Below are positions 1 to 64,000 of a stretch of DNA of 64,000 bases, in pieces (the first letter of the stretch is position 1; every line of letters starts with the position of its first letter). A program made the position numbers and the translations under genes. The notes beneath the pieces were generated by a model. It worked only from the letters and a program-made list of their open reading frames with translations. It did not search any database and was not told the DNA's origin. Source of the stretch: Larkinella rosea (GTDB lineage Bacteria > Bacteroidota > Bacteroidia > Cytophagales > Spirosomataceae); NCBI RefSeq assembly GCF_003858635.1, contig NZ_RQJO01000007.1:187941-251940 (forward strand). The letters run 5' to 3'.

Positions 1-13
1 TAATGAACACACT

Positions 14-664
14 ATGAATGTAGCTCAACTATTACGCAGTCCGCAGACGATACGGATTTGCATTGTGGAGGATGACAATCTGATTCGCGACGGTTTCGCC
101 CTGCTCATTAACAGCACCTACGGTTTCAAGATCGTAAACACGTATCACCGCTGTGAGGATGCGATCAAAAACCTCCTTTCTGACGCTCCCGACGTCGTTT
201 TGATGGACATTGAGTTGCCGGGCATGAACGGGATCGAGGGGATTGCCCGAATTAAGAAACTCCGCCCGAAAACGAATATCATCGTGGTTTCGGTGTACGA
301 AAATGACGAGCTGGTGTTCAAGGCATTGTGCGCCGGTGCGGGTGGTTATCTGACCAAAAACATGCAGCCGACGCGGCTTCTGGAAGCCATTCGGGACATT
401 CAGGAAGGAGGGGCACCGATGAGTACGAACATCGCCCGCATGGTAGTGGCGTCGTTTCAGAAAAACCGCAACTCACCCCTGACGGCGCGGGAAACCGAAG
501 TGCTGGAGTTGCTGTCGAAAGGGAAAAGTTACACCACCATTGCCGAACAATTGTTCGTGGACAAAGAGACCATCCGGACGCACATCAAGAATATTTACTG
601 GAAACTCGAAGTTCATTCCAAAGCGGAGGCTATTGAAAAAGCGATCAAAGAAAGGTTGATTTAA
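14..664 (+). CDS. NarL/FixJ-family response regulator (REC + LuxR HTH)
   Basis: Cytoplasmic two-component response regulator of 216 residues, the usual size for the family. Residues about 12-130 form a receiver domain with the acidic pocket ED at 19-20 and the phospho-acceptor Asp65 in the stretch VVLMDIELPGMNG. Residues about 150-212 form a LuxR-type helix-turn-helix, recognisable from LTARETEVLELLSKG and the recognition-helix region ETIRTHIKNIYWKL. No histidine kinase gene lies next to it in the window. The next genes are a SusC/SusD pair and a small secreted protein, and the promoters at 684-720 and 5856-5892 share an identically spaced motif. It could control both, but that is inference. 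The ATG at 14 follows an in-frame stop at position 2, so the start is well placed. Confidence 0.93.
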   Translation: MNVAQLLRSPQTIRICIVEDDNLIRDGFALLINSTYGFKIVNTYHRCEDAIKNLLSDAPDVVLMDIELPGMNGIEGIARIKKLRPKTNIIVVSVYENDELVFKALCAGAGGYLTKNMQPTRLLEAIRDIQEGGAPMSTNIARMVVASFQKNRNSPLTARETEVLELLSKGKSYTTIAEQLFVDKETIRTHIKNIYWKLEVHSKAEAIEKAIKERLI

Positions 665-683
665 ACGAGAAAATCCCCTTTTC

Positions 684-720
684 TGGGGTAGAGGGCCACC
701 CACACCTTCCCGTACTTTTG
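684..720 (+). promoter_or_regulatory. Promoter with putative activator box (TGGGGTAGAG-N18-GTACTTTTG)
   Basis: TACTTTTG at 713-720 matches the Bacteroidota -7 consensus TAnnTTTG. No clear -33 TTG/TTTG is present; instead TGGGGTAGAG occupies 684-693, centred about where a -33 element or an activator site would be. The same two elements with the same 18-nt spacer recur at 5856-5892. Transcription should start near 727. A factor binding TGGGGTAGAG is inferred, the neighbouring NarL-type regulator being the obvious candidate. Confidence 0.6.
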
Positions 721-819
721 TGGTGTTCGAAGCGTGCGCAGGGCAACTGGCAGTGTGCTGACCGACAAAAAAATGAAGGTTCCGGTAATTCTGAACCTGA
801 TCTATGAGATGAACGTAAG

Positions 820-854
820 CAGAAAAAACCAGCCGTTTCGGCTGGTTTTTTCTG
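820..854 (+). terminator. Rho-independent terminator hairpin in the susC leader
   Basis: A perfect 15-bp stem (820-834 with 840-854) has a 5-nt loop and A-run/T-run flanks, so it could work in both directions. It lies between the response regulator and susC, about 95 nt downstream of the promoter at 684-720 and about 100 nt upstream of the susC start. It may simply end the regulator transcript. Because it also sits inside the transcript expected from the TACTTTTG promoter, it could instead attenuate susC expression or end a short RNA. Its core, AACCAGCC/GGCTGGTT, is nearly the same as in the terminator at 5765-5794. Confidence 0.75.
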
Positions 855-952
855 TTAATAAAATCCCCCTCAATGCGGGATTTTAGGACCCGTAAGGTTC
901 TTGACCTTTGTTTAAAAATCATTTTGAAATTTAAACACTGATCAACAAACCG

Positions 953-3900
953 ATGAAATTACTACTTCTACGTGTAATTCTGCTGGTACTTCTCAGTTAC
1001 CAGTATGGGTTAGCCCAATCCAAAACCGTGTCCGGAACGGTGCGGAGTTCTTCCGACAATTTGCCGATGCCCGGTGTCACCATCGGGATCAAAGGCACCA
1101 CCCAGGGCGCCACCACCGATGGTAGCGGAGATTTCCGGATTTCCAACATCCCGGATAATGCCACCCTGGTTTTTTCATTCATTGGATTTAAAACGCAGGA
1201 ACTTCCGGTCGGGAACCGCACCACCTTCAACATCGTGCTCCAGGAAAGCGCAGCCATTCTGAACGAGGTTGTCGTGACGGCATCGGCCATCGAGCGGGAG
1301 AAAAAAACGCTGGGGTACGCAGTCACGAATGTGAAAGGCGAGGATCTGGTCCGGGCCAATGAGTCAAACATGCTGCGGTCGCTTCAGGGCCGGGTGCCGG
1401 GTGTTCAGATTTCGAGTGCATCAGGTGCCGCCGGCGGGGCCACGCGCGTGGTTATTCGTGGAGCGCAATCGTTCAACGGAAATAACCAGCCGCTGTATGT
1501 CGTCGATGGAATTATTGTCAGTAACAACAACACAACCACGCAGATTATCAACGGAAATGGAACCAATTCGGCGGCCGGAACCGGTGGCGATTTGAACAAC
1601 GGTGTGGACATTACCAACCGCGCTGCCGACATCGATCCCAACAACATCGAGTCGGTTTCCATTCTGAAAGGACCAGCTGCGGCTGCCTTATACGGTTCGC
1701 AGGCTGCCTCGGGCGTGATTATTATTACGACCAAAAACCGGAGTAAAAACGTGACGGACAAACCGCAGATCAGCCTGAACAGCTCGGTTACGTTCGAAAA
1801 TCCGTTGCGGTTGCCCCAATTTCAGAATACGTTTGCGGGCGGTTTCGATGGTATTTACGACCTGAACGACGGCGGAAACGTGAGCTGGGGCCCGAAAATT
1901 CGGGGGCAGAAAGTGGCCGACTGGCACACCTACGGATTGTATACGCTCGGCCAACTGGATCACCCGGATTCGGTGACACTGATGGCCCGGCCCAACAACG
2001 TGCGGAATTTTTTCCAGACCGGCGTCACACTCAACAATTCCTTTTCGGTCCGGAACAACAACGGCACGTCCAACTACATTCTGACAGTTTCCGACGTGAA
2101 TACCAAATCCATGATTCCGAGTACGACGTACCGCCGGACAGCCGTGAATGTGGGGGCGGGAACCAAGTTTTTCAACAACAAAGTATCGACTAACCTGTCG
2201 GCGACCTTCACCCGTTCCGGGGGAGATCGCGGGGTTCAGGGCCAGGGCCGGTCGAATATTCTGCAAACGATTTACAATACACCCCGCGATATTGAAATCA
2301 CCGACCAGAAAGACATCAATGATCCGAGATACAACCTGGATGGGTATTACCTGGCCGGTTTTCGGAACAATCCGTACTGGTTACTGGAAAATAACCTGCT
2401 GAAAGACAACGTAAACCGGTTTTTCGGTAACGCGCAGGTTAGTTACGATCCGGTGCCGTGGCTGAACCTAACCTACCGCATCGGTACGGATATGTACTCG
2501 GATATTCGGACGCAGAAATTCGCGTTGGGAACCATCAATACCGTCAGCGGCCGCTATGTCGAAGACAATACGAACTTCCAGAGTCTGCTTTCCGACTTTA
2601 TCCTGACAGTTAACCGCGACCTGAATTCCGACCTGAATCTGAAGGTAATTCTGGGCCATAACCTGCAGGATTACAATTCGTCACGGGGCGTTTACGACGG
2701 CCAGCCGCTGATCGTACCTGGTTTTTACGACCTCAGCAACGCCAGTTCGATTGTTACCACGCGGGTCGATCAGCGTACCCGATTGTACGGTATTTATGGC
2801 GATGCGCAATTGTCGTACAAGGATTACCTGTTTCTGGATGTAACCGGCCGGAATGACTATTCCTCGACCCTGCCGAAGAAAAACCGGTCGTTCTTCTATC
2901 CCGGTGCCAGCGTCAGTTTCATCCCGACCAGCGCGTTTCTCGATCTGAAGGGTGGTGCGCTGAGTTATACCAAAATTCGGGCGAATATCGCGCAGGTGGG
3001 GAAAGTGGCGAATGCGTACCAAATCCTCCCGGTTTTCACGCGGACGTCGATCACGGACGGTTTTCAGGCCCTATATCAGTTTCCACTCAACGGTGTTCCG
3101 GGCTTTTCGGTCGGCAACATTCGCGGGAATCCGGATCTGCGGTCGGAGTTGACGACCTCCTGGGAAATTGGCGCTGAAGCCCAGTTTTTCAACAACCGAT
3201 TAGGATTGGATTTTACGTATTATAATTCGAAAAGCGAGCAGCAGATCGTCAACGTCCCCATTTCAGGTACTTCCGGTTTTCTGGCCCAGACCCTGAATGC
3301 CGGTGCCATGACCAACAAAGGTCTCGAGATTTTGCTGACCGGAACGCCGGTCAAAGCCGCATCGGGTTTCCGGTGGGATGTTTCGCTGAACTTTACGAGA
3401 AATCGCAACAAGGTGACGGAACTGTATAATCCGCTGGCGCCGGTTGGGCTGGGCGGTTTATCGACACCCGGTTTACAGGCTCGCCTGGGTGAGCCTTATG
3501 GAACGTTCTTCGGGAGCAAAATGCTGCGCGATCCGGAAGGCCGAGTGGTGGTGAATCCGACGACAGGTCGCCCGCTGGCCGACCCGGTTTTGCAGGTTCT
3601 GGGTAATATTCAGCCCGATTTCTCGGCTGGTTTGAGCAACACGGTTTCGTTTAAAGGACTGACGTTCAATGTGCTGGTCGATACGCGTCAGGGTGGAAAG
3701 TTTTTCTCCCAAACCACCAACCTGGGACGCTTCGGCGGTTTTCTGAAAGAAACGACCTTCAATGACCGCGAGCCGTTTGTCTACCCGAATTCCGTCACGC
3801 AGAACCAGGATGGCACGTTTACGCCGAACACAACGATCAAAACGAGTGGCGGTTTCGAGTACTGGTCGACGCTGTCGAACTTCGGCGAAAACACCCTGTT

Positions 3901-4153
3901 CGATGCTTCTTTCGTAAAACTGCGGGAAATGAGCCTGAGTTATGCGCTGCCCAAATCGTTGATTGGCAAAACGCCGTTCTCCACCATCCAGGTATCGCTG
4001 ATTGGCCGGAATCTGATGCTGTGGACGCCCAAATCGCAGCCCAACGTCGACCCGGAGGTGAGTTCGTTCGGAACCGGCAACAGCCAGGGCTACGAATACC
4101 TGGCCTATCCATCGACCCGGAGTTACGGCGCCAGTCTGAAAATTGTGTTATAA
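953..4153 (+). CDS. SusC/RagA-family TonB-linked outer membrane protein
   Basis: Outer membrane TonB-dependent transporter of 1066 residues, typical for SusC. It begins with a signal peptide (about 1-21, ending GLAQ), followed by a carboxypeptidase-regulatory-like beta-sandwich (about 25-100, VSGTVRSSSDNLPMPGVTIG). The plug (about 115-260) includes LNEVVVTA, SLQGRVPGVQISS, PLYVVDGI and the typical end of the plug SVSILKGPAAAALYGSQAASG. The remainder is the beta-barrel. With the SusD-like lipoprotein starting 23 nt downstream it should form a nutrient (glycan or peptide) import complex. The substrate cannot be told, because no glycoside hydrolase, sulfatase or peptidase gene is linked to it. 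A terminator-like hairpin and a special promoter lie in its leader. Confidence 0.95.
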   Translation: MKLLLLRVILLVLLSYQYGLAQSKTVSGTVRSSSDNLPMPGVTIGIKGTTQGATTDGSGDFRISNIPDNATLVFSFIGFKTQELPVGNRTTFNIVLQESAAILNEVVVTASAIEREKKTLGYAVTNVKGEDLVRANESNMLRSLQGRVPGVQISSASGAAGGATRVVIRGAQSFNGNNQPLYVVDGIIVSNNNTTTQIINGNGTNSAAGTGGDLNNGVDITNRAADIDPNNIESVSILKGPAAAALYGSQAASGVIIITTKNRSKNVTDKPQISLNSSVTFENPLRLPQFQNTFAGGFDGIYDLNDGGNVSWGPKIRGQKVADWHTYGLYTLGQLDHPDSVTLMARPNNVRNFFQTGVTLNNSFSVRNNNGTSNYILTVSDVNTKSMIPSTTYRRTAVNVGAGTKFFNNKVSTNLSATFTRSGGDRGVQGQGRSNILQTIYNTPRDIEITDQKDINDPRYNLDGYYLAGFRNNPYWLLENNLLKDNVNRFFGNAQVSYDPVPWLNLTYRIGTDMYSDIRTQKFALGTINTVSGRYVEDNTNFQSLLSDFILTVNRDLNSDLNLKVILGHNLQDYNSSRGVYDGQPLIVPGFYDLSNASSIVTTRVDQRTRLYGIYGDAQLSYKDYLFLDVTGRNDYSSTLPKKNRSFFYPGASVSFIPTSAFLDLKGGALSYTKIRANIAQVGKVANAYQILPVFTRTSITDGFQALYQFPLNGVPGFSVGNIRGNPDLRSELTTSWEIGAEAQFFNNRLGLDFTYYNSKSEQQIVNVPISGTSGFLAQTLNAGAMTNKGLEILLTGTPVKAASGFRWDVSLNFTRNRNKVTELYNPLAPVGLGGLSTPGLQARLGEPYGTFFGSKMLRDPEGRVVVNPTTGRPLADPVLQVLGNIQPDFSAGLSNTVSFKGLTFNVLVDTRQGGKFFSQTTNLGRFGGFLKETTFNDREPFVYPNSVTQNQDGTFTPNTTIKTSGGFEYWSTLSNFGENTLFDASFVKLREMSLSYALPKSLIGKTPFSTIQVSLIGRNLMLWTPKSQPNVDPEVSSFGTGNSQGYEYLAYPSTRSYGASLKIVL

Positions 4154-4176
4154 CCGACCAAGATTTTTCCAGAAAT

Positions 4177-5718
4177 ATGAAACGAATAGTCCGGAAAGCC
4201 GTGTTGCTGAGCCTGTTTATTGGCCTGAACACCGCCTGTAAAAATGATTACCTAGACATCAATACCGATCCCAATAACCCTTCCGTTGCGGATATAAATC
4301 TCTCATTACCAGCGGGACAGGCTCAGGTTGCCTTCATTGTGGGCGGTCAGCTTAACATCGTGGGGAGTATCCTGTCTCAATATTGGACCACCCCGAAAGG
4401 CGGAAATCAATACCGGGCCTGGGATCAGTACAACATCACGTCGTCCACGCTCGATGGGCAGGGCGGGCAGTTTGCCACGATGTATTCGGGTGCATTGGAA
4501 GATTTCCAATACGTGATCAATCAGGGCAGTACGCAGAACGAGTGGCGGATGGTTGGCATTTCGAAAATTATGAAAGCCTATGCGTTTGGGGTATTGACCG
4601 ATTTATACGGTGACATTCCATTCTCGGAAGCCCTTGATGCCGACAAGACAATTACGCCCAAATACGATACCCAGAAAGACGTTTATGCGGGATTGCAAGC
4701 CCTTTTGGATGACGCCAAAACCGATATTGCCAAAAAACAGGGGCGATTTCCGGGAACAGCGGATATGATTTATCAGGCAGGAACAGAGGCAGCAATGGAT
4801 CGATGGGTGCGGTTGGCCAACACACTGAAACTCAAATTTTACATGCATTTGAGTCAGGTCGATCCGGCGGGGGCTAAAGCGGGCATTCAGGCGCTTTACA
4901 CCAGCAGCGGCACGGCTTTCATGCGAACCGGGGAGAGTTTTCAGTTTGCAAACGGAACGGCCACCAATACCGAAAATCCGCTCTGGCAGGCTAATTTCCG
5001 GTTATCCAATAATTTGACAGCCACCACGACGATCGGCAATTTGATGACGCCCAACGCCGATCCGCGGATTCCGGTTTTCTTCCTGGACGCCGATTTGCGG
5101 ACGCCCGAAATCGATTATGTGTTTACGCCAAACGGCACGACGTCAACGAATACCGCCCAGTATACTTCGTATCCGGGCAAGTATTTTATCGGACAGCGGT
5201 TTTTGAACGGAACCATCAACGGCACGTCGGCTGCCAGCGGGGTCACGGCTGCCGATGACAATGCTGCCAAGGCGCGTCCGGTGGTGTTGTTATCGTACGA
5301 AGAAAGCCTGTTTCTGCGCGCGGAAGCTGTCGCAAGAACCTGGGCCGGAACGACTGCCGATGATGCGGCCAAACTGTACAACGAAGCCATTACGGCGTCG
5401 ATGACCCGGTTTGGCGTACAACCGGGCGATTACCTGACCAAACCCGGTGTCGATTTTACCAAACAAACCGATAAAATTAAAGCAATTATTACCCAGAAAT
5501 ACCTGGCAATGTACGGCCTGAACGGGGTAGAAGCCTGGACCGAACAGCGCCGGACCGGTTTTCCCGTACCCACCATACCGGTGGTCAATCTGACGGGAAA
5601 CAAATTTATGAAACGTCTGCCCTATGTCGATTCCGAGTTGCAGCGCAATCCGAGCATAGCGACGACCGGCATCGCACCCGGTGACGTGCTGACCCCCGTT
5701 TGGTGGGATGTCGACTAG
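4177..5718 (+). CDS. SusD/RagB-family substrate-binding lipoprotein
   Basis: Surface lipoprotein partner of the preceding SusC transporter. The frame is open further upstream, into the susC 3' end, but the ATG at 4177 gives a proper lipoprotein signal peptide (MKRIVRKAVLLSLFIGLN then the lipobox-like TAC), so I place the start there, giving 513 residues. The mature N-terminus KNDYLDINTDPNNPS is characteristic of SusD-like proteins of the SusD/RagB (SusD-like_2) type. The pattern WRMVGISKIMKAYAFGVLTDLYGDIPFSEAL, shown here only by its position at about residues 127-157, is the classic TPR-like core. The C-terminus ends in DVLTPVWWDVD. It is separated from susC by 23 nt and followed by a terminator, so the two genes form one operon. 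Confidence 0.94.
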   Translation: MKRIVRKAVLLSLFIGLNTACKNDYLDINTDPNNPSVADINLSLPAGQAQVAFIVGGQLNIVGSILSQYWTTPKGGNQYRAWDQYNITSSTLDGQGGQFATMYSGALEDFQYVINQGSTQNEWRMVGISKIMKAYAFGVLTDLYGDIPFSEALDADKTITPKYDTQKDVYAGLQALLDDAKTDIAKKQGRFPGTADMIYQAGTEAAMDRWVRLANTLKLKFYMHLSQVDPAGAKAGIQALYTSSGTAFMRTGESFQFANGTATNTENPLWQANFRLSNNLTATTTIGNLMTPNADPRIPVFFLDADLRTPEIDYVFTPNGTTSTNTAQYTSYPGKYFIGQRFLNGTINGTSAASGVTAADDNAAKARPVVLLSYEESLFLRAEAVARTWAGTTADDAAKLYNEAITASMTRFGVQPGDYLTKPGVDFTKQTDKIKAIITQKYLAMYGLNGVEAWTEQRRTGFPVPTIPVVNLTGNKFMKRLPYVDSELQRNPSIATTGIAPGDVLTPVWWDVD

Positions 5719-5764
5719 ACCCTTTATTCGGTTATTGAGCGAGGGAAACCAAGATACAGGGATC

Positions 5765-5794
5765 AAAAACCAGCCTGGATTGGCTGGTTTTTTC
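5765..5794 (+). terminator. Rho-independent terminator after susD
   Basis: An 11-bp stem (5765-5775 with 5782-5792) with a 6-nt loop is followed by T residues. It lies 47 nt after the susD stop and closes the susCD operon. It shares the AAAAACCAGCC/GGCTGGTTTTT core with the hairpin at 820-854. Confidence 0.85.
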
Positions 5795-5855
5795 TTTATC
5801 CCGCCATTCGACCACTCATCATTTGTCCCCTTCCGTTCCGCAATATCACCTCATT

Positions 5856-5892
5856 TGGGGTAGAGCGTCCCTGTGGCGGAATGGTACTTTTA
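5856..5892 (+). promoter_or_regulatory. Promoter with the second copy of the TGGGGTAGAG-N18-GTACTTTT motif
   Basis: TGGGGTAGAG (5856-5865) and TACTTTTA (5885-5892, one mismatch to TAnnTTTG) have exactly the same 18-nt spacing as at 684-720. This promoter lies 57 nt upstream of the small secreted-protein gene at 5950, and the expected start of transcription is near 5899. The identical spacing of two motifs in otherwise different DNA suggests one regulator controls both units. Confidence 0.6.
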
Positions 5893-5949
5893 GGCCATTA
5901 AAGGCTTGCTAACAGTGAATCAGTGGTCACTCCATAAACAACAAATACT

Positions 5950-6393
5950 ATGATTCGTACCTTGAAAATGGCCGCACTTGTCCTGATGATGAGTGCCCCG
6001 GCGATGGCCGGAATTCCGTCTACGGGGCCGACGCCCGGTGATGAAAAAGATAATTCGTATTCGGCATCGCCCAACGTTACCCGCACCAAAGCCATGGGGG
6101 TGGCCATTTACCGGTCAATCAACACCGCCAAGATGAATCTGATGATCGAGAATTACATCGAAGTGCCGATTCAGGTAACCTTGTTGAATGAAAACAACGA
6201 GGTGCTTCATTCCGAAAAAGTGAGCAAGCGCCTGAAAAAATACTGGCGGAAATTCGATATGGAAACGATGCAGGACGGTTTGTACACCTTCGAAGTCAGT
6301 GATGGCTATACAAAAGTCACGAAAGCATTCCGGTTGGAAACGCAAAAAGTGGAGGTGAAAGAGCCGACGCGGTTTGTGTCCCTGCTGAATTAA
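5950..6393 (+). CDS. Small secreted protein of unknown function
   Basis: This 147-residue protein has a clear signal peptide (about 1-20, MIRTLKMAALVLMMSAPAMA). The mature part has no catalytic motif I recognise. Residues about 55-130 alternate polar and hydrophobic residues (MNLMIENYIEVPIQVTLLNE, DGLYTFEVSDGYTKVTKAF), as in a small beta-sandwich. This resembles secreted Bacteroidota proteins of the DUF3244 or sorting-domain type, in which a bundle of strands ends in a GLYTFEV-like turn. I would call it periplasmic or extracellular, function unknown. The gene has its own promoter carrying the same motif as the susC leader promoter, so it probably responds to the same signal as the SusCD pair. 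Confidence 0.8.
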   Translation: MIRTLKMAALVLMMSAPAMAGIPSTGPTPGDEKDNSYSASPNVTRTKAMGVAIYRSINTAKMNLMIENYIEVPIQVTLLNENNEVLHSEKVSKRLKKYWRKFDMETMQDGLYTFEVSDGYTKVTKAFRLETQKVEVKEPTRFVSLLN

Positions 6394-6395
6394 GG

Positions 6396-6503
6396 AAATT
6401 ATTTCGCGGAGTTAAGCGGAGAAGCGCAGAGTTACGCAGAGAAATGTTTTAAGAAACCTCTGCGTAACTCTGCGCTTCTCCGCTTAACTCCGCGAAATAA
6501 TTT
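6396..6503. repeat. Perfect 46-bp inverted repeat (intergenic palindrome, family A)
   Basis: Arms 6396-6441 and 6458-6503 are exact reverse complements over 46 bp and are separated by 16 nt. Each arm is built of related short modules (GCGGAGTTAA, GCGGAGAA, GCGCAGAGTTA, CGCAGAG). It lies between convergent genes, so it may act as a bidirectional terminator, but it is far longer than one needs to be. A shorter relative occurs at 39878-39958, which suggests a dispersed repeat family. Confidence 0.9.
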
Positions 6504-6510
6504 TTAGTCC

Positions 6511-7383
6511 TCACTCCGCCGGTTCCAGATTGATGAGATCGATGACAATCTTCCACTGCCCCTGGCTGTCTTTTTTCCAGACGCGTAAGTAATTTCCCAT
6601 TTGTTTGACGGATTTTCCCGTCACGGTTGCCAGCGTTTGCGCGTTTCCATACACGTACCCCAAATCGCCCGATTCAGCCACAGAAGCATTCAGTGGCAGA
6701 AAACTGAGGGTAACCCGCTGTTTTAGAAGCGAGTCAATCGCGGCCGGTTCGAGGTACGGTTGTTGGTTCATCCGGTATAGCCGGGCTTGAGGAGCCAGAA
6801 ATTGTTTGTAGGTGGCCGCAATACCGGTTTTTTCCAGTGTTTTAATAAACTGATTGTCGAACGCCAGCAGTTCTTCCCGGTTTTTCAGCGAATCCGGACT
6901 GGTTACGCTTCGAATTCCGGTGGCTGCCCGAATCATGTTGGCGGGTGGACTGGGCGGGGCCGGATGTGTAATGCCAATATCGAGGACAAGTCGCCAATTG
7001 TTATTGGGGAATTTTTTCCAGATGGTAACAAAATGGCCAAACGCGTTAGGCTTGTCCGCCAGCGTCTTCGGACGGGATTCCCACGGACCGGTTGTATAAC
7101 CCAGGTCGCCGGACGCCGACACATCGGCCGCAACGGGTTGCCAGGTCAGTTTGCCGGGTGATTCAGGACCGGTTTCGAACAACTCCCGGCCGTTGGTTAC
7201 TTTCCCTTTCGTGAACAAAATACCGTCCGGCGCCAGGTACTGCAAAAAGGCGGTTTTGGTCGTGCTGTCTTTGGCGAGTTGCGCAAATTTCTTTTCCGTA
7301 TTTACCAGTGTCAGCAACGGGCTCTGCGCCATCGCCGAACCGGTTGTCGACAGGAGCAGAATAGCGAAGAAAACGTTTTTCAT
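6511..7383 (-). CDS. Secreted protein with two NTF2-like (SnoaL/DUF4440-type) domains
   Basis: This 290-residue protein has a signal peptide (MKNVFFAILLLSTTGSAMAQ). Two similar NTF2-like halves follow, at about 25-145 and 165-288. Each has an F(L)QYLAP / YKQFLAP helix-turn, an ESGDLGYVYG or SGDLGYTTG strand, and a closing W-K-x-WR/WKIVIDL strand (NNWRLVLDIG and QGQWKIVIDLI). NTF2-like folds are small cone-shaped pockets used by enzymes and binding proteins, so no reaction can be assigned here. The start codon lies 1 nt after the stop of the upstream transporter gene, so the two are almost certainly cotranscribed. A role connected with the transporter is only a guess. Confidence 0.85.
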   Translation of the reverse strand: MKNVFFAILLLSTTGSAMAQSPLLTLVNTEKKFAQLAKDSTTKTAFLQYLAPDGILFTKGKVTNGRELFETGPESPGKLTWQPVAADVSASGDLGYTTGPWESRPKTLADKPNAFGHFVTIWKKFPNNNWRLVLDIGITHPAPPSPPANMIRAATGIRSVTSPDSLKNREELLAFDNQFIKTLEKTGIAATYKQFLAPQARLYRMNQQPYLEPAAIDSLLKQRVTLSFLPLNASVAESGDLGYVYGNAQTLATVTGKSVKQMGNYLRVWKKDSQGQWKIVIDLINLEPAE

Positions 7384-7384
7384 A

Positions 7385-8170
7385 CTACATAAACGAACTC
7401 ATGCTGGATTCGTTTGCCAATTCTTTGGCGTGTTCTTTACCGAGGTAGTTATCGATCAGAAAATGAGCAATATACAGAATTGGCGTCAGTACAACCGCTA
7501 TGAAAAATTTGTAAATATAGTTAACAATCGCGACGGCGATCACCTGCGAAAACGACCAGTTCCCGAAAATATAAAACGCAATCGTCAGGACGACGAAACT
7601 GTCGATGAGCTGCGAAACGAGCGTCGAACCGGTGGCCCGGAGCCAGATTTTGCGGCTGCCGGTGATCTTTTTCAACGATTGAAAAACCGTTGCATCCAGC
7701 AGCTGCCCCACCATAAAAGCCGTGATCGAACCGATGATGATGCCTAATCCCTGCCGGAAAATCATGGCAAACGCATTGTTGATGTTCACCGGATTACCCA
7801 CCGCATCGGTTTTGTTGACATCGAGCCAGAACTGCGCCGGGGGTAATGTGGTCACAAAGAAGATGATCAGGAAACTGTACGCGATAAAACCGGCTGTAAT
7901 GTAAGAAATCTGTTTAACGCCTTTGATTCCGTAATACTCGTTAATGATATCGGAGGTAATGAACACAAACGGCCAGATGACCACTCCCGCCGTCAGGTTG
8001 AAATCCAGCACAAAATCGCCGGGTAAGTGCAGTTGCGCCGGTGCTACTCCTAAAAATGTTTCCGCCGAAAAAATTTTGACACCGATGATTTCAGCCACAA
8101 TCGCATTGGTCAAAAAAACGGCACTTAAAAAGAGGTATAGATTGGTTTTTTTGCTGGTAAAAGAAGCCAT
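7385..8170 (-). CDS. Queuosine precursor transporter (YhhQ/VUT family)
   Basis: Integral inner-membrane protein of 261 residues with about six or seven hydrophobic segments. It matches the YhhQ family, which imports queuosine precursors (preQ0/preQ1 or queuine) for tRNA modification. Diagnostic stretches are TNAIVAEIIGVKIF near the N-terminus, WPFVFITSDIINEYYG (about 65-80) and QLIDSFVVLTIAFYIFGNW (about 187-205). The family is often slightly longer at the N-terminus, so little is missing. It is the first gene of a two-gene unit with the NTF2-like protein, and it follows alaA after an inverted repeat at 8182-8294. No queuosine synthesis gene (queC/D/E/F, tgt) is visible nearby. Confidence 0.92.
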   Translation of the reverse strand: MASFTSKKTNLYLFLSAVFLTNAIVAEIIGVKIFSAETFLGVAPAQLHLPGDFVLDFNLTAGVVIWPFVFITSDIINEYYGIKGVKQISYITAGFIAYSFLIIFFVTTLPPAQFWLDVNKTDAVGNPVNINNAFAMIFRQGLGIIIGSITAFMVGQLLDATVFQSLKKITGSRKIWLRATGSTLVSQLIDSFVVLTIAFYIFGNWSFSQVIAVAIVNYIYKFFIAVVLTPILYIAHFLIDNYLGKEHAKELANESSMSSFM

Positions 8171-8181
8171 ATGGGAGTTAA

Positions 8182-8294
8182 GAGTTAAGAATTAAGAGTT
8201 ATGAATTGTGGTTGCATAAGCCTTGAAAGCATACAATAGCAAGATATAACGCATAACTGACAACTCTTAACTCTTCACTCTTAATTCTTAACTC
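8182..8294. repeat. Inverted repeat of GAGTTAA-type modules (family C)
   Basis: Arms 8182-8199 and 8277-8294 are perfect 18-bp reverse complements. More partly matching modules (GAGTTAA, GAATTAA) flank them from 8175 to 8201 and 8256 to 8276. It fills the gap between alaA and the queuosine precursor transporter, both on the minus strand, and its right arm runs into the alaA stop codon. The arm is made of 7-nt modules, as in the other palindromes of this window, but with different sequence. Confidence 0.8.
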
Positions 8295-9504
8295 ATTTCC
8301 TTCGGCTTTCCAGGAATGCTTCGATGCGGTCGATGGCGGGATTCAGGTCGTCGACGCTGGGGAGGCAGACGATGCGGAAATGGTCGTCGTGAACGTAATT
8401 AAAACCGGTTCCGGCCACCACCAGCACTTTCTGTTCGTCCAGCAGATCATAGACAAAGTCGTCGTCGCTGGCGATATGGAACTGCGACAGATCAATTTTC
8501 GGGAAGATGTACAGCGACCCTTTCGGTTTGACACAACTCAGGCCCGGAATGGCCGTAATCCGGTCATACGCAAGCTGAATCTGCCGGTATAACCGCCCCG
8601 TTGGAATGATCAGATCGTTGATACTTTGATAGCCACCCAGCGCGGTTTGGATCGCGTATTGGGTCGGGACGTTGGCACATAACCGCATGCTGGCCAGCAG
8701 CGTTAATCCTTCGATGTAGGATTTTGCCCGGTGTTTGGCTCCGCTCAGAATCAGCCATCCGCCCCGAAAACCGGCGGCCCGGTAATTCTTCGACAAACCG
8801 CCCATCGAAATGCAGAGCGTGTCTTCCACCATCGTGGCCATTGGGTAATGCACGGCCCCGTCGTACAGGATTTTGTCGTAAATCTCATCCGCAAACAAAA
8901 TCAACTGGTGTTTTTCCGCCAGCCGGGCGATGCCCTGCAAAATGTGTTTGTCGTAAACCGCTCCCGTTGGATTATTCGGATTGATGACCACAATGGCCCG
9001 GGTGCGCGGGGTGATTTTGCTTTCCATGTCTTCCAGATCCGGGTTCCAGCCAGCCTGTTCGTCGCAGAGGTAATGGACCGGTTTTCCGCCCGAAAGCGCC
9101 ACTGACGTTGTCCAGAGCGGATAATCCGGCGAGGGAACCAGCACTTCATCGCCCTCGTTGATGAGGGCCTGCATTGTCAGCAGAATCAATTCGCTAACGC
9201 CGTTGCCGATGAATACATCGTTGATCGCAACGTCCTTGATGCCCAGATTCTGGGTGTAATGCATCACCGCTTTTCGGGCCGCAAACAGACCACGGGAGTC
9301 GGAATAGCCCTGCGCGTTGCGGATATTGAGGATAATATCGTGGACAATTTCGTCGGGCGCGTCGAAACCAAACGGTGCCGGATTCCCGATGTTCAGTTTG
9401 ATAATCGTGTAGCCCTGACTTTCGAGGTCGAGTGCTTTTTCGTAAACCGGTCCACGGATTTCGTAGCGCAAGTCATTGAGCCGGTTGGATTTTAAAAAAT
9501 TCAT
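8293..9504 (-). CDS. alaA: AlaA-type pyridoxal-phosphate aminotransferase
   Basis: Class I/II aminotransferase of 403 residues, very close in length and sequence to E. coli AlaA (405), which makes alanine from pyruvate and glutamate in the cytoplasm. Landmarks are YEIRGPV, KLNIGNPAPFGFDAPDE (36-52), the GNGVSELI stretch (about 101-108), INPNNPTGAVY (174-184), FADEIYDKILYD (204-215) and the PLP lysine Lys239 in GGLSKNYRAAGFRGGW. The frame is open 26 codons further upstream, but that extension is AT-rich and not like the family, so I chose the ATG at 9504. It is the gene downstream of the AT-rich reverse transcriptase insertion and uses the same glutamate pool as gltBD beyond it. Confidence 0.93.
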   Translation of the reverse strand: MNFLKSNRLNDLRYEIRGPVYEKALDLESQGYTIIKLNIGNPAPFGFDAPDEIVHDIILNIRNAQGYSDSRGLFAARKAVMHYTQNLGIKDVAINDVFIGNGVSELILLTMQALINEGDEVLVPSPDYPLWTTSVALSGGKPVHYLCDEQAGWNPDLEDMESKITPRTRAIVVINPNNPTGAVYDKHILQGIARLAEKHQLILFADEIYDKILYDGAVHYPMATMVEDTLCISMGGLSKNYRAAGFRGGWLILSGAKHRAKSYIEGLTLLASMRLCANVPTQYAIQTALGGYQSINDLIIPTGRLYRQIQLAYDRITAIPGLSCVKPKGSLYIFPKIDLSQFHIASDDDFVYDLLDEQKVLVVAGTGFNYVHDDHFRIVCLPSVDDLNPAIDRIEAFLESRRK

Positions 9505-9562
9505 ACTTGGGTAATTAGAATAAATTGTGTAAAGGTGTGAAAAATAATATATAAAACTTTTT

Positions 9563-11380
9563 TCAAATTTCATACTGAACATAAAGCCATTTTTTGTAGT
9601 ATGGGTCAGATATAAGACTTTTTATTCTATTTATTATTGAAGAATTTGTGGCAATATCTGTAGAATTTAAAACGGAACATAAAACTAAAAAACGCGATAT
9701 TGAATAAGTTGGATTGAAATTTTTGTCTCCAAGTAAATACATTTTTAAAGAATTATCCAACTTAGAGATACCACTGAATTTTATGATTGTGTTAGCTAAA
9801 GGGACTGTATTCGAAATGCCTGAATCTATTTGAACTTGAAGTAATTGTTCTGTTTTAGGTTTTTCAGAAGTATAAGTTCTTGTTAATATTGCAGTAACCT
9901 GTCTCCTTAAAAATGGTGAATTCTGCCATCTATTCTGAAATTTAGTAACGAATTCTATCAACTTCTTTGGATCATTATACTTAGCTTTAAACCAAAATAG
10001 GCAATAATAATCAAAATCTGTATTTCTGTTAAAAGTTAGTTGTGTTAAATTTCTTTCAAAATTATCCAGAAAAATGCTTGATAATCTAGTGATAGGTATT
10101 TTCCAATCTACAACTAAATGACTTAATTGACTAAGTGATATGTCATCAAATATTGGTAGTGAATTTAAAATATTTAATATTATTCTTGCTGATTTATTAT
10201 TATAACCAATACTTTTAAGATAATATAAAAGAGAAGGCCTGAGGACAGGGATTTCAAGATATAGTCTATCAACAGAATTTAATAGTAAAATTGATTTTAT
10301 TCGAGCTAAATTATTAATTAATCTTTTAGCAACCTTATCCCAATATTTAGGCTGTTGGTCTTTTAAGTGCGATCTCAATAGTGACATTAGATCTTTTCCT
10401 ATACTTAATCTTTCAGTTTCGTCGGCGGGTTCAATTTTGTCATATGCATCTAAGATTCTGTTTTTATCGATTAATAAATTATAATGACCTTCGTCATGAT
10501 TGAATATTGCTGTTTTAGCAATATTTAAAGCTAGACCTCGACTTTTTAAAATATCTGAAATACAACTAATTATCTCCGTAGCTTCCTTTTTACTGTCAGC
10601 ACCTAATGTTATATCATCCATCCATCTTGTAAAACAGTTTGAAGTTTTTTCAGATAATACTTCATCTACTTCAAATAGAAAGCTATGTGCTAGAAGACGA
10701 ATTGCTTCTGTATCAGAAGTAGGTAGGCCTCTATGTGAATATGGAAGATAATCAGGTTGCCAAGAAATATTCTCTACAACCTTAAATAAAACATCAATTA
10801 ATGCTTCATCAATTGGGGCAAGAGAGGAAAAATATTTTTTTAATTCACGAATATCTATTGAATCGTAATAATTTGATAGATCTGTTGTTACAATAAATGC
10901 TTTACTATTACTGAAATTATAAATCTGTGTTTGCATTTCCTTCCATTGTTCTAAACGATTTAAACCGTAATCGTCAAAATCATGAGGATGTTTTATATTA
11001 TGTTTGTCTCTTGAATAATAAGCATTTTTTGAAGGCTGTTTTGATAATATTTTTTCAGAAATGTTATCTACAATAGTTTGTACTATAAGTGCATCCACTG
11101 GTTGAGGAACGATCATGTGCCTACAAATTCCATACTTCTTCTCTACTCTATAAATCAGCGGATTTGAGACCCGATAATTGCCGCTTAATATTTCATCTCT
11201 TATAGCTGAAGCTCGATCATTGATACTATTATTGAAATCGTAGTAATCAAAAATGTCCTTAATATCCGATTTTCTTAATTTGCCCCTAACAATATTTTTC
11301 CACGTGTCGGCGATTTTCTTTTTTTCAAAGATGTTGGACAGAGCTTTACGCCTTAGTCTGATAAACCTTTCTGTGAACAT
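9563..11380 (-). CDS. Stand-alone reverse transcriptase with long C-terminal extension (UG/Abi-like, defence candidate)
   Basis: RNA-directed DNA polymerase of 605 residues. Residues about 55-110 look like the RT0/motif 1 region (IRDEILSGNY, RHMIVPQPVDALIVQTI). Motif A is TTDLSNYYDSID with Asp167. RGLPTSDTEAIRLLA (217-231) corresponds to the GxPQG motif B region. The catalytic pair is Asp255-Asp256 in TRWMDDITLG; tryptophan-methionine replaces the usual YA/YV before DD. LALNIAKT (283-290) is motif D. About 300 residues after the palm and fingers are leucine/isoleucine-rich and helical, without the maturase (X) or HNH domains of group II introns and without an msr/msd-like RNA in the short flanks. 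This layout fits the Abi/unknown-group reverse transcriptases linked to phage defence, but I cannot name the subgroup. The gene is strongly AT-rich against its neighbours and inserted between alaA and gltD, with its own promoter, so recent transfer is likely. Confidence 0.88.
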   Translation of the reverse strand: MFTERFIRLRRKALSNIFEKKKIADTWKNIVRGKLRKSDIKDIFDYYDFNNSINDRASAIRDEILSGNYRVSNPLIYRVEKKYGICRHMIVPQPVDALIVQTIVDNISEKILSKQPSKNAYYSRDKHNIKHPHDFDDYGLNRLEQWKEMQTQIYNFSNSKAFIVTTDLSNYYDSIDIRELKKYFSSLAPIDEALIDVLFKVVENISWQPDYLPYSHRGLPTSDTEAIRLLAHSFLFEVDEVLSEKTSNCFTRWMDDITLGADSKKEATEIISCISDILKSRGLALNIAKTAIFNHDEGHYNLLIDKNRILDAYDKIEPADETERLSIGKDLMSLLRSHLKDQQPKYWDKVAKRLINNLARIKSILLLNSVDRLYLEIPVLRPSLLYYLKSIGYNNKSARIILNILNSLPIFDDISLSQLSHLVVDWKIPITRLSSIFLDNFERNLTQLTFNRNTDFDYYCLFWFKAKYNDPKKLIEFVTKFQNRWQNSPFLRRQVTAILTRTYTSEKPKTEQLLQVQIDSGISNTVPLANTIIKFSGISKLDNSLKMYLLGDKNFNPTYSISRFLVLCSVLNSTDIATNSSIINRIKSLISDPYYKKWLYVQYEI

Positions 11381-11400
11381 TGGATCCTTATTTTAACTAG

Positions 11401-11408
11401 CAAAGGTA
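11401..11408 (-). promoter_or_regulatory. Promoter -7 element of the reverse transcriptase gene
   Basis: Read on the minus strand, 11408-11401 is TACCTTTG, an exact TAnnTTTG match, 20 nt before the reverse transcriptase ATG. A TTTG about 25 nt further upstream lies in the gltD terminator loop and could act as a loose -33 element. The untranslated leader would be only about 15 nt. Confidence 0.6.
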
Positions 11409-11446
11409 CAAAAAAGAAAAAGCCGCCGGTCGTCAAACCGGCGGCT
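11405..11446 (-). terminator. Rho-independent terminator of gltD
   Basis: A perfect 10-bp GC-rich stem (AGCCGCCGGT at 11421-11430 with 11437-11446), a 6-nt loop, and on the minus strand a T-rich tail (11420 to about 11409). It ends gltBD transcription and insulates the reverse transcriptase gene beyond it. Confidence 0.9.
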
Positions 11447-11467
11447 CTATGGTTAGTTTTCCGTGGG

Positions 11468-12955
11468 TCAGACTGTCGCAAACATCGATTTGGCTTTCGC
11501 TTCCAGCTGGCTGTCACCCATCAGGAAGATATCGGCCGCTCGCGCGGCTTCCCGACCTTCTGAAATGGCCCAAACGACCAGTGACTGTCCCCGGCGCATA
11601 TCCCCGGCAGCAAATACCTTCGGATTGCTTGTTGTCTGATAATTAACGGCTTTCACATTACCGCGTTCGTATTCGAGCTCCAGCGCGTCGAGCAGGCCTT
11701 CCTGTTGCGGATTCAAAAAACCGGCAGCCAGCAGCGCCAGTTCGCACGGTACATCACGTTCCGAACCGGGCACTTCCACCATTTTCATTTTGCCGTCCAC
11801 GGTTTGCCAGTCCAGATCGACGATGCGCAGGGCTTTCAGGTTGCCGTTTTCATCACCGATAAACGCTTTCGTATTGATCGACCATTGCCGTTCGCAACCT
11901 TCCTCGTGCGAGGTCGACGTCCGCAGCATCATCGGCCAGTTCGGCCAGGGCGTGCTTTCGGCGCGTTCGGCGGGTGGCATCGGCATCAATTCAATCTGGG
12001 TTACGGATTTGGCCCCGTGGCGGTTTGAGGTACCGACGCAGTCAGAACCCGTATCACCCCCGCCAATGACGAAGACATTTTTGCCGGTGGCCAGAATTTC
12101 GCCGTTTTCGTATTTTGCGCCCCGGTGGTCGACTACAACCGGACGTTCGGCCACGCGTTTGTTTTGCTGGCTTAGAAATTCCATCGCAAAGTGAACGCCC
12201 TTCAGTTCGCGCCCGGGAATAGGCAGGTCGCGCGGAACCGTAGAACCGCCCGTCAGCAAAATGACGTCGAAGTCGGCCAGCAATTCCTTGGCTTTGATGT
12301 GTTCACCGACATTGACCCCGGTTTTGAAGGTGATGCCTTCGGCTTCCATCACCGACAGCCGACGGTCGATCACCCATTTTTCCAGCTTGAAATCGGGAAT
12401 GCCGTAGCGCAGCAAACCGCCAATCTGGTCGGCACGTTCAAAAACCGTGACCGTGTGACCGGCTTTGTTCAACTGCGCAGCCGCAGCCAGTCCGGCCGGC
12501 CCCGAGCCCACAATGGCAGCGGTTTTTCCCGTCCGTTTAATGGTTTTTGCCGGTTGAACTATGCCTTTGGCAAAAGCCGCTTCAATGATTGATTTTTCGA
12601 TGAATTCGATGGCGACGGGCGGTTTATTGATGCCCAGTACGCACGACGATTCGCAGGGGGCGGGGCAGATCCGGCCCGTAAATTCCGGGAAATTGTTGGT
12701 CGACGCCAGAATTTCGTAGGCGTATTCCCAGTTCTGTTCGTAAACGGCGTCGTTGAATTCCGGAATGATATTGCCCAGTGGGCAACCGTTGTGGCAGAAC
12801 GGAATCCCACAATCCATGCAGCGAGCCGCCTGTTTCTGGGTGTCTTCCACCACAAACGGCTGTTCGATTTCCTTGTAATCATGAAGCCGCTGCTGAACGT
12901 CGCGCTTTTTAGGCAGTTCGCGGGTGAATTCTAAAAATCCAGTGGGTTTTCCCAT
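11468..12955 (-). CDS. gltD: Glutamate synthase (NADPH) small subunit
   Basis: Cytoplasmic GOGAT beta subunit of 495 residues, the usual length. It passes electrons from NAD(P)H through FAD and Fe-S clusters to the large subunit. The N-terminal cysteine-rich region carries the cluster ligands (ARCMDCGIPFCHNGCPLGN at about 44-62, and GRICPAPCESSCVLG at about 94-108). The FAD dinucleotide site is AAIVGSGPAGLAAAAQLNKA (about 148-167), and the NAD(P)H site is FVIGGGDTGSDCVGTSNRHGA. The C-terminal part has FAAGDMRRGQSLVVWAI. It lies 98 nt downstream of gltB on the same strand and ends at a strong terminator. Confidence 0.96.
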   Translation of the reverse strand: MGKPTGFLEFTRELPKKRDVQQRLHDYKEIEQPFVVEDTQKQAARCMDCGIPFCHNGCPLGNIIPEFNDAVYEQNWEYAYEILASTNNFPEFTGRICPAPCESSCVLGINKPPVAIEFIEKSIIEAAFAKGIVQPAKTIKRTGKTAAIVGSGPAGLAAAAQLNKAGHTVTVFERADQIGGLLRYGIPDFKLEKWVIDRRLSVMEAEGITFKTGVNVGEHIKAKELLADFDVILLTGGSTVPRDLPIPGRELKGVHFAMEFLSQQNKRVAERPVVVDHRGAKYENGEILATGKNVFVIGGGDTGSDCVGTSNRHGAKSVTQIELMPMPPAERAESTPWPNWPMMLRTSTSHEEGCERQWSINTKAFIGDENGNLKALRIVDLDWQTVDGKMKMVEVPGSERDVPCELALLAAGFLNPQQEGLLDALELEYERGNVKAVNYQTTSNPKVFAAGDMRRGQSLVVWAISEGREAARAADIFLMGDSQLEAKAKSMFATV

Positions 12956-13007
12956 GTAGATTAAAGCGTATACGGTTTTTCAAATACTACAGTGAGGCAA
13001 TGTCAAT

Positions 13008-13049
13008 CCCGTTTTCTTCGTGATTTAGCAAAATTACAAAGAAAACGGG
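13008..13049 (-). promoter_or_regulatory. Hairpin with internal promoter-like element between gltB and gltD
   Basis: Arms 13008-13018 and 13039-13049 are perfect 11-bp reverse complements (CCCGTTTTCTT/AAGAAAACGGG). On the minus strand the loop contains TAATTTTG (13036-13029), which matches the TAnnTTTG -7 consensus. It may allow separate gltD transcription or set the gltB:gltD ratio. There is no T-run, so it is not a normal terminator. Confidence 0.45.
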
Positions 13050-13053
13050 TTGA

Positions 13054-16000
13054 TTAGCCGTGAGCTACATCGACTACGATGTCCTGGTACACCACATTTT
13101 TGTCGCGGATCTGATCGGCGAGCGAAATGCCGCGACCGGCCAGGGCCTTGCGGAAATCGCTCGGCATTACCTTCACAAATTGTTTAATAAGGTTGTCCCA
13201 ATCCTGGATCAGTTGCAGAGCGACGTTGCTGGTCGTATACTGGAAGTGTTTTTCGACAAATTCCTTCACGATCGACACGTCTTCGTCGTCCAGTTTTTCG
13301 AGGGTAACCATTTCGCCGTTGACTTTCGAGGCAAAATCACCTTCCTGATCCCAGACGTAAGCGACACCACCGGACATACCGGCCGCGAAATTCCGTCCGA
13401 CAGAACCCAGAATAACCACCAGACCGCCCGTCATGTATTCCAGGCCGTGATCACCGACGCCTTCGACCACCACTTTGGCTCCGGAATTCCGGACACAGAA
13501 CCGCTCACCCGCCATACCACGGATGTAAGCTTCACCGGAGGTTGCGCCGTAGAACGATACGTTCCCAACAATGCTGTTTTCTTCCGGTTTGAACGGTGCC
13601 ATGCGATCGGGATACACGATTAATTGCGCTCCGCAGAGACCTTTGCCGAAATAATCGTTGGCGTCGCCTTCCAGTTCAAGTTTGATACCGTGGGTGTTAA
13701 ACGCACCGAAGCTCTGACCAGCGGTTCCCCGGAATTTGAAGTGAATCGTACCTTCGGGTAAACCTTTTCCGGCGTATACTTTGGAGATTTCGTTCGATAA
13801 AACCGTACCAACCGCCCGGTTCAGGTTGATGATCGGGTATTCGGCATACACCGATTCACCGGTTTCAATCGCTGGTTTACCAACTTTGAGGAGTTCCCAA
13901 TCCAGAATGTCGGTCATGCCGTGATCCTGATCTTCCTGCTTGTAAAATGCGACGTCCAGGTTGCTGCTGTCTTTGAACAAAACCGCACCCAGATCGACGT
14001 GCTCGTATTTCCAGTGCTTGATATCTTTCCGCATTTCGAGCATCTGCGACTGACCAACCATTTCGTTGATTGTCCGGAAACCAAGTTCCGCCATAATCTC
14101 GCGCAGTTCGGTCGCCAGGAACGTAAACATATTTACAACGTGTTCCGGTTTTCCGCTGAACAACGCCCGCAGATCCTTGTTCTGGGTCGCAACACCGACC
14201 GGGCAGGTATTGAGGTGACATTTCCGCATCATGATACAGCCCACGGTGACCAGCGCAGCCGTAGCCACACCAAATTCTTCGGCCCCCAGCAGTGCGGCAA
14301 TCGCCAGGTCGCGGCCGGTCCGGATTTGTCCGTCGGTTTGCACCGTTACGCGTCCGCGCAGTTTGTTGCGAACCAGTGTCTGATGTGTTTCGGCCAGCCC
14401 AAGTTCCCAGGGCAAACCGGCGTGGCGGATCGAACTCAGCGGTGACGCGCCGGTTCCGCCGTCATGTCCCGAAATCAGGATGTGGTCGGCGTGGGCTTTG
14501 GCAACCCCGGCTGCAATCGTTCCAACCCCGGCTTCCGACACCAGTTTGACACTGATGCGGGCCGCCCGGTTGGCATTTTTGAGGTCGAAGATCAACTGCG
14601 CCAAATCCTCGATCGAATAAATATCGTGGTGGGGTGGGGGCGAAATCAACCCCACGCCCGGTGTTGAATGGCGGGTACGACCAATCCAGTCGTCGACTTT
14701 GTGACCGGGCAACTGACCTCCTTCACCGGGCTTGGCACCCTGCGCCATTTTGATTTGCAGTTCGCGGGCGTTCGTCAAATAATGACTGGTGACACCAAAC
14801 CGACCCGAAGCCACCTGTTTGATGCCCGAATTCATGTTATCACCGTTGGGCAGCAACGTATAGCGCAGTTCGTCTTCACCCCCTTCGCCAGAATTGCTTT
14901 TGCCGCCGATGCGGTTCATGGCAATCGCCAGGGTGGTGTGGGCTTCCCACGAAATCGAACCAAACGACATGGCGCCGGTCGCAAACCGGGTGAAAATACT
15001 TTCGATCGGCTCCACCTCTTCAATCGGAACCGGTGTGCCTTTCTTGAATTTCATCAAGCCGCGTAGCGTCAGGGCTTTACGGGTCTGATCGTCGATCAGG
15101 TTGGCGTATTTTTTGTAAATCTGGTAGTCGTTCTTCCGCGTTGCCTGCTGGAGCAGGTGAATCGTGTCGGGGGTGAAAATATGCGCTTCCCCGCGTTGTT
15201 TCCATTGGTACACCCCACCCACTTCCAGTCGGGGCGTCAGCACGTTGTTTTCGGGGAATGCCCGGCGGTGACGCACCAGAATCTCGCGGCCGATCTGCTC
15301 CAGACCCATCCCGCCGATTCGGGAAATCGTACCCGTAAAATAATGATCAACTACCTCCTTGTTCAAACCCAGGCACTCGAAAATCATGGCACCCTGGTAC
15401 GACTGAAGCGTTGAAATGCCCATTTTCGAGAAGATCTTGAGCAATTCCTTGTTGACCGCTTTGATGTAATTCTGATGCAGTTTTTCGACCGGATAGTCGG
15501 ATTGAATCAGGCCGTGTTCCTTCATGTCCGTAATGGTTTCGAAGGCCATGTACGGGTTAATACCCGAGGCACCGTAACCAATCAGGGTCGCGTAATGGTG
15601 CGTTTCCCACACGTCACCGGCTTCGACCAGAATACCCACTTTTCCGCGCAATCCCTGACGAATCAGGTGATGGTGAATGGCCGAGGTCGCCAGCAGCGAT
15701 GGAATTGGGGCGTGGTCAGAATCGATGGCCCGGTCGGACAGGATGATGATTTCAAAACCGTCATCGATGGCGTCTTCCGCGTAGCGACAAATGCGCTCCA
15801 GTGCACGTTCGAGACTGGTTCCATTGTCGGCCCGGAAATACGTATTGATGGTTTTGGCCTGGAAGTGGTTTTTATCCACAAACCGCAACTTATCGAACTC
15901 TTCGATGGTCAGAACCGGTTGCGTCAGCTCAATCTGTCGGCAATGATCCGGTTTTTCTTCGAGCAAATTGCCCGTGGCACCTACGAACGAAATCAGCGAC

Positions 16001-17625
16001 ATGATGGCCCGTTCCCGAATCGAGTCAATGGGCGGGTTGGTGACCTGCGCAAACAGTTGCTTGAAGTAATTGGCGAGGTGCTGACTCTGGTCCGACAGAA
16101 TGGCCAGGGGTGAATCCGTTCCCATTGATCCCAATGCTTCCAGACCGGTTTCGGCCATTGGGGCCAGAATCATCCGCAAATCTTCCGACGTAAATCCAAA
16201 TGCCTGCTGACGCTGCGTAATGTCCTGTTTCCGCATGTGACTGAACGTGCGGACTGGTTTGGGCAGGTCGGAAATCTTGATTTTATATTCATCCAGCCAC
16301 TGCTTGTACGGTTGCCGCGAGCAGATGTCGGATTTCACTTCTTCATCACTAATGATGCGGCCCTGCTGCATATCGACCACAAACATGCGGCCCGGTTGCA
16401 AGCGGCCTTTTTTAACGACACGTGCCGGATCGATGTCATTCACACCCGCTTCTGACGCCATAATAACCACGTCCTCGTCCGTCACCCAGTAACGGGAAGG
16501 ACGCAAACCGTTTCGGTCGAGCGTGGCACCGACGATGCGTCCGTCTGTAAACGAAATCGACGCGGGGCCGTCCCAGGGCTCCATAATGGCCGCGTGGTAT
16601 TCGTAAAAAGCATGCCGCTCGGGGTCCATGCTTTCGTTGCCGTCCCAGGCTTCCGGCACCAGCATCATCATCACGTGCGGCAATGACCGGCCTGACATCA
16701 CCAGCAGTTCGATGGCGTTGTCGAGGTTGGCCGAATCCGACTGGTTCAGGTTACAGATCGGGCGCAGCATCGCCAGTTCTTCCGGCGTAAACAGCTTGGA
16801 TTCGAGCATGGCTTCCGCCGTTTTCATCCAGTTGACGTTGCCTTTTACGGTATTGATTTCACCATTGTGGGCGATGTAACGGAACGGCTGCGCCAGTTGC
16901 CAGGAAGGAAACGTATTGGTCGAAAATCGGGAGTGCACTACGCCCAGGGCCGAAACCAATTCTTCGCGCTGCAGATCCGGAAAATAATCGCGGAGTTGCT
17001 TCGTGGTTAACTGACCCTTATACGTTATGACCCGGCTCGATAGCGAGGAGTAGTAAAAACTGTTGTTCAGACCGGTTACGGTTTCATTAATAATCCGGCT
17101 GCTGTAGTTACGGATGATGTAAAGTTTACGCTCAAATTCGTCGGCAGAAAGGGTTTCCGGTTTTTTAATAAAGACTTGTTCCATAATCGGCTCGACCGAG
17201 CGGGAACCGTTACCCAGGTCCGACGAGTCGACGGGAACGACCCGGTAGCCAATCAGCTCCAGGTTCAGTTTTTTGATGGTTCGGTTGAGGATATCGCGGC
17301 ATTCCTTGCGCAAACGGTCGTCTTTGGGCATGTAAATCATCCCAACGCCGTAGTCACCGGCCGATGGCAGGGAGAAACTCAGTTTCCGACACTCATCAAC
17401 GAACAACTCGTGCGGTATCTGAATCAAAATTCCGGCGCCGTCGCCCGTGTTGGGCTCGTATCCAACCGCACCCCGGTGATCCATGCGCGTCAGCATCGTC
17501 AGGGCGTCTTCCACTATCTGGTGAGACTTGCGACCTTTCACGTGCGCGACAAATCCAATTCCACAGGCGTCGTGTTCAAACTCGGACCGGTATAGGCCCT
17601 GTTGCGGTGCGTTAGAAGAAGACAT
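13054..17625 (-). CDS. gltB: Glutamate synthase large subunit
   Basis: GOGAT alpha subunit of 1523 residues. It makes two glutamates from glutamine and 2-oxoglutarate in the cytoplasm. After a short propeptide, the class II glutamine amidotransferase domain would begin at Cys21 (EHDACGIGFVAH), the N-terminal nucleophile after processing. The central FMN/Fe-S synthase domain has SGEGGEDELRY, GAKPGEGGQLPGHKV and SPPPHHDIYSIEDLAQLI. The Fe-S binding stretch is CIMMRKCHLNTCPVGVATQ. The C-terminal GXGXG beta-helix is visible as GTAGQSFGAFN, GEAYIRGMAGERFCVRNSGA and GMSGGVAYVW. The frame is open 40 codons upstream, but that stretch is AT-rich and hydrophobic. The ATG at 17625 directly precedes the amidotransferase region and is the better start. 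Confidence 0.96.
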   Translation of the reverse strand: MSSSNAPQQGLYRSEFEHDACGIGFVAHVKGRKSHQIVEDALTMLTRMDHRGAVGYEPNTGDGAGILIQIPHELFVDECRKLSFSLPSAGDYGVGMIYMPKDDRLRKECRDILNRTIKKLNLELIGYRVVPVDSSDLGNGSRSVEPIMEQVFIKKPETLSADEFERKLYIIRNYSSRIINETVTGLNNSFYYSSLSSRVITYKGQLTTKQLRDYFPDLQREELVSALGVVHSRFSTNTFPSWQLAQPFRYIAHNGEINTVKGNVNWMKTAEAMLESKLFTPEELAMLRPICNLNQSDSANLDNAIELLVMSGRSLPHVMMMLVPEAWDGNESMDPERHAFYEYHAAIMEPWDGPASISFTDGRIVGATLDRNGLRPSRYWVTDEDVVIMASEAGVNDIDPARVVKKGRLQPGRMFVVDMQQGRIISDEEVKSDICSRQPYKQWLDEYKIKISDLPKPVRTFSHMRKQDITQRQQAFGFTSEDLRMILAPMAETGLEALGSMGTDSPLAILSDQSQHLANYFKQLFAQVTNPPIDSIRERAIMSLISFVGATGNLLEEKPDHCRQIELTQPVLTIEEFDKLRFVDKNHFQAKTINTYFRADNGTSLERALERICRYAEDAIDDGFEIIILSDRAIDSDHAPIPSLLATSAIHHHLIRQGLRGKVGILVEAGDVWETHHYATLIGYGASGINPYMAFETITDMKEHGLIQSDYPVEKLHQNYIKAVNKELLKIFSKMGISTLQSYQGAMIFECLGLNKEVVDHYFTGTISRIGGMGLEQIGREILVRHRRAFPENNVLTPRLEVGGVYQWKQRGEAHIFTPDTIHLLQQATRKNDYQIYKKYANLIDDQTRKALTLRGLMKFKKGTPVPIEEVEPIESIFTRFATGAMSFGSISWEAHTTLAIAMNRIGGKSNSGEGGEDELRYTLLPNGDNMNSGIKQVASGRFGVTSHYLTNARELQIKMAQGAKPGEGGQLPGHKVDDWIGRTRHSTPGVGLISPPPHHDIYSIEDLAQLIFDLKNANRAARISVKLVSEAGVGTIAAGVAKAHADHILISGHDGGTGASPLSSIRHAGLPWELGLAETHQTLVRNKLRGRVTVQTDGQIRTGRDLAIAALLGAEEFGVATAALVTVGCIMMRKCHLNTCPVGVATQNKDLRALFSGKPEHVVNMFTFLATELREIMAELGFRTINEMVGQSQMLEMRKDIKHWKYEHVDLGAVLFKDSSNLDVAFYKQEDQDHGMTDILDWELLKVGKPAIETGESVYAEYPIINLNRAVGTVLSNEISKVYAGKGLPEGTIHFKFRGTAGQSFGAFNTHGIKLELEGDANDYFGKGLCGAQLIVYPDRMAPFKPEENSIVGNVSFYGATSGEAYIRGMAGERFCVRNSGAKVVVEGVGDHGLEYMTGGLVVILGSVGRNFAAGMSGGVAYVWDQEGDFASKVNGEMVTLEKLDDEDVSIVKEFVEKHFQYTTSNVALQLIQDWDNLIKQFVKVMPSDFRKALAGRGISLADQIRDKNVVYQDIVVDVAHG

Positions 17626-18216
17626 CGGCGTAAACTCGTTTGTGGTTTTGTTATTGAAAAAATGGCAAAAAAGTTGCTTTACAAACAACTTAAAGAAAAA
17701 GTAGGAATTAGTGTAGATACTACTGTTTTTCCGTTGGAAGTGCAAGTTACATTAAAATATATTTCGCGAAAAGCTGAAAAAGCAAAATTTCATTTGCATG
17801 ACCAATTTTATGATTTTGGTGCAAAATTGTCTTGGTTAGTGAATAAAATTTATCGTATTTGGGGATAAATTGCACAAATGGAAATAGGTATTTTTATCAG
17901 ATTTTAACCGTAAGTTAACTACTAAATTTATAGTTATATGGGCGGGTTTGCTATTCCGGTACAAACAATCTGAAATTTCAGTTCGATGTAACCATTCCCA
18001 GCGGATAAACCCCTGGAAGGGGGTGAAGGAGAGGATATAGGCTGTTTAAATGAACGCCGACCGAAAAACCAACCGCTTAGGACGGTCCGGGTCGGTGACA
18101 TTCGTTCGGTGATGCGCCGGGAATGGCCGGGCTGCGTACCCGCCAACAGTCTCCCGATCCGGGAAGAAACCGGGTGGCAGATCGTTGAAGACCTCGTTTC
18201 TGACCCGGACAGAGGC
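17626..18216. other. Intergenic region upstream of gltB; no gene seen
   Basis: The first 310 nt or so (17640-17940) are AT-rich and probably hold the gltB promoter, though I find no clean CAAAnnTA (-7 on the minus strand). Short open frames here start inside gltB or are rich in Arg/Ser/Pro, and look non-coding. The part from 17995 to 18215 is GC-rich, contains a small CCCCTGGAAGGGGG palindrome near 18008, and shows no homology I recognise. Confidence 0.5.
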
Positions 18217-19083
18217 CTATTCGAGTTGGGAGAGACCTTTTACTTTTCGAAAGGGGGTTTTGAAAAATTCTCCGACGACCTGGTTGAATTGATCTTTGTA
18301 CCGGATGAGGGTTGAGTGGCCGGAATTGGGTAAAATCCAGAGTTTCGATTGCGGAAGAGCCTCGGCAATGAGCTGGGTATGTTTGGGTAGAATCACGTCG
18401 TTATCTCCTCCGATTACCAGGGTCGGACATTGTACTTTTTTAAGGTCTTCCGTTGAGATGTGCGGATTGAACACCATCAGGTTAAACAGTTTTTTTTGCG
18501 CTTTTACATCCGGCGATTGGGTCAATCGGCCCAGACTGTCGTTGGAAGCGACAATCCACTGAAAAATAGTGGGTTCAAGGGCCGTTGTATCTGGCCATAA
18601 GTTGGCTCCCGTTATGGCCAGTTTTTTTACTTTTTCGGGATGCCGCATTGCCAGCAGGAGTCCATTGATTCCGCCGTCACTCCAGCCGATAACGTAACAT
18701 GAATCCACCCGAAGCTTGTTGAGTAACGCATTGATGTCGTCGGTCATCATTTCGTAGGAGAGCGAATCACTTGGGTCGATTGATTTGCCTTGCGCCCGGC
18801 TGTCGACCAGAATCAGCTTGTAATTTTTGGCGAAATAGGGAATCTGGTTTTTGAAACTGCTGATGGAACCCCCGTTGCAGTGGATGAAAAGCAGTGGTTT
18901 TCCGGTTCCATACACTTCGTAATACATTTTGAAACCCCGGATGTCGGCGTATTTACCTACATTGGGGTTGTTGCCGTACAGGGTTTTGTCGGATTGCGAA
19001 GCCGGTAAGCCCGTTTGAGCCACCGCAGCGAACATCCACAGCAATGCCAGCAGGGAAAGTACCGGCGTTTTTAATTTAGTCAT
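18217..19083 (-). CDS. Secreted alpha/beta-fold hydrolase
   Basis: This 288-residue protein has a signal peptide (MTKLKTPVLSLLALLWMFAAVAQ). The frame allows 11 more codons upstream, but this ATG gives the cleaner signal. The fold is seen in PLLFIHCNGGSISSF (oxyanion-hole loop in which the usual HG is HCNGG), the nucleophile elbow VIGWSDGGINGLLLA with the serine in G-W-S-D-G, the acid in VIGGDNDVILP, and the histidine in LPNSGHSTL. All three catalytic residues are therefore present. The family covers esterases, epoxide hydrolases, C-C hydrolases and others, and the substrate is unknown. It stands alone. Confidence 0.9.
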   Translation of the reverse strand: MTKLKTPVLSLLALLWMFAAVAQTGLPASQSDKTLYGNNPNVGKYADIRGFKMYYEVYGTGKPLLFIHCNGGSISSFKNQIPYFAKNYKLILVDSRAQGKSIDPSDSLSYEMMTDDINALLNKLRVDSCYVIGWSDGGINGLLLAMRHPEKVKKLAITGANLWPDTTALEPTIFQWIVASNDSLGRLTQSPDVKAQKKLFNLMVFNPHISTEDLKKVQCPTLVIGGDNDVILPKHTQLIAEALPQSKLWILPNSGHSTLIRYKDQFNQVVGEFFKTPFRKVKGLSQLE

Positions 19084-19112
19084 GGCAGGTGTTGAAAACG
19101 GGTTGTAAGCCG

Positions 19113-19352
19113 TCACCCGGGCGAGTCATCAGGAAACCGTTTTGAACGGGTTTGAAATTGGTTGAAAAATAATTGAAAATCAAATGGAACCGCCCCTTTT
19201 TCCAGCGGATATGACGCTACTAACTTCCCGGTAGTTCTCGGCACTTCGACATTTACCCGGTTTTGGTATTTTGGCTCGCCCGCAGACAGGTCCACTATCT
19301 GCACCTGTTTTATTTCGTGAAGTCTTACCGGTTCAATGACGTCCGTTTTCAA
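19113..19352 (-). CDS. Doubtful small ORF in frame with the DUF1508 gene, after its TGA
   Basis: This frame has no ATG; it begins with TTG immediately after the TGA stop of the DUF1508 gene and in the same frame, and encodes 79 residues. The composition is protein-like (KYQNRVNVEVPRTTGKLVAS, EKGAVPFDF), but no family is recognised. It is either the C-terminal part of a once longer protein cut by a premature TGA, a small separate gene, or chance. I lean to chance or a remnant. Confidence 0.25.
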   Translation of the reverse strand: MKTDVIEPVRLHEIKQVQIVDLSAGEPKYQNRVNVEVPRTTGKLVASYPLEKGAVPFDFQLFFNQFQTRSKRFPDDSPG

Positions 19353-19703
19353 TCAGGCGGCTAACGGTAGGTCAAACGTCTGATCGCGGGTTGTTGCCTG
19401 CGCAATTCCATTGGCTACGGTCTGTATCGCCTGATCTCGTTCTTCAATGGTTTTGTAACGGATTGCGCCGATCAAAAGACAGTCCCTCGCCACAAACAGA
19501 TTGAACCGGATATTTCCGGGCAAATCCCAGATCGGGTAGTTGTCAACCTCAACACCCGCCCGACGGGTCGCACTGATTGCCATGTGGCAGATTTCTTTGG
19601 AAGTAAACAATCTGCTGACCAGAATCGACTCCTTCGCGTTATTCATTAACCGGAACTGGAACTGGTTGTCGAACTGAGGTACATTTTCGATGAGGAAATG
19701 CAT
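19353..19703 (-). CDS. DUF1508 (YegP-like) protein with two repeats
   Basis: This cytoplasmic protein of 116 residues resembles E. coli YegP. It has two DUF1508-like half repeats: residues about 14-52 (FQFRLMNNAKESILVSRLFT then SKEICHMAISATRR) and about 65-105 (RFNLFVARDCLLIGAIRYKT then IEERDQAIQTVANGIAQA). Each has the pattern strand-strand-TSK-helix. In YegP the pattern is FRFVLKAGNGETILTSELYTSK. The function of the family is not known. The frame continues past the TGA for 79 more codons (19113-19352). Confidence 0.8.
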   Translation of the reverse strand: MHFLIENVPQFDNQFQFRLMNNAKESILVSRLFTSKEICHMAISATRRAGVEVDNYPIWDLPGNIRFNLFVARDCLLIGAIRYKTIEERDQAIQTVANGIAQATTRDQTFDLPLAA

Positions 19704-20156
19704 GTTATTTGCTGTTTAAATGAATGAGTACTAAGTGACCTTTGAGCGTGATTTCCGGTTATTCGGGGAAAATCCGAATTTCATACTACAACTATACGAT
19801 AGGTAGACGGATTATTTGCAAATTTAATCCAATATTTGTATTATAAAAATGAAGAATTTATGATATTAATGAAAGATTGGCTATCATTGCATACAAAATC
19901 ATCTTAACAGAAAAATAGTTACACCCGGTTTCGCCTTGAAACCGGGTTGTTTTGTTCATCACTATTATATTTCAAGGTAAGATGCGGCCAGGTGCTTGCC
20001 CGCAACGGTGCCGGGTGAAGATAAAGTCCTGTGCGATAGCTGACAACCTGGTCATCTACTTCAGGTAAAATTGAGAGTGTTTAATAAAGAACGAGGAAAT
20101 AGGCTTTGCCCATAGGTTGAAGAAGCCGGGTCAACAATCGATGTAATAAAAAGACA
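19704..20156. other. Intergenic region with an isolated terminator; possible small RNA
   Basis: A hairpin (19923-19932 with 19938-19947, loop of 5) followed by TTGTTTTGTT looks like a plus-strand terminator. No plus-strand gene precedes it, only an AT-rich stretch (19770-19920) with at most a 15-codon frame. A short RNA ending at about 19954 is possible but unsupported by a clear TAnnTTTG. The part 19956-20156 shows nothing recognisable. Confidence 0.45.
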
Positions 20157-21557
20157 CTACATCATGGGTAGATAAATCTCGACTTTGGTGCCGGTCGGTT
20201 CCTGTTCGGCATTTACTTTATCATGAATGATGACCTGGGTAGGCTGGCCGGTTTGCTGGCCAATAAGCTGCAGCCGTTCTTCGGTCACTTTCAGACCCAC
20301 ACTCGTATGCGAGGATACGGTTTTGCTCTTCAGTTCACCCGCCCTTTTCCGTCCGACACCATCATCTTCAACGCTGCAGGCCAGTCCTCGAGTATTGCGC
20401 TGGATGCAAACGGTGATGTTACCCCGGCTTTTTTTATACGCGATACCGTGCAGAATCGCATTTTCAATGTAAGGCTGGATAATCATGGGCGGAATCGACA
20501 CCGGTTCTTTTGAGAGGGTAGGGTCAGCTTCAATGGAAAAATTAAATTTATTCCCGAAGCGAAGTTGCTCTAACTCTAGATACAACTGCAACTGTTCAAG
20601 TTCATTGACCAAAGGAACCCACTCTTGCCTTGAATTTTCCAGGATGAGCCGCATGAGCCGTGAAAACTTCACTAAAAACTTGTCTGCATTGTCGCTATCG
20701 TTCTGTAAAACAAACAATCGGATGGCATTCAGTGAGTTATAAAAAAAATGGGGGTTCATCTGCGAGCGCAGGGCCTTCATTTGGACAACCGACATTTGCT
20801 GCCTTAGTTTTTCGGTCACCAGCTCGACTTCGATCTGTTCCCGCTGGTGCTTCTCGCGTTCGCGGGCCAGTTCCTGTTCAACAATGGCACTCTTGATCGC
20901 ACCCTGTCGTTGGCTATAGCCGAGAAGCAACGAAAAGCAGATCAGCTCGCCCAGAATGCCAAATTCCAGGTAGGATAATGGCGAAAACAGGAATGAGTCG
21001 GGGTTGATCTTATAAAATTGCCCTGTGGTCATGAGCATGGAGGCAATGGCACCAACCAGCAACAAGCTGGAACCCAGTGCTAAATAGCGTGGTATGACGC
21101 CCTGCAACCGACTGATTTTGGGAATGGCGTAGGCTGCCAGTCCAATCACCAGCAGGCGAATGAGCGTGTGGGCCGGGTTGTAGACCGCTTCGAACCCATC
21201 AGCAAAACAGACAACACTCATTAGAAGTATGTAGCCCAGAATAATGATCCGGGTCCATTCGAATAAGTGCAGCAAGCGGGGAATTGTCCGGCGGAGTTGC
21301 AGCAGCGAATCAATAAAGTTGAAGTATACCGCATAGGCAAATATGGGAGCCGTGGCACGTACAAAATTTTGGGTGTTTGCCGATATGGAAGCGTTAAAGC
21401 TGTTGATTCGCAGGCTGAAATAAACCAGCCAGGCAAGCATATAGAGCGCATAAAAACCATATACACGCTCACGGTAAATGTTCCACTGAACCAGGTTTAG
21501 CAACAAAATTGAACTAACCATACCCGTAAACAGGAGGTTCCAGGTATTGAAATGCAT
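20157..21557 (-). CDS. LytS/YehU-type sensor histidine kinase
   Basis: Membrane sensor kinase of 466 residues. The N-terminal half has about seven hydrophobic segments (to about residue 215), then a short coiled coil (EQELAREREKHQREQIEVEL). The His_kinase domain follows, with the phospho-accepting histidine in ALRSQMNPHFFYNSLNAIRL, then an HATPase with PMIIQPYIENAILHGI (N box) and SVEDDGVGRKRAGE (G1 box). Kinases of this type usually pair with LytTR response regulators in the same operon; none is adjacent here, so it is an orphan. It is divergent from the plug-domain protein at 21879. The frame allows 19 more codons upstream; I chose the ATG at 21557. Confidence 0.9.
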   Translation of the reverse strand: MHFNTWNLLFTGMVSSILLLNLVQWNIYRERVYGFYALYMLAWLVYFSLRINSFNASISANTQNFVRATAPIFAYAVYFNFIDSLLQLRRTIPRLLHLFEWTRIIILGYILLMSVVCFADGFEAVYNPAHTLIRLLVIGLAAYAIPKISRLQGVIPRYLALGSSLLLVGAIASMLMTTGQFYKINPDSFLFSPLSYLEFGILGELICFSLLLGYSQRQGAIKSAIVEQELAREREKHQREQIEVELVTEKLRQQMSVVQMKALRSQMNPHFFYNSLNAIRLFVLQNDSDNADKFLVKFSRLMRLILENSRQEWVPLVNELEQLQLYLELEQLRFGNKFNFSIEADPTLSKEPVSIPPMIIQPYIENAILHGIAYKKSRGNITVCIQRNTRGLACSVEDDGVGRKRAGELKSKTVSSHTSVGLKVTEERLQLIGQQTGQPTQVIIHDKVNAEQEPTGTKVEIYLPMM

Positions 21558-21878
21558 GAAATGAAAATAAATTGATCGAATGACGAATGAATAGAAGGCG
21601 AAATATAGGGCCAACTACCTCACAAATGCAATTTCCCGAAGCCCGTAGGAGTCCAAGATAGAAGGGAGATTGCCAACCGGGTTTTGTTTAGACCGACACC
21701 AGGACACCCGCAGCCATCCGCTGCTTGCTGGCCGTACCGATGTGATTCTGGCAGTCCTATCTTTCCCATGAACCCTGCCCGTAGGCATTTTTTAGTTAGT
21801 AATCGGTTTCATGAAATGGTTTAACCATAAGTATAATTACGTTTCGCAGTTCCTTATAGAGCGGGTAATTGACTAACT
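21558..21878. other. Divergent promoter region, no gene seen
   Basis: About 320 nt separate the minus-strand kinase from the plus-strand plug protein and should hold both promoters. I find no clear TAnnTTTG in the right place on either strand and no recognisable coding remnant. Confidence 0.4.
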
Positions 21879-24800
21879 ATGCGTTGCGCACTCTTCATCG
21901 GCTGGATCACTGCCGTTCTGCTTCTAGAATTCCCCCTGCTGGCTCAGGGACAAACAACAGCCGTATTGACCGGCTACGTAACGGATGCTGTAACGGGAAA
22001 ACCCATGCCCTTAGCCAATGTCTACGTAAATGGATCAACGCGGGGGGCAGTCACCGACGAAAAGGGGTATTATACATTGACCAGCGTGCCACTGGGTACG
22101 GTTGAAATAGCCGTTTCATTTGTTGGTTATCAGCCTGCTACGCAGAAAATCCGATTTGATAATACAGCTCCGCAAAAAGCCAATTTTCAGCTGAAAGAAA
22201 GTGAACAGATGCTGGACGCCGTAACCGTACGGGCCAATCCGAAAGATTGGGAACGGCATCTGCGTCAATTTAAAAAGCTACTCTTCGGTGAGCCGTTTGG
22301 TGGGCAGTGTCAGCTGGTAAACAGCGAAGCTCTCAATTTCAAGGAAGATAAAGATCACCTGTTTGCGACGGCAAGCGAACCGTTAATTATTGATAATCAG
22401 GCACTGGGATATCGACTGATTTATGCGTTGCAACATTTCGATGCTGCTTCGTCAGGCAATGTTTTTTCGGCAGGCACGGCCCGTTTTGAAGAATTAAAAC
22501 CCGAGAATGATCGGCAGGCCAACCGGTTTTGGCGTAACCGGCTGATTGCTTACCAGGGGTCGATCAGGCACTTGATGGCGAGTCTGATTGACAATACATT
22601 CAAGGAAGCTGGCTTTCTGGTTTATCAGGAAGATGGCACAAAACCGATGCCCCTCGAACGTCGTTCCATCACACTGGCTGCTGCGGTTAGCGATTATAAG
22701 CGTCTGATCCCGGTTCAGGTCTCTACTTTGATTCAACCCGGTCGATTATCGTCCGAACGCCGATTGGTTTCGCCCATGAAACTGATCGTATTCTATACGA
22801 ATGCGTACTCGGTTTTCTCGCCCTATCCCGATGCTCGTTACGCCTACACAGAAATGAAATTGCCGAGCGGTCAGATGCAGATCACCGTCAACGGGGTGAT
22901 TACGATGCCTGAAGGAATGGAAGCGAAAGGCTCAATGGGGAATGACCGGCTGTCGACAATGTTGCCCGCCGACTGGAAACCCGACGGTAACGGGAAGGAG
23001 TCGGAAAAAGAGTTGCTGCCAAACGGTCCGTTGGCTACTCAGGGGAAACTCGCACCACCTGACGCTTATCTGGAACGTACCAGTGCCGCCTTCAATGAGC
23101 GCTTCAAGGTGCTGGCACCTGCCTTGTTTGTGCACATCGATAAACCCGTTTACGCCACCGGTGATCAGCTCTGGATGAGTACATATTTACTCGACGCGGC
23201 TAGTTACCAGCGAGCCGCTGGCCAAACAGCCCTGCATGTCGACCTGCTTTCCGCCACGGGGAAACTCGTGCAGCACCAGTGGGTCCGTATCGTTGACGGA
23301 CGTGGCCAGGGCAATTTCCGTCTGTCGGATACGCTCACAACGGGGACGTATCGCCTTCGTGCTTACACCGATGAAGACGACCTCCAGCGACGCCCGGCTT
23401 TCGAGCGGTCTGTGGCGATTTATAATCTGTCGCGGAACGGTTTGTCAATGCCTGCGGATTCGGTCCCTCAGCAGGTAGACATTCAGGTTTTGCCGGAAGG
23501 TGGGCGCTGGATTACGGGCTTACCAGCGCGTTTGGGCGTAAAAATAGTACAACCCAACGGACATGGCTTATCCACCCCGGGACGGATTGTCGACGACTTG
23601 GGAGCTGAAGTCGTTCGTTTCAAGACCAATGGGCAGGGGATGACTAGTGTGAAGATGGAGCCACAGCCGCAGCGGACGTATTACGCCGAGGTTACGTATA
23701 AAAACCAGCCACAACGTGTTTCGCTGCCCAAACCCGAGACCGATGGGCAATTGCTTTCTGTCGATGCAGTCAGCGATACAAACCGGCTGGGATTGACGAT
23801 CCTGAGTGCTAACCGGGTCGGTATCGACTCGGTTTATATCCTGATTCAACAACACGGTCGGGTAATTGAACAGCGAAAAATCCTCCGGCAAAATGGGGTG
23901 GCAAAAATAAGCCTGCCCATCATGAACTGGTTGCCAGGCCTGGCGCAAATCACCCTGTTCGATGCCTTTGGGCAACCGCAGGCCGAGCGATTGGTTTTTG
24001 TGCCTGAATTCATGGCGCCGGTTCGGGTGTTGATGGGGTTCAATAAAAAACGGTACCAACCCCGCGAGCAGGTGATGCTCAGCATTAATCTGAGCGATAA
24101 CGGAGCACCGGCGGTAGCCGCTTTATCGGCGTCGGTTACCGATGCGGGCCAAGTACCCGATGACACCGCCAACGCCACGTTGCGAGCCCACTTGTTGCTA
24201 ACGGGAGAGCTTCGGGGGCATGTCGAAAATCCCAACCAATACGTAGAGAATCACGCTGCCGAAACCCGTCAGGCACTGGACGACCTGCTGCTGACCCAGG
24301 GCTGGCGACGGGTGAGTGGCACGAGCTCGACGGACTCGCTCGGTGGGGTGTCGCTCAGCGGTCGTATTTTGAATGCGAAAAACCAGCCCATACCGGGAGC
24401 GCAAATTATGATGGCGTCGACGGCAGCAGGGCAATCGTTTGTAAAATCGGTGGGAGCTGACGAACAGGGGCGGTTTCGGCTAGCGGGGTTGTCCATTACC
24501 GATACGGTACAATTAATGACCCAACTCACTGATCGTCGATTAAAAAGTATTTCTGCCCAGGAAGCCTTTCTGGTGCAGGAAGGGCCCGGCAAGGGATGGG
24601 AATCGGGTAACCTAATGGGGGCGCCCAATTGGTCGACATTGCGCGCTCAACTGGAAGCGGCCCGCATAAGGCAGGAAGCAAATGCCGATTTTTACCGCGA
24701 TAAAACGGTGAAAGTGTTGGAAGAAGTAACGGTTCGGGCGCAAAAAAAGGAGGAGAGACCCGAGGATATCCAACGGCGGAGTTTGCATAATAAGGCGGAC

Positions 24801-25442
24801 GCGGTTCTTCTTTTCGATGAGAAATCGCCAACCTACACGAATCTGTATGAAATGATTCAGGGACGATTGGCGGGCGTGACCGTCACGCGCGAAGGAGCTG
24901 CGCAGGCGCGTAGCTATAAAGTATTTGTAAGGGGGGTGGGTAGTTTCAAAAGTGGCATGCAACCCTTGTATTTAATGGATGGTGTGCCCATTCAGGATCC
25001 TGATGGATCCGCTTTGATGCAATTCAATTCAAGTGATATCGAACGGATCGAATTGCTGAAAAATGGAGGTACGGCTGGAATGTATGGGGTGCGGGGAGGT
25101 AATGGCGTAATTGCTTTTTACACCAAAAGCGCACGGTCCAGGCAGGGGAGCGCGAAACCCCAAGCAGGAATGACGCCGGTTCAGTTCATTGGTTTTCCGT
25201 CGGTGCAGCGCGAATTTTATGTACCACGCTATGATACGGAAGGAGCGACCGGCACCCTTTCCGGAACCGTCGATTACCGGGACGTATTGTACTGGAAACC
25301 AATCATGCAAACCGACGGGCAAGGACATAGCCAGGTACGTTTTCCGCTGTCGGACGTGGTGCGGACATTGCGCGTGGTGATCCAGGGCATTACGACCGAT
25401 GGTCGTCCGGTATTCGGGGTTCAGCTGGTTCGGGTTCAATAA
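21879..25442 (+). CDS. Carboxypeptidase-regulatory/MG2-like protein with a C-terminal TonB plug but no barrel
   Basis: Large exported protein of 1187 residues. Signal peptide about 1-25; a carboxypeptidase-regulatory-like domain at about 28-110 (LTGYVTDAVTGKPMPLANVY, then GAVTDEKGYYTL). A long middle part includes a macroglobulin MG2-like segment near 420-520 (FVHIDKPVYATGDQLWMSTY, then GTYRLRAYTD), and a second regulatory-like sandwich lies near 825-900. Residues about 985-1095 are a SusC-type plug (MIQGRLAGVTVTREG, LYLMDGVPIQDPDG, IERIELLKNGGTAGMYGVRG). After the plug only about 85 residues remain, so there is no transmembrane barrel. Such proteins are common in Bacteroidota but their role is unclear. 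The plug may contact a partner barrel or the TonB system. Confidence 0.85.
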   Translation: MRCALFIGWITAVLLLEFPLLAQGQTTAVLTGYVTDAVTGKPMPLANVYVNGSTRGAVTDEKGYYTLTSVPLGTVEIAVSFVGYQPATQKIRFDNTAPQKANFQLKESEQMLDAVTVRANPKDWERHLRQFKKLLFGEPFGGQCQLVNSEALNFKEDKDHLFATASEPLIIDNQALGYRLIYALQHFDAASSGNVFSAGTARFEELKPENDRQANRFWRNRLIAYQGSIRHLMASLIDNTFKEAGFLVYQEDGTKPMPLERRSITLAAAVSDYKRLIPVQVSTLIQPGRLSSERRLVSPMKLIVFYTNAYSVFSPYPDARYAYTEMKLPSGQMQITVNGVITMPEGMEAKGSMGNDRLSTMLPADWKPDGNGKESEKELLPNGPLATQGKLAPPDAYLERTSAAFNERFKVLAPALFVHIDKPVYATGDQLWMSTYLLDAASYQRAAGQTALHVDLLSATGKLVQHQWVRIVDGRGQGNFRLSDTLTTGTYRLRAYTDEDDLQRRPAFERSVAIYNLSRNGLSMPADSVPQQVDIQVLPEGGRWITGLPARLGVKIVQPNGHGLSTPGRIVDDLGAEVVRFKTNGQGMTSVKMEPQPQRTYYAEVTYKNQPQRVSLPKPETDGQLLSVDAVSDTNRLGLTILSANRVGIDSVYILIQQHGRVIEQRKILRQNGVAKISLPIMNWLPGLAQITLFDAFGQPQAERLVFVPEFMAPVRVLMGFNKKRYQPREQVMLSINLSDNGAPAVAALSASVTDAGQVPDDTANATLRAHLLLTGELRGHVENPNQYVENHAAETRQALDDLLLTQGWRRVSGTSSTDSLGGVSLSGRILNAKNQPIPGAQIMMASTAAGQSFVKSVGADEQGRFRLAGLSITDTVQLMTQLTDRRLKSISAQEAFLVQEGPGKGWESGNLMGAPNWSTLRAQLEAARIRQEANADFYRDKTVKVLEEVTVRAQKKEERPEDIQRRSLHNKADAVLLFDEKSPTYTNLYEMIQGRLAGVTVTREGAAQARSYKVFVRGVGSFKSGMQPLYLMDGVPIQDPDGSALMQFNSSDIERIELLKNGGTAGMYGVRGGNGVIAFYTKSARSRQGSAKPQAGMTPVQFIGFPSVQREFYVPRYDTEGATGTLSGTVDYRDVLYWKPIMQTDGQGHSQVRFPLSDVVRTLRVVIQGITTDGRPVFGVQLVRVQ

Positions 25443-25544
25443 GGTAGCCGTTCCTGGTCCCGTTCAGGGGCGACGACTCAAAAAGCAATAGACAACCAGC
25501 CGTCTAAATATACTACCACTCATCACAAAATCTCATAATTTTAT

Positions 25545-25573
25545 GAAGGTACCTTGCATTGCAAAGTACCTTC
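25545..25573 (+). terminator. Hairpin after the plug-domain gene
   Basis: GAAGGTAC (25545-25552) and GTACCTTC (25566-25573) form an 8-bp stem. The loop itself contains TTGC/GCAA, so the stem can extend. It lies about 100 nt after the stop at 25442 and is followed by a weakly T-rich tail. Probably a terminator. Confidence 0.5.
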
Positions 25574-25722
25574 TTATACCTTCGTTATGATCATTTGACT
25601 GCGGTTTAGTGTTTCCTCGGGTTCGTTACTAGTCTATTTACCAGGGGCTTATTTTAAAAGAGACCAAATCTCTTAACGGGATTTTTATGCCTTTTTGTGT
25701 CGGTAAACCTTAAACAACAAAT

Positions 25723-28158
25723 ATGAAATCTATACTCCTTCGTCTTCTATCTCTCCTGGCCTGTGGCTTCCTCTGCGCAACCTCAGTTGCCCAATTACCC
25801 GCCGGGGGACGAATCAGCGGTATCGTAGCCGATTCGGTCGATAAAAAAGTGATGGACTACATTACGATCAATCTGCTCACTGACCAGAAGGTGGCGGTCA
25901 GAGCGGATTTTACCAAGACGGACGGTTCGTTTGTACTCGACCGTTTGAAACCGGGTAACTACGTGGTCGTGTTCGCTGGTGTTGGATATAAGCAGAAAAT
26001 GATTCCGGTGGATTTGTCCGACACTACCCGACCAGCGGTTAATCTGGGCAAAATCGAACTCGCTCCAGTGACGATTGGCCTGAAAGAAGTGAAAATTACG
26101 GCGATTAAACCGATTGTAAAGCAGGAAGTGGACCGCATCACCTACGACATGCAGGCCGATCCCGAAAACAAGGTCTTTAATGCCTTGGAAATGATGCGAA
26201 AAGTCCCGCTATTGTCTGTGGATGCGGATAACAACGTTTACCTCAAAGGAAATTCGGATTTCAGGATCCTGATTAATGGGAAACTGTCCAGCATGATGGA
26301 GCGAAATTACCGCGACATCCTGCGGACCATGCCAGCATCGTCGATTGAACGGATTGAAGTAATAACAACGCCACCGGCGAAGTACGACGCGGAAGGCCTG
26401 GCGGGCATTATCAATATTATTACGCACAAAAATGTCGATAACGGATACAGCGGTACGATTAACGCAAGCGAACGTTTTCCGGTAGGTGGCCCGGGATTAG
26501 GCGGCACATTTTCGGCCAAATTCGGCAAACTCGGGATGACCTTCATGACCGGGGGAAATCAGTATCGGACGCCGGATATCCGCACGTCGTCCCAGCGCGA
26601 TACCAGAGGGACGAATCCGACCCATCTTTTCCAAAACGGCATCACCCGAAACTCGAATTACAGTGGCTACCTGGGCTACGAAATCAGTTACGAAATCGAT
26701 ACGCTCAACCTGGTCAGTGCGCAGTTTAACATCAACGGCAGCAGGGGAAACGGTTTTACCTTCCAGAATTCCCTTCTGAATGCCGACACTGAAATTCTGG
26801 AACACTATCAGGTCGATAACCAAAGCCGGGATAATGGCCGCGGAATGGACGCTGCATTGAACTATCAACGGAGTGCGAAAGCGGACAAAAACCGGCTTTT
26901 GACGCTATCGTACCGGTATTACGGTTTTACCAATAACCAAAAAGGAAATGTCGCCATGACCGATCGGGTCAATTTCGATCTACCCGATTACCGCCAGTTC
27001 AACGACCAGCAATTTTCTGAACAAACCATGCAGGTGGATTATGTGTATCCGGTTAAAAAACTCAACATCGAAGCGGGATTGAAAGCGATCATGCGTGATA
27101 ACAGCAGTGATTTTCGATTTGAATCGTTTAACTCAGAAAGCACTACGTTCAATCCGGATTTATCCAGAAGCAATCGGTTCACCTATACGCAAAACGTTTT
27201 CGGAGCCTATAATACGTATCAGTATACGTTCAAAAAATGGGGGCTGAAAGCAGGAGCCCGGATTGAACAGACCATCGTCCGGGCCGATTTTATTTCCACG
27301 GATTCCAAAGTCGATCAGACATATTTCAACGTGGTTCCGTCGCTGGCCATCAACCGTAAACTGAAAAACAATGCGGGGGTCAATTTTGGCTATACCCAGC
27401 GTATTCAGCGTCCCGGCATCTACCAGCTCAATCCTTTTGTTGACCGATCAAACCCCAATTTTGAGCGTTCCGGCAGCCCGGCCTTACGCCCCGCTTTTGT
27501 GAACGATTTTCAGGTAGGCTATGCGAAGTCGAAAAAAGGCTCCGTGAACGTGGGTATTGGCTATACCAACTTTCGCGATATGATCATGCCGGTAGCGGTT
27601 TTTGATCCGGAGACCAACATTACGAGGGCTACTTTCGGAAATACGGGACGTGCGCGGTTGTTCATGGTGCTGCTAACCGCCAATTATCCCATTACCAAAA
27701 ATTGGAATTTCAGTCTCAACTCCCGGGTTGCCCATGGCCGGGTCTCCGGCGTCGTAAATGGTCAGGCGGTTTCCAATGAGGGCGTGATGTACCAGGCCAA
27801 TGTATCAACCGGCTACAAACTGCCGAACGGCTGGCGAGTGAATGGAAACCTGACAATGCTGGGTCCGAATATCAACATACAAGGCACAACCAACTCCATG
27901 GTAAGCTCCTCATGGAGTGCGAGTAAGGATCTTTTCAAGGACAAAGTGTCTTTCTCGGCGGCCGTCAATAATCCGTTTACCAAATTTCGAAATGCGCGCC
28001 GGGAAACCTTCGGCCCGAACTTCAATCAACAGGATATCCGCCGGGATTTTTTCCGCACATTTAACCTCACTCTGAACTACAAATTTGGAAAGTTGAAAGA
28101 CTCCATCAAGAAAAACAAAAGAGGTATTCGAAATGATGACGTTCAAAACAGTAATTAG
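25723..28158 (+). CDS. TonB-dependent receptor of the outer membrane beta-barrel type
   Basis: Outer membrane protein of 811 residues. Signal peptide about 1-24 (LACGFLCATSVAQ); a regulatory-like beta-sandwich at about 30-110 (ISGIVADSVDKKVMDYITIN); a plug at about 118-230 with GLKEVKITAIKPIVKQEVDR, FNALEMMRKVPLLSVD and IERIEVITTPPAKYDAEGLA then GIINIITHK. The rest is a barrel of the OMP_b-brl_3 type (many alternating strands, such as YTQRIQRPGIYQLNPFVDRS near 565-585). Members of this group often lie with regulators or transport genes and lack a SusD partner, as here. The substrate is unknown. The C-terminus is lysine-rich (KFGKLKDSIKKNKRG), and the last residues are not the usual barrel end. 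Confidence 0.92.
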   Translation: MKSILLRLLSLLACGFLCATSVAQLPAGGRISGIVADSVDKKVMDYITINLLTDQKVAVRADFTKTDGSFVLDRLKPGNYVVVFAGVGYKQKMIPVDLSDTTRPAVNLGKIELAPVTIGLKEVKITAIKPIVKQEVDRITYDMQADPENKVFNALEMMRKVPLLSVDADNNVYLKGNSDFRILINGKLSSMMERNYRDILRTMPASSIERIEVITTPPAKYDAEGLAGIINIITHKNVDNGYSGTINASERFPVGGPGLGGTFSAKFGKLGMTFMTGGNQYRTPDIRTSSQRDTRGTNPTHLFQNGITRNSNYSGYLGYEISYEIDTLNLVSAQFNINGSRGNGFTFQNSLLNADTEILEHYQVDNQSRDNGRGMDAALNYQRSAKADKNRLLTLSYRYYGFTNNQKGNVAMTDRVNFDLPDYRQFNDQQFSEQTMQVDYVYPVKKLNIEAGLKAIMRDNSSDFRFESFNSESTTFNPDLSRSNRFTYTQNVFGAYNTYQYTFKKWGLKAGARIEQTIVRADFISTDSKVDQTYFNVVPSLAINRKLKNNAGVNFGYTQRIQRPGIYQLNPFVDRSNPNFERSGSPALRPAFVNDFQVGYAKSKKGSVNVGIGYTNFRDMIMPVAVFDPETNITRATFGNTGRARLFMVLLTANYPITKNWNFSLNSRVAHGRVSGVVNGQAVSNEGVMYQANVSTGYKLPNGWRVNGNLTMLGPNINIQGTTNSMVSSSWSASKDLFKDKVSFSAAVNNPFTKFRNARRETFGPNFNQQDIRRDFFRTFNLTLNYKFGKLKDSIKKNKRGIRNDDVQNSN

Positions 28159-28227
28159 AAAAGCGGGTTATTGGGAGGCAGGTATCGGTTCTGAGGATGT
28201 GTAAAATAGGGGTAAACCAACCTTCCC

Positions 28228-28265
28228 AAGTTAAAAACCGTGAACTCTTTACCGGTTTTTAACTT
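28228..28265 (+). terminator. Rho-independent-type hairpin after the barrel gene
   Basis: A 13-bp perfect stem AAGTTAAAAACCG (28228-28240) with 28253-28265 and a 12-nt loop lies 70 nt after the stop at 28158. The run of T is inside the 3' arm rather than after it. It probably ends the receptor transcript. Confidence 0.6.
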
Positions 28266-28379
28266 ACCTCCTCATCGGCAAACGGATTTAATTGCTACTT
28301 TTAATTCGTTTCGATACCTGAAAAATGATTCCGGCCGGTAAGTCATACCGGATCAACCTTTCCCGATCGTTTCTGTACG

Positions 28380-29342
28380 ATGAACCGAAGAAATTTTCTT
28401 GCCCTGGCCGCTGGTGCTTCCACTGCGACGGGGCTTTCCTCATTGAGTTGGTCGGCCGAAACCGCCATTCCGATCATTGACACCCACATTCACCTCTTCG
28501 ACACAACCCGTTCGCAGGGCGTACCCTGGCCGTCAAAAAACGATACATTGCTGTTCCAGCCCGCGCTTCCGGACCGTTACCGCAAGATTGCGGAACCGCT
28601 CAACGTGGTAGGCGCTATTGTGGTGGAAGCCAGCCCCTGGCTGGAAGACAACCAGTGGGTCCTTGATATCGCGGCTACGAATAAGGTCATCGTTGGAACC
28701 GTGGGCAATCTGGAGCCGGGCCAACCGGTTTTTCGTCAGCAGCTCGAACGTTTTCGGCGCAATCCGCTGTTTCGCGGTATTCGGAACGGAAATCTCTGGG
28801 ATCATGACCTGCCCGGCAACCTGTCGAATCCCGCGTTTTTTGAGGATCTCGACCTGCTGGCACAAGCGGGACTAACCCTGGACACGGCAAATCCGAATCC
28901 TGCTCTGCTGGCGGCCATTGTGCGGGTGACGGATAAAGTCCCGAATCTGCGGATCGTCATCGATCACCTTCCACAATTGACCCCTCCGCCGGAGGCTTCG
29001 GCCCGGAAAGCGTACGAAGCTAATCTGAAGGTGTTGGGCCAGAGACCCCAGGTTTATGTGAAGATTTCGGAAGTGTTGCGCCGGGTAGACGGAACGATTC
29101 CGCAATCGCCCGGTTTTTACCGGGAACGGCTGGACGAGCTTTTCGGCATCTTTGGTGAAGACCGGTTGCTGTATGGCAGCGATTGGCCAAACAGCGACCA
29201 TTGGTTGCCGTATCAGGCTGGGTTGAAGCTGGTGAGTGAATACTTCAATGCCAGAGGCCGAACCGTAGCCGAGAAATACTTCTGGAAGAATTCGGTTGCC
29301 GCGTATCGCTGGATCAAGCGCAGCCCGTCGCAGCCCGGGTAG
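28380..29342 (+). CDS. Amidohydrolase (amidohydro-related TIM barrel), exported
   Basis: This 320-residue metal-dependent hydrolase has a Tat-like N-terminus: MNRRNFLALAAGASTATG has RR and a weakly hydrophobic core. The barrel starts with IPIIDTHIHLFDTTRSQGVPWP, where the HxH metal pair is His37/His39 or thereabouts. It continues with FRGIRNGNLWDHDLPGN, LRIVIDHLPQLTPP (strand with the third histidine) and ends with LLYGSDWPNSDHW (catalytic Asp). This pattern fits the amidohydrolase 2 family, which includes L-fuconolactone and related lactone hydrolases (HIHLFD, W-P, YGSDWP). I suspect a sugar lactonase but cannot prove it. The gene is single, and the next gene is convergent. Confidence 0.88.
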   Translation: MNRRNFLALAAGASTATGLSSLSWSAETAIPIIDTHIHLFDTTRSQGVPWPSKNDTLLFQPALPDRYRKIAEPLNVVGAIVVEASPWLEDNQWVLDIAATNKVIVGTVGNLEPGQPVFRQQLERFRRNPLFRGIRNGNLWDHDLPGNLSNPAFFEDLDLLAQAGLTLDTANPNPALLAAIVRVTDKVPNLRIVIDHLPQLTPPPEASARKAYEANLKVLGQRPQVYVKISEVLRRVDGTIPQSPGFYRERLDELFGIFGEDRLLYGSDWPNSDHWLPYQAGLKLVSEYFNARGRTVAEKYFWKNSVAAYRWIKRSPSQPG

Positions 29343-29553
29343 AACCGTGCCACAAAATTGGAGGAGAAAACCACCGGTAACCGCGGTTGTCCGAATCAAA
29401 ACCGCCGGTTCAATCGCCACATCGGCAATCCCGCTCAATTGCCGGCAAGGGAATCCGGCCTTTCTATAATTAATCGGAGAAACGTTCAGACGCTTACACC
29501 CGGAAGCCGGAGTTGCGACTCGGGCTTTGATAAGGTTGTCTGTACGAAAATCC

Positions 29554-31980
29554 TCACATCATTCGAATACCTGCTTCCTTGAACCGGCGGTAGAGGTTCA
29601 GCAACATTTCACTCCGAAACTGGTCTTCTTTGTTGACGGAGTTGATCCAGACCCGGACTTTCAGTTCGATGGTGTCGGCGGTAATCGTCGCCAGGAAAAT
29701 CTCGGGCTGCTGGCGCTTGACGGTCGTCGGATGTTTCGCAATTTCTTCCTTGATCAGCTTTTTCAAGTCGCTGAGTTCGTGTTCGGCATCGGTTTTTATC
29801 GTTAGCTCAATGCGTTTGGCTTTGTGGTTGATGGTCCAGTTGATGACCTGACCCGAGAGCAGATCGCCGTTTGGAATAATCACCTCCGAGCCTTCAGTCG
29901 TTAGCAGGCGGCTTGAGCGGATGCCAATGTTTTTGACCCGTCCTTTTTTGTTGGCAATCTCAATGAAATCGCCAATCTGGAATGGCTTATCGAAAATGAG
30001 AATGATACCCGAAACCAGGTTGTTAACAATGGTTTGCAGACCCAGGCCAATTCCGACACCCAGCGCCCCGACGATGACCGTCACTTTGTCCAGCCCAATA
30101 CCGGAGGCCACAATGGCGAACAGAAATCCGCCGATGAGCATAAAAAGCCGGATGATCACCAGCCGGGAATCTACTGTATTGATGGCCGATCCAATCTCGT
30201 CTTCCGTTTCTCCAAAAAAATACCCGATGTATTTCCGCAAGGCATTGGACAGGTACAACACGATGAAGAACAGCACAATGTTACCCCAGGTAAACTGGGT
30301 ACTGCCCACTGTTCGTTCCGTGCTCAGAAACCGCTCCACCGCCGAATAGGCGGAATTGTACACGTACAGATTATTGGTAAAAATGATCAGCCAGGCCAGC
30401 ACAGCAATGAAGCTCAATATCCGGTGCAGCCCAATTTCCAGTTTCGGATAATTAAACCGGGCCGCAATACCCTGTGATAGTTTCCCGCTAACGACCTGAA
30501 GCGCAAAAGCTTCTTTGATAATCTGAACCATCGTAAACAAGCCCACGGCCTGGGTTAATCCGTAAATGGATGCTGTCGAGCAGATTTTGGCCAGACTCAG
30601 CCGCCCGAAAAGGTTGCAGAAAATGGCCAGCACGTTCAGAATGATGTAGAGGATGGAAACCTGTTTGATAAAACCGGTTAGGGCCAGCGCTTGCCGGATC
30701 CGGAACAGAAACAAAAATCCGAACACGACGGAAACGGCATTGAGCAGCAGCAGCCAGAGCCGAAACCAGATGCCGGGATCAATGATGGACGAACGGGTGA
30801 TGACCACCAGGATATACAACGTAACAATCGCCAGCCAGTACAGAAACAGTTGACGGGGCCAGCTCCGGAAGAAAAGAGCCGTCAGGGCCAGTAACAGGAT
30901 AAACTGCATCAGCTCAACGTAAACCGCCGGGGGGCGCAGGTCGAAAAATGGGGCAAAATTGAAGACCACGACCAGCACCGAAAAAACCGGAATGGAGTGG
31001 AGGTAGCGGAGTTTCAGGTCTTTCCGCACGGTTTCCCGTTGGCCGCGCTGGTCGATGATGTAGAAACTCCGGTAGACCCAGGCAAAAAAAGCAGCTCCGA
31101 TTAACAGCATGTAAATCCCGTTTCCGGCGCTGCGGTTGAAGTAGTACGCCAGCATGTCGCGCTGGCCTTCATACGAGCGGGTAACGAGGTTGTCCAGGCG
31201 ATCGTCGGCCCCGGTTGTGGGCGGAATCGCCCAGATAAAGTCGGTTTCCGGCCCGGTTATTTTGACGTTGAATTCCCGAATGCGTTCGTTGACGATGTTG
31301 GTCAGTTCACCGGCGGCAAAATAACCGTCCGACACCGTGGCTTGCAGTTGATTGATCCGGGTTAGGTTTTGGTTGGTGGCTTTACTGGCTTCGATCCATT
31401 GCTGCCGGAGTTCCTTGAGCGAGTTGAAATACAGCGAACGGTAACTACTGTCGGTGGGTAATACCAGGGTTGAATCGCGCGCCAGGGAAATCAACTGACC
31501 GTTCATACCGGATAACTCTTTTTCATATCCCGAAAGGGATGCCCGCCAGTTTTTGAGCTGCGTCTGGATGTCGTCGAGCAGCACCTGAAACATGAGCATG
31601 TTCTTCATGTCATGCACTTTGCGATACAGGACCAGATTGGCCCGGATCGACTGGAGGTACGACTGCACTTCCGGCAGATTGTTTTCGATTTGCCAGGTGC
31701 TGAATCCCCGGCGGTTCCGATTCCCGATTTCGTTGAGCGCCGTGTGCCCCTTTTCCAGGCGGGCAATGATACTGTCAACCGGGATGCCGGGTTGTGGGAT
31801 AATCGGCAGACTGTCCACCCGGTTAGCATCACCGGTTTTCTGGGCCTGGAGCGCTGGGGTTAAAACGAGACAGAATAGAAAAATTCTGATAACCAGCCAC
31901 TTGTTTATTTGCAATGGGTACGCTGAATGGCGTTTATGTAGGCTCATCCGGCAACCTCTTTTCCAATTCTCACTGTTCAT
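29554..31980 (-). CDS. MscS-family mechanosensitive ion channel with large N-terminal region
   Basis: Membrane channel of 808 residues. The C-terminal third has the MscS core: VIVGALGVGIGLGLQTIVNN is the pore-lining helix and PFQIGDFIEIANKKGRVKNI the beta-domain. It also has VIIPNGDLLSGQVINW and then the alpha/beta C-terminal domain. Upstream are about eight further hydrophobic segments (about 275-560), and before them a periplasmic helical domain (about 60-260) after a signal-like segment (VIRIFLFCLVLTPALQAQ). This organisation resembles the MscK/YbdG-type large members. It should release solutes on osmotic down-shock. An ATG 33 nt further in (31947) is an alternative start. Confidence 0.93.
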   Translation of the reverse strand: MNSENWKRGCRMSLHKRHSAYPLQINKWLVIRIFLFCLVLTPALQAQKTGDANRVDSLPIIPQPGIPVDSIIARLEKGHTALNEIGNRNRRGFSTWQIENNLPEVQSYLQSIRANLVLYRKVHDMKNMLMFQVLLDDIQTQLKNWRASLSGYEKELSGMNGQLISLARDSTLVLPTDSSYRSLYFNSLKELRQQWIEASKATNQNLTRINQLQATVSDGYFAAGELTNIVNERIREFNVKITGPETDFIWAIPPTTGADDRLDNLVTRSYEGQRDMLAYYFNRSAGNGIYMLLIGAAFFAWVYRSFYIIDQRGQRETVRKDLKLRYLHSIPVFSVLVVVFNFAPFFDLRPPAVYVELMQFILLLALTALFFRSWPRQLFLYWLAIVTLYILVVITRSSIIDPGIWFRLWLLLLNAVSVVFGFLFLFRIRQALALTGFIKQVSILYIILNVLAIFCNLFGRLSLAKICSTASIYGLTQAVGLFTMVQIIKEAFALQVVSGKLSQGIAARFNYPKLEIGLHRILSFIAVLAWLIIFTNNLYVYNSAYSAVERFLSTERTVGSTQFTWGNIVLFFIVLYLSNALRKYIGYFFGETEDEIGSAINTVDSRLVIIRLFMLIGGFLFAIVASGIGLDKVTVIVGALGVGIGLGLQTIVNNLVSGIILIFDKPFQIGDFIEIANKKGRVKNIGIRSSRLLTTEGSEVIIPNGDLLSGQVINWTINHKAKRIELTIKTDAEHELSDLKKLIKEEIAKHPTTVKRQQPEIFLATITADTIELKVRVWINSVNKEDQFRSEMLLNLYRRFKEAGIRMM

Positions 31981-32497
31981 TGGGGCATAGACGGTACCTA
32001 ATAACTACTACGGAACCGCCGAATTGTTCGGATTTCCGAGGTAAGTTGCCTGATGAAAGCCGATGAAAAGACGGAGATTGGCCGTGAAAAATGGAGCGAA
32101 TTTTGGCAGGATGGAGTCAACTTTGGAGCATTGCCGACCGGTTTTTATCCCTGAAGTTTCCTCTGTTTTCATTTAACCGACATCGAAACGGTCTTCTTAA
32201 GCCAACGATGGGTGCATGGTATTCACTACAAATTGTAATTTTTCAAATTTTATTTCTGTACCTGAATTTTGCCTCGCTTGACCGAAAGAATTCAATCATG
32301 TGTGAACCGCAAAAGCCAGAGCAACGCTACTCTGGCGCTGTTTTTAAAATTTTAATCTACCTTTGGTATAGATTTATAAAAGATATTTGGTATAAATCTT
32401 TTTGCCTTCAATTGCTGCTGCCTCTGAAACCGGTTTTGGTGTAATTGCCGCGTTATCTTCCCCGATTGTGACTGAATAAACTTTCTTTTTCACATCA
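31981..32497. other. Intergenic region upstream of the sulfatase remnant
   Basis: No gene is recognised. A terminator-like hairpin GCCAGAG/CTCTGGC (32315-32321 with 32330-32336) is followed by GCTGTTTTTAA. Next to it lies TACCTTTG (near 32352), a -7-type element probably left from the sulfatase promoter, and an imperfect direct repeat TTTGGTATAGATTT / TTTGGTATAAATCT at about 32356-32399. The frames here are short and lack protein-like composition. Confidence 0.45.
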
Positions 32498-33191
32498 TGT
32501 CTACTCGCCATTGTCATTTTTGCGCTGACGGACAATCTGGGCTATTCCGGCCTGAGCGGTTACGGCAAACCCAACATTCGCACGGCCTTCCTGGACCGAA
32601 TGGCGGCTCTGGGCATTCGGGCGACGAATTATGTCGATACGATGCCGTCCGGCACGCCTTCCCGTGCTTCTCTATTGACGGGGCGGTATCCACCGCGGAT
32701 GAACCTGTCCGCACCGATTGGCCCCGTTCCAAATTGGGAATTCCGAATCAGAAAGTGACGATCGCCGAAATCTGGAAAACACTGAAAACCAAAGGATTGG
32801 CGGGCAATAGATCTTCTTTTCGAGCAACAACGGTCCCTGAAAAAAACGTGTTAGGGCGAAAAGGGCTATGCGTCAACCCTTATCCGCGGTCGACTTATGC
32901 CGCCATGACCACGTACATGGACAAAAAAGTGGGCGAGGTGCTGGCGCTGCTGGAAGAACTGAAGCTGGTAGACAACACGCTGATCATCTTTACGTCGGAC
33001 AACGGCACGACCTTCAACGGCGGCACCGATCCGGATGGGCAACGGGAAGGGCGTAAACGTGGACCTGCGAAAAAACCGATCTGGCGGCTGCGAACCCGGC
33101 CATTACGGTCCGGGTTGATGCCATTGTACAAAAAGAACACCAGGCTTCTAGCCGTTTGCTCAATAGACTACACTTCAAGACGGATTTTTGA
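32498..33191 (+). pseudogene. Decayed sulfatase gene (frameshifts and internal deletion)
   Basis: Three pieces of a sulfatase of the formylglycine type lie in three frames. Piece 1 (about 32498-32735) reads ALTDNLGYSGLSGYGKPNI, then LDRMAALGIRATNYVD and MPSGTPSRASLLTGRYPPR; the active-site C/S-x-P-S-R reads GTPSR, so the modified residue is lost. Piece 2 (about 32735-33050) reads VTIAEIWKTLK, then YAAMTTYMDKKVGEVLALLE and LIIFTSDNGTTFNGGTD. Piece 3 (about 33075-33191) reads KTDLAAANPAITVRVDAIVQ and then a TGA at 33189-33191, which matches the usual C-terminal end. Family members are normally about 450-550 residues; only about 230 codons remain. It is probably not functional. Confidence 0.85.
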
Positions 33192-33265
33192 CGACTCATC
33201 CGTACGAATGTAGCAATATTACCACCTTGCTTCTACATTCGCTTCCAGTCTGAATTGTCCACACC

Positions 33266-33721
33266 ATGTTGAAAAAAATACTTGTTGGATTTGCGCTTGT
33301 AATGGTAGCCGGAACGTCGGAGGCCCAAACCACCGTCTCCGGCTCCCGGTATCCATTTACGTACAAAAACCGCCAGATTGTGGTCGGCAAAGGGGGCGGT
33401 TTTACGGGCGCTTCAACTTCATACTATTTACTGGAAAACGGTTACCTGTACGTAAAAACCGATGCCGATTCACTTTTTACCCTAATCGGAAAAAAAACGG
33501 CCGCAGCGACCCGGCGCCTTTTCAACGAACTGGAAACCGTCTGCCGCATCAAATCGACCCGGTTTTCGCAACCCGGCAATCGCTATCAGTTTGTCAGCTG
33601 GAAAAAGAACCGGCAGGAATATAAAGTAAGCTGGGGCGACCCGCGACAGCCGCCCCCGCCCCGATTTGTTAAATTCTATCAGTCGTTCATGGCGCAGATT
33701 CCGGCCTCCAAACGTTCCTGA
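33266..33721 (+). CDS. Small secreted protein, unknown function
   Basis: This 151-residue protein has a signal peptide (MLKKILVGFALVMVAGTSEAQ). The mature part is basic, with GKGGGFTGASTSYYLLENGY near 40-60 and an aromatic/proline-rich end (WGDPRQPPPPRFVKFYQSFM). No family is recognised. The stop at 33721 lies only 31 nt before the metallopeptidase start, so cotranscription is probable. Since no terminator lies between them, it could assist or inhibit that protease, but that is guesswork. Confidence 0.75.
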   Translation: MLKKILVGFALVMVAGTSEAQTTVSGSRYPFTYKNRQIVVGKGGGFTGASTSYYLLENGYLYVKTDADSLFTLIGKKTAAATRRLFNELETVCRIKSTRFSQPGNRYQFVSWKKNRQEYKVSWGDPRQPPPPRFVKFYQSFMAQIPASKRS

Positions 33722-33752
33722 TCCTTCATTTTTACCAACAACAAATACACCC

Positions 33753-36700
33753 ATGAAATCAATTTTATCCACCTTATTTCTGGCGTACACGGTCGGGGCG
33801 TTGGCCCAGTCCCCGCAATCCGGTTTTGACCGAAAACTCAAAACACAGGCTCCGACGCCCGGTTTAGCCCAAAAACTGAATGCCGAAGTAGGAACCGCTT
33901 CGGTCCGGAAAGGAAGCCCACGGATGGCCGCGGGCGTAACATCCCCGCAGTTCGATGCCCAATCGCTGAAGTTGCGGATTGTGCGCGATACAGCGACCAA
34001 TCTACCGGTTTATATCGAAAACCATTCACCCGTTTCGGCCAACAAAGGCGCCCGGATGAGCGCCCGCATGTCGGCGTTTTCGTTCATGAATCAGATCAAA
34101 GGGCTGCTGAAAATTGAAAAACCGGAAGAGCAATTTGAGATCACTACGACCGAAACCGACCAACTGGGGCAAACCCACATCCGGATGGCGCAGCATTTTC
34201 AGGGCATTCCGGTGTACGGCAGTGAACTGGTGGCGCACCTCACCAACGGCACGGTAACACTGCTGAACGGACAGTTTCGACTTGCCAAAAATGCCTCGAC
34301 AACGCCCCGATTATCATTGAAAGAAGCGACCGACCGGGCGTTTCAGGATGTGGGAAAAGAGTCGATTGTGCGGTCATTCGGGCAGAATATTTTCAATATG
34401 AAACCGTCGGAAGGGGCGTTGTGCTTTTATCCGGAAGGTGAAAAAATGACGCTGGCGTATCAACTGACGATTCGTCCGAACATGATCGAACGCTGGCAAT
34501 ACATGATCGACGCACAAACCGGTGCGGTTTTGAACAAATACAACCACACCTGTGGCGTCGACGGACCCGTGAAGGCTTCGGGCAAGGATTTGAACGGCGT
34601 GATGCAGACTTTCCAGACGTATCAGTCGGGATCGACGTATTATTTGCTGGATGCGTCGCGCTCGATGTTCGACGCCAAAAAGTCGACGATTCAAAAACCG
34701 GTCGGGGCCATTGTCACATACGACGCCCGCAATAAGCAGAATGAAAATGGCAGCTTTTCGATCTACGATGTGACTTCGAAAGACAACAAAACCTGGACGG
34801 CGAACGCCATTTCGGCTCATGGCAATGCGGGTTTAGCCTACGAATATTACGAAAAGACGCACAAACGGACGTCGCTGGACGGCAAAGGCGGCACAATGGT
34901 TTCGATTGTGAACGTGCTGGAAGATGGCGAACCGATGGACAATGCGTATTGGTCGGGCGAGTTTATGGCGTATGGCAACGGCAATAAATCGTGTAAGCCG
35001 TTGGCGGGCGGGCTGGACGTTGCCGGTCACGAAATGACGCACGGTGTGATCGAAAAAACCGCTAACCTGATTTATCAGGATCAATCGGGCGCGATCAACG
35101 AATCGATGGCGGACGTTTTCGGCGCGATGGTCGACCGGGACGACTGGCTGATCGGTGACGATATTGTTCTGAAAACCGTATTTCCGACGGGGGCGATGCG
35201 CAGTTTCATTAACCCGAATCAGAACGGGAAAGGAACGCGCGGCTACCAGCCCAAGACGATGGCCGAATTTCTGGTGACCAAATCCGATAACGGTGGCGTT
35301 CACGGCAACAGCGGCATCACGAACTACGCTTTCTATTTGTTTGCCACCAAAATCGGGAAGGAAAAAGCCGAGCAGGTGTATTACCGCACGCTGACGAAAT
35401 ACCTGACGCTGAAATCACAATTTCTGGATTTGCGGCTGGGTGTCATTCGTTCAGCCACGGACTTATACGGCGAAAACAGCGCGGAAACGAAAGCGGCCAA
35501 AGACGCATTCGACGCCGTCGGGATTGTAGAAACGACGCCAAAACCGGACGAACCGAAGGATGTGCCGGCCAACAACGGCCAGGATATGATTCTGCTCTAT
35601 AGCATTGGCGACCAGAAATTGTACACGGCTCCCCTCAGCACGGGCAACCTGACGGCGCGGATCAAGGCGGAGGTGAAACACCGTCCGAGCATTACCGACG
35701 ACGGAAAAGGCGCTTATTACGTAACGGCGGATGGTCGGATTCGGGCGGTGACGTTGACCGGCGCAGCCCAGGAAGTGATCATTTCCGACGAACCGATCTG
35801 GGACAATGTGGCCATTTCGCGCGATGGAACCAAGATTGCCGCCCTCACCAAAGAAAAAGACAAGTCGATCTGGGTGTACAGTTATGACCTGAAAAAGTGG
35901 AAGCAGTTTCCGTTGAGTAACCCGACAACCGCCGAAGGTATTTCGACGGGAGAAGTGGAGTATGCCGATTCGTTCGAGTGGGATTTTGCCGGGGAAGTGC
36001 TCATTTATGATGCGTTCAATAAGCTGAAAAGTGGCGACGGCGCCGATATTGAATTCTGGGATGTGGGCATTCTGGACGCCTGGAACAATGACGATAAAGG
36101 CTTTGGCAGCGGCCAGATTATCAAGCTTTTCAAGAACCTGGAAGAGGGCGAGAGTGTGGGCAACCCGAGTTTCTCCCGCAACTCGCCGAATATCATTGCC
36201 TTCGACTATTACAATTCCATCGACGATAGCTATAAAGTCTGGATCGGCGATTTGAAAACCGGTACGTTGAATACGGTTTTAACGAACACTACTTTGAGTT
36301 TTCCGGGCTATTCCCGGCTCGACGACCGGCTTATTTTCAACACATTAAGCGCAAATGGTGACAAGGAACTGGTGGCGTCGCTGGAACTTCAGGCGGATAA
36401 AAAGACGTCGAAAGGAGAGGTAAAATCGCTGTACGAAAACGCGAAATGGGCGGTCTGGTATGCGGCCGGAACGCGGGTTGAAACCGGCAAAACCGCCCAG
36501 ACGATCACGTTCAATGCCATTCCGGATCGGTACGACGGCGACGGCTCGTTCACGCTCTCGGCCACGGCATCCTCCAAACTGGCGGTCAGTTTCGAGATTG
36601 TTTCCGGTTCCGCCACGCTTTCGGGAAACCGCCTGACGCCAACCAAACCGGGGGTCGTGACGGTGCGGGCTATTCAGGCCGGAAATGACCAGTTTGCGGC

Positions 36701-37004
36701 TGCCGCACCGGTGGAACGGAAATTCAATGTGCTGGCTATCACGGGCACTGAACCCACCTGGTCCGATGCGTTGAAACTCTATCCCAATCCGGTCAGCACC
36801 TCACTGACCGTCGAATTGCCAATGGGCGAGTATCTTGAAAACCTGACGTTGACAACCGTTTCGGGCGCCACCCTGATTGAGCAGCCGGTTAAAAACCGCA
36901 CGCACCAATCAACGCTGGATACGAGCCAGTTACCATCCGGTTTTTACGTCCTGAAAGTCCAGACACCTAAAGGTGTTGTACACCGGAAAGTGGTCAAACC
37001 CTGA
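33753..37004 (+). CDS. M4 (thermolysin-like) metallopeptidase with T9SS C-terminal domain
   Basis: Secreted zinc protease of 1083 residues; the frame is open upstream, but this ATG gives the signal peptide MKSILSTLFLAYTVGALAQ. Residues about 55-275 are the FTP/PepSY propeptide (QFEITTTETDQLGQTHIRMA, GIPVYGSELVAHL). The M4 domain has HEMTH (426-430) with Glu450 in GAINESMADVFGAMVD, 24 residues from the first His as in thermolysin. It ends with GGVHGNSGITNYAFYLFATK. A beta-propeller-like middle part follows (about 620-900), then an Ig-like domain (about 915-1005, ITFNAIPDRYDGDGSFTLSA). The last 80 residues form a type IX secretion sorting domain (LYPNPVSTSLTVEL ... SGFYVLKVQTPKG). It should be exported across the outer membrane and processed there. 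Confidence 0.95.
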   Translation: MKSILSTLFLAYTVGALAQSPQSGFDRKLKTQAPTPGLAQKLNAEVGTASVRKGSPRMAAGVTSPQFDAQSLKLRIVRDTATNLPVYIENHSPVSANKGARMSARMSAFSFMNQIKGLLKIEKPEEQFEITTTETDQLGQTHIRMAQHFQGIPVYGSELVAHLTNGTVTLLNGQFRLAKNASTTPRLSLKEATDRAFQDVGKESIVRSFGQNIFNMKPSEGALCFYPEGEKMTLAYQLTIRPNMIERWQYMIDAQTGAVLNKYNHTCGVDGPVKASGKDLNGVMQTFQTYQSGSTYYLLDASRSMFDAKKSTIQKPVGAIVTYDARNKQNENGSFSIYDVTSKDNKTWTANAISAHGNAGLAYEYYEKTHKRTSLDGKGGTMVSIVNVLEDGEPMDNAYWSGEFMAYGNGNKSCKPLAGGLDVAGHEMTHGVIEKTANLIYQDQSGAINESMADVFGAMVDRDDWLIGDDIVLKTVFPTGAMRSFINPNQNGKGTRGYQPKTMAEFLVTKSDNGGVHGNSGITNYAFYLFATKIGKEKAEQVYYRTLTKYLTLKSQFLDLRLGVIRSATDLYGENSAETKAAKDAFDAVGIVETTPKPDEPKDVPANNGQDMILLYSIGDQKLYTAPLSTGNLTARIKAEVKHRPSITDDGKGAYYVTADGRIRAVTLTGAAQEVIISDEPIWDNVAISRDGTKIAALTKEKDKSIWVYSYDLKKWKQFPLSNPTTAEGISTGEVEYADSFEWDFAGEVLIYDAFNKLKSGDGADIEFWDVGILDAWNNDDKGFGSGQIIKLFKNLEEGESVGNPSFSRNSPNIIAFDYYNSIDDSYKVWIGDLKTGTLNTVLTNTTLSFPGYSRLDDRLIFNTLSANGDKELVASLELQADKKTSKGEVKSLYENAKWAVWYAAGTRVETGKTAQTITFNAIPDRYDGDGSFTLSATASSKLAVSFEIVSGSATLSGNRLTPTKPGVVTVRAIQAGNDQFAAAAPVERKFNVLAITGTEPTWSDALKLYPNPVSTSLTVELPMGEYLENLTLTTVSGATLIEQPVKNRTHQSTLDTSQLPSGFYVLKVQTPKGVVHRKVVKP

Positions 37005-37005
37005 T

Positions 37006-37086
37006 AGCGGTCGGAGACCCTGTCAGCGGTTCAAGAAATTGGAGTTAGGAAAAAAAGTTTAGCCCCTGACAGGGTCGCCGACCGCT
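37006..37086. repeat. 21-bp inverted repeat between convergent genes (family E)
   Basis: Arms 37006-37026 and 37066-37086 are reverse complements with one mismatch. Partial modules (CCCTGA/TCAGGG) outside extend the symmetry to about 36999-37095. It lies between the protease (plus) and RNase Z (minus), where a bidirectional terminator is expected. Confidence 0.85.
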
Positions 37087-37093
37087 GTCAGGG

Positions 37094-38005
37094 CTAGACT
37101 TCCGTCGTTTGTCCTTCAATCGCCAGATACGTTTCCGGGAAAACCGCCCGCGCCTGAACTAGAAACTCATCGGTGACTTTGTAGCGGGACGAAAAATGAC
37201 CAATCATCAACCGGTTCGCTGCCACCTGTCTGGCTGTGAGAGCCGCCTGGCGCGCGGTAGAATGGAAGTATTTTTCGCTCAGCGCTTCCATATCGTCCAG
37301 AAAGGAGGCTTCGTGGTACAGCAAATCGACTCCGCGAATCTGGTCGAACATGGCCTCGTTGTAGCGGGTGTCGGAGCAAAACGCGTAGGAACGGGGTTGG
37401 GGCGCGGGCAGCGTGTATTCTTCGGCGCTGTACAAAACCTGCCCCAAATCATCCAAAATATCCTGTCCATCTTTCAACTGCCGGTAAAACGAAACCGGCA
37501 GATCGCCGGGTAACTTGTCGGCCATGAGCTTCCGCTTGCGGTTTTTCTCCCGAAACAGAAAACCGGTGCAATCGATGCGGTGTTGCAGTGGAATGGTTTC
37601 GACCGTGACGTTCGGATGGTCGAGAATCTGCGTCGGCTGGTGTGGATCGGTTTCCTGAAAATGGATTGGATAATTCAACTTCGTGTCCGAATACCGGAAC
37701 TGAACCGTAATAATTTCCCATAAGCCGCGCGGGCCGAACAGCCAGAGATCGTCGGTTCGCCCGGCCAGATTCAGGCTGGAGAGAAGCGGAACTAGCCCGA
37801 AATAGTGGTCGCCGTGGAGGTGGCTGATAAAAATATATTTGAGCCGACCGGGCCGCAGGTGGTTTTCGATCAGCCGGTACTGCGTGCCTTCCCCGCAGTC
37901 GATCAGAAAATAATCCCCCTCAATGGAAAGAATCTGGGCGGTCGTATGGCGATCCGGCACGGGCGTGGCCGAACCACTGCCAAGTATGGTCAGGTTGAAT
38001 GTCAT
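37094..38005 (-). CDS. rnz: Ribonuclease Z (tRNA 3' endonuclease)
   Basis: Metallo-beta-lactamase-fold nuclease of 303 residues that trims tRNA 3' trailers; the length is typical for the short form. The zinc-binding motif is SHLHGDHYFG (His62, His64, Asp66, His67), after LIDCGEGTQYRL. SHLHGDH and later YAFCSDTRYNEAMFD and YHEASF supply further ligands, and IGHFSSRYK near the C-terminus is the usual closing motif. All three tRNAs in this window lack an encoded CCA, so they depend on such processing. The frame is open 13 codons upstream, but the ATG at 38005 starts the family's MTFNLTILGSGSATP. It is divergent from deoC, with 57 nt between. Confidence 0.95.
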   Translation of the reverse strand: MTFNLTILGSGSATPVPDRHTTAQILSIEGDYFLIDCGEGTQYRLIENHLRPGRLKYIFISHLHGDHYFGLVPLLSSLNLAGRTDDLWLFGPRGLWEIITVQFRYSDTKLNYPIHFQETDPHQPTQILDHPNVTVETIPLQHRIDCTGFLFREKNRKRKLMADKLPGDLPVSFYRQLKDGQDILDDLGQVLYSAEEYTLPAPQPRSYAFCSDTRYNEAMFDQIRGVDLLYHEASFLDDMEALSEKYFHSTARQAALTARQVAANRLMIGHFSSRYKVTDEFLVQARAVFPETYLAIEGQTTEV

Positions 38006-38062
38006 ATTTTTTGTAAACTTGCCGGTAATCCGTTCAGTTTCCAAATTTCAACTTATTCTTTC

Positions 38063-38830
38063 ATGGATACCACATTGATCCACGAGCTGGCCAAAATGAT
38101 CGATCATTCGTTGCTTCATCCGACGCTGACCGACGACGAATTGCGGGAAGGCTGCGAATTAGCCAAGAAATATGACGTGGCTTCCGTGTGCATCAAACCG
38201 TATGCCGTCAAACAGGCCGTTGAACTCCTGGCCGGGAGCGATGTGCTGGTGGGAACGGTGATCGGTTTTCCGCATGGCAACAGCGCGACAACCATTAAAG
38301 TGGCCGAAACCCGGCAGGCTTGTCTGGATGGAGCCGTTGAAATTGATATGGTTGTAAATATCGGGAAAGTGTTGAGCAAGGAGTGGGCGTATGTTACCGA
38401 AGAAATCCGGGCGGTTCACGACGAATGCATCCGGCACAACGCTATCTTAAAGGTCATTTTTGAAAACGATTTTTTGCCCGAGGATTCCCACAAAATCCGG
38501 TTGTGCGAAATCTGCACGGAAGTGGGAGCGGAGTACGTCAAAACCTCGACGGGGTACGGTTTTGTGAAAGGTGCCGACGGGAAGTATTCGTACGAAGGAG
38601 CCACCGAACACGATTTAAAACTGATGCTCGATCACGTCGGACCGGGCGTCAAAGTAAAAGCCGCCGGAGGTGTCCGAACGCTCGACGGTTTGCTGAAAGT
38701 CCAGGCAATGGGTGTTGCCCGGCTGGGCGCCAGCGCCACGGCGGCCATCCTGGAAGATGCCTACCGCCGGTTTGGCCTCACAAATTCGGACAGCCCGACT
38801 GAAGTTATCAACGAATCAAAAGGATATTAA
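38063..38830 (+). CDS. deoC: Deoxyribose-phosphate aldolase
   Basis: DERA of 255 residues, which cleaves 2-deoxyribose 5-phosphate to glyceraldehyde 3-phosphate and acetaldehyde. The Schiff-base lysine is Lys160 in AEYVKTSTGYGF, Lys199 (VKVKAAGGVRTLDG) is the second active-site lysine, and Asp95 (EIDMVVNIG) is the proton-relay acid. Start chosen at ATG 38063, since the frame is open far upstream into the divergent rnz region. No other deoxynucleoside catabolism gene (deoA/deoB/deoD) is nearby; two sugar-metabolism enzymes follow on the same strand. Confidence 0.96.
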   Translation: MDTTLIHELAKMIDHSLLHPTLTDDELREGCELAKKYDVASVCIKPYAVKQAVELLAGSDVLVGTVIGFPHGNSATTIKVAETRQACLDGAVEIDMVVNIGKVLSKEWAYVTEEIRAVHDECIRHNAILKVIFENDFLPEDSHKIRLCEICTEVGAEYVKTSTGYGFVKGADGKYSYEGATEHDLKLMLDHVGPGVKVKAAGGVRTLDGLLKVQAMGVARLGASATAAILEDAYRRFGLTNSDSPTEVINESKGY

Positions 38831-38838
38831 TTAAATAG

Positions 38839-38933
38839 GTTTACGGTTTTTGGTATACGGTTTTCGGTTGGCGGGCCCATTAGTTATACTGTGTGCGTCA
38901 GCAACCGAAAACCGTATACCAAAAACCGTAAAC
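38839..38933. repeat. Perfect 32-bp inverted repeat between deoC and the TIM-barrel gene (family D)
   Basis: Arms 38839-38870 and 38902-38933 are exact reverse complements over 32 bp and are separated by 31 nt. Each arm is made of related modules (GGTTTACGG, GGTATACGG, GGTTTTCGG). Both flanking genes are on the plus strand, so terminator action would have to be partial or the repeat serves another purpose. Confidence 0.9.
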
Positions 38934-38954
38934 GATAAACCATCCAACTAGCTA

Positions 38955-39869
38955 ATGCTGCATCTCGGTTTTGTAAGTGCGATTCTGGCGGATCACGATC
39001 TGGAATATGTGTTGAAATTTGCGTCTGAACAGAAGTTCAGGTGTGTGGAGATGATGTGCTGGCCCACGGATAACGCCGATGCAAGGCGGTATGCTGGGGT
39101 TTCGCACATTGACGTAGACAATCTGGATGTGCAACACATTCAGAAACTTACGCAAAAATACGGCGTTTATATTTCCGGTTTGGGGTATTATCCCAATCCG
39201 CTCGACCCCGATCCGGCCAAGGCGGAATATTACCGGGAGCACATCAGGAAGGTCATTCGGGCGGCTGCGAAGCTGAATGTGCCGGTTGTCAACACGTTTA
39301 TCGGGCGAAACCCGGGCCTGAATATCACGGAAAATCTGAAGCTGTTCGCCCAACACTGGCCCGAAATAGTAAAAGTGGCCGAAGAAAATAACGTCAAGAT
39401 CGGCATCGAAAACTGTCCGATGTGGTTTACCGACGACGAGTGGCCGGGAGGCAAAAATCTGGCGACGACGCCCGCCATCTGGGACCGGATGTTCGAGATC
39501 ATTCCGTCGCGGATTCTGGGGCTAAACTACGATCCGTCGCACCTGATTTTTCAGATCATGGACGAAGTTCGGCCCATTTACGATTACAAAGACCGGCTGC
39601 ACCACATTCACCTGAAGGATGTAAAACTGTACCGCGAGAAGCTAAACCGGGTCGGAATTATGGCCAATCCGCTGGAGTATCACTCGCCCAAACTGCCCGG
39701 TTTGGGCGACGTCCGCTGGCGGGATTTCTTCGCGGCCCTGACCGACGTTCGCTACCGGGGACCGGTGTGCATTGAGGTGGAAGACAAAGCATACGAAGGC
39801 AGTGCCGAAGACGTGCAAACCGCCATTCTGACCGCCCGGAATTACCTGAGCCAGTTTCTGGTGCTATAA
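38955..39869 (+). CDS. Sugar phosphate isomerase/epimerase (AP endonuclease 2-type TIM barrel)
   Basis: Cytoplasmic TIM-barrel enzyme of 304 residues, family of xylose isomerase-like epimerases. Features seen are FKFA-like openings (LEYVLKFASEQKFRCVEMMC), VVNTFIGRN (about 115-123), IGIENCP (about 151-157), LNYDPSHLIFQ (about 193-203) with metal-binding Asp/His, LHHIHLKDVK (about 216-225) and CIEVEDKAYEG near the C-terminus. The metal ligand set (Glu, Asp, His, Glu) is therefore complete. These enzymes isomerise or epimerise free or phosphorylated keto-sugars, inositol or similar, and the substrate is not predictable. It is followed by a Gfo/Idh/MocA dehydrogenase, a common partner in such pathways. 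Confidence 0.9.
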   Translation: MLHLGFVSAILADHDLEYVLKFASEQKFRCVEMMCWPTDNADARRYAGVSHIDVDNLDVQHIQKLTQKYGVYISGLGYYPNPLDPDPAKAEYYREHIRKVIRAAAKLNVPVVNTFIGRNPGLNITENLKLFAQHWPEIVKVAEENNVKIGIENCPMWFTDDEWPGGKNLATTPAIWDRMFEIIPSRILGLNYDPSHLIFQIMDEVRPIYDYKDRLHHIHLKDVKLYREKLNRVGIMANPLEYHSPKLPGLGDVRWRDFFAALTDVRYRGPVCIEVEDKAYEGSAEDVQTAILTARNYLSQFLVL

Positions 39870-39877
39870 TGATATCG

Positions 39878-39958
39878 TTTCGGGGAGTTAAGCGGGGGTT
39901 ATTTGAGGGTAGCGGAGAAAAACTCTGCGTAACTCTGCTCCGCTTAACTCCGCGAAAC
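39878..39958. repeat. Palindrome of family A (short copy)
   Basis: Arms 39878-39896 and 39940-39958 pair over 19 bp with one mismatch. The right half (TCTGCGTAACTCTGC, CTCCGCTTAACTCCGCGAAA) matches that of the 46-bp palindrome at 6396-6503, except that a 5-nt GCTTC is missing. It stands between two plus-strand genes. Having two copies of one family 33 kb apart suggests a dispersed element. Confidence 0.85.
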
Positions 39959-39990
39959 AACTTAGTTCCCAACTATTCTCCGTAACTCAC

Positions 39991-41013
39991 ATGTCGAAAT
40001 TCAAAGCCGCCCTCATTGGTGGAGGAAGTATTGCCGATAAAAACCACATTCCGGCACTGAAACACTTGTCGGAGCAGGTTGAAATAGTGGCTGTTTGCAG
40101 CCGGGATGCCGCGAAAGCCCGCGCGCTGGCCGATCAGCACAGCATTCCGTTTGCGTATTCGGATGCCGGCGAAATGTACCGGGAATGTCATCCGAATCTG
40201 GTGGTGATCTGTACGCCCAACAATTTGCATTATCCCTTCGCGATGCAGGCCCTCGAACAGGGCTGCCATGTTTTCTGCGAAAAGCCGCCCGCCATTCGGG
40301 CCAGCGAAGCCCGCGAAATGGCGGAGCTGGCCGCTAAAAAAGGACTGGTGCTGGCGTACAACCTGCAACTACGGCAAACCAGTGAGTGGGAGCTGCTGAT
40401 GAAGTGCAAAGCCAGCGGGCAACTGGGTGAAATTTACCACATTAAAGCCAATTTTCTGCGTCGGCGGGGTATTCCGGGCTGGGGTTATTTTACGAATAAG
40501 GAAATGCAGGGCGGTGGCGCTTTGATGGATCTGGGTGTTCACGTTCTCGACCTGGCTTTGTGCGCGCTCGATTATGCGGTCCCGACGGGCATTCTGGCGA
40601 ATACGTATGATTTCATTGGAAAAACCGGTGGTAAAGGATTGATGGGTTCCTGGGATCCGCAGAAGTTCGAAGTGGAAGATGCCGCGATGGCTTACCTGTC
40701 GTTCGCTACCAACGCTTCGATCATGCTTTCGGCTTCATTTGCCCTAAATACGCAAACTGACATTGACCGCAATCTGGAGGTGTTTGGCAGCCGGGGAGGA
40801 GCGAAGCTGTTTCCGTTATCCTTGTATACGGAAGTGGCCGGCGAGTTGGCGGATGTTAATTTTCCGTATCTGGAAGCAGTTGATATTCAATTGAAAAACA
40901 CATCGGCTTTTGTCGATGCCTGCCTTGGAAAACCGTCAAATGTCTGTACGGCGGAGCAGGGAGCGGTTTTGCAGGAAGTCGTGGAGCGGATTTACTTGTC
41001 GGCTATTCGGTAG
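39991..41013 (+). CDS. Gfo/Idh/MocA-family oxidoreductase
   Basis: NAD(P)-dependent sugar dehydrogenase-type enzyme of 340 residues. The Rossmann fold opens with KAALIGGGSIADKNHIPAL (5-23), and the family's EKP motif is CHVFCEKPPAI (about 92-102, catalytic Lys). GGGALMDLGVHVLDLAL (about 174-190) carries the active-site Asp/His pair. The C-terminal alpha/beta domain is intact. It is preceded by the TIM-barrel isomerase and could act in the same sugar or inositol pathway. The substrate is not known. Confidence 0.92.
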   Translation: MSKFKAALIGGGSIADKNHIPALKHLSEQVEIVAVCSRDAAKARALADQHSIPFAYSDAGEMYRECHPNLVVICTPNNLHYPFAMQALEQGCHVFCEKPPAIRASEAREMAELAAKKGLVLAYNLQLRQTSEWELLMKCKASGQLGEIYHIKANFLRRRGIPGWGYFTNKEMQGGGALMDLGVHVLDLALCALDYAVPTGILANTYDFIGKTGGKGLMGSWDPQKFEVEDAAMAYLSFATNASIMLSASFALNTQTDIDRNLEVFGSRGGAKLFPLSLYTEVAGELADVNFPYLEAVDIQLKNTSAFVDACLGKPSNVCTAEQGAVLQEVVERIYLSAIR

Positions 41014-41015
41014 GC

Positions 41016-41062
41016 GAATCATCCTTGAAACTTATATTCATTATTGATTTCAAGGATGATTC
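41016..41062. terminator. Bidirectional terminator-like inverted repeat
   Basis: A perfect 15-bp stem (41016-41030 with 41048-41062) and a 17-nt loop lie directly after the stop of the dehydrogenase and 15 nt before the end of the convergent STAS gene. There is no T-run of note, but the position fits transcription termination from both sides. Confidence 0.7.
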
Positions 41063-41077
41063 AATTTCGTTTCTATT

Positions 41078-41485
41078 TTAATCTTCCGCACTCCCCCCAA
41101 ATTCGTAGCTGTCATCGTCTTCGCTACGGAAATCGTTTTCGAGTTCGTTCATAAAAACCGCATCGATGGCTTCCTCCACCGTGGGCAGAATGGTCAGATC
41201 CTGGATTTTAGAGCTGTCCAAAAAACCAATGACGTCCTCACTTTTAGTAACCAGAATCAATAATCCGGATTCATTACTGCACTGCCGGTTAATCTTCCGG
41301 ATGGTCGGGACGCCTTCCGTTTCAACGTTCTGAACCGGGTTAAAATCGACGATAATATTGCTGTACCCTTCGCGAAAAAGGTTTCGACTGAGCGTTTCGA
41401 ACGTGGCTGGTACGTCTCCGCCAAATACCGGTTCATTGAGTGTAACGAGCGCATATTGCTCGTTTTTTTCGATGGCGTAATTCAT
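41078..41485 (-). CDS. STAS-domain protein
   Basis: Soluble protein of 135 residues with a STAS fold at about 3-108. It has YALVTLNEPVFGGDVPATFE, a helix, and the core strand NIIVDFNPVQNVETEGVPTI, where the usual phosphorylatable Ser of anti-anti-sigma factors lies after the strand; here the corresponding segment is NVETEG, so a phospho-serine is not obvious. The C-terminus is acidic (EDDDSYEFGGSAED). It could act in a regulatory partner-switch or as a structural adaptor. The start is 27 nt after the end of purC on the same strand, so it is probably in the purC operon. Confidence 0.82.
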   Translation of the reverse strand: MNYAIEKNEQYALVTLNEPVFGGDVPATFETLSRNLFREGYSNIIVDFNPVQNVETEGVPTIRKINRQCSNESGLLILVTKSEDVIGFLDSSKIQDLTILPTVEEAIDAVFMNELENDFRSEDDDSYEFGGSAED

Positions 41486-41512
41486 AATAAGGTAAACTTT
41501 TCCGTTTCAAAA

Positions 41513-42466
41513 TTAACGAACTGCGAGTGAACGGCGGATATTTTCTTCAATCCGGTTGTAAATATTCTCCGTTTCGGAGCGAACGAAGGGCTGCCCGGTT
41601 ACGGTTTCGTACAATTCGATGTAGCGGCCGGAAATCTGATCGATCCATTCGTCCGTCATTTCCGGGATCGTTTGCCCTTCTTTTCCCTGAAAGTTATTGG
41701 CAATGAGCCATTCCCGCACAAATTCCTTCGACAATTGTTTCTGCTGTAGTCCTTTTTTCTGATTTTCGGCGTAGGAATCCAGGTAAAAATACCGGGATGA
41801 ATCGGGCGTATGAATCTCATCAATTAAATAAATCTGACCATCCAGCAACCCAAATTCATACTTGGTATCGACCAGGATCAACCCCCGTTCTGCGGCCATT
41901 TCCGTCCCGCGGTTGAACAGCGCCAGGGCGTATTTCTCCAGTTGAACATACTCATTTTCAGGGACAATGCCTTGTTTCAGGATTTCCTCCCGCGAAATGT
42001 CTTCGTCGTGGCCTTCCTGTGCCTTGGTCGATGGTGTAATGATCGGCTCCGGCAATTTGTCGGCTTCTTTTAATCCGTCGGGCAGTGAAACGCCACAGAG
42101 CGTTCGGCGACCCGCGCGGTATTCGCGCCAGGCATGCCCCGCCAGGTAACCGCGAACGACCATCTCGACCGGGTACGACTGGCATTTCAGACCCACACTC
42201 ACATTCGGGTCGGGAACGTCCAGCAGCCAGTTCGGAACGATATCGGCCGTGGCTTTCAAAAAATGTGCTGCGGTTTGGTTCAAAACCTGCCCTTTGAACG
42301 GAATCGGAACGGGTAAAACCACGTCGAAAGCCGAAATCCGGTCGCTGGCCACCATCACCAGGCGGTCGTCAAATTGGTATACATCCCGGACTTTTCCCCG
42401 GTAAAAACCGGTTTGTCCGTCGAACTTAAAATTGGTTTCCTTGATGGCTTGTTTCGTTTTCGTCAT
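41513..42466 (-). CDS. purC: SAICAR synthetase
   Basis: Phosphoribosylaminoimidazole-succinocarboxamide synthase of 317 residues, the larger form seen in many Bacteroidota and yeast. It joins aspartate to CAIR in purine synthesis in the cytoplasm. Signatures: [20 protein letters not shown] (about 21-40), [19 protein letters not shown] (about 41-59), [17 protein letters not shown] (about 99-115), [20 protein letters not shown] (about 196-215) and [11 protein letters not shown]. The start ATG at 42466 agrees with the family. purL lies about 12 kb away on the other strand; the other pur genes are not in the window. Confidence 0.96.
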
Positions 42467-42574
42467 CTGACTCTGCCCTTGCGTTCAACTTCAACATTCG
42501 AAATTCTTCCATTGAAATTGGTTTTCCAACGAAGAAAAATCAATGCAGAAATGGTTGATTAGTTGATAATTAAG

Positions 42575-43750
42575 TTAAATTTTTTCGATTACGAGCGCCG
42601 ACGCACCACCTCCGCCATTGCAAATGCCGACGGCTCCGATCTGCCCGTTTTGTTGCTGTAAAATACTCGTCAGTGTCGTCACGATTCGCGCACCGGAAGC
42701 GCCCAGTGGATGGCCCAGCGAAACTGCTCCGCCGTATACGTTCAGTTTGTCCTGCGGTATGTCCAGTAATTGACTGCAAGCCAGCGGTACGACCGAAAAA
42801 GCCTCGTTGATTTCGTAAAAATCCACATTTTCCGGTTTGACGCCCGCCCGTTTCAATGCCGCCGGTATCGCCAGAACCGGCGCCGTTGTAAATTCGGCCG
42901 GTTCGCGCTCGGCATCCGCGTACCCCAGAATCCGGGCGATCGGTTTTAAACCCAGTTCATCCGCTTTTTTCCGGCTCATTACTAACAGGGCCGATGCGCC
43001 GTCGTTGATCGTCGAAGCGTTGGCGGCTGTAACGGTTCCGTCGGGTGTAAAAGCCGGTTTGAGCTTTGAAACTTTCTCAAAGATCACATTTTTGAATTCC
43101 TCGTCTTCACTGACGGTTTGGATGCCTTTATTCAAAGGTACGTCAACCGAAACAATCTCGGCTCCGAATTTACCCTTTTTCGAAGCTTCGGCAGCCCGTT
43201 GATACGACTGGATCGCGAATGCATCCTGCGTTTCACGACTGATGTTGTATTTTTTTGCCGTCAAATCCGCAAAAACGCCCATCGGATGCCGGTCGAAGGG
43301 ATCGACCAAACCGTCTTTGGCCAGGCCGTCGATCAATTGTCCATCGCCATATTTGTAACCAAAACGAGCTTTCGGAATATAATAAGGAGCATTAGACATG
43401 CTTTCCATCCCACCGGCAATGATGACATCGGCCTGCCCCAACTGAATGGTTTGGGCCGCGATCATGATGGCCTTGGTGCCTGACGCGCAGACTTTGTTAA
43501 CGGTCGTGCAACGGGCGTGAATGGGCAAACCGGCTTTCAAAGCCGCCTGACGCGCCGGAGCCTGACCCAGATTGGCCGAGACGACATTGCCCATGATCAC
43601 CTCGTCGACCTGTTCGGGTGAAACTCCCGCTTTTTCCAGCGCCCCCCGGATCGCAGTTGCTCCCAGGTCAATCGCCGAAAGGGACGATAAAGCCCCGCCA
43701 AAACTACCGATCGGCGTACGAACCGCCGAGACAATCACTACCTCATTCAT
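42575..43750 (-). CDS. Acetyl-CoA acetyltransferase (thiolase)
   Basis: Thiolase of 391 residues, the usual length for the degradative/biosynthetic thiolase II. Catalytic Cys88 lies in CTTVNKVCASGTKAIM, His347 in SLGHPLGASGARIV, and the second Cys377 in AVGICNGGGGASALVIEKI. NEAFSVVPLACSQ is also present. All residues of the active site are conserved. It condenses two acetyl-CoA to acetoacetyl-CoA or cleaves it (the atoB-type reaction). No further beta-oxidation or hydroxybutyrate gene is beside it. A gap of about 110 nt separates it from the TPR gene. Confidence 0.95.
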   Translation of the reverse strand: MNEVVIVSAVRTPIGSFGGALSSLSAIDLGATAIRGALEKAGVSPEQVDEVIMGNVVSANLGQAPARQAALKAGLPIHARCTTVNKVCASGTKAIMIAAQTIQLGQADVIIAGGMESMSNAPYYIPKARFGYKYGDGQLIDGLAKDGLVDPFDRHPMGVFADLTAKKYNISRETQDAFAIQSYQRAAEASKKGKFGAEIVSVDVPLNKGIQTVSEDEEFKNVIFEKVSKLKPAFTPDGTVTAANASTINDGASALLVMSRKKADELGLKPIARILGYADAEREPAEFTTAPVLAIPAALKRAGVKPENVDFYEINEAFSVVPLACSQLLDIPQDKLNVYGGAVSLGHPLGASGARIVTTLTSILQQQNGQIGAVGICNGGGGASALVIEKI

Positions 43751-43860
43751 GTTTAGCGCCTGACTTTTTCGTTTCAGGTTTCTGGTTTAACGGTATTTGG
43801 TTTGTTATCAAATGTTTATCTTGGAATTAATAAACCTTAAACCAGTTGCCTTACCTTAAA

Positions 43861-44568
43861 TTAATACGTATTAAATTGTTGACGGTTTTTCGAACCCGTC
43901 GTTTGCTTGCGTTGGTGAATGTATTGGACTTCGTTGTCCTGCATGGCATTCAGGATGGACAAAGCCTGTTCTTCCGATAAGTTCAGCGACCGCAACCGAC
44001 GCAGCAATTCGTCTTTATTGTCGCCCTGTTCCACTTCCGTACCGCTATCCTGACCGGTTTCCATGGCCACTTCCATTTCCTCCGTACGTTGTTGGGGTTT
44101 GGGTTTAGGCCGTTGGGAACTGTTGGGAAGGGGTTTGCCAGAATAGGTTTTTTTGATCAGTTCGTAATTGAATTGGGCTGGTTCAAGTGCCGGAACCGTG
44201 TTCATTGCCTTCCGAAAGAAGGCCAGCGCGGAGCTTGAATCGCCCTGAATCACCGAAATAACGCCCAGCTGGACTTCGGCTGTTGCAGCCAGATCGGGTT
44301 GGTTTACCCTTGCTACCAGGCGGTAATGTTTCTGAGCCTGAGCGTATTGCCGAAGCTGAAAATAGGAGTGAGCCAGGTTCAGACGAGCCGAGGGTTCGAC
44401 AAAAAGAGCCGAGTTGACCAGCGCAACATACTGCTCGGCTGCGCGTTTGTAATTACCGGACTGATAAGCCCGCAAGCCTTCGATCCGCGCGATGTTATCA
44501 TGCGAAATTTTATCGAACGAACGATTGTCATACAACCAGAGCAATACCGATAAAATCAGGTAGGTCAT
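43861..44568 (-). CDS. BatC-like TPR protein
   Basis: Protein of 235 residues with one N-terminal hydrophobic segment (MTYLILSVLLWLY) and several tetratricopeptide-like helix pairs at about 30-140 (GLRAYQSGNYKRAAEQYVAL, NLAHSYFQLRQYAQAQKHYR, LGVISVIQGDSSSALAFFRK). Then comes a Pro/Lys/Gln-rich linker, and a C-terminal helix motif LNLSEEQALSILNAMQDNEVQY, which is characteristic of BatC in Bacteroidota bat operons. It follows the VWA gene with 58 nt between, as BatC follows BatB. The rest of the bat operon (MoxR ATPase, BatA, BatD, BatE) is not present in the window. Confidence 0.85.
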   Translation of the reverse strand: MTYLILSVLLWLYDNRSFDKISHDNIARIEGLRAYQSGNYKRAAEQYVALVNSALFVEPSARLNLAHSYFQLRQYAQAQKHYRLVARVNQPDLAATAEVQLGVISVIQGDSSSALAFFRKAMNTVPALEPAQFNYELIKKTYSGKPLPNSSQRPKPKPQQRTEEMEVAMETGQDSGTEVEQGDNKDELLRRLRSLNLSEEQALSILNAMQDNEVQYIHQRKQTTGSKNRQQFNTY

Positions 44569-44626
44569 GTTGGGTTAATGGGCGTTTCGCAAAAATACGA
44601 ACTCTTTAGGACAACTGGAACGGGCT

Positions 44627-45589
44627 TTACAGCTTAAACGTGCGAACCGTCACCAAAAGATCGATGGCAATCAGGACGAGAGCCGCAACCAGAAAATAAT
44701 AGTATTTATTCGTTGTCACCTCCAGCTTCCGCTGATCGATCAGGCGGTTTTCCAGATTTTGAATGGCTGAAACGAGGGGCGTCAGATCGCCGGACGACGA
44801 CGCCAGTTCCAGATAGGAGCCCCGCGTGTCTTTCACAAACTGGCGTAAATAGGTCCGGTTTAATTGGGTGTGCACGATATTTCCGTCCTTATCGCGCAAA
44901 TTGCCTTTGGGTGTCGGAACCGTCGAACCGGTCTCGGTGCCAACACCCACTACAAAAGGCGCAACCCCGTACCGACGCATCTGACCTGCGAGTGCTGGGT
45001 CACACTCCCCAAAATCTTCGCCGTCGGTCAGCAACACCAGCACTTTTGTTTGGTTCAGGTCCGAAGTTTCGGCCAGTTGTTTCCGCAGGGCCAGGGCAAC
45101 CGCCGAACAGATGTTGGTGCCAGATTCGGGTACGAGCCGGGTGGTTAACGACTGAATAAAGAGGGCCAGCGCCCCCTGGTCGGACGTGAGCGGGGCATGC
45201 ACGTAGGCTTCCGTCGAGAATACCAGTAACCCGAAGCGGTTACCGGGCAGGGCTTCGATGAGCCGTTTTAGCTCGAACTTTACTTTTTCGAGCCGCGTCG
45301 GTGGAATATCAGTAGCGTCCATCGATTTCGACAGGTCAACGGCGATATAGATATCTTTTCCTTCCGAAATGAGTTCTTTCTCAACAACTCCGAATGAGGG
45401 ACCGAGTAGTGCCACCACCAGCAAGGTTAAATAACCGGTTCGGAGAAAAAATTTCGGAATGGTGGCCCAGGCCGATGTGCCCAGCAGGCGGGCTACCCGA
45501 AAAATTCGAAAAAAGTAATAGCCGTACAGCAGTACAAAAACCGCCATGAACAGATATTCGGTTTGGGTCAGGCTATGATTCCAGTTCAT
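44627..45589 (-). CDS. BatB-like VWA-domain membrane protein
   Basis: Membrane-anchored protein of 320 residues. Hydrophobic segments at about 10-30, 47-65 (FLRTGYLTLLVVALLGPSFG) and the C-terminus (YFLVAALVLIAIDLLVTV) flank a von Willebrand factor A domain (about 78-270) with an intact MIDAS: DLSKS (DxSxS), TSD and LLTDGEDFGE. Bacteroidota BatA/BatB proteins have the same three-segment layout. The bat system is linked to oxidative stress tolerance and to envelope functions; the exact role is not settled. Here it stands with BatC only, which is a reduced set. Confidence 0.88.
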   Translation of the reverse strand: MNWNHSLTQTEYLFMAVFVLLYGYYFFRIFRVARLLGTSAWATIPKFFLRTGYLTLLVVALLGPSFGVVEKELISEGKDIYIAVDLSKSMDATDIPPTRLEKVKFELKRLIEALPGNRFGLLVFSTEAYVHAPLTSDQGALALFIQSLTTRLVPESGTNICSAVALALRKQLAETSDLNQTKVLVLLTDGEDFGECDPALAGQMRRYGVAPFVVGVGTETGSTVPTPKGNLRDKDGNIVHTQLNRTYLRQFVKDTRGSYLELASSSGDLTPLVSAIQNLENRLIDQRKLEVTTNKYYYFLVAALVLIAIDLLVTVRTFKL

Positions 45590-45725
45590 GCAACCTCCGC
45601 AGGATCAGCACATCAACGAACCGACGACCGTCGGGTTGAATTCGTAAAGCTGCGAAATTAGAAGGAAATGACGGGATGCCATGCGGTGGGCTGTAATTTC
45701 CGCTGAAACTTTTTGTGTGAAATCT

Positions 45726-45757
45726 TGGCGAAAAAAGTGGAATAGCTCTATATTTGT
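45726..45757 (+). promoter_or_regulatory. Promoter of tRNA-Ser
   Basis: TTG at 45726-45728 and TATATTTG at 45750-45757 (21-nt spacer) match the Bacteroidota -33/-7 pair. The tRNA starts 37 nt downstream. Confidence 0.7.
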
Positions 45758-45794
45758 GACCCCAATCACCGCAAAACGGGTTGGAGATCGTTTC

Positions 45795-45881
45795 GGAGAG
45801 ATGCCTGAGTGGCCGAAAGGAACAGTTTGCTAAACTGTCGTACTGGCAACGGTACCGAGGGTTCGAATCCCTCTCTCTCCG
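45795..45881 (+). tRNA. tRNA-Ser(GCT)
   Basis: This 87-nt tRNA of class II form has a long variable arm. The acceptor stem GGAGAGA/TCTCTCC pairs over 7 bp with discriminator G. The anticodon arm ACAGT TTGCTAA ACTGT gives anticodon GCT, which reads AGC/AGU. The T arm contains GAGGG-TTCGAAT-CCCTC. CCA is not encoded (GCAAAG follows), so it is added enzymatically. A promoter lies upstream and a terminator directly downstream. Confidence 0.96.
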
Positions 45882-46221
45882 CAAAGGCTTTTGGTAACCT
45901 ACTTGTTATAAGTAGGTTATTTTGTTTTTAAACGATCGACGAAACTCGCCTTTCGCATGGCGAGCGATACCCGATCCTGACCCATAAAGCAGCGAAAGGC
46001 GGGAAAGTCGGCCCGCCGATGCGGAAGCATTGTCACCATTATCACCGGTACAATGGCGGAAACGGTGATCGCTATCCTGCGGAAAATTCTCCAAAAAAAG
46101 TTACCGAAATTACGCTGGACATGGCGGGGACTATGGTACTTATTGCCAGGCGCTGTTTTCCATAGGCCACTTTCAACCCAGGAATGGCCAGGATAAGACA
46201 TGCGGCACTGTACCCCAGATG
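45882..46221. other. Terminator of tRNA-Ser and gap before the propeller gene
   Basis: TAACCTACTT (45895-45904) and AAGTAGGTTA (45910-45919) form a 10-bp stem, followed by TTTTGTTTTT, a good terminator. A minus-strand frame of 94 codons (45917-46201) exists with a hydrophobic segment in the middle, but it overlaps the terminator and has no recognised relatives. I do not count it as a gene. Confidence 0.8.
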
Positions 46222-47883
46222 TTATTTTTTCGCTACGATTTTCATAAACAGTTTAACATCGTCCAAAATGGCATCACCAGTCTGATAAAAGTGCTTTTCT
46301 GATCCATAATCGATACCCCAATCGGTTCGATCAATGATCAGCGTGCCATTCAGTTCGACAGTTCCGTCCATGCCGTCCTTAAAATGCATTTTGGCTGGAA
46401 AAGTAACGGCCTTCGTGATCCCTTCAAGGGTCAGGTTCCCTGTAACTTTTATATTTCCTTCATTAACTCTTATACTTCCATCAGTTGGAACTTTTGTATT
46501 TCCTTCATTCCCTGTTTCAACCTTCGTAATGGCGAACGTAGAAACAGGGAATTTTTTGACATCAAAAAATGGAGGGAATTTATTGTGTGAACGTTGATCA
46601 ACAAAATTTTCAATTGTATTCATGTCGACTTCAACGGCACCGCCCACCAGATGACGGTTGTCGATCAACAATTCTCCTTTTACTATATCGACGTCCCCTG
46701 TATTGGTCCCATCACCGAGAAACTTGGAACCTTCCCATCCACCAAGCAGCCTGGAACCTTTCCAGACGACCGCACTTTGCTTGGTATCGATGCTATATTT
46801 TTTCTGCCCCTCTTTATTATAAAAGTCCGTGATGGTTTTTCCATCATACCGATACACGCCGGTCGCATCGCCAAACCATATACTTCCATCGTTCGCTTCC
46901 AAAAGCCCCAGAAAAGCCTTTCCTAACCTAATTTCGGTTACAGTTGGCTTATCACTATACAAGGACTTTGCATCATAACGGGAAACTGCCTGGACCGTCG
47001 AATTAGCCGGATTTACCGGACCAGTCGTCCAAATGTTTCCTTTTTTATCCTGGATGATCTCATTGGCACCTCTCTCCGATACCTTCGTAAAGATACTGCC
47101 GTCATAGCGATAGAGGCCACCGGGCAGACGGCCTCCTCTAAAACCATTGAAACCGCTGAGCCAAATTGTACCTTTTCGATCTTCCAGTATAGCCGAAACG
47201 TGGAGAAAGGGTTCCCCTTGATGGGTTAACGTGGTAAATTTTTCCCCGTCATAAACAAAGGCGTCGCCCTGGGTGCCCACCCACAATTTCCCGGTTTTAT
47301 CTTCAATGATTGTATTAATATCATTATTCAAATGCCCATCTTTATAAAAAAGCGGGGCGTTCGGAGAGGTGAAATTTCGAAACGATTTCCCAACTGCCCG
47401 TCTGGGATCGTAACGGCTTAGTCCACTTCCAGTGCCGAACCAGATAATACCGGCTTTATCTTCATAAACAGACGTAACCCGATTATCGGGAAGCCCCTCC
47501 GCGGTCGTGAAATGTTGAATGGATTTCCCGTTGTCATAATAAACGCCTGAATCCGTCGAAGCGAACCAAGTATTTCCCCGTCGATCTTCCAGGACATCCC
47601 AGAATCGGTGCTGACCTATTTTACTGGTGAGATTCGTAAACGATTTTCCATCTGCCCGTCCGGGATCGTATCGAAAAACATCACCAAAGGATGCGTTGTT
47701 CGGGCCAGCCAGCAGAATGGTGCCATTGCTGCCTTTTTTTATAATCCGAACCATTATATTGGGCCCAATGTCTTTAATTTCGGACTTGATGGTATCGTTT
47801 GGGAGGTCTGTTTTTTTTTGTCCTCCACAGGAAGTGCAAAAAACAACCATCAATAAAGTACAAATGGATACGAGCTTCGTCAT
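46222..47883 (-). CDS. Lipoprotein fusion of a two-component-regulator-type beta-propeller and a YceI domain
   Basis: Exported lipoprotein of 553 residues. Signal with lipobox Cys at about residue 19 (MTKLVSICTLLMVVFCTSC). Residues about 45-355 form a propeller of the regulator-sensor type with repeated blades: DVLEDRRGNTWFASTDSGVY, SVYEDKAGIIWFGTGSGLSR, TIIEDKTGKLWVGTQGDAFV, AILEDRKGTIWLSGFNGF and more. Residues about 370-553 are a YceI-like domain (YSIDTKQSAVVWKGS, HLVGGAVEVDMNTIENF, FPVSTFAITKVETG, GNLTLEGITKAVTFPAKMHF). The YceI part has a 45-nt imperfect internal repeat giving NEGNTKV and NEGNIKV. YceI proteins bind lipids or isoprenoids; such propellers usually sense ligands as part of hybrid kinases. 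I know of no standard family with this combination. The frame is open 10 codons upstream; ATG 47883 gives the lipobox start. Confidence 0.85.
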   Translation of the reverse strand: MTKLVSICTLLMVVFCTSCGGQKKTDLPNDTIKSEIKDIGPNIMVRIIKKGSNGTILLAGPNNASFGDVFRYDPGRADGKSFTNLTSKIGQHRFWDVLEDRRGNTWFASTDSGVYYDNGKSIQHFTTAEGLPDNRVTSVYEDKAGIIWFGTGSGLSRYDPRRAVGKSFRNFTSPNAPLFYKDGHLNNDINTIIEDKTGKLWVGTQGDAFVYDGEKFTTLTHQGEPFLHVSAILEDRKGTIWLSGFNGFRGGRLPGGLYRYDGSIFTKVSERGANEIIQDKKGNIWTTGPVNPANSTVQAVSRYDAKSLYSDKPTVTEIRLGKAFLGLLEANDGSIWFGDATGVYRYDGKTITDFYNKEGQKKYSIDTKQSAVVWKGSRLLGGWEGSKFLGDGTNTGDVDIVKGELLIDNRHLVGGAVEVDMNTIENFVDQRSHNKFPPFFDVKKFPVSTFAITKVETGNEGNTKVPTDGSIRVNEGNIKVTGNLTLEGITKAVTFPAKMHFKDGMDGTVELNGTLIIDRTDWGIDYGSEKHFYQTGDAILDDVKLFMKIVAKK

Positions 47884-48120
47884 TTCTCTTGTTGTTTTCA
47901 GGGATTTCAACAAACCTACACGTCTTTATACGAAGATGTGTTGGGGGGATAGTAAAAGAATGTTAACGAAACGTAAAAGCCGCTTTTACGGACTGCTATG
48001 GATTTTAGCTCCTAAGAAGTTGGATCTACTTTACAAAAATACTGCCCATACAACTGTCTTTTAAAAACGCCCATTCGTAAGGCACTTTTAACGTCCATAA
48101 AACGACTGGTTCGTGATCGG
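47884..48120. other. Intergenic region between the propeller gene and the IS3 remnant
   Basis: About 240 nt, mostly AT-rich, with nothing recognisable. No clear promoter for the minus-strand lipoprotein is seen. Short plus-strand frames have no protein-like composition. Confidence 0.4.
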
Positions 48121-48379
48121 GATGATTTGCAGACTCAACTCGGCATACAATCGATCGGGCGGCCCCGTTCCATTTCTTTGAGCCGTTTTACCTCCGAGAC
48201 TTGCAGCCCGTCGTATTTAGCCCGCCACGGGGCCGCCCGCACGGTTGCAAAACATGGACTCGTGAATGCCAGGCGCTCGGGTAATCTGGGTGACGGTTTG
48301 GTCACTGTTCTGTTGGTTGAGGATTGCTACAATTTGCGACTCGGTAAATTGTGCGGCCCGTCGATGCGGTTGTTTTCAT
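48121..48379 (-). pseudogene. Decayed IS3-family orfA (transposase helix-turn-helix) remnant
   Basis: Read on the minus strand from an ATG at 48379, the sequence gives in three frames pieces of an IS3-type OrfA. FTESQIVAILNQQNSDQTVT and QITRAPGIHESMF come from the HTH part. WRAKYDGLQVSEVKRLKEME comes from the region before the leucine zipper. A frame change then leads to DRLYAELSLQ. The match to the common pattern of such OrfA proteins (SQIVAILKQ, YGGLEVSELKRLKELEEEN, YAELSL) is clear. Only about 85 codons are left, orfB and the terminal inverted repeats are missing, and stops interrupt it. It is a relic. Confidence 0.8.
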
Positions 48380-48469
48380 TCCCTTTTCGATTAGTAATGA
48401 AAGTACCCTACTTTTCACTGGCTCACTTTAAAGGGTTCAGGACACCACTGAATCTGGCAAAATTTCCCC

Positions 48470-48499
48470 TTTGTGAATAACGAAGAATCTGTATATTTG
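48470..48499 (+). promoter_or_regulatory. Strong orphan promoter (TTTG-N18-TATATTTG)
   Basis: TTTG (48470-48473) and TATATTTG (48492-48499) with an 18-nt spacer are a full Bacteroidota consensus, the best in the window. No coding sequence follows; the next gene is tRNA-Pro at 48660, which has its own -7 element at 48636-48643. A transcript would start near 48506. Confidence 0.6.
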
Positions 48500-48505
48500 C
48501 ACCGT

Positions 48506-48600
48506 AGGAACGGAAATCGTTCCCGCTGCTTCGGTCGAGAGATGGTTATGTTTAATTGCACTTCCTCTCTCTGCAAAATAGATAGTAAGTTCAGGGAATT
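48506..48600 (+). ncRNA. Candidate small RNA downstream of the orphan promoter
   Basis: The expected transcript folds into two hairpins. GGAACG-GAAAT-CGTTCC lies at about 48507-48523. A longer arm pairs GAGAGA (from about 48537) with TCTCTC (about 48570-48575). No frame longer than 20 codons is present. There is no clear terminator before the tRNA-Pro promoter, so it could be a tRNA-Pro leader instead. No known RNA family is recognised. Confidence 0.3.
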
Positions 48601-48635
48601 TAAAGGCATTGATTTTCTTTTTCGAATTTAAATCG

Positions 48636-48643
48636 TACCTTTG
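48636..48643 (+). promoter_or_regulatory. Promoter -7 element of tRNA-Pro
   Basis: TACCTTTG matches TAnnTTTG exactly, 16 nt before the tRNA. A TTG at 48609-48611 may be the -33 element, with a longish spacer of 24 nt. Confidence 0.6.
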
Positions 48644-48659
48644 TGCTCTCAAAAGTAAT

Positions 48660-48733
48660 CGGGGTGTAGCGTAGCCCGGTATCGCGCCTGGTTTGGGACC
48701 AGGAGGTCGTAGGTTCGAATCCTGCCACCCCGA
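48660..48733 (+). tRNA. tRNA-Pro(TGG)
   Basis: This 74-nt tRNA has acceptor CGGGGTG/CACCCCG with discriminator A. The anticodon arm CCTGG TTTGGGA CCAGG gives anticodon TGG. The T loop is GTTCGAATC, and CCA is not encoded. Confidence 0.97.
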
Positions 48734-48737
48734 CGCT

Positions 48738-48774
48738 AAAAACCGCCTAAATCAGCTGATTTGGGCGGTTTTTT
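48738..48774 (+). terminator. Terminator of tRNA-Pro
   Basis: AAAAACCGCC (48738-48747) pairs with GGCGGTTTTT (48764-48773). The inner AAATCAGCTGATTT is itself symmetrical, so the whole forms a long hairpin with a T-tail. Confidence 0.9.
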
Positions 48775-49102
48775 AAATAATTGGTAGTTTCACCTCAACG
48801 GTCCCGAATTCTTCGATTTCATGACCCGAACATTCTGTTCAAATTGTCCAACTTCGCAGGTCAAGTAGCGGTATTCGAATCGCCTTTTGACGCAATCCAC
48901 CCTACAATTGTCGTTTTTACACCCATCCGTGTTGCCATCACTCCAGTATCTTTGTTGAAGAGAATTCCCGGTCAACGGGATACCAAACAACATACATGGT
49001 ATTTATGTCTGAAGAAGGTTGGATAGAAGTGGACAACCCGAAATCGGCAACGTGTTTTCTTGTGGAATTGCGGCCATTGCTGTACTTTTGGGGCCTGAAT
49101 CA
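48775..49102. other. Gap before tRNA-Arg, with its promoter
   Basis: About 330 nt hold no gene I recognise. At the end lie TTG (49060-49062) and TACTTTTG (49083-49090), a good promoter for the tRNA. Confidence 0.55.
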
Positions 49103-49176
49103 GGTCCCGTAGCTCAGTTGGATAGAGCATCTGATTTCTAATCAGACGGTCTTTGGTTCGAATCCAAACGGGATCA
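49103..49176 (+). tRNA. tRNA-Arg(TCT)
   Basis: This 74-nt tRNA has an acceptor stem GGTCCCG/CGGGATC with one G-T pair at position 2 and discriminator A. The D arm is GCTCAGTTGGATAGAGC. The anticodon arm TCTGA TTTCTAA TCAGA gives anticodon TCT, which reads AGA/AGG. The T arm is TTTGG-TTCGAAT-CCAAA. CCA is not encoded. Confidence 0.97.
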
Positions 49177-49193
49177 CTTGATTTTTAGCGACT

Positions 49194-49227
49194 TAGCCAC
49201 TTCAGAAACGGGGTGGCTATTTTTATT
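49194..49227 (+). terminator. Terminator of tRNA-Arg
   Basis: TAGCCAC (49194-49200) pairs with GTGGCTA (49213-49219), 12-nt loop, then TTTTTATT. Confidence 0.85.
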
Positions 49228-49304
49228 GAAGGACGAAAAATACCCCATTTGGGCCAAACGTTAACTGGCAAGGGTGTGCAATTGAGGCACCAACGGACTG
49301 AGTC

Positions 49305-49541
49305 ATGACACCGGAAGAAGAACAGGAGTATACGCGAGCCTTCAATCAGATGGTTTCCTGGCTGAATGATCACCTGGATCTGAAGCGGGACGCCATGCTG
49401 GAACTGGCCCGATTGAAGGGAACACAGGGATATACCGCCACCCAATACGCGATCATGTCTTTTTCCGGATCGACGGGCTTGTTTCTGAAAGAAGTGTACG
49501 AAGGCAAGCACGATTCACCAACCGATAAAAAGGCATCGTGA
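49305..49541 (+). CDS. Small hypothetical protein
   Basis: Soluble, charged protein of 78 residues, probably helical (EEEQEYTRAFNQMVSWLNDH, LKRDAMLELARLKGTQGY). No signal peptide, no motif recognised. The opposite strand carries a longer but less protein-like frame. The amino-acid pattern (amphipathic helices, single start) supports a real gene. It stands alone after the tRNA-Arg terminator. Confidence 0.55.
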   Translation: MTPEEEQEYTRAFNQMVSWLNDHLDLKRDAMLELARLKGTQGYTATQYAIMSFSGSTGLFLKEVYEGKHDSPTDKKAS

Positions 49542-50220
49542 GCCGATCGGGTGGGGATACAAATTCACTGGCCCCTACTTTATTCTACGATCCCGGCCTA
49601 CCACCCCGTCGCTATACTAAAGTAACCAAAGTCCATGCTGTCGATCGACCCAGCGCCGATACGATTTCTTACTAATTACAAATTATCGAAAAGCAGGTTG
49701 CCGGAACAGTTGATTCGTTCCGTGGATCGAATTGATCGATATCAACCCGTTCGGAAACAATCCGAATTGGTCCATCCCGGCAAAGCAAATAGGTGGTTTT
49801 CCGTCGGGGGCCGGCTAAAACACCTTCAACCGGGGCCTATCGTGGCTGTAAAGTCTATCGCGGGTGGCGGTCCAGATGAGCCTCTACGGGTCAATCGAAG
49901 GCACAAAGGCCGGTGGCAATCCCTCCTGATCGGTGATGTGCCCGGGTTCGGGTAAGCGAAAGTTCTGAGCCTCATGCAACTGGAGGAAGACAGCAGGGGT
50001 TACCAGATGAAAGACAACTACTGGCGAATGCCGGTCTTTCCGGGGAAAACGACAGCACCATTTCACGTTAATCAACCCACTGTAAAAACAGAACCCGGCG
50101 AAAAACCGGGCATGTCCTAAACACCAATCTCTATTAATAGCCCTTTTGAGGCTATTAGGTATACTTTCATTTCGCCTGAAAATACTATTCCTTTAAAAAA
50201 TAATTCGCCAAAATGCGGAC
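49542..50220. other. 680-nt region without a recognisable gene
   Basis: Frames of 50-106 codons occur on both strands but none looks like a known protein. Around 49975-50120 a plus-strand frame reads LEEDSRGYQMKDNYWRMPVF, then VNQPTVKTEPGEKPGMS and a stop, so a gene remnant is possible. Two hairpins follow: CCCGG/CCGGG at 50094-50110 and TAATAGCC/GGCTATTA at 50135-50157. Confidence 0.45.
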
Positions 50221-50607
50221 TCAAAAGCATCCGCAATAGCAGAACATTTTTGCCGGTCCGGGTTTTAATCGATGGACCTTGGCCTGTGAACCAACTGAAT
50301 ATGCCAGGGTAAGCACGGGATCTTTGGTTGTCAGGGTTCCCGAGATTTTGATAGGAATGGAATCATATCGGGCACCATTGAATGAATAGTAGCTCCCGTT
50401 CACTTCGAATGAACCATCCGGAGCCTTTTTGATCAAAGGGAAAACCGCGTAGGCGCAACACATCCCGCTTAAACGATATTCTCCCTGGTAAGGAGCTAAT
50501 TCGACGCAGCCCTCTGACCATTCCTCCGACGGCATAATCTCGGTACGGGAATGGCAACTTGCCAGAATGAGGACCAGCAGCCACCCGCGAACTCTATTTC
50601 CTTTCAT
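50221..50607 (-). CDS. Small lipoprotein, unknown function
   Basis: Lipoprotein of 128 residues starting at the ATG 50607 (the frame is open further upstream without a signal peptide). It has a signal and lipobox in VRGWLLVLILASCHSR. The mature part has a cysteine pair (GMCCAYAVFP) and a Cys-rich end (MFCYCGCF), which suggests disulfides or metal binding. The repeated small-polar strands (FEVNGSYYSFNGARYDSIPI, ISGTLTTKDPVLTLAYSV) point to a beta-barrel or sandwich. No family recognised. Confidence 0.7.
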   Translation of the reverse strand: MKGNRVRGWLLVLILASCHSRTEIMPSEEWSEGCVELAPYQGEYRLSGMCCAYAVFPLIKKAPDGSFEVNGSYYSFNGARYDSIPIKISGTLTTKDPVLTLAYSVGSQAKVHRLKPGPAKMFCYCGCF

Positions 50608-50848
50608 AGAAAAACAATTTTTCGGGAAGACCCTAATGGCGCAGGACTGGTTGGAATGACGAACCCGCCGTTTTATCCTCATTCGGGCTTTATGGGCCAA
50701 ACACACCTCGAGTTGGCAGGCTCTCTGATTCAACTTACAGAATTTAAGGCAGTTGCAGGTGCGGTTTTATTTTTCGCCTACCGTCAAAAAATCCAACCTA
50801 AAGGGCTTTTTTGGGGTCATCGTTGAGTAAAAATCAATCGGATGAACG

Positions 50849-51286
50849 ATGAAAAATAGGGTTTTGAGCTTATTGGCGCTCGTGATTCTGGGAATCACAA
50901 GTTGTCAGAAATCGGACGAGGTCGGTCCGAAAGACGATCCTAAAAAAGAGTTTACGCAGGATTTGCAGCAAGCGAAGCAATGGTTACCGGGTAAGTGGAA
51001 ACTGGACAGGGTGTATGCGATGTTACTGAATGCTCCGGTTCCTAACGTAGAACTGGTTATCGATGCAAAACAGATTCGACTGATCCAAAACGGCAATCAG
51101 GTTGATGTAGTTGATTATGAGATTGTTAAAGTTAATAATAAACTGCAGATACAAACCAGCGCCCAGCTCAGGGAAACCAATTGGTATGTTCAGAACCCCG
51201 GTTTACAAATTAACAGGGATCGCCTGTATTTAGATTTGGCCAGGGCGCAGGAAGGAGCAGGTTATGAATTTAAACGAGTGAACTAG
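50849..51286 (+). CDS. Lipocalin-like lipoprotein
   Basis: Lipoprotein of 145 residues with signal and lipobox LALVILGITSC. After a short acidic linker (QKSDEVGPKDDPKKE) it shows the start of a lipocalin-like domain, LPGKWKLDRVYAMLLN (about 48-63), followed by eight or so short strands (VELVIDAKQIRLIQNGNQVD, VNNKLQIQTSAQLRE, RLYLDLARA). Such lipocalin-like lipoproteins are common in Bacteroidota, ligand unknown. It is a single gene. Confidence 0.75.
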   Translation: MKNRVLSLLALVILGITSCQKSDEVGPKDDPKKEFTQDLQQAKQWLPGKWKLDRVYAMLLNAPVPNVELVIDAKQIRLIQNGNQVDVVDYEIVKVNNKLQIQTSAQLRETNWYVQNPGLQINRDRLYLDLARAQEGAGYEFKRVN

Positions 51287-51482
51287 CTTATGAAGTTCCG
51301 ATCCGGTTTCCGCCGACGAGCGTGCGGTGCGGATGAAGGACGCGTCAATTGACCTTACAGGTCCGGCACGATCCAACGGAAGGTCTGGACAGAACCGTTT
51401 GCTATGTATCGACGGGTCGGTTGAATGTATTTATCGGCTGATTATCTATATTGAGCGAAATTTCAAATAAGGCGCACTTTCA

Positions 51483-53024
51483 ATGAATCAACCGTTCGTT
51501 GAGGCTTTACTGGTTCTCAATGCACTGCCGGGTAATCATCTCATTCTTTTACCCGATGCTCCCCGCTTTACCATCGTGGCCGCCACCGATGCGTACCTGA
51601 GCGTTACCTACACGACTCGGGAAGCTATTCTGGGGAAAGGTATTTTCGAAGCTTTTACCGACGATCATGCCAATCCGGAGGCTACCGGTGTAGTTAACCT
51701 TAGCGCTTCGTTACACCAGGCTATTCTCCGGAAGCAGCCCCAGCAAATGGCGGACCAGCGCTACGACGTGTTTAATCCGTTAAAGGGCGGTTTTGAGCAG
51801 AAACTGTGGAGGTCCGTTAATAAACCAGTGCTGGATGAATCCGGGGAAATCCAATACATTATTCACACCGCCGAAGACATTACGAATGCGGCCCAACTGG
51901 CAGAACTTGTGGAGATCAACGGGTATCTGCAAACCATCATCAACGGCTTTAAAGAACCGTTGCAGGTGCTGGAACCGATCATTGAAAAGGGGCAGGTTGT
52001 CGACTTTCGCTTTAAGCTCACCAACCAGGCCTACGCTTCCTACGCCAATACCACGCCCGAGCAGTTGCAGGGGAGACGGGTCGGCGAAGTCTTTCCCGGT
52101 TATTTCGAAACAGAGAGCTTTGCCAATCCGGTTTTTACGTTCACCACGGGGGAGCCGCTCACCTTTGAAATTCACTACGACAAAGACGGACTGGATCTTT
52201 ATAACCTGATGAGTACGTCCAAAATGAATGAATTGGTTGTCATTCATTTTACTGATTTTACCCGCCTGCGCCAGCTGCAGTTGCAACTGGAAAATAAAAT
52301 TGATGAGCTGAAACGCTCCAATGATAGTTTACAGCAGTTTGCGTACGTGGCCTCCCATGATTTACAGGAACCGTTGCGCAAGATTCAGCAGTTCAGTGGT
52401 CTGTTAAAAAGAAGCTATGGGCGGGCGCCGGATTCGGGTGCTGACTACCTGGAGCGGATGCAATTGGCTGCCGAGCGTATGTCGGTGCTGATCAATGACT
52501 TGCTAACTTTTGCGCGCATCGATACCCAGAAACCAAACAAACAACCGGTTTTTCTTTCGGCCGTAGTGGCGCAATGTCTGGTCGATTTGGAACTACTCGT
52601 GGCGGAAACCGGGGCCGTTATCGAAGTAGGTACACTGCCTGTCGTGTTGGGTGATCGGCTGCAATTGGATCAATTGTTTGGCAATCTGCTCTCCAACGCC
52701 CTCAAGTTTCGACGCCAGGGGCATCCGCCGGTTATCAGCGCTACAGCGCGTCAGGTGGAAGCATTACCGGCAGACGTGGAAGTGCGTCGGGAAGCTTCAG
52801 CTTATCACCTCATTGAGGTTCGCGATAATGGCATTGGTTTCGACGACAAATATACCGATCGCATCTTTCAGGTTTTCCAGCGGCTGCATAACCGGAGTCA
52901 GTATCCGGGTACGGGCATTGGGTTAGCCATTTGTGAAAAAGTAGTGGCAAACCATGGGGGAGCCATTACGGCAATCAGTGAGCCCGGCCAAGGAGCGACG
53001 TTTCAGGTATTTTTGCCAGTCTAA
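51483..53024 (+). CDS. PAS-domain sensor histidine kinase
   Basis: Cytoplasmic sensor kinase of 513 residues. There is no transmembrane segment. Two PAS-type sensor domains lie at about 20-135 (PRFTIVAATDAYLSVTYTTR, LDESGEIQYIIHTAEDITNA) and 150-270. A coiled linker follows (LRQLQLQLENKIDELKRSND). The HisKA site is QFAYVASHDLQEPLRKIQQF, with the histidine about residue 293. The HATPase has GNLLSNALKFRRQG (N box), EVRDNGIGFDDKYTDRIFQV (G1), FQRLHNRSQYPGTGIGLAIC (F and G2). This resembles the bacteriophytochrome-like/PAS kinases of soil Bacteroidota. No response regulator is adjacent. The start ATG is the first in the frame. Confidence 0.93.
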   Translation: MNQPFVEALLVLNALPGNHLILLPDAPRFTIVAATDAYLSVTYTTREAILGKGIFEAFTDDHANPEATGVVNLSASLHQAILRKQPQQMADQRYDVFNPLKGGFEQKLWRSVNKPVLDESGEIQYIIHTAEDITNAAQLAELVEINGYLQTIINGFKEPLQVLEPIIEKGQVVDFRFKLTNQAYASYANTTPEQLQGRRVGEVFPGYFETESFANPVFTFTTGEPLTFEIHYDKDGLDLYNLMSTSKMNELVVIHFTDFTRLRQLQLQLENKIDELKRSNDSLQQFAYVASHDLQEPLRKIQQFSGLLKRSYGRAPDSGADYLERMQLAAERMSVLINDLLTFARIDTQKPNKQPVFLSAVVAQCLVDLELLVAETGAVIEVGTLPVVLGDRLQLDQLFGNLLSNALKFRRQGHPPVISATARQVEALPADVEVRREASAYHLIEVRDNGIGFDDKYTDRIFQVFQRLHNRSQYPGTGIGLAICEKVVANHGGAITAISEPGQGATFQVFLPV

Positions 53025-53042
53025 AAACGGAGTACGAGGGTT

Positions 53043-53423
53043 CTACAAAACCAGTTGTTCAAATAGACGGGTCAGCTTGTCGGCGGCATCATCACACAAA
53101 CCGGTGTGAACGGGTGAGGTTTGTACGATGGTGCTGCGGTTGGCCGTGAGCCACCGAAACCGGCTTGCCATCGGCAGTTGCCCGATGGGGCCGCCTTCCC
53201 GACGACCGGCGCCGATTTTCTGAAAAACCTGCAGCCGTTCCTGCAAGCCTGTCAGATCGATTTCGCGGCAAAAAGCAGTAAGGCGGTTTTCATCCAGTTC
53301 AAAAATCGTCTGCAAAAAACCTTGCGACGGACAATACAATATGACGCCGACATTTAGGAATTCTTCGCGTTCGACGCGTGGCACGACGCGGATCACGGCG
53401 TACTCAAACAAGTGATTGGGCAT
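53043..53423 (-). CDS. DUF3037 family protein
   Basis: Protein of 126 residues. The pattern NHLFEYAVIRVVPRVEREEF followed by LNVGVILYCPSQ is the DUF3037 hallmark (about residues 3-35). The function is not known. The gene overlaps the HipA-like kinase upstream by about 20 nt, so translation is coupled. These two families occur together in many bacteria, which suggests a functional module. An alternative ATG lies 18 nt upstream. Confidence 0.85.
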   Translation of the reverse strand: MPNHLFEYAVIRVVPRVEREEFLNVGVILYCPSQGFLQTIFELDENRLTAFCREIDLTGLQERLQVFQKIGAGRREGGPIGQLPMASRFRWLTANRSTIVQTSPVHTGLCDDAADKLTRLFEQLVL

Positions 53424-54204
53424 GTTTCGCTTCGTTGACAAAGACTTCTGAATGGGCGAGCCGGGTTTCTAAAAACCGGACATAAATCTGTCGTTGTTCT
53501 TCCGCCGAATCGGCCGTTGGCTCGTTCGTCAGCCACTCATCCGGAACCAGATCAACAATGGCCTGAATGCGTTCAGAAGTTAATATCTGACGAAATTCGG
53601 CATCGACGGCATCTAATTCGGTGGCCCAGGGGAGCAACACGTGATCTTTCACCGCTGCGAATGGTTTTTTAGCCTGTTCTTCCCAGGGTTGCCCGGAATG
53701 GTGAAAATAAAGCGCAGCTCCGTGGTCGATCAGCCAGAGTTCCCGGTGCCAGATCAGCATGTTGGTATTGCGGGCCGTCCGATCCACGTTGGTGATGAAA
53801 CAATCGAACCAGACAATCTGCGACGCCAGCCGGGCGCTGACCGCGTTCAAAACCGGATCGAAGGTCGTGGCGCGGGAAAGAAAGTGCAGCCCCAGATTCA
53901 GTCCTCCACTGGCCCGTAACAAATCCTGAATTTCCTCGTCCGGTTCGGTTCGGGCCATCGCCGGATCGAGAATGGCGAATACAATTTCGGGAATCCGGAA
54001 ACCGAGTGCGCGGGCTAGCTCCCCGGCGATCAGTTCGGCAATGAGCGCTTTGACGCCCTGACCCGCGCCCCGAAATTTCAGCACGTACAGAAAATCGTCG
54101 TCAGCATCCACAATGGCGGGCAGCGAACCGCCTTCGCGCAACGGCGTAACGTAGCGGGTCACCTGGACGGTCCGGACGGGAGATTCGCGATTGCGTTGGG
54201 CCAT
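53404..54204 (-). CDS. HipA-like kinase-fold protein (HipA_2 type)
   Basis: This 266-residue protein resembles the HipA-type Ser/Thr kinase fold found beside DUF3037. It has FLYVLKFRGAGQGVKALIAE (nucleotide/Lys region), ELIAGELARALGFRIPEIV (helix), ASQIVWFDCFITNVDRTARN (catalytic-loop-like, Asp and Asn), NTNMLIWHRELWLIDHGAAL (DFG-like Asp in LIDHG), then a C-terminal helical part. No HipB-type antitoxin is adjacent. It lacks the large N-terminal region of true HipA. It probably forms a unit with the DUF3037 protein; the target is not known. Confidence 0.83.
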   Translation of the reverse strand: MAQRNRESPVRTVQVTRYVTPLREGGSLPAIVDADDDFLYVLKFRGAGQGVKALIAELIAGELARALGFRIPEIVFAILDPAMARTEPDEEIQDLLRASGGLNLGLHFLSRATTFDPVLNAVSARLASQIVWFDCFITNVDRTARNTNMLIWHRELWLIDHGAALYFHHSGQPWEEQAKKPFAAVKDHVLLPWATELDAVDAEFRQILTSERIQAIVDLVPDEWLTNEPTADSAEEQRQIYVRFLETRLAHSEVFVNEAKHAQSLV

Positions 54205-54337
54205 TCGTAGTAATTTATTGGGGCCGTCTTCAGCTCCGGTTTCAAGTTTGCGGGAAATTTAGGCCATTTTTTTGAGAATTCAGGGTTGATTTACCGATTC
54301 GTTCGGCAACGGTTTCGGCAGGATACGTGAAAAGCCT

Positions 54338-54345
54338 TACCTTTG
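54338..54345 (+). promoter_or_regulatory. Promoter -7 element of purL
   Basis: TACCTTTG is an exact TAnnTTTG match, 27 nt before the purL ATG; TTTC at 54313-54316 could serve as a weak -33 element. The leader would be about 20 nt, which leaves no room for a purine riboswitch. Confidence 0.6.
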
Positions 54346-54372
54346 CCCACACGAACATTCTGCTCAATCCGC

Positions 54373-56622
54373 ATGTCTGCTGAAACGACCGATCAATTAC
54401 CAACTCTCGAAACTGCTCGCAAACTGGGCCTTCTTCCCGACGAATACGACCGTATCATTGCCATTCTGGGTCGCAAACCCAATTTCACCGAACTGAGTAT
54501 TTTCTCCGTAATGTGGTCGGAGCACTGCTCGTATAAAAACTCGATTGTCTGGCTCAAAACCCTGCCCCGCGACACCACCGGCGATGCACCGAGCCGGATG
54601 CTGGCCAAAGCAGGTGAAGAAAACGCCGGTCTGGTCGATATTGGCGATGGTCTGGCCTGTAGTTTCAAGATCGAGTCGCACAACCACCCGTCGGCCATCG
54701 AACCGTATCAGGGCGCAGCGACCGGTGTGGGAGGGATCAACCGCGACATTTTTACGATGGGCGCGCGGCCGATTGCCCAGTTAAACTCCTTGCGGTTTGG
54801 TAATTTATCGTTGCCCAAAACCCGGCGACTGCTAAAAGGTGTGGTCAAAGGCATCGGCGATTACGGCAATGCGTTCGGGATTCCGACCGTGGGCGGAGAG
54901 GTTTATTTCGACGATTGTTACAACGTCAATCCGCTCGTCAACGCGTTCTCGGCCGGGATCGTTGAAACCGGAAAGGTGGCAAAAGCTACGTCGTATGGTG
55001 TTGGTAACCCGGTTTTTATCGTCGGATCAGCCACGGGCAAAGACGGTATTCACGGCGCAACGTTTGCATCAGAAGATATTTCGGATAAATCGACCGAAAA
55101 ACTCCCGGCGGTTCAGGTGGGCGATCCGTTCATGGAAAAACTATTGCTGGAAGCCACATTGGAGATCATTGCGACAGGCTATGTCATTGGTATTCAGGAT
55201 ATGGGCGCAGCCGGTATCATCTGTTCGACGTCTGAAATGAGCGCCAAAGGCGAACACGGTATGGACATCGACCTCGATAAAGTGCCGACGCGCCAGCTTA
55301 ACATGGAACCGTTCGAAATCCTCCTGTCGGAGTCGCAGGAACGGATGCTGGTGGTCATTGAAAAAGGCAAGGAAGACGTTATTCGTCAGATTTTTGATAA
55401 ATGGGATTTGAATTGTGAGCAGATCGGCGTCGTTACCGATACCGGTCGTTTGCATTTTCACCGCTATGGTCGGCTGGTGGCCGACGTTCCCGCCGATGAC
55501 CTCGTGCTGGGGGGTGGTGCTCCGCAATACCATCGCGAATACCGCGAACCGGCTTATTTTCAGGAGTTTAAGAAGTTTACGATTGATGGTATTCCCGACG
55601 TAGAAACCGCAGAGATCAAAACGGTTGCCGAACACCTGCTTTCGCACCCGAACATCTGCTCGCGCCGGTGGGTCTACGAACAATATGATTCGATGGTCGG
55701 AACCGCCAACCGCAGCACGAACGAACCTTCGGATGCCGCCGTGGTCAGTGTGAAAGGAACCGACAAATCCATCGTCATCACGGTCGATTGCAACAGCCGC
55801 TACGTCAATGCCGACCCCGAAGAAGGGTGCGCCATCGCCGTGGCCGAAGCCGCCCGCAACATCGTGTGTTCGGGTGGAGAACCGCTGGCCATTACAAACT
55901 GCCTGAATTTCGGAAATCCCTATGTGCCAGAGGTTTACTGGCAGTTTGTGGGTGCCATCAAAGGGATGAAAAAAGCCTGCGAAAAATTCAATACGCCGGT
56001 AACGGGTGGTAACGTCAGTTTCTACAACCAGAGCTCCGACGAAGGACCGGTTTTCCCGACGCCGACAATCGGGATGCTGGGGCTGATGGAAAAGCCGGAT
56101 AACCGCATGACGCTCGGTTTCCGTCAGCCGGGTGACCTGATTTACCTGCTGGGCGAGTCGAAAAATGATGTCGGTTCATCGGAATATCTGTACTCATACC
56201 GGGGCGTCAAAGGCTCGCCGGCACCGGTTTTTGATCTGGACGAAGAATTTACGCTGCAAGCCATTGTCAAGGGTATTATTCAGGAAAAATTAGTTGTTTC
56301 GGCACACGATATTTCCGATGGTGGGTTGTTCGTCACGCTGGCCGAATCGGCGATGGTGAATCAAACCGGTTTTACGATCCGGACCGATGGCGGTTTTCGG
56401 AAAGATGCGTTCCTGTTCGGTGAGAGCCAGAGCCGGGTGGTCGTGTCGGTTTCACCGGATCAACAGGCTCAGTTTGAAGGCTCGCTGGAAAAGTCCAATG
56501 TTTCGGTTCGCCAGTTAGGTACGGTTACAGATGGTGACTTTGTGATCGACGACGATACGGTTTTGTCCGTTGCTGATGCGAAGGCATTGTACGACAATGC
56601 GTTGGGTCAGAAAATGCAATAA
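54373..56622 (+). CDS. purL: FGAM synthase subunit II
   Basis: Phosphoribosylformylglycinamidine synthase of the small type, 749 residues, which needs separate PurS and PurQ. It converts FGAR and glutamine to FGAM in purine synthesis. Signatures: [16 protein letters not shown] (about 48-63), [20 protein letters not shown] (about 98-117), [39 protein letters not shown] (about 173-192), [20 protein letters not shown], and [13 protein letters not shown] (about 545-557). ATG 54373 gives [20 protein letters not shown]; ten further codons upstream are not like the family. Confidence 0.97.
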
Positions 56623-56636
56623 GAAGCCTTTAAAAT

Positions 56637-57233
56637 ATGAATGCAACTCCGGTTGGTAAAACACATTTAACGGTCGAAGAGTATTTCAAACTGGAAGAAT
56701 CCAGCGAAATTCGGCATGAGTTTTACAAAGGACAGATTTATGATATGGCGGGGAGTTCGCTCCGCCATAATCGTCTGGTTCGGAAAATTGCCGGAATGCT
56801 TGAAAGCCAGCCCGCCAATGAGCGTTGTGGCGTATTTACGGAAACCGTTAAAGTCGAAGTTGTCAAAAATATCTACTATCCATATCCAGACGTCGTTCTG
56901 ACTTGTCATCCGTTTGATTTACAAAGCCAATTCATCATCCGGCAACCCAGCCTTATCGTTGAGGTATTGTCCAAATCGTCGGTGGCTACTGATCGGGATT
57001 ATAAATGGGAGGAATACCAAAAAATGCCATCCCTGCTGTATTACTTGTTGGTTAACCAATATAAGGTGGGAGTGGAATTATATGCCCGGGTGGAAAATAC
57101 GGATCAATGGACGTATCAGCGATATATCCAATTGGAAGATGTTGTAGTTTTTCCACGCCTAAATTTTGAATTGGCAATCGGAGCCATTTACCAAGGAATT
57201 AATTTTACAACTACCGAGGAAGAGCCTGCCTAG
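56637..57233 (+). CDS. Uma2-type (DUF820) PD-(D/E)XK nuclease family protein
   Basis: This 198-residue protein is of the DUF820/Uma2 restriction-endonuclease-like family. Visible hallmarks are LTVEEYFKLEESSEIRHEFY (N-terminal), YPYPDVVLTC (about 82-91, catalytic Asp), LIVEVLSKSSVATDRDYKWE (about 105-124, containing E-x-L and the S..T.DR..K..EY signature). Many cyanobacteria and some Bacteroidota have expanded families of these; their cellular role is unclear. The gene lies only 14 nt after purL. Confidence 0.9.
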   Translation: MNATPVGKTHLTVEEYFKLEESSEIRHEFYKGQIYDMAGSSLRHNRLVRKIAGMLESQPANERCGVFTETVKVEVVKNIYYPYPDVVLTCHPFDLQSQFIIRQPSLIVEVLSKSSVATDRDYKWEEYQKMPSLLYYLLVNQYKVGVELYARVENTDQWTYQRYIQLEDVVVFPRLNFELAIGAIYQGINFTTTEEEPA

Positions 57234-57265
57234 TTTCAAAAAGACGGTTTTGCGCATTAGAGCGT

Positions 57266-57273
57266 TATTTTTG
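57266..57273 (+). promoter_or_regulatory. Promoter -7 element overlapping the truA start region
   Basis: TATTTTTG is a TAnnTTTG match that ends only 6 nt before the truA ATG at 57280. If it is used, transcription would start almost at the ATG, giving a leaderless or very short-leader mRNA. Confidence 0.45.
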
Positions 57274-57279
57274 CATGTT

Positions 57280-58044
57280 ATGCGCTACTTCATCCAACTT
57301 TCCTACCGAGGCACGGCCTACCACGGCTGGCAATTTCAGCCCAATGGCATCAGTATTCAGGAAGTTCTGGAGCAGAAACTGACCCTAATTCTGAAAGAAC
57401 GCATTGCCATCGTGGGCAGCGGTCGGACGGATGCCGGGGTTCATGCCGAACAGCAGTTTGCCCATTTTGAGCTGGACCGCCCGTTGGAATTGACGGACAC
57501 CCTGATTCATGCCCTGAATTGCCTGCTGCCGCCGGATATTGCCATCCAGACCATTTTTCCGGTCGCCCCTGACGTTCATGCCCGGTTTTCGGCCACAACC
57601 CGTTACTACCAATACCGCATCCGGAAACAGAAAAGTCCGTTTCTGGACTACCTGGTGTACGTTTTTCGGCCTCAGCTCGACATCGACGAGATGAACAGAG
57701 CGGCTGCGCTGCTGTTTCAATACGATGATTTTGAAAGTTTTAGCAAGGTTCGGACGAAGGTTTCGCATTTTCGCTGTGTCATGCACCGGGCCGAGTGGGT
57801 GGTCGAGGACGATCAGCTTGTTTTTCACATCAAAGCCAACCGGTTTTTATATGGCATGGTCAGAACGCTGGTGGGAACGATGCTCGAAATCGGGCAGGGG
57901 CGCATGACCGTTGCCGAATTTAAACAGATTCTGCTGGCGAAAGACCGCACCAAAGCCGGGCGTTCGGCACCCGCCAGCGGATTATTTCTGGTTGAAGTAG
58001 GCTATCCACCAGCCGTGTTCGATAAGAAAAATGAGAAACGGTGA
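57280..58044 (+). CDS. truA: tRNA pseudouridine(38-40) synthase
   Basis: TruA of 254 residues, which makes pseudouridine at positions 38-40 in the tRNA anticodon arm. Signatures: YFIQLSYRGTAYHGWQFQPN (3-22), VGSGRTDAGVHAEQQFAHFE (Asp catalytic in GRTDAGVH, about 46-54), RYYQYRI (about 108-114) and RFLYGMVRTLVGTMLEIGQG (about 188-207). ATG 57280 gives a correct family N-terminus (MRYFIQLSYRG); the frame is open a further 38 codons, into the Uma2-type gene. Confidence 0.96.
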   Translation: MRYFIQLSYRGTAYHGWQFQPNGISIQEVLEQKLTLILKERIAIVGSGRTDAGVHAEQQFAHFELDRPLELTDTLIHALNCLLPPDIAIQTIFPVAPDVHARFSATTRYYQYRIRKQKSPFLDYLVYVFRPQLDIDEMNRAAALLFQYDDFESFSKVRTKVSHFRCVMHRAEWVVEDDQLVFHIKANRFLYGMVRTLVGTMLEIGQGRMTVAEFKQILLAKDRTKAGRSAPASGLFLVEVGYPPAVFDKKNEKR

Positions 58045-58092
58045 ATGAGGAATGCTGATTTCGAGTAAATTGGGTAATTCATCGTTTCTCAT
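58031..58092. repeat. 16-bp inverted repeat across the truA stop (family F)
   Basis: ATGAGAAACGGTGAAT (58031-58046) and ATTCATCGTTTCTCAT (58077-58092) are reverse complements with one mismatch. The left arm covers the truA stop codon. It lies between two plus-strand genes. Confidence 0.75.
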
Positions 58093-58114
58093 TCATCAAT
58101 CATCGTCTAAAAAC

Positions 58115-59098
58115 GTGATTAACGAATTTCAGCAACTCATTCGGGCTTACCGAAAGACCGACTTTACCCAGCGTAAAGCCGCTTTGGCAACCGTCGTCGG
58201 ACTGAGCGGTTCGGGGTATCGCCGTCCGGGTGCCCGCATGTACATCACCGACGATGGCCAGTGGATTGGAGCTATCAGTGGCGGTTGTCTGGAGGGCGAT
58301 GCGCTGCGAAAAGCCCGTGAGGTCATGCAAACCCGTCAGGCTCGTTTGGTCACCTATGACACCTCTGACCCGGAGGGCGAAAACTTTGGCATCGGTCTGG
58401 GTTGCAACGGGGTTTTGGATGTACTCATTCAATCCATTGATCCTGCTGATTCGGAAAATCCGCTCGAAACGCTCGATCGCGTGATGCAGGAACGTCGCCC
58501 GCTGACATTGGAAACCAATCTGCCCGATGGTGCCGGAATCTTCGTGGAAGAACTCAAACCCGACATTCAATTGCTGGTGTTTGGGGGCGGCTACGATGCC
58601 GTGCCGCTGGTGCAACTGGCCAAGCAAATTGGCTGGCGGGTGGTAGTTACCGACGATTGTGTGGCGCACCTGCAACCCCGGCGATTTGGCGTAGCCGACG
58701 AAATGCTGGCCGTTCAGCGCGACGATATTCGGAAGCAACTACCAATCGATGCCTTTTCAGCCGCGGTTTTGATCTCCCATAATTTTAAGTACGACCGATC
58801 GGTTTTGCGGGAATTATTGCAAACCGATATCCCGTATATTGGCCTTCTGGGGCCGAAAAAACGCGGTGATGCGCTGCTGGATGAGGTAGGAGACCTGGTT
58901 ACATCGAAAGATGAAAAACGGCTTTTCTGGCCGATCGGCCTGGATGTCGGAGCCGACAATCCACAGGAAATTGCACTGTCGATCCTGGCAGAAATTCAGG
59001 CGGTTTTCCGGCGGGCCTCAGCACAACCGCTGAAATTCAAGAACGCGCCGATTCATCAGCCGGTGCAATCGATCTCTACGTCTGTTGACCTCACCTGA
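58115..59098 (+). CDS. XdhC-family molybdenum-enzyme maturation protein
   Basis: This 327-residue protein of the XdhC/CoxI family sulfurates or inserts the molybdenum cofactor of xanthine dehydrogenase-type enzymes. N-terminal XdhC_CoxI domain: AALATVVGLSGSGYRRPGAR (about 24-43), IGAISGGCLEGDALRKA (about 55-71), FGIGLGCNGVLDVLIQ. C-terminal Rossmann-like XdhC_C domain: LLVFGGGYDAVPLVQLAKQI (about 157-176), VLISHNFKYD and YIGLLGPKKRGDALLDEV. The frame is open from 58052, but that stretch overlaps the inverted repeat and looks non-coding, so I prefer the GTG at 58115 as start; it is not certain. Confidence 0.88.
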   Translation: MINEFQQLIRAYRKTDFTQRKAALATVVGLSGSGYRRPGARMYITDDGQWIGAISGGCLEGDALRKAREVMQTRQARLVTYDTSDPEGENFGIGLGCNGVLDVLIQSIDPADSENPLETLDRVMQERRPLTLETNLPDGAGIFVEELKPDIQLLVFGGGYDAVPLVQLAKQIGWRVVVTDDCVAHLQPRRFGVADEMLAVQRDDIRKQLPIDAFSAAVLISHNFKYDRSVLRELLQTDIPYIGLLGPKKRGDALLDEVGDLVTSKDEKRLFWPIGLDVGADNPQEIALSILAEIQAVFRRASAQPLKFKNAPIHQPVQSISTSVDLT

Positions 59099-59111
59099 CC
59101 GGTCATTACGC

Positions 59112-59702
59112 ATGAACCTCGCCATCATTATTTTAGCCGCCGGAGCATCGACGCGGTTGGACAACGAACCTAAGCAACTCATTGAATGGGAAGGCAGAAC
59201 ATTGCTTCGACGGGTGGTCGATACGGCTTTGTCCACCCCTTTTCGGCCGGTTGTCGTCGTTGTAGGGGCCAATAAAAACCGGATTTCGCCCGAACTGGAA
59301 GGACTGCCCGTGACCATTATCGACAATCAACACTGGCAACAGGGGCTTTCATCGTCGGTAAAAACCGGTCTGGCGGCTGTTTACCTGACCCAGAAAGACA
59401 TCGATGCGGTTTTGTTTTTACTGACCGATCAACCCCATGTCGATCGCGGGTTGTTGCTGCAGCTGGCGCAGGTTTACCAGGAAAGCGGCAAAGGAATTGT
59501 GGCTTCGGGTTACGCGGGCAGTTTGGGCGTTCCGGCCTTGTTCGACCGGAAATACATCAGTGAACTGCTCAGCCTGGAAGGCGATAAGGGAGCAAAGTGG
59601 GTGATCAAAAACCACGCAGACGACTGCGCCGAAGTGCCTTTCGAGTCCGGAAATATTGATCTGGATACGGGTGAAGATGTCGTGCGGTTTTTAGGCTTGT
59701 GA
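59112..59702 (+). CDS. MocA/MobA-like nucleotidyltransferase (molybdopterin cytidylyltransferase type)
   Basis: This 196-residue protein has the nucleotidyltransferase fold AIIILAAGASTRLDNEPKQL (3-22; LAAGxSxRxGxxKxL motif) and LLTDQPHVD (about 106-114), the metal-binding region of this family (LxxDxP). Then come GVPALFDRKYISELLSLEGD, KGAKWVIK and FESGNIDLDTGEDV. It would attach CMP to molybdopterin. It starts 13 nt after the XdhC-type gene. The usual partners, the hydroxylase subunits, are not in the window. Confidence 0.88.
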   Translation: MNLAIIILAAGASTRLDNEPKQLIEWEGRTLLRRVVDTALSTPFRPVVVVVGANKNRISPELEGLPVTIIDNQHWQQGLSSSVKTGLAAVYLTQKDIDAVLFLLTDQPHVDRGLLLQLAQVYQESGKGIVASGYAGSLGVPALFDRKYISELLSLEGDKGAKWVIKNHADDCAEVPFESGNIDLDTGEDVVRFLGL

Positions 59703-59739
59703 AGGAGAAATTTGTGAGACGGTGAGCGTTTGTTCCTGC

Positions 59740-60264
59740 TCATTTGGATAGCTTCAGACCAAAGTTATAACGCTTATCGACGACTCGGCTTAGAATACCA
59801 ATCTGTCCGCAATGGTACATGGTATGCTTAATATTCCAGTCAATTGCCTCAAATTTTGTTGCAGCAATTGGGTGTGGTATGGACGTAGGCTCGAGTGGGC
59901 CGTTTAGTTCTGAGAGGGATAGAGAAGTCAAGATATCGATTGACTTCTGTTGAATGACTTTTAGGTCCTGGAACAGCGTCCTTGCGTTGGTCTTTCCAAC
60001 CGAAAGGATCGGGGCTGAGACCGTAAAAAAATCACTGTATTCCTTGATTGGAAGCCTTTGGAGAACATCCATCTGATGCCCTCTGATGACCAGAATGGAA
60101 TGGAAATAATGACTGATAATCAAATGCCCAACCTGCCAGTTGAGATTGGATTCAACGGTATCAGGAATGATTTCCCACTTATCGAATGGAACTGCTTCGA
60201 GGAGCTTGTTTGTCCATTCGTAAGCATTTGAAGTTTGGTTGATTAAAATTTCGGTCTCTGTCAT
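59740..60264 (-). CDS. DinB-superfamily protein
   Basis: This 174-residue four-helix-bundle protein of the DinB/YfiT type opens with TETEILINQTSNAYEWTNKL, then LNWQVGHLIISHYFHSILVI (first histidine of the metal site) and ends with IDWNIKHTMYHCGQIGILSR (the second and third histidines). A metal site of three histidines is therefore likely. DinB-like proteins may be thiol transferases or have other uses; the substrate is not known. ATG 60264 is the better start than the one 36 codons upstream. Confidence 0.85.
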   Translation of the reverse strand: MTETEILINQTSNAYEWTNKLLEAVPFDKWEIIPDTVESNLNWQVGHLIISHYFHSILVIRGHQMDVLQRLPIKEYSDFFTVSAPILSVGKTNARTLFQDLKVIQQKSIDILTSLSLSELNGPLEPTSIPHPIAATKFEAIDWNIKHTMYHCGQIGILSRVVDKRYNFGLKLSK

Positions 60265-60476
60265 TGAAACGAAGAAGTTATAAATCAGACTGCCATTTGA
60301 CAGGATTCGCGCACAAATTATAAAACTTTGTGAAGAAGACAGCATGTAGATAACGGTGAGAAACGTTGTCAAACCGATGTCCGTATGGGCGGCCCGTCAC
60401 ATATCAGTGTATCCGTTCGTGGTCTTTGATACGACTTCGTATTGTACGCTCCCTTAAAACGCTACAATCCCAAACG

Positions 60477-61769
60477 TCAATTATCGACATCCTTTATTGT
60501 GGGTCGTTCATCATTTTTCCGCGTTTCATACTGCCTTTTAAATTCCCGCAAATTCGGGCGGTTTTTTCGCTTCCTTTTCAATTCATACGCATAAACCGTT
60601 TGACCCAACTGGTATAGAAACGGGTGCGCTACACTCTCGTACTCGTATTTGTTATCGTTCAGAATCTCGTCTTTATTGACGTAGATTGTCGCCGAAAGCA
60701 TAAACTCGATCCGGTTTTTGAAATCAGCAACGTAAGACGCATCCGTCATAAAACCGTACGCCCAACCCACTTTATTAAACACCCGAACCCCTTCCGGTAA
60801 CTTGTGGTGTAAACTGTCCTGAAAAAAGAACTTCACGTACGTGTCGTAATACTGATCCGAGTCGTATTTGGGGTAATTGGTTTCGCCGGGAAACTGGGAT
60901 AAATACTGGTATAAAAATGCATAGTCGCTGTCGGTTAAATCGAATCGCTGGCGTTCCGGAACGGATTGCGGAAACAGCACCGACTGCAAGGTTTGCTGAA
61001 AGGCTTCGAGCGGGTATTTGTTCCGGGTTGAAAAGTCGAACGGTTCATGAACCAGGCTGTCGCGGGCGGTCAGATACCCCTTTCCCAACTTATCAATCCG
61101 GCGAAAATCAAACGCATCCGGATTATAGGCGGCTGGCTGTGCGTAAATCAATGTGCCATCGGGACGAATGAATCGGACCGGGTTCGTATGGCGGTTTTCT
61201 TCGGAAGTCATCCGGACGAAACGGTGGGTGATGCGGGTGTCGAGATAGCCTTTGGCGTGCAGCGAACGATTGATTTCCTGTTGACCTACAAACTCATACA
61301 TACGGCTATAGGCATCGTTATCGCTCACCAGAAATGCTTTTTTGATAAAATGGGCAATTGACGGAAAACCGGTTTCGGACGTATTATCCGTCCACTCCCT
61401 GGTTTGATTCCGAAACGCACTGTCGAACTGCATGGCCGTGAACAGGGTCACATCCGGAATCTTCATCCGGTTCAGTTTTTCGAGCGAAAGCAGGGCCAGC
61501 GGTAATTTGACCGTTGAAGCCGGATTGAAATAAGTAGTGCTGTCGACGTGAAAATAGTAGTTGGTAAACGTCGGAACGTTGTTACGGTCGCGGTCGATTC
61601 GGGTGTAGATGATTTGTAATCGGTACGTGTCCGGGTGTCTGATCACTTCCTGAAAAACCGGGTTCTGATTTTTCGCGAAAAGGTTCGTCAGCAGGGGAGA
61701 GGTTCGAGCCTGACCATATCCGGTTGTTAGGGCCAAACCAAGGGCGAAGACGGCTAAAAGTTTGTTCAT
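60477..61769 (-). CDS. Serine hydrolase with class A beta-lactamase fold
   Basis: Exported protein of 430 residues. Signal peptide MNKLLAVFALGLALTTGYGQ. The active-site motif STVK (85-88, S-x-x-K), SDN (149-151) and a KTG-like stretch KVGWAYGFMTDASYVADF (about 339-356; the usual K-T/S-G reads KVG) are in the right order. The residues upstream of the SxxK (YFNPASTVKLPLALLSLEKL) match beta-lactamase-like proteins (PF13354 type). The large size (about 270 expected for a real class A enzyme), the long insert (about 165-330) and the altered third motif argue for a peptidase-like or penicillin-binding function rather than an antibiotic-degrading enzyme. It lies 15 nt upstream of the end of the TonB receptor gene on the same strand. 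Confidence 0.85.
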   Translation of the reverse strand: MNKLLAVFALGLALTTGYGQARTSPLLTNLFAKNQNPVFQEVIRHPDTYRLQIIYTRIDRDRNNVPTFTNYYFHVDSTTYFNPASTVKLPLALLSLEKLNRMKIPDVTLFTAMQFDSAFRNQTREWTDNTSETGFPSIAHFIKKAFLVSDNDAYSRMYEFVGQQEINRSLHAKGYLDTRITHRFVRMTSEENRHTNPVRFIRPDGTLIYAQPAAYNPDAFDFRRIDKLGKGYLTARDSLVHEPFDFSTRNKYPLEAFQQTLQSVLFPQSVPERQRFDLTDSDYAFLYQYLSQFPGETNYPKYDSDQYYDTYVKFFFQDSLHHKLPEGVRVFNKVGWAYGFMTDASYVADFKNRIEFMLSATIYVNKDEILNDNKYEYESVAHPFLYQLGQTVYAYELKRKRKNRPNLREFKRQYETRKNDERPTIKDVDN

Positions 61770-61785
61770 GATGAAGAATCTGGTA

Positions 61786-64000
61786 TCAAAAATCCACCCG
61801 ATAATAAAAAACCGGCAGAAAACCCAACTGGTATTCCCGCTTGATGAACGTGCCATCAGGCTGGGGCGCATAGCTCAGCGTCAGGATATTCTGAATGCCA
61901 AGTATGTTGACGAGGTCGACGGCAATCGTGTGAGTCAGCCGGGTGCGGTTAATTTTATAATCCACTTTCAGGTCAAACCGGCGGTAATCCGGAAATTGGA
62001 GCGTGTTGCGGCTGGCACTCTGGTACACAATATCCTGGGCGGCTTGCGAGCGGGCTTCGTCGACCGGACCGTACCAGCGACCACCGATGGCGGTGAACTT
62101 CGCACCCAGATTCAGGCTCGTGCGGCCAAAGGTAAATTCTTTCGCAAAAACCGCATTGAATGCGTATTTTCCGTTGAAATCCGTATTTCGCAACACGCCG
62201 TCGGAGCCTTTGTATTTGGCATCGAACAACGAACCCGTGACGAGAAAATAATACCCATCGCTGAAAAACTTCTCGAGCGTCAGTTCCGCGCCATAATTCC
62301 GCCCGGTTCCTTTGTTCACCAGCTTACCCGGAAAAATCCGTGAAAAACCTGCTCCGGTATTCAGAATGGAAAATGAGCTTTGCTGTTCTTCAATCGGTAC
62401 ATCAAACAATTTCTGGTAATAGGCTTCGATTTTCAACCGCATGTTTCGGCCCAGCAACCGATCGTAGGAGGTCACATAATGCCAGCTTTTGGTCAGCCCC
62501 ACATCCGAATTCAGGTATTGCCGGTTTTTATGTAAATCCGCCCCGTAAAAGTAAGTATACGTTGGCTGAATCTGGCTGTGCAAACCGGCCGCGAAGCTGA
62601 GCTTCTGGCGGTTGGGCAAATCCCAGGACAGACCCAGGCGGGGCTCGGCGGGCGAATAACTGTTTTTGTTGAGCGAAAAATACAAACTCGTCAAACCGGC
62701 GCTCAGCGTCAGTCGATCGGCCAGATTAACGCGCCACTGCACATAAGGCTGCAGCAAAACCGCCGATTGCCGCGAATCCCAGCGGGTTAGCCACGGACCC
62801 AGTTGAGTTGGCGCATTTGGAACCGGCGTTACCACGCGGGCACTATCGATAAAATTAAATGAATACAGATCCCCGATCAAACCGGCCCGCAGCGTACTGC
62901 GCGAACTGAATTTATGGTTGACAGCTCCCGCCAGGGAGGTTTTGGTTTCGGAAAACCGGTAATCCAGAATCGGGGCTTTGCCCGTAATTTTATAGCGGTT
63001 ATTCTCCACAACTGGCAAACCATCGGCTCCGTTCTGGAAAAAAAGGTAGTTGTGGTACGCGTCCTGCACAGTGCCCGACTCGGCCAGGGTCAGCCGAACA
63101 AATGTTTTGCGGTTGAGCGGTTTTTCGTAGGTAATACCAGCAACGCCCATGCGCGCCGTGTAATACTGGTCGCGGTCGTTTTGTCCGAAAATATTCCGGT
63201 CGGTCACTTCCTGTTCACTGATGAGCAGGTCGATGGTGCTCGTGCCTCCGAATCCCCAGAAGGACAGTTTCGCGTTGTTTTTGAGCGGGAAATTGAACCG
63301 AAACGAGGCATCCTGGTAGCGCGGAAGTGCCTGGGTACCAATGTCGATACCGGCTTTTTTGAAGAGCCAGAGGTTGGCGTAGCGATACGTTACGAAATAC
63401 GACGACCCGGTTTTTCTGGACAACGGCCCTTCCAGTGCAGCTTCGGTTCCTAAAAAGCCAAATTGCAGCGAGCGCTGGTGTTTTTCGTTATTGCCGTTTC
63501 GCAACCGAAGGTCGAAAACACCGGCGATGCCGTTGCCGTATTCCGCCGGAAAAGCGCCGGTGAAAAAGTCGGAATTGGCCAGCATTTTATTACTGATGAT
63601 GCTTACCGAACCGCCGGTTGTTCCGGCAATGGCGAAATGGTTGGGATTCGGAACCGAGATGCCCTCGACCCGCCAGAGGACGCCACCCGGCGAATTGCCC
63701 CGAATCACAATGTCATTGCGGGAGTCGTCGGCACCCTGCACGCCGGCAAAGTTGGACGCCATCCGGGCGGGTTCGCCCCGGCTTCCGGCGTAGCGGTCGG
63801 CTTCGTCGACCGTAAATTGTCGGGCCGATACAACGGCCATTTCATTGCGGGCGTCGCCGGTTCGCTGCGCCTTAACGGTAACGCTGGCTAGTTCGGTAAT
63901 GGCTTCTTCCAGGTCGACATCCAGAATGGTTTCGCGGCCCGCATCAACAATAATGTTATTTAGTAAAGCTTCTTTGTAACCAATCAGACTTATTTTGACC
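61786..64000 (-). CDS. TonB-dependent receptor, N-terminus cut by the window end
   Basis: Outer membrane receptor; 738 codons are present, and the reading frame runs to the edge at 64000, so the start is beyond. The visible N-terminal part is the end of a regulatory-like domain (VKISLIGYKEALLNN, VDLEEAITELASVTVKAQR). The plug follows, with QGADDSRNDIVIRGNSPGGV, VEGISVPNPNHF and FPAEYGNGIAGVFDLRLRNG. The rest is the barrel, ending in YQLGFLPVFYYRVDF, a proper aromatic end. The class resembles TonB receptors without a SusD partner. Downstream, the serine hydrolase is probably in the same operon (16 nt). Confidence 0.92.
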   Translation of the reverse strand, partial: VKISLIGYKEALLNNIIVDAGRETILDVDLEEAITELASVTVKAQRTGDARNEMAVVSARQFTVDEADRYAGSRGEPARMASNFAGVQGADDSRNDIVIRGNSPGGVLWRVEGISVPNPNHFAIAGTTGGSVSIISNKMLANSDFFTGAFPAEYGNGIAGVFDLRLRNGNNEKHQRSLQFGFLGTEAALEGPLSRKTGSSYFVTYRYANLWLFKKAGIDIGTQALPRYQDASFRFNFPLKNNAKLSFWGFGGTSTIDLLISEQEVTDRNIFGQNDRDQYYTARMGVAGITYEKPLNRKTFVRLTLAESGTVQDAYHNYLFFQNGADGLPVVENNRYKITGKAPILDYRFSETKTSLAGAVNHKFSSRSTLRAGLIGDLYSFNFIDSARVVTPVPNAPTQLGPWLTRWDSRQSAVLLQPYVQWRVNLADRLTLSAGLTSLYFSLNKNSYSPAEPRLGLSWDLPNRQKLSFAAGLHSQIQPTYTYFYGADLHKNRQYLNSDVGLTKSWHYVTSYDRLLGRNMRLKIEAYYQKLFDVPIEEQQSSFSILNTGAGFSRIFPGKLVNKGTGRNYGAELTLEKFFSDGYYFLVTGSLFDAKYKGSDGVLRNTDFNGKYAFNAVFAKEFTFGRTSLNLGAKFTAIGGRWYGPVDEARSQAAQDIVYQSASRNTLQFPDYRRFDLKVDYKINRTRLTHTIAVDLVNILGIQNILTLSYAPQPDGTFIKREYQLGFLPVFYYRVDF

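Follow-up and report, generated by a model that had tools for sequence, protein, structure and literature searches.

The locus described here raises two questions: how a lone AT-rich reverse transcriptase (RT) gene came to stand between gltD and alaA in Larkinella rosea, and what its product could do. A preliminary description of the 64,000-nucleotide stretch that was analysed (the window) had proposed a candidate phage-defence gene. All features located below by window coordinates lie on the minus strand.

Family and fold of the reverse transcriptase

The RT gene (9563..11380) begins with ATG and encodes 605 amino acids; according to the ORF list and our reading of the sequence, its frame is uninterrupted and its catalytic residues are intact. 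T166 and D167 lie within TDLSNYYDSID (motif A; D167 codon at 10880..10882), RWMDD occupies residues 252-256 (motif C; 10613..10627), LALNIAKT is also present, and residues 144-299 match Pfam RVT_1 (E 7.6e-11, 42.5 bits against a cut-off of 29.6). The three motifs are those that had been claimed for the protein. In an alignment of five intact members of its family the catalytic aspartates D167, D255 and D256 were invariant, as were R252 and M254. The sole other Pfam match, Dicers_N, was below its cut-off.

The protein had been suspected to be an RT of the UG/Abi type, and the profile search agreed with this over its full length. Among the best 25 of 58 matching PADLOC profiles (E ≤ 1), the first was RT_UG13a (PDLC03749, filed under DRT) with 690 bits, residues 1-600 being aligned with positions 1-587 of 589, and the second, RT_UG21 (PDLC03759), reached only 106.7 bits. 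RT_UG13a was likewise the best profile (635-716 bits) for four relatives that are 50% (L034, from the window's phylum), 44% (L035, from the same phylum), 45% (Leptospira, L030) and 26% (Azospirillum, L033) identical to the window protein. Pairwise identities over residues 55-300, used in place of a tree, were 33-59% among six UG13a members, which form one group from the window's phylum (Bacteroidota) and Leptospira (51-59%) and a second of two Alphaproteobacteria (57%). Over the same residues the UG13a members were 17-28% identical to a set of six other RTs, made up of UG21 profile matches and of RTs that we labelled UG17-like and DGR-like by reading their sequences. Judged by its profile match, the window gene belongs to UG13a, an already catalogued DRT group, and the defence reading holds as assignment to a suspected anti-phage family. 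We found no paper naming UG13 or UG13a in the open-licence literature, although UG13 may be named elsewhere, and no experiment on UG13a, so the group is catalogued yet apparently unstudied. What is new here is an intact member with a clear insertion history.

The preliminary description had also regarded the WMDD context of motif C as atypical, perhaps the mark of a subgroup not yet studied; the first part of this claim failed and the second was not supported. RWMDD was present in 4/6 UG13a members (RFMDD and RYMDD in one each), a DGR-like RT carries FTRWMDD, and motif C of AbiA reads RYVDD (PMC11077055). Since RWMDD is usual in UG13a, for which a profile already exists, and is also found in a DGR-like RT, motif C does not mark out a new subgroup.

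The C-terminal half (residues 296-605; 9566..10495) is predicted to be all helical, and Pfam detected no maturase domain in the protein, as had been described. The structures that best matched the model of this half were HEAT/ARM solenoids, and with moderate confidence we predict it to be a HEAT-like alpha-solenoid. A Foldseek search with the model of the whole protein found nothing at E ≤ 0.001, which is to be expected because that model was poor, and the best 50 structure matches listed included no Abi or DRT chains. In AbiK a helical solenoid half follows the RT-like half (PMC9508834), and class 1 UG/Abi RTs carry a C-terminal alpha-helical HEAT-like (alphaRep) domain (PMC13174585).

Insertion between gltD and alaA

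The RT gene is bordered on the left by gltD (11468..12955) and on the right by alaA (8293..9504). A gap of 87 nt separates it from the gltD stop (11468) and one of 58 nt from the alaA ATG (9504), in agreement with the earlier coordinates. The alaA start was taken as this ATG; the longer ORF listed has an in-frame start further upstream. The GC content of the RT gene is 0.295 compared with 0.502 for the whole window, so that the gene is indeed AT-rich for its surroundings.

alaA is present in 9/9 genomes of the genus, and gltD directly adjoins it in 7/8 congeners, the eighth (G005) having a different lone gene in between. The distance from the gltD stop to the alaA start was 87-206 nt in 6/7 congeners measured and 1405 nt in G005 (for G002, about 93 nt was read by eye), compared with 1963 nt in the window. 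Outside the genus, none of 22 alaA loci had gltD within 1.5 kb, two of them not extending that far, and for this reason the junction looks genus-specific. The comparison of related genomes revealed a patchy gene instead of one conserved at its site: the RT was missing from all eight congeners, none of which matched the UG13a profile. On this comparison the gene appears to have been acquired in this lineage, and it is most likely a horizontally acquired, foreign single gene.

The stretches before and after the RT have a T-run and ACCTTT in common, but the score of this similarity was equalled by Markov-resampled sequences in 621/2000 trials and is not significant by itself. Each flank is also similar to the empty site in the closest congener (raw scores 16 and 13), so that a target-site duplication is conceivable. 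The lone gene in G005 (L036:5589-6767) encodes 392 amino acids and has no Pfam or PADLOC match; as it fills the same gap, the junction may take up single genes repeatedly. The 206-nt gap of another congener (G007; L025/L045) contains an imperfect palindrome, CCCCTAAATCCCCTGAAGGGGACTT ... AAGTCCCCTTCAGGGGATTTAGGGG, that resembles a small REP-like hairpin element.

The insertion may have altered transcription at the junction. The motif TAnnTTTG, which we take to be the Bacteroidota -7 promoter element, precedes alaA in 7/7 congeners measured. Between the RT and the gltD terminator hairpin, predicted at 11419..11448 by terminator search and folding, TACCTTTG is found at 11401..11408 as previously reported, but the claim that it is the RT's own promoter is not supported, as it occupies the position of the congeners' alaA promoter. 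For that reason it may have been captured and not brought in. Before alaA, where congeners read TAnnTTTG, the window has CACCTTTA (9530..9537). Together these two sites suggest that the former alaA promoter may now serve the RT and that alaA may depend on read-through. However, two sigma-70-like sites predicted at 9573-9544 count against such dependence, although Bacteroidota promoters are outside the scope of the scan that gave them and chance sites are frequent in this region (17 sites against 9.7 expected).

UG13a loci in other genomes

Searching with the UG13a profile at E ≤ 0.001 gave matches in 12/59 genomes, the window's own among them, although this limit is loose, as controls matched too (3/14 genomes). 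A full-length match was obtained in the own genome only (E 5.8e-207), and the best of the other 11 was partial (5.3e-13). At E ≤ 1e-40 matches were found in 3/395 genomes of the phylum, own included, and in 0/14 controls; in the families of the two other carriers UG13a occurred in 1/5 and 1/86 genomes, namely in the carriers already known. RVT_1 revealed no second RT in the own genome (one match, five candidates scored). A tblastn search of plasmids yielded seven records (Leptospira weilii 3, Sinorhizobium 3, Azospirillum 1), and a search of genome contigs with a single query yielded one relative, a Rikenellaceae MAG. Two queries found no match in phage records, and scans of viral contigs yielded no UG13a but only three distant RTs. 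In all six loci compared, the GC content of the UG13a gene was below that of its own locus. UG13a is rare and scattered over several phyla as a single AT-rich gene.

Two side observations concern other RTs. On viral contig L039 the RT (5317-7017) lies beside a protein (6998-7603) that we read by eye as SLATT, which is the DRT10/UG17 arrangement, and of the other two viral-contig RTs, L040 was read and looks DGR-like. One genome of the window's family (G028) has four RT genes (L005, L014, L017, L018), each with an open frame of 427 residues and all scoring nearly alike, which may be copies of one group II intron that has multiplied.

The surroundings of UG13a differ from locus to locus, and no partner gene was common to the loci read. 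In L001 the RT, split over two frames, lies near tRNA-Ser in an element with a Mob_Pre relaxase, and its SLOG-family neighbour has no PADLOC match. In L030, a Leptospira plasmid with a portal protein, the RT is close to an IS481 transposase and 162 nt behind a protein annotated as a restriction endonuclease (Mrr_cat 20.7 bits against a cut-off of 21); on another Leptospira plasmid, toxin-antitoxin genes are located 5-7 kb from the RT. The Sinorhizobium locus (L032) has a phage-type integrase ORF at tRNA-Met and a resolvase near the RT, three neighbours of which are without a PADLOC match. The Azospirillum RT (L033) is flanked by an ABC transporter gene and a 3-demethylubiquinone methyltransferase-like gene, with gaps that are likewise short (184 and 65 nt), and in L034 and L035 the RT has a carboxylase-type gene and a TPR gene beside it, while the contig ends on its other side. 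UG13a is several times found on mobile DNA. The same RT-endonuclease stretch, with RTs 100% identical, was seen on three Leptospira weilii plasmids (L030, L031, L077), which come from two strains, one of them carrying two.

These surroundings bear on the reading that the window gene is a passenger, or that it serves metabolism or regulation in connection with alaA, perhaps on a shared transcript. Such a role would fit the position of the RT directly behind the old alaA promoter site, the lack of any predicted terminator-like site between RT and alaA, and the finding that alaA and the gene next to it, the two neighbours scanned in the window, lack PADLOC matches and are no defence genes. The Sinorhizobium and SLOG-family neighbours, also without PADLOC matches, likewise count against a defence reading. 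Yet the frame and catalytic residues are intact, and elsewhere the neighbours of UG13a are unrelated and the gene occurs near relaxase, integrase, phage-plasmid or toxin-antitoxin genes. We consider a non-defence role improbable.

RNA partner, priming site and proposed function

The 87 nt upstream of the RT fold as the gltD terminator (z -3.79) and the 58 nt downstream showed no structure, which supports the earlier view that the flanks leave little space for a retron-like msr-msd RNA. Along the locus (37 windows of 150 nt, 60 shuffles each) no structure was outstanding, the lowest z being -1.97 on the sense and -2.69 on the antisense strand. A search of Rfam over 7000-14000 (E ≤ 1) gave two matches, both outside the gene, far below gathering scores and chance-like.

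One alternative would make the gene a retron RT or what remains of a group II intron RT, an outcome that the preliminary description had set against its own proposal. The best NCBIfam match is a group II RT with 57.1 bits, and among PDB structures the RT part is matched by RTs of group II introns or retrons. However, this score is far under the profile's cut-off of 300, all NCBIfam matches were below cut-off, Pfam gave no maturase domain, and UG13a reaches 690 bits; moreover, no intron or other Rfam RNA rose above chance, and an msr-msd cannot fit into 87 and 58 nt. We regard this origin as ruled out by the profile scores and the missing RNA, its probability being next to nil unless the UG13a profile should itself be wrongly filed.

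A second alternative is that UG13a is an RNA-templated DRT, like DRT2, DRT9 and DRT10, with a template RNA encoded within the RT transcript itself, by a gene nearby or at some other place in the genome. Class 2 DRTs do copy noncoding RNA (PMC13174585; PMC12632851), and the RNA-templated DRT9 also has C-terminal priming tyrosines (PMC12483538). Against this, neither the flanks, terminator aside, nor the 37 windows along the gene revealed an adjacent ncRNA template of the DRT2/9/10 kind, and the Rfam matches were of the chance kind only. An RNA template is in our opinion unlikely, but less so than a non-defence role.

Five tyrosines (Y69, Y172, Y211, Y468 and Y595) were invariant in five intact sequences. 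A C-terminal D-x-[YF]-[YF] motif is present in 7/7 aligned members, each with at least one Tyr; Tyr occupies position 594 in 6/7 and position 595 in 6/7 of them, and Y603 is found in 5/7. By analogy with known systems, the Y594/Y595 pair (codons at 9596..9601) is perhaps the primer of UG13a DNA synthesis. DRT3b primes from Y666 of 667 residues (PMC13174585), C-terminal tyrosines are implicated in priming by DRT9 (PMC12483538), and priming residues are Y44 in AbiK (PMC9508834), Y298/Y303 in AbiA (PMC11077055) and S402 in DRT1 (PMC13275509). An AbiK-like N-terminal priming Tyr was considered and is not favoured: positions 46/47 are Y/H and Y/F in four close members.

The explanation that we prefer, with a probability of roughly 0.6, is that the horizontally acquired single-gene UG13a RT acts as a template-independent, protein-primed DNA polymerase that brings about abortive infection. 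The RT would be quiet until phage infection, upon which it would build DNA from dNTPs with no nucleic acid as template and with a tyrosine hydroxyl of its own chain as the starting point, for which Y594/Y595 are the best candidates; the protein-DNA product would then cause abortive infection. At the sequence level, this explanation is supported by the family, the catalytic motif, the absence from congeners, the lone-gene context and the lack of structured flanking RNA. A more far-reaching proposal, which we put forward tentatively and at somewhat less than even odds, is that the single UG13a gene encodes a complete immune polymerase that needs no RNA and whose active site sets the DNA composition, with the DNA covalently held on the Y594/Y595 tail, and that the gene spreads bare, carrying no mobility functions, and has here taken over the alaA promoter. 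If this is true, UG13a would represent a separate type of DRT that makes a new DNA product; the products described for DRTs are unexpected ones, namely random or semirandom DNA, poly-dA, tandem repeats, a de novo gene and protein-templated repeats (PMC12632851, PMC13174585, PMC13275509 and PMC12483538 among the sources). The window copy represents a compact test case, being an intact single gene that is sharply bordered, whose site is near-empty in close relatives and beside which no RNA was found.

Compared with other members of UG13a, the window RT has no defining difference, the nearest intact members being 44-50% identical. RT_UG21 resembles it with an hhalign probability of 98.8 over residues 27-445, but the profile alignment stops short of the C-terminal tail, and two UG21-like RTs are only 20 and 24% identical over residues 55-300. 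DRT9 (UG28, class 2) needs a structured ncRNA template (PMC12483538), whereas none was found beside the window RT; the two are alike in having a conserved tyrosine pair in the C-terminal tail (PMC12483538). DRT3b works with DRT3a and an ncRNA (PMC13174585), whereas UG13a is alone in the loci read, and the priming Tyr44 of AbiK is without a conserved counterpart in UG13a. At the same time, UG13a resembles AbiK and DRT3b in that the flanks of the window RT yielded no structured RNA, and by prediction it would share their two-lobe plan of an RT-like half and a helical solenoid half; its Tyr pair is comparable to the C-terminal priming tyrosine of DRT3b (PMC13174585).
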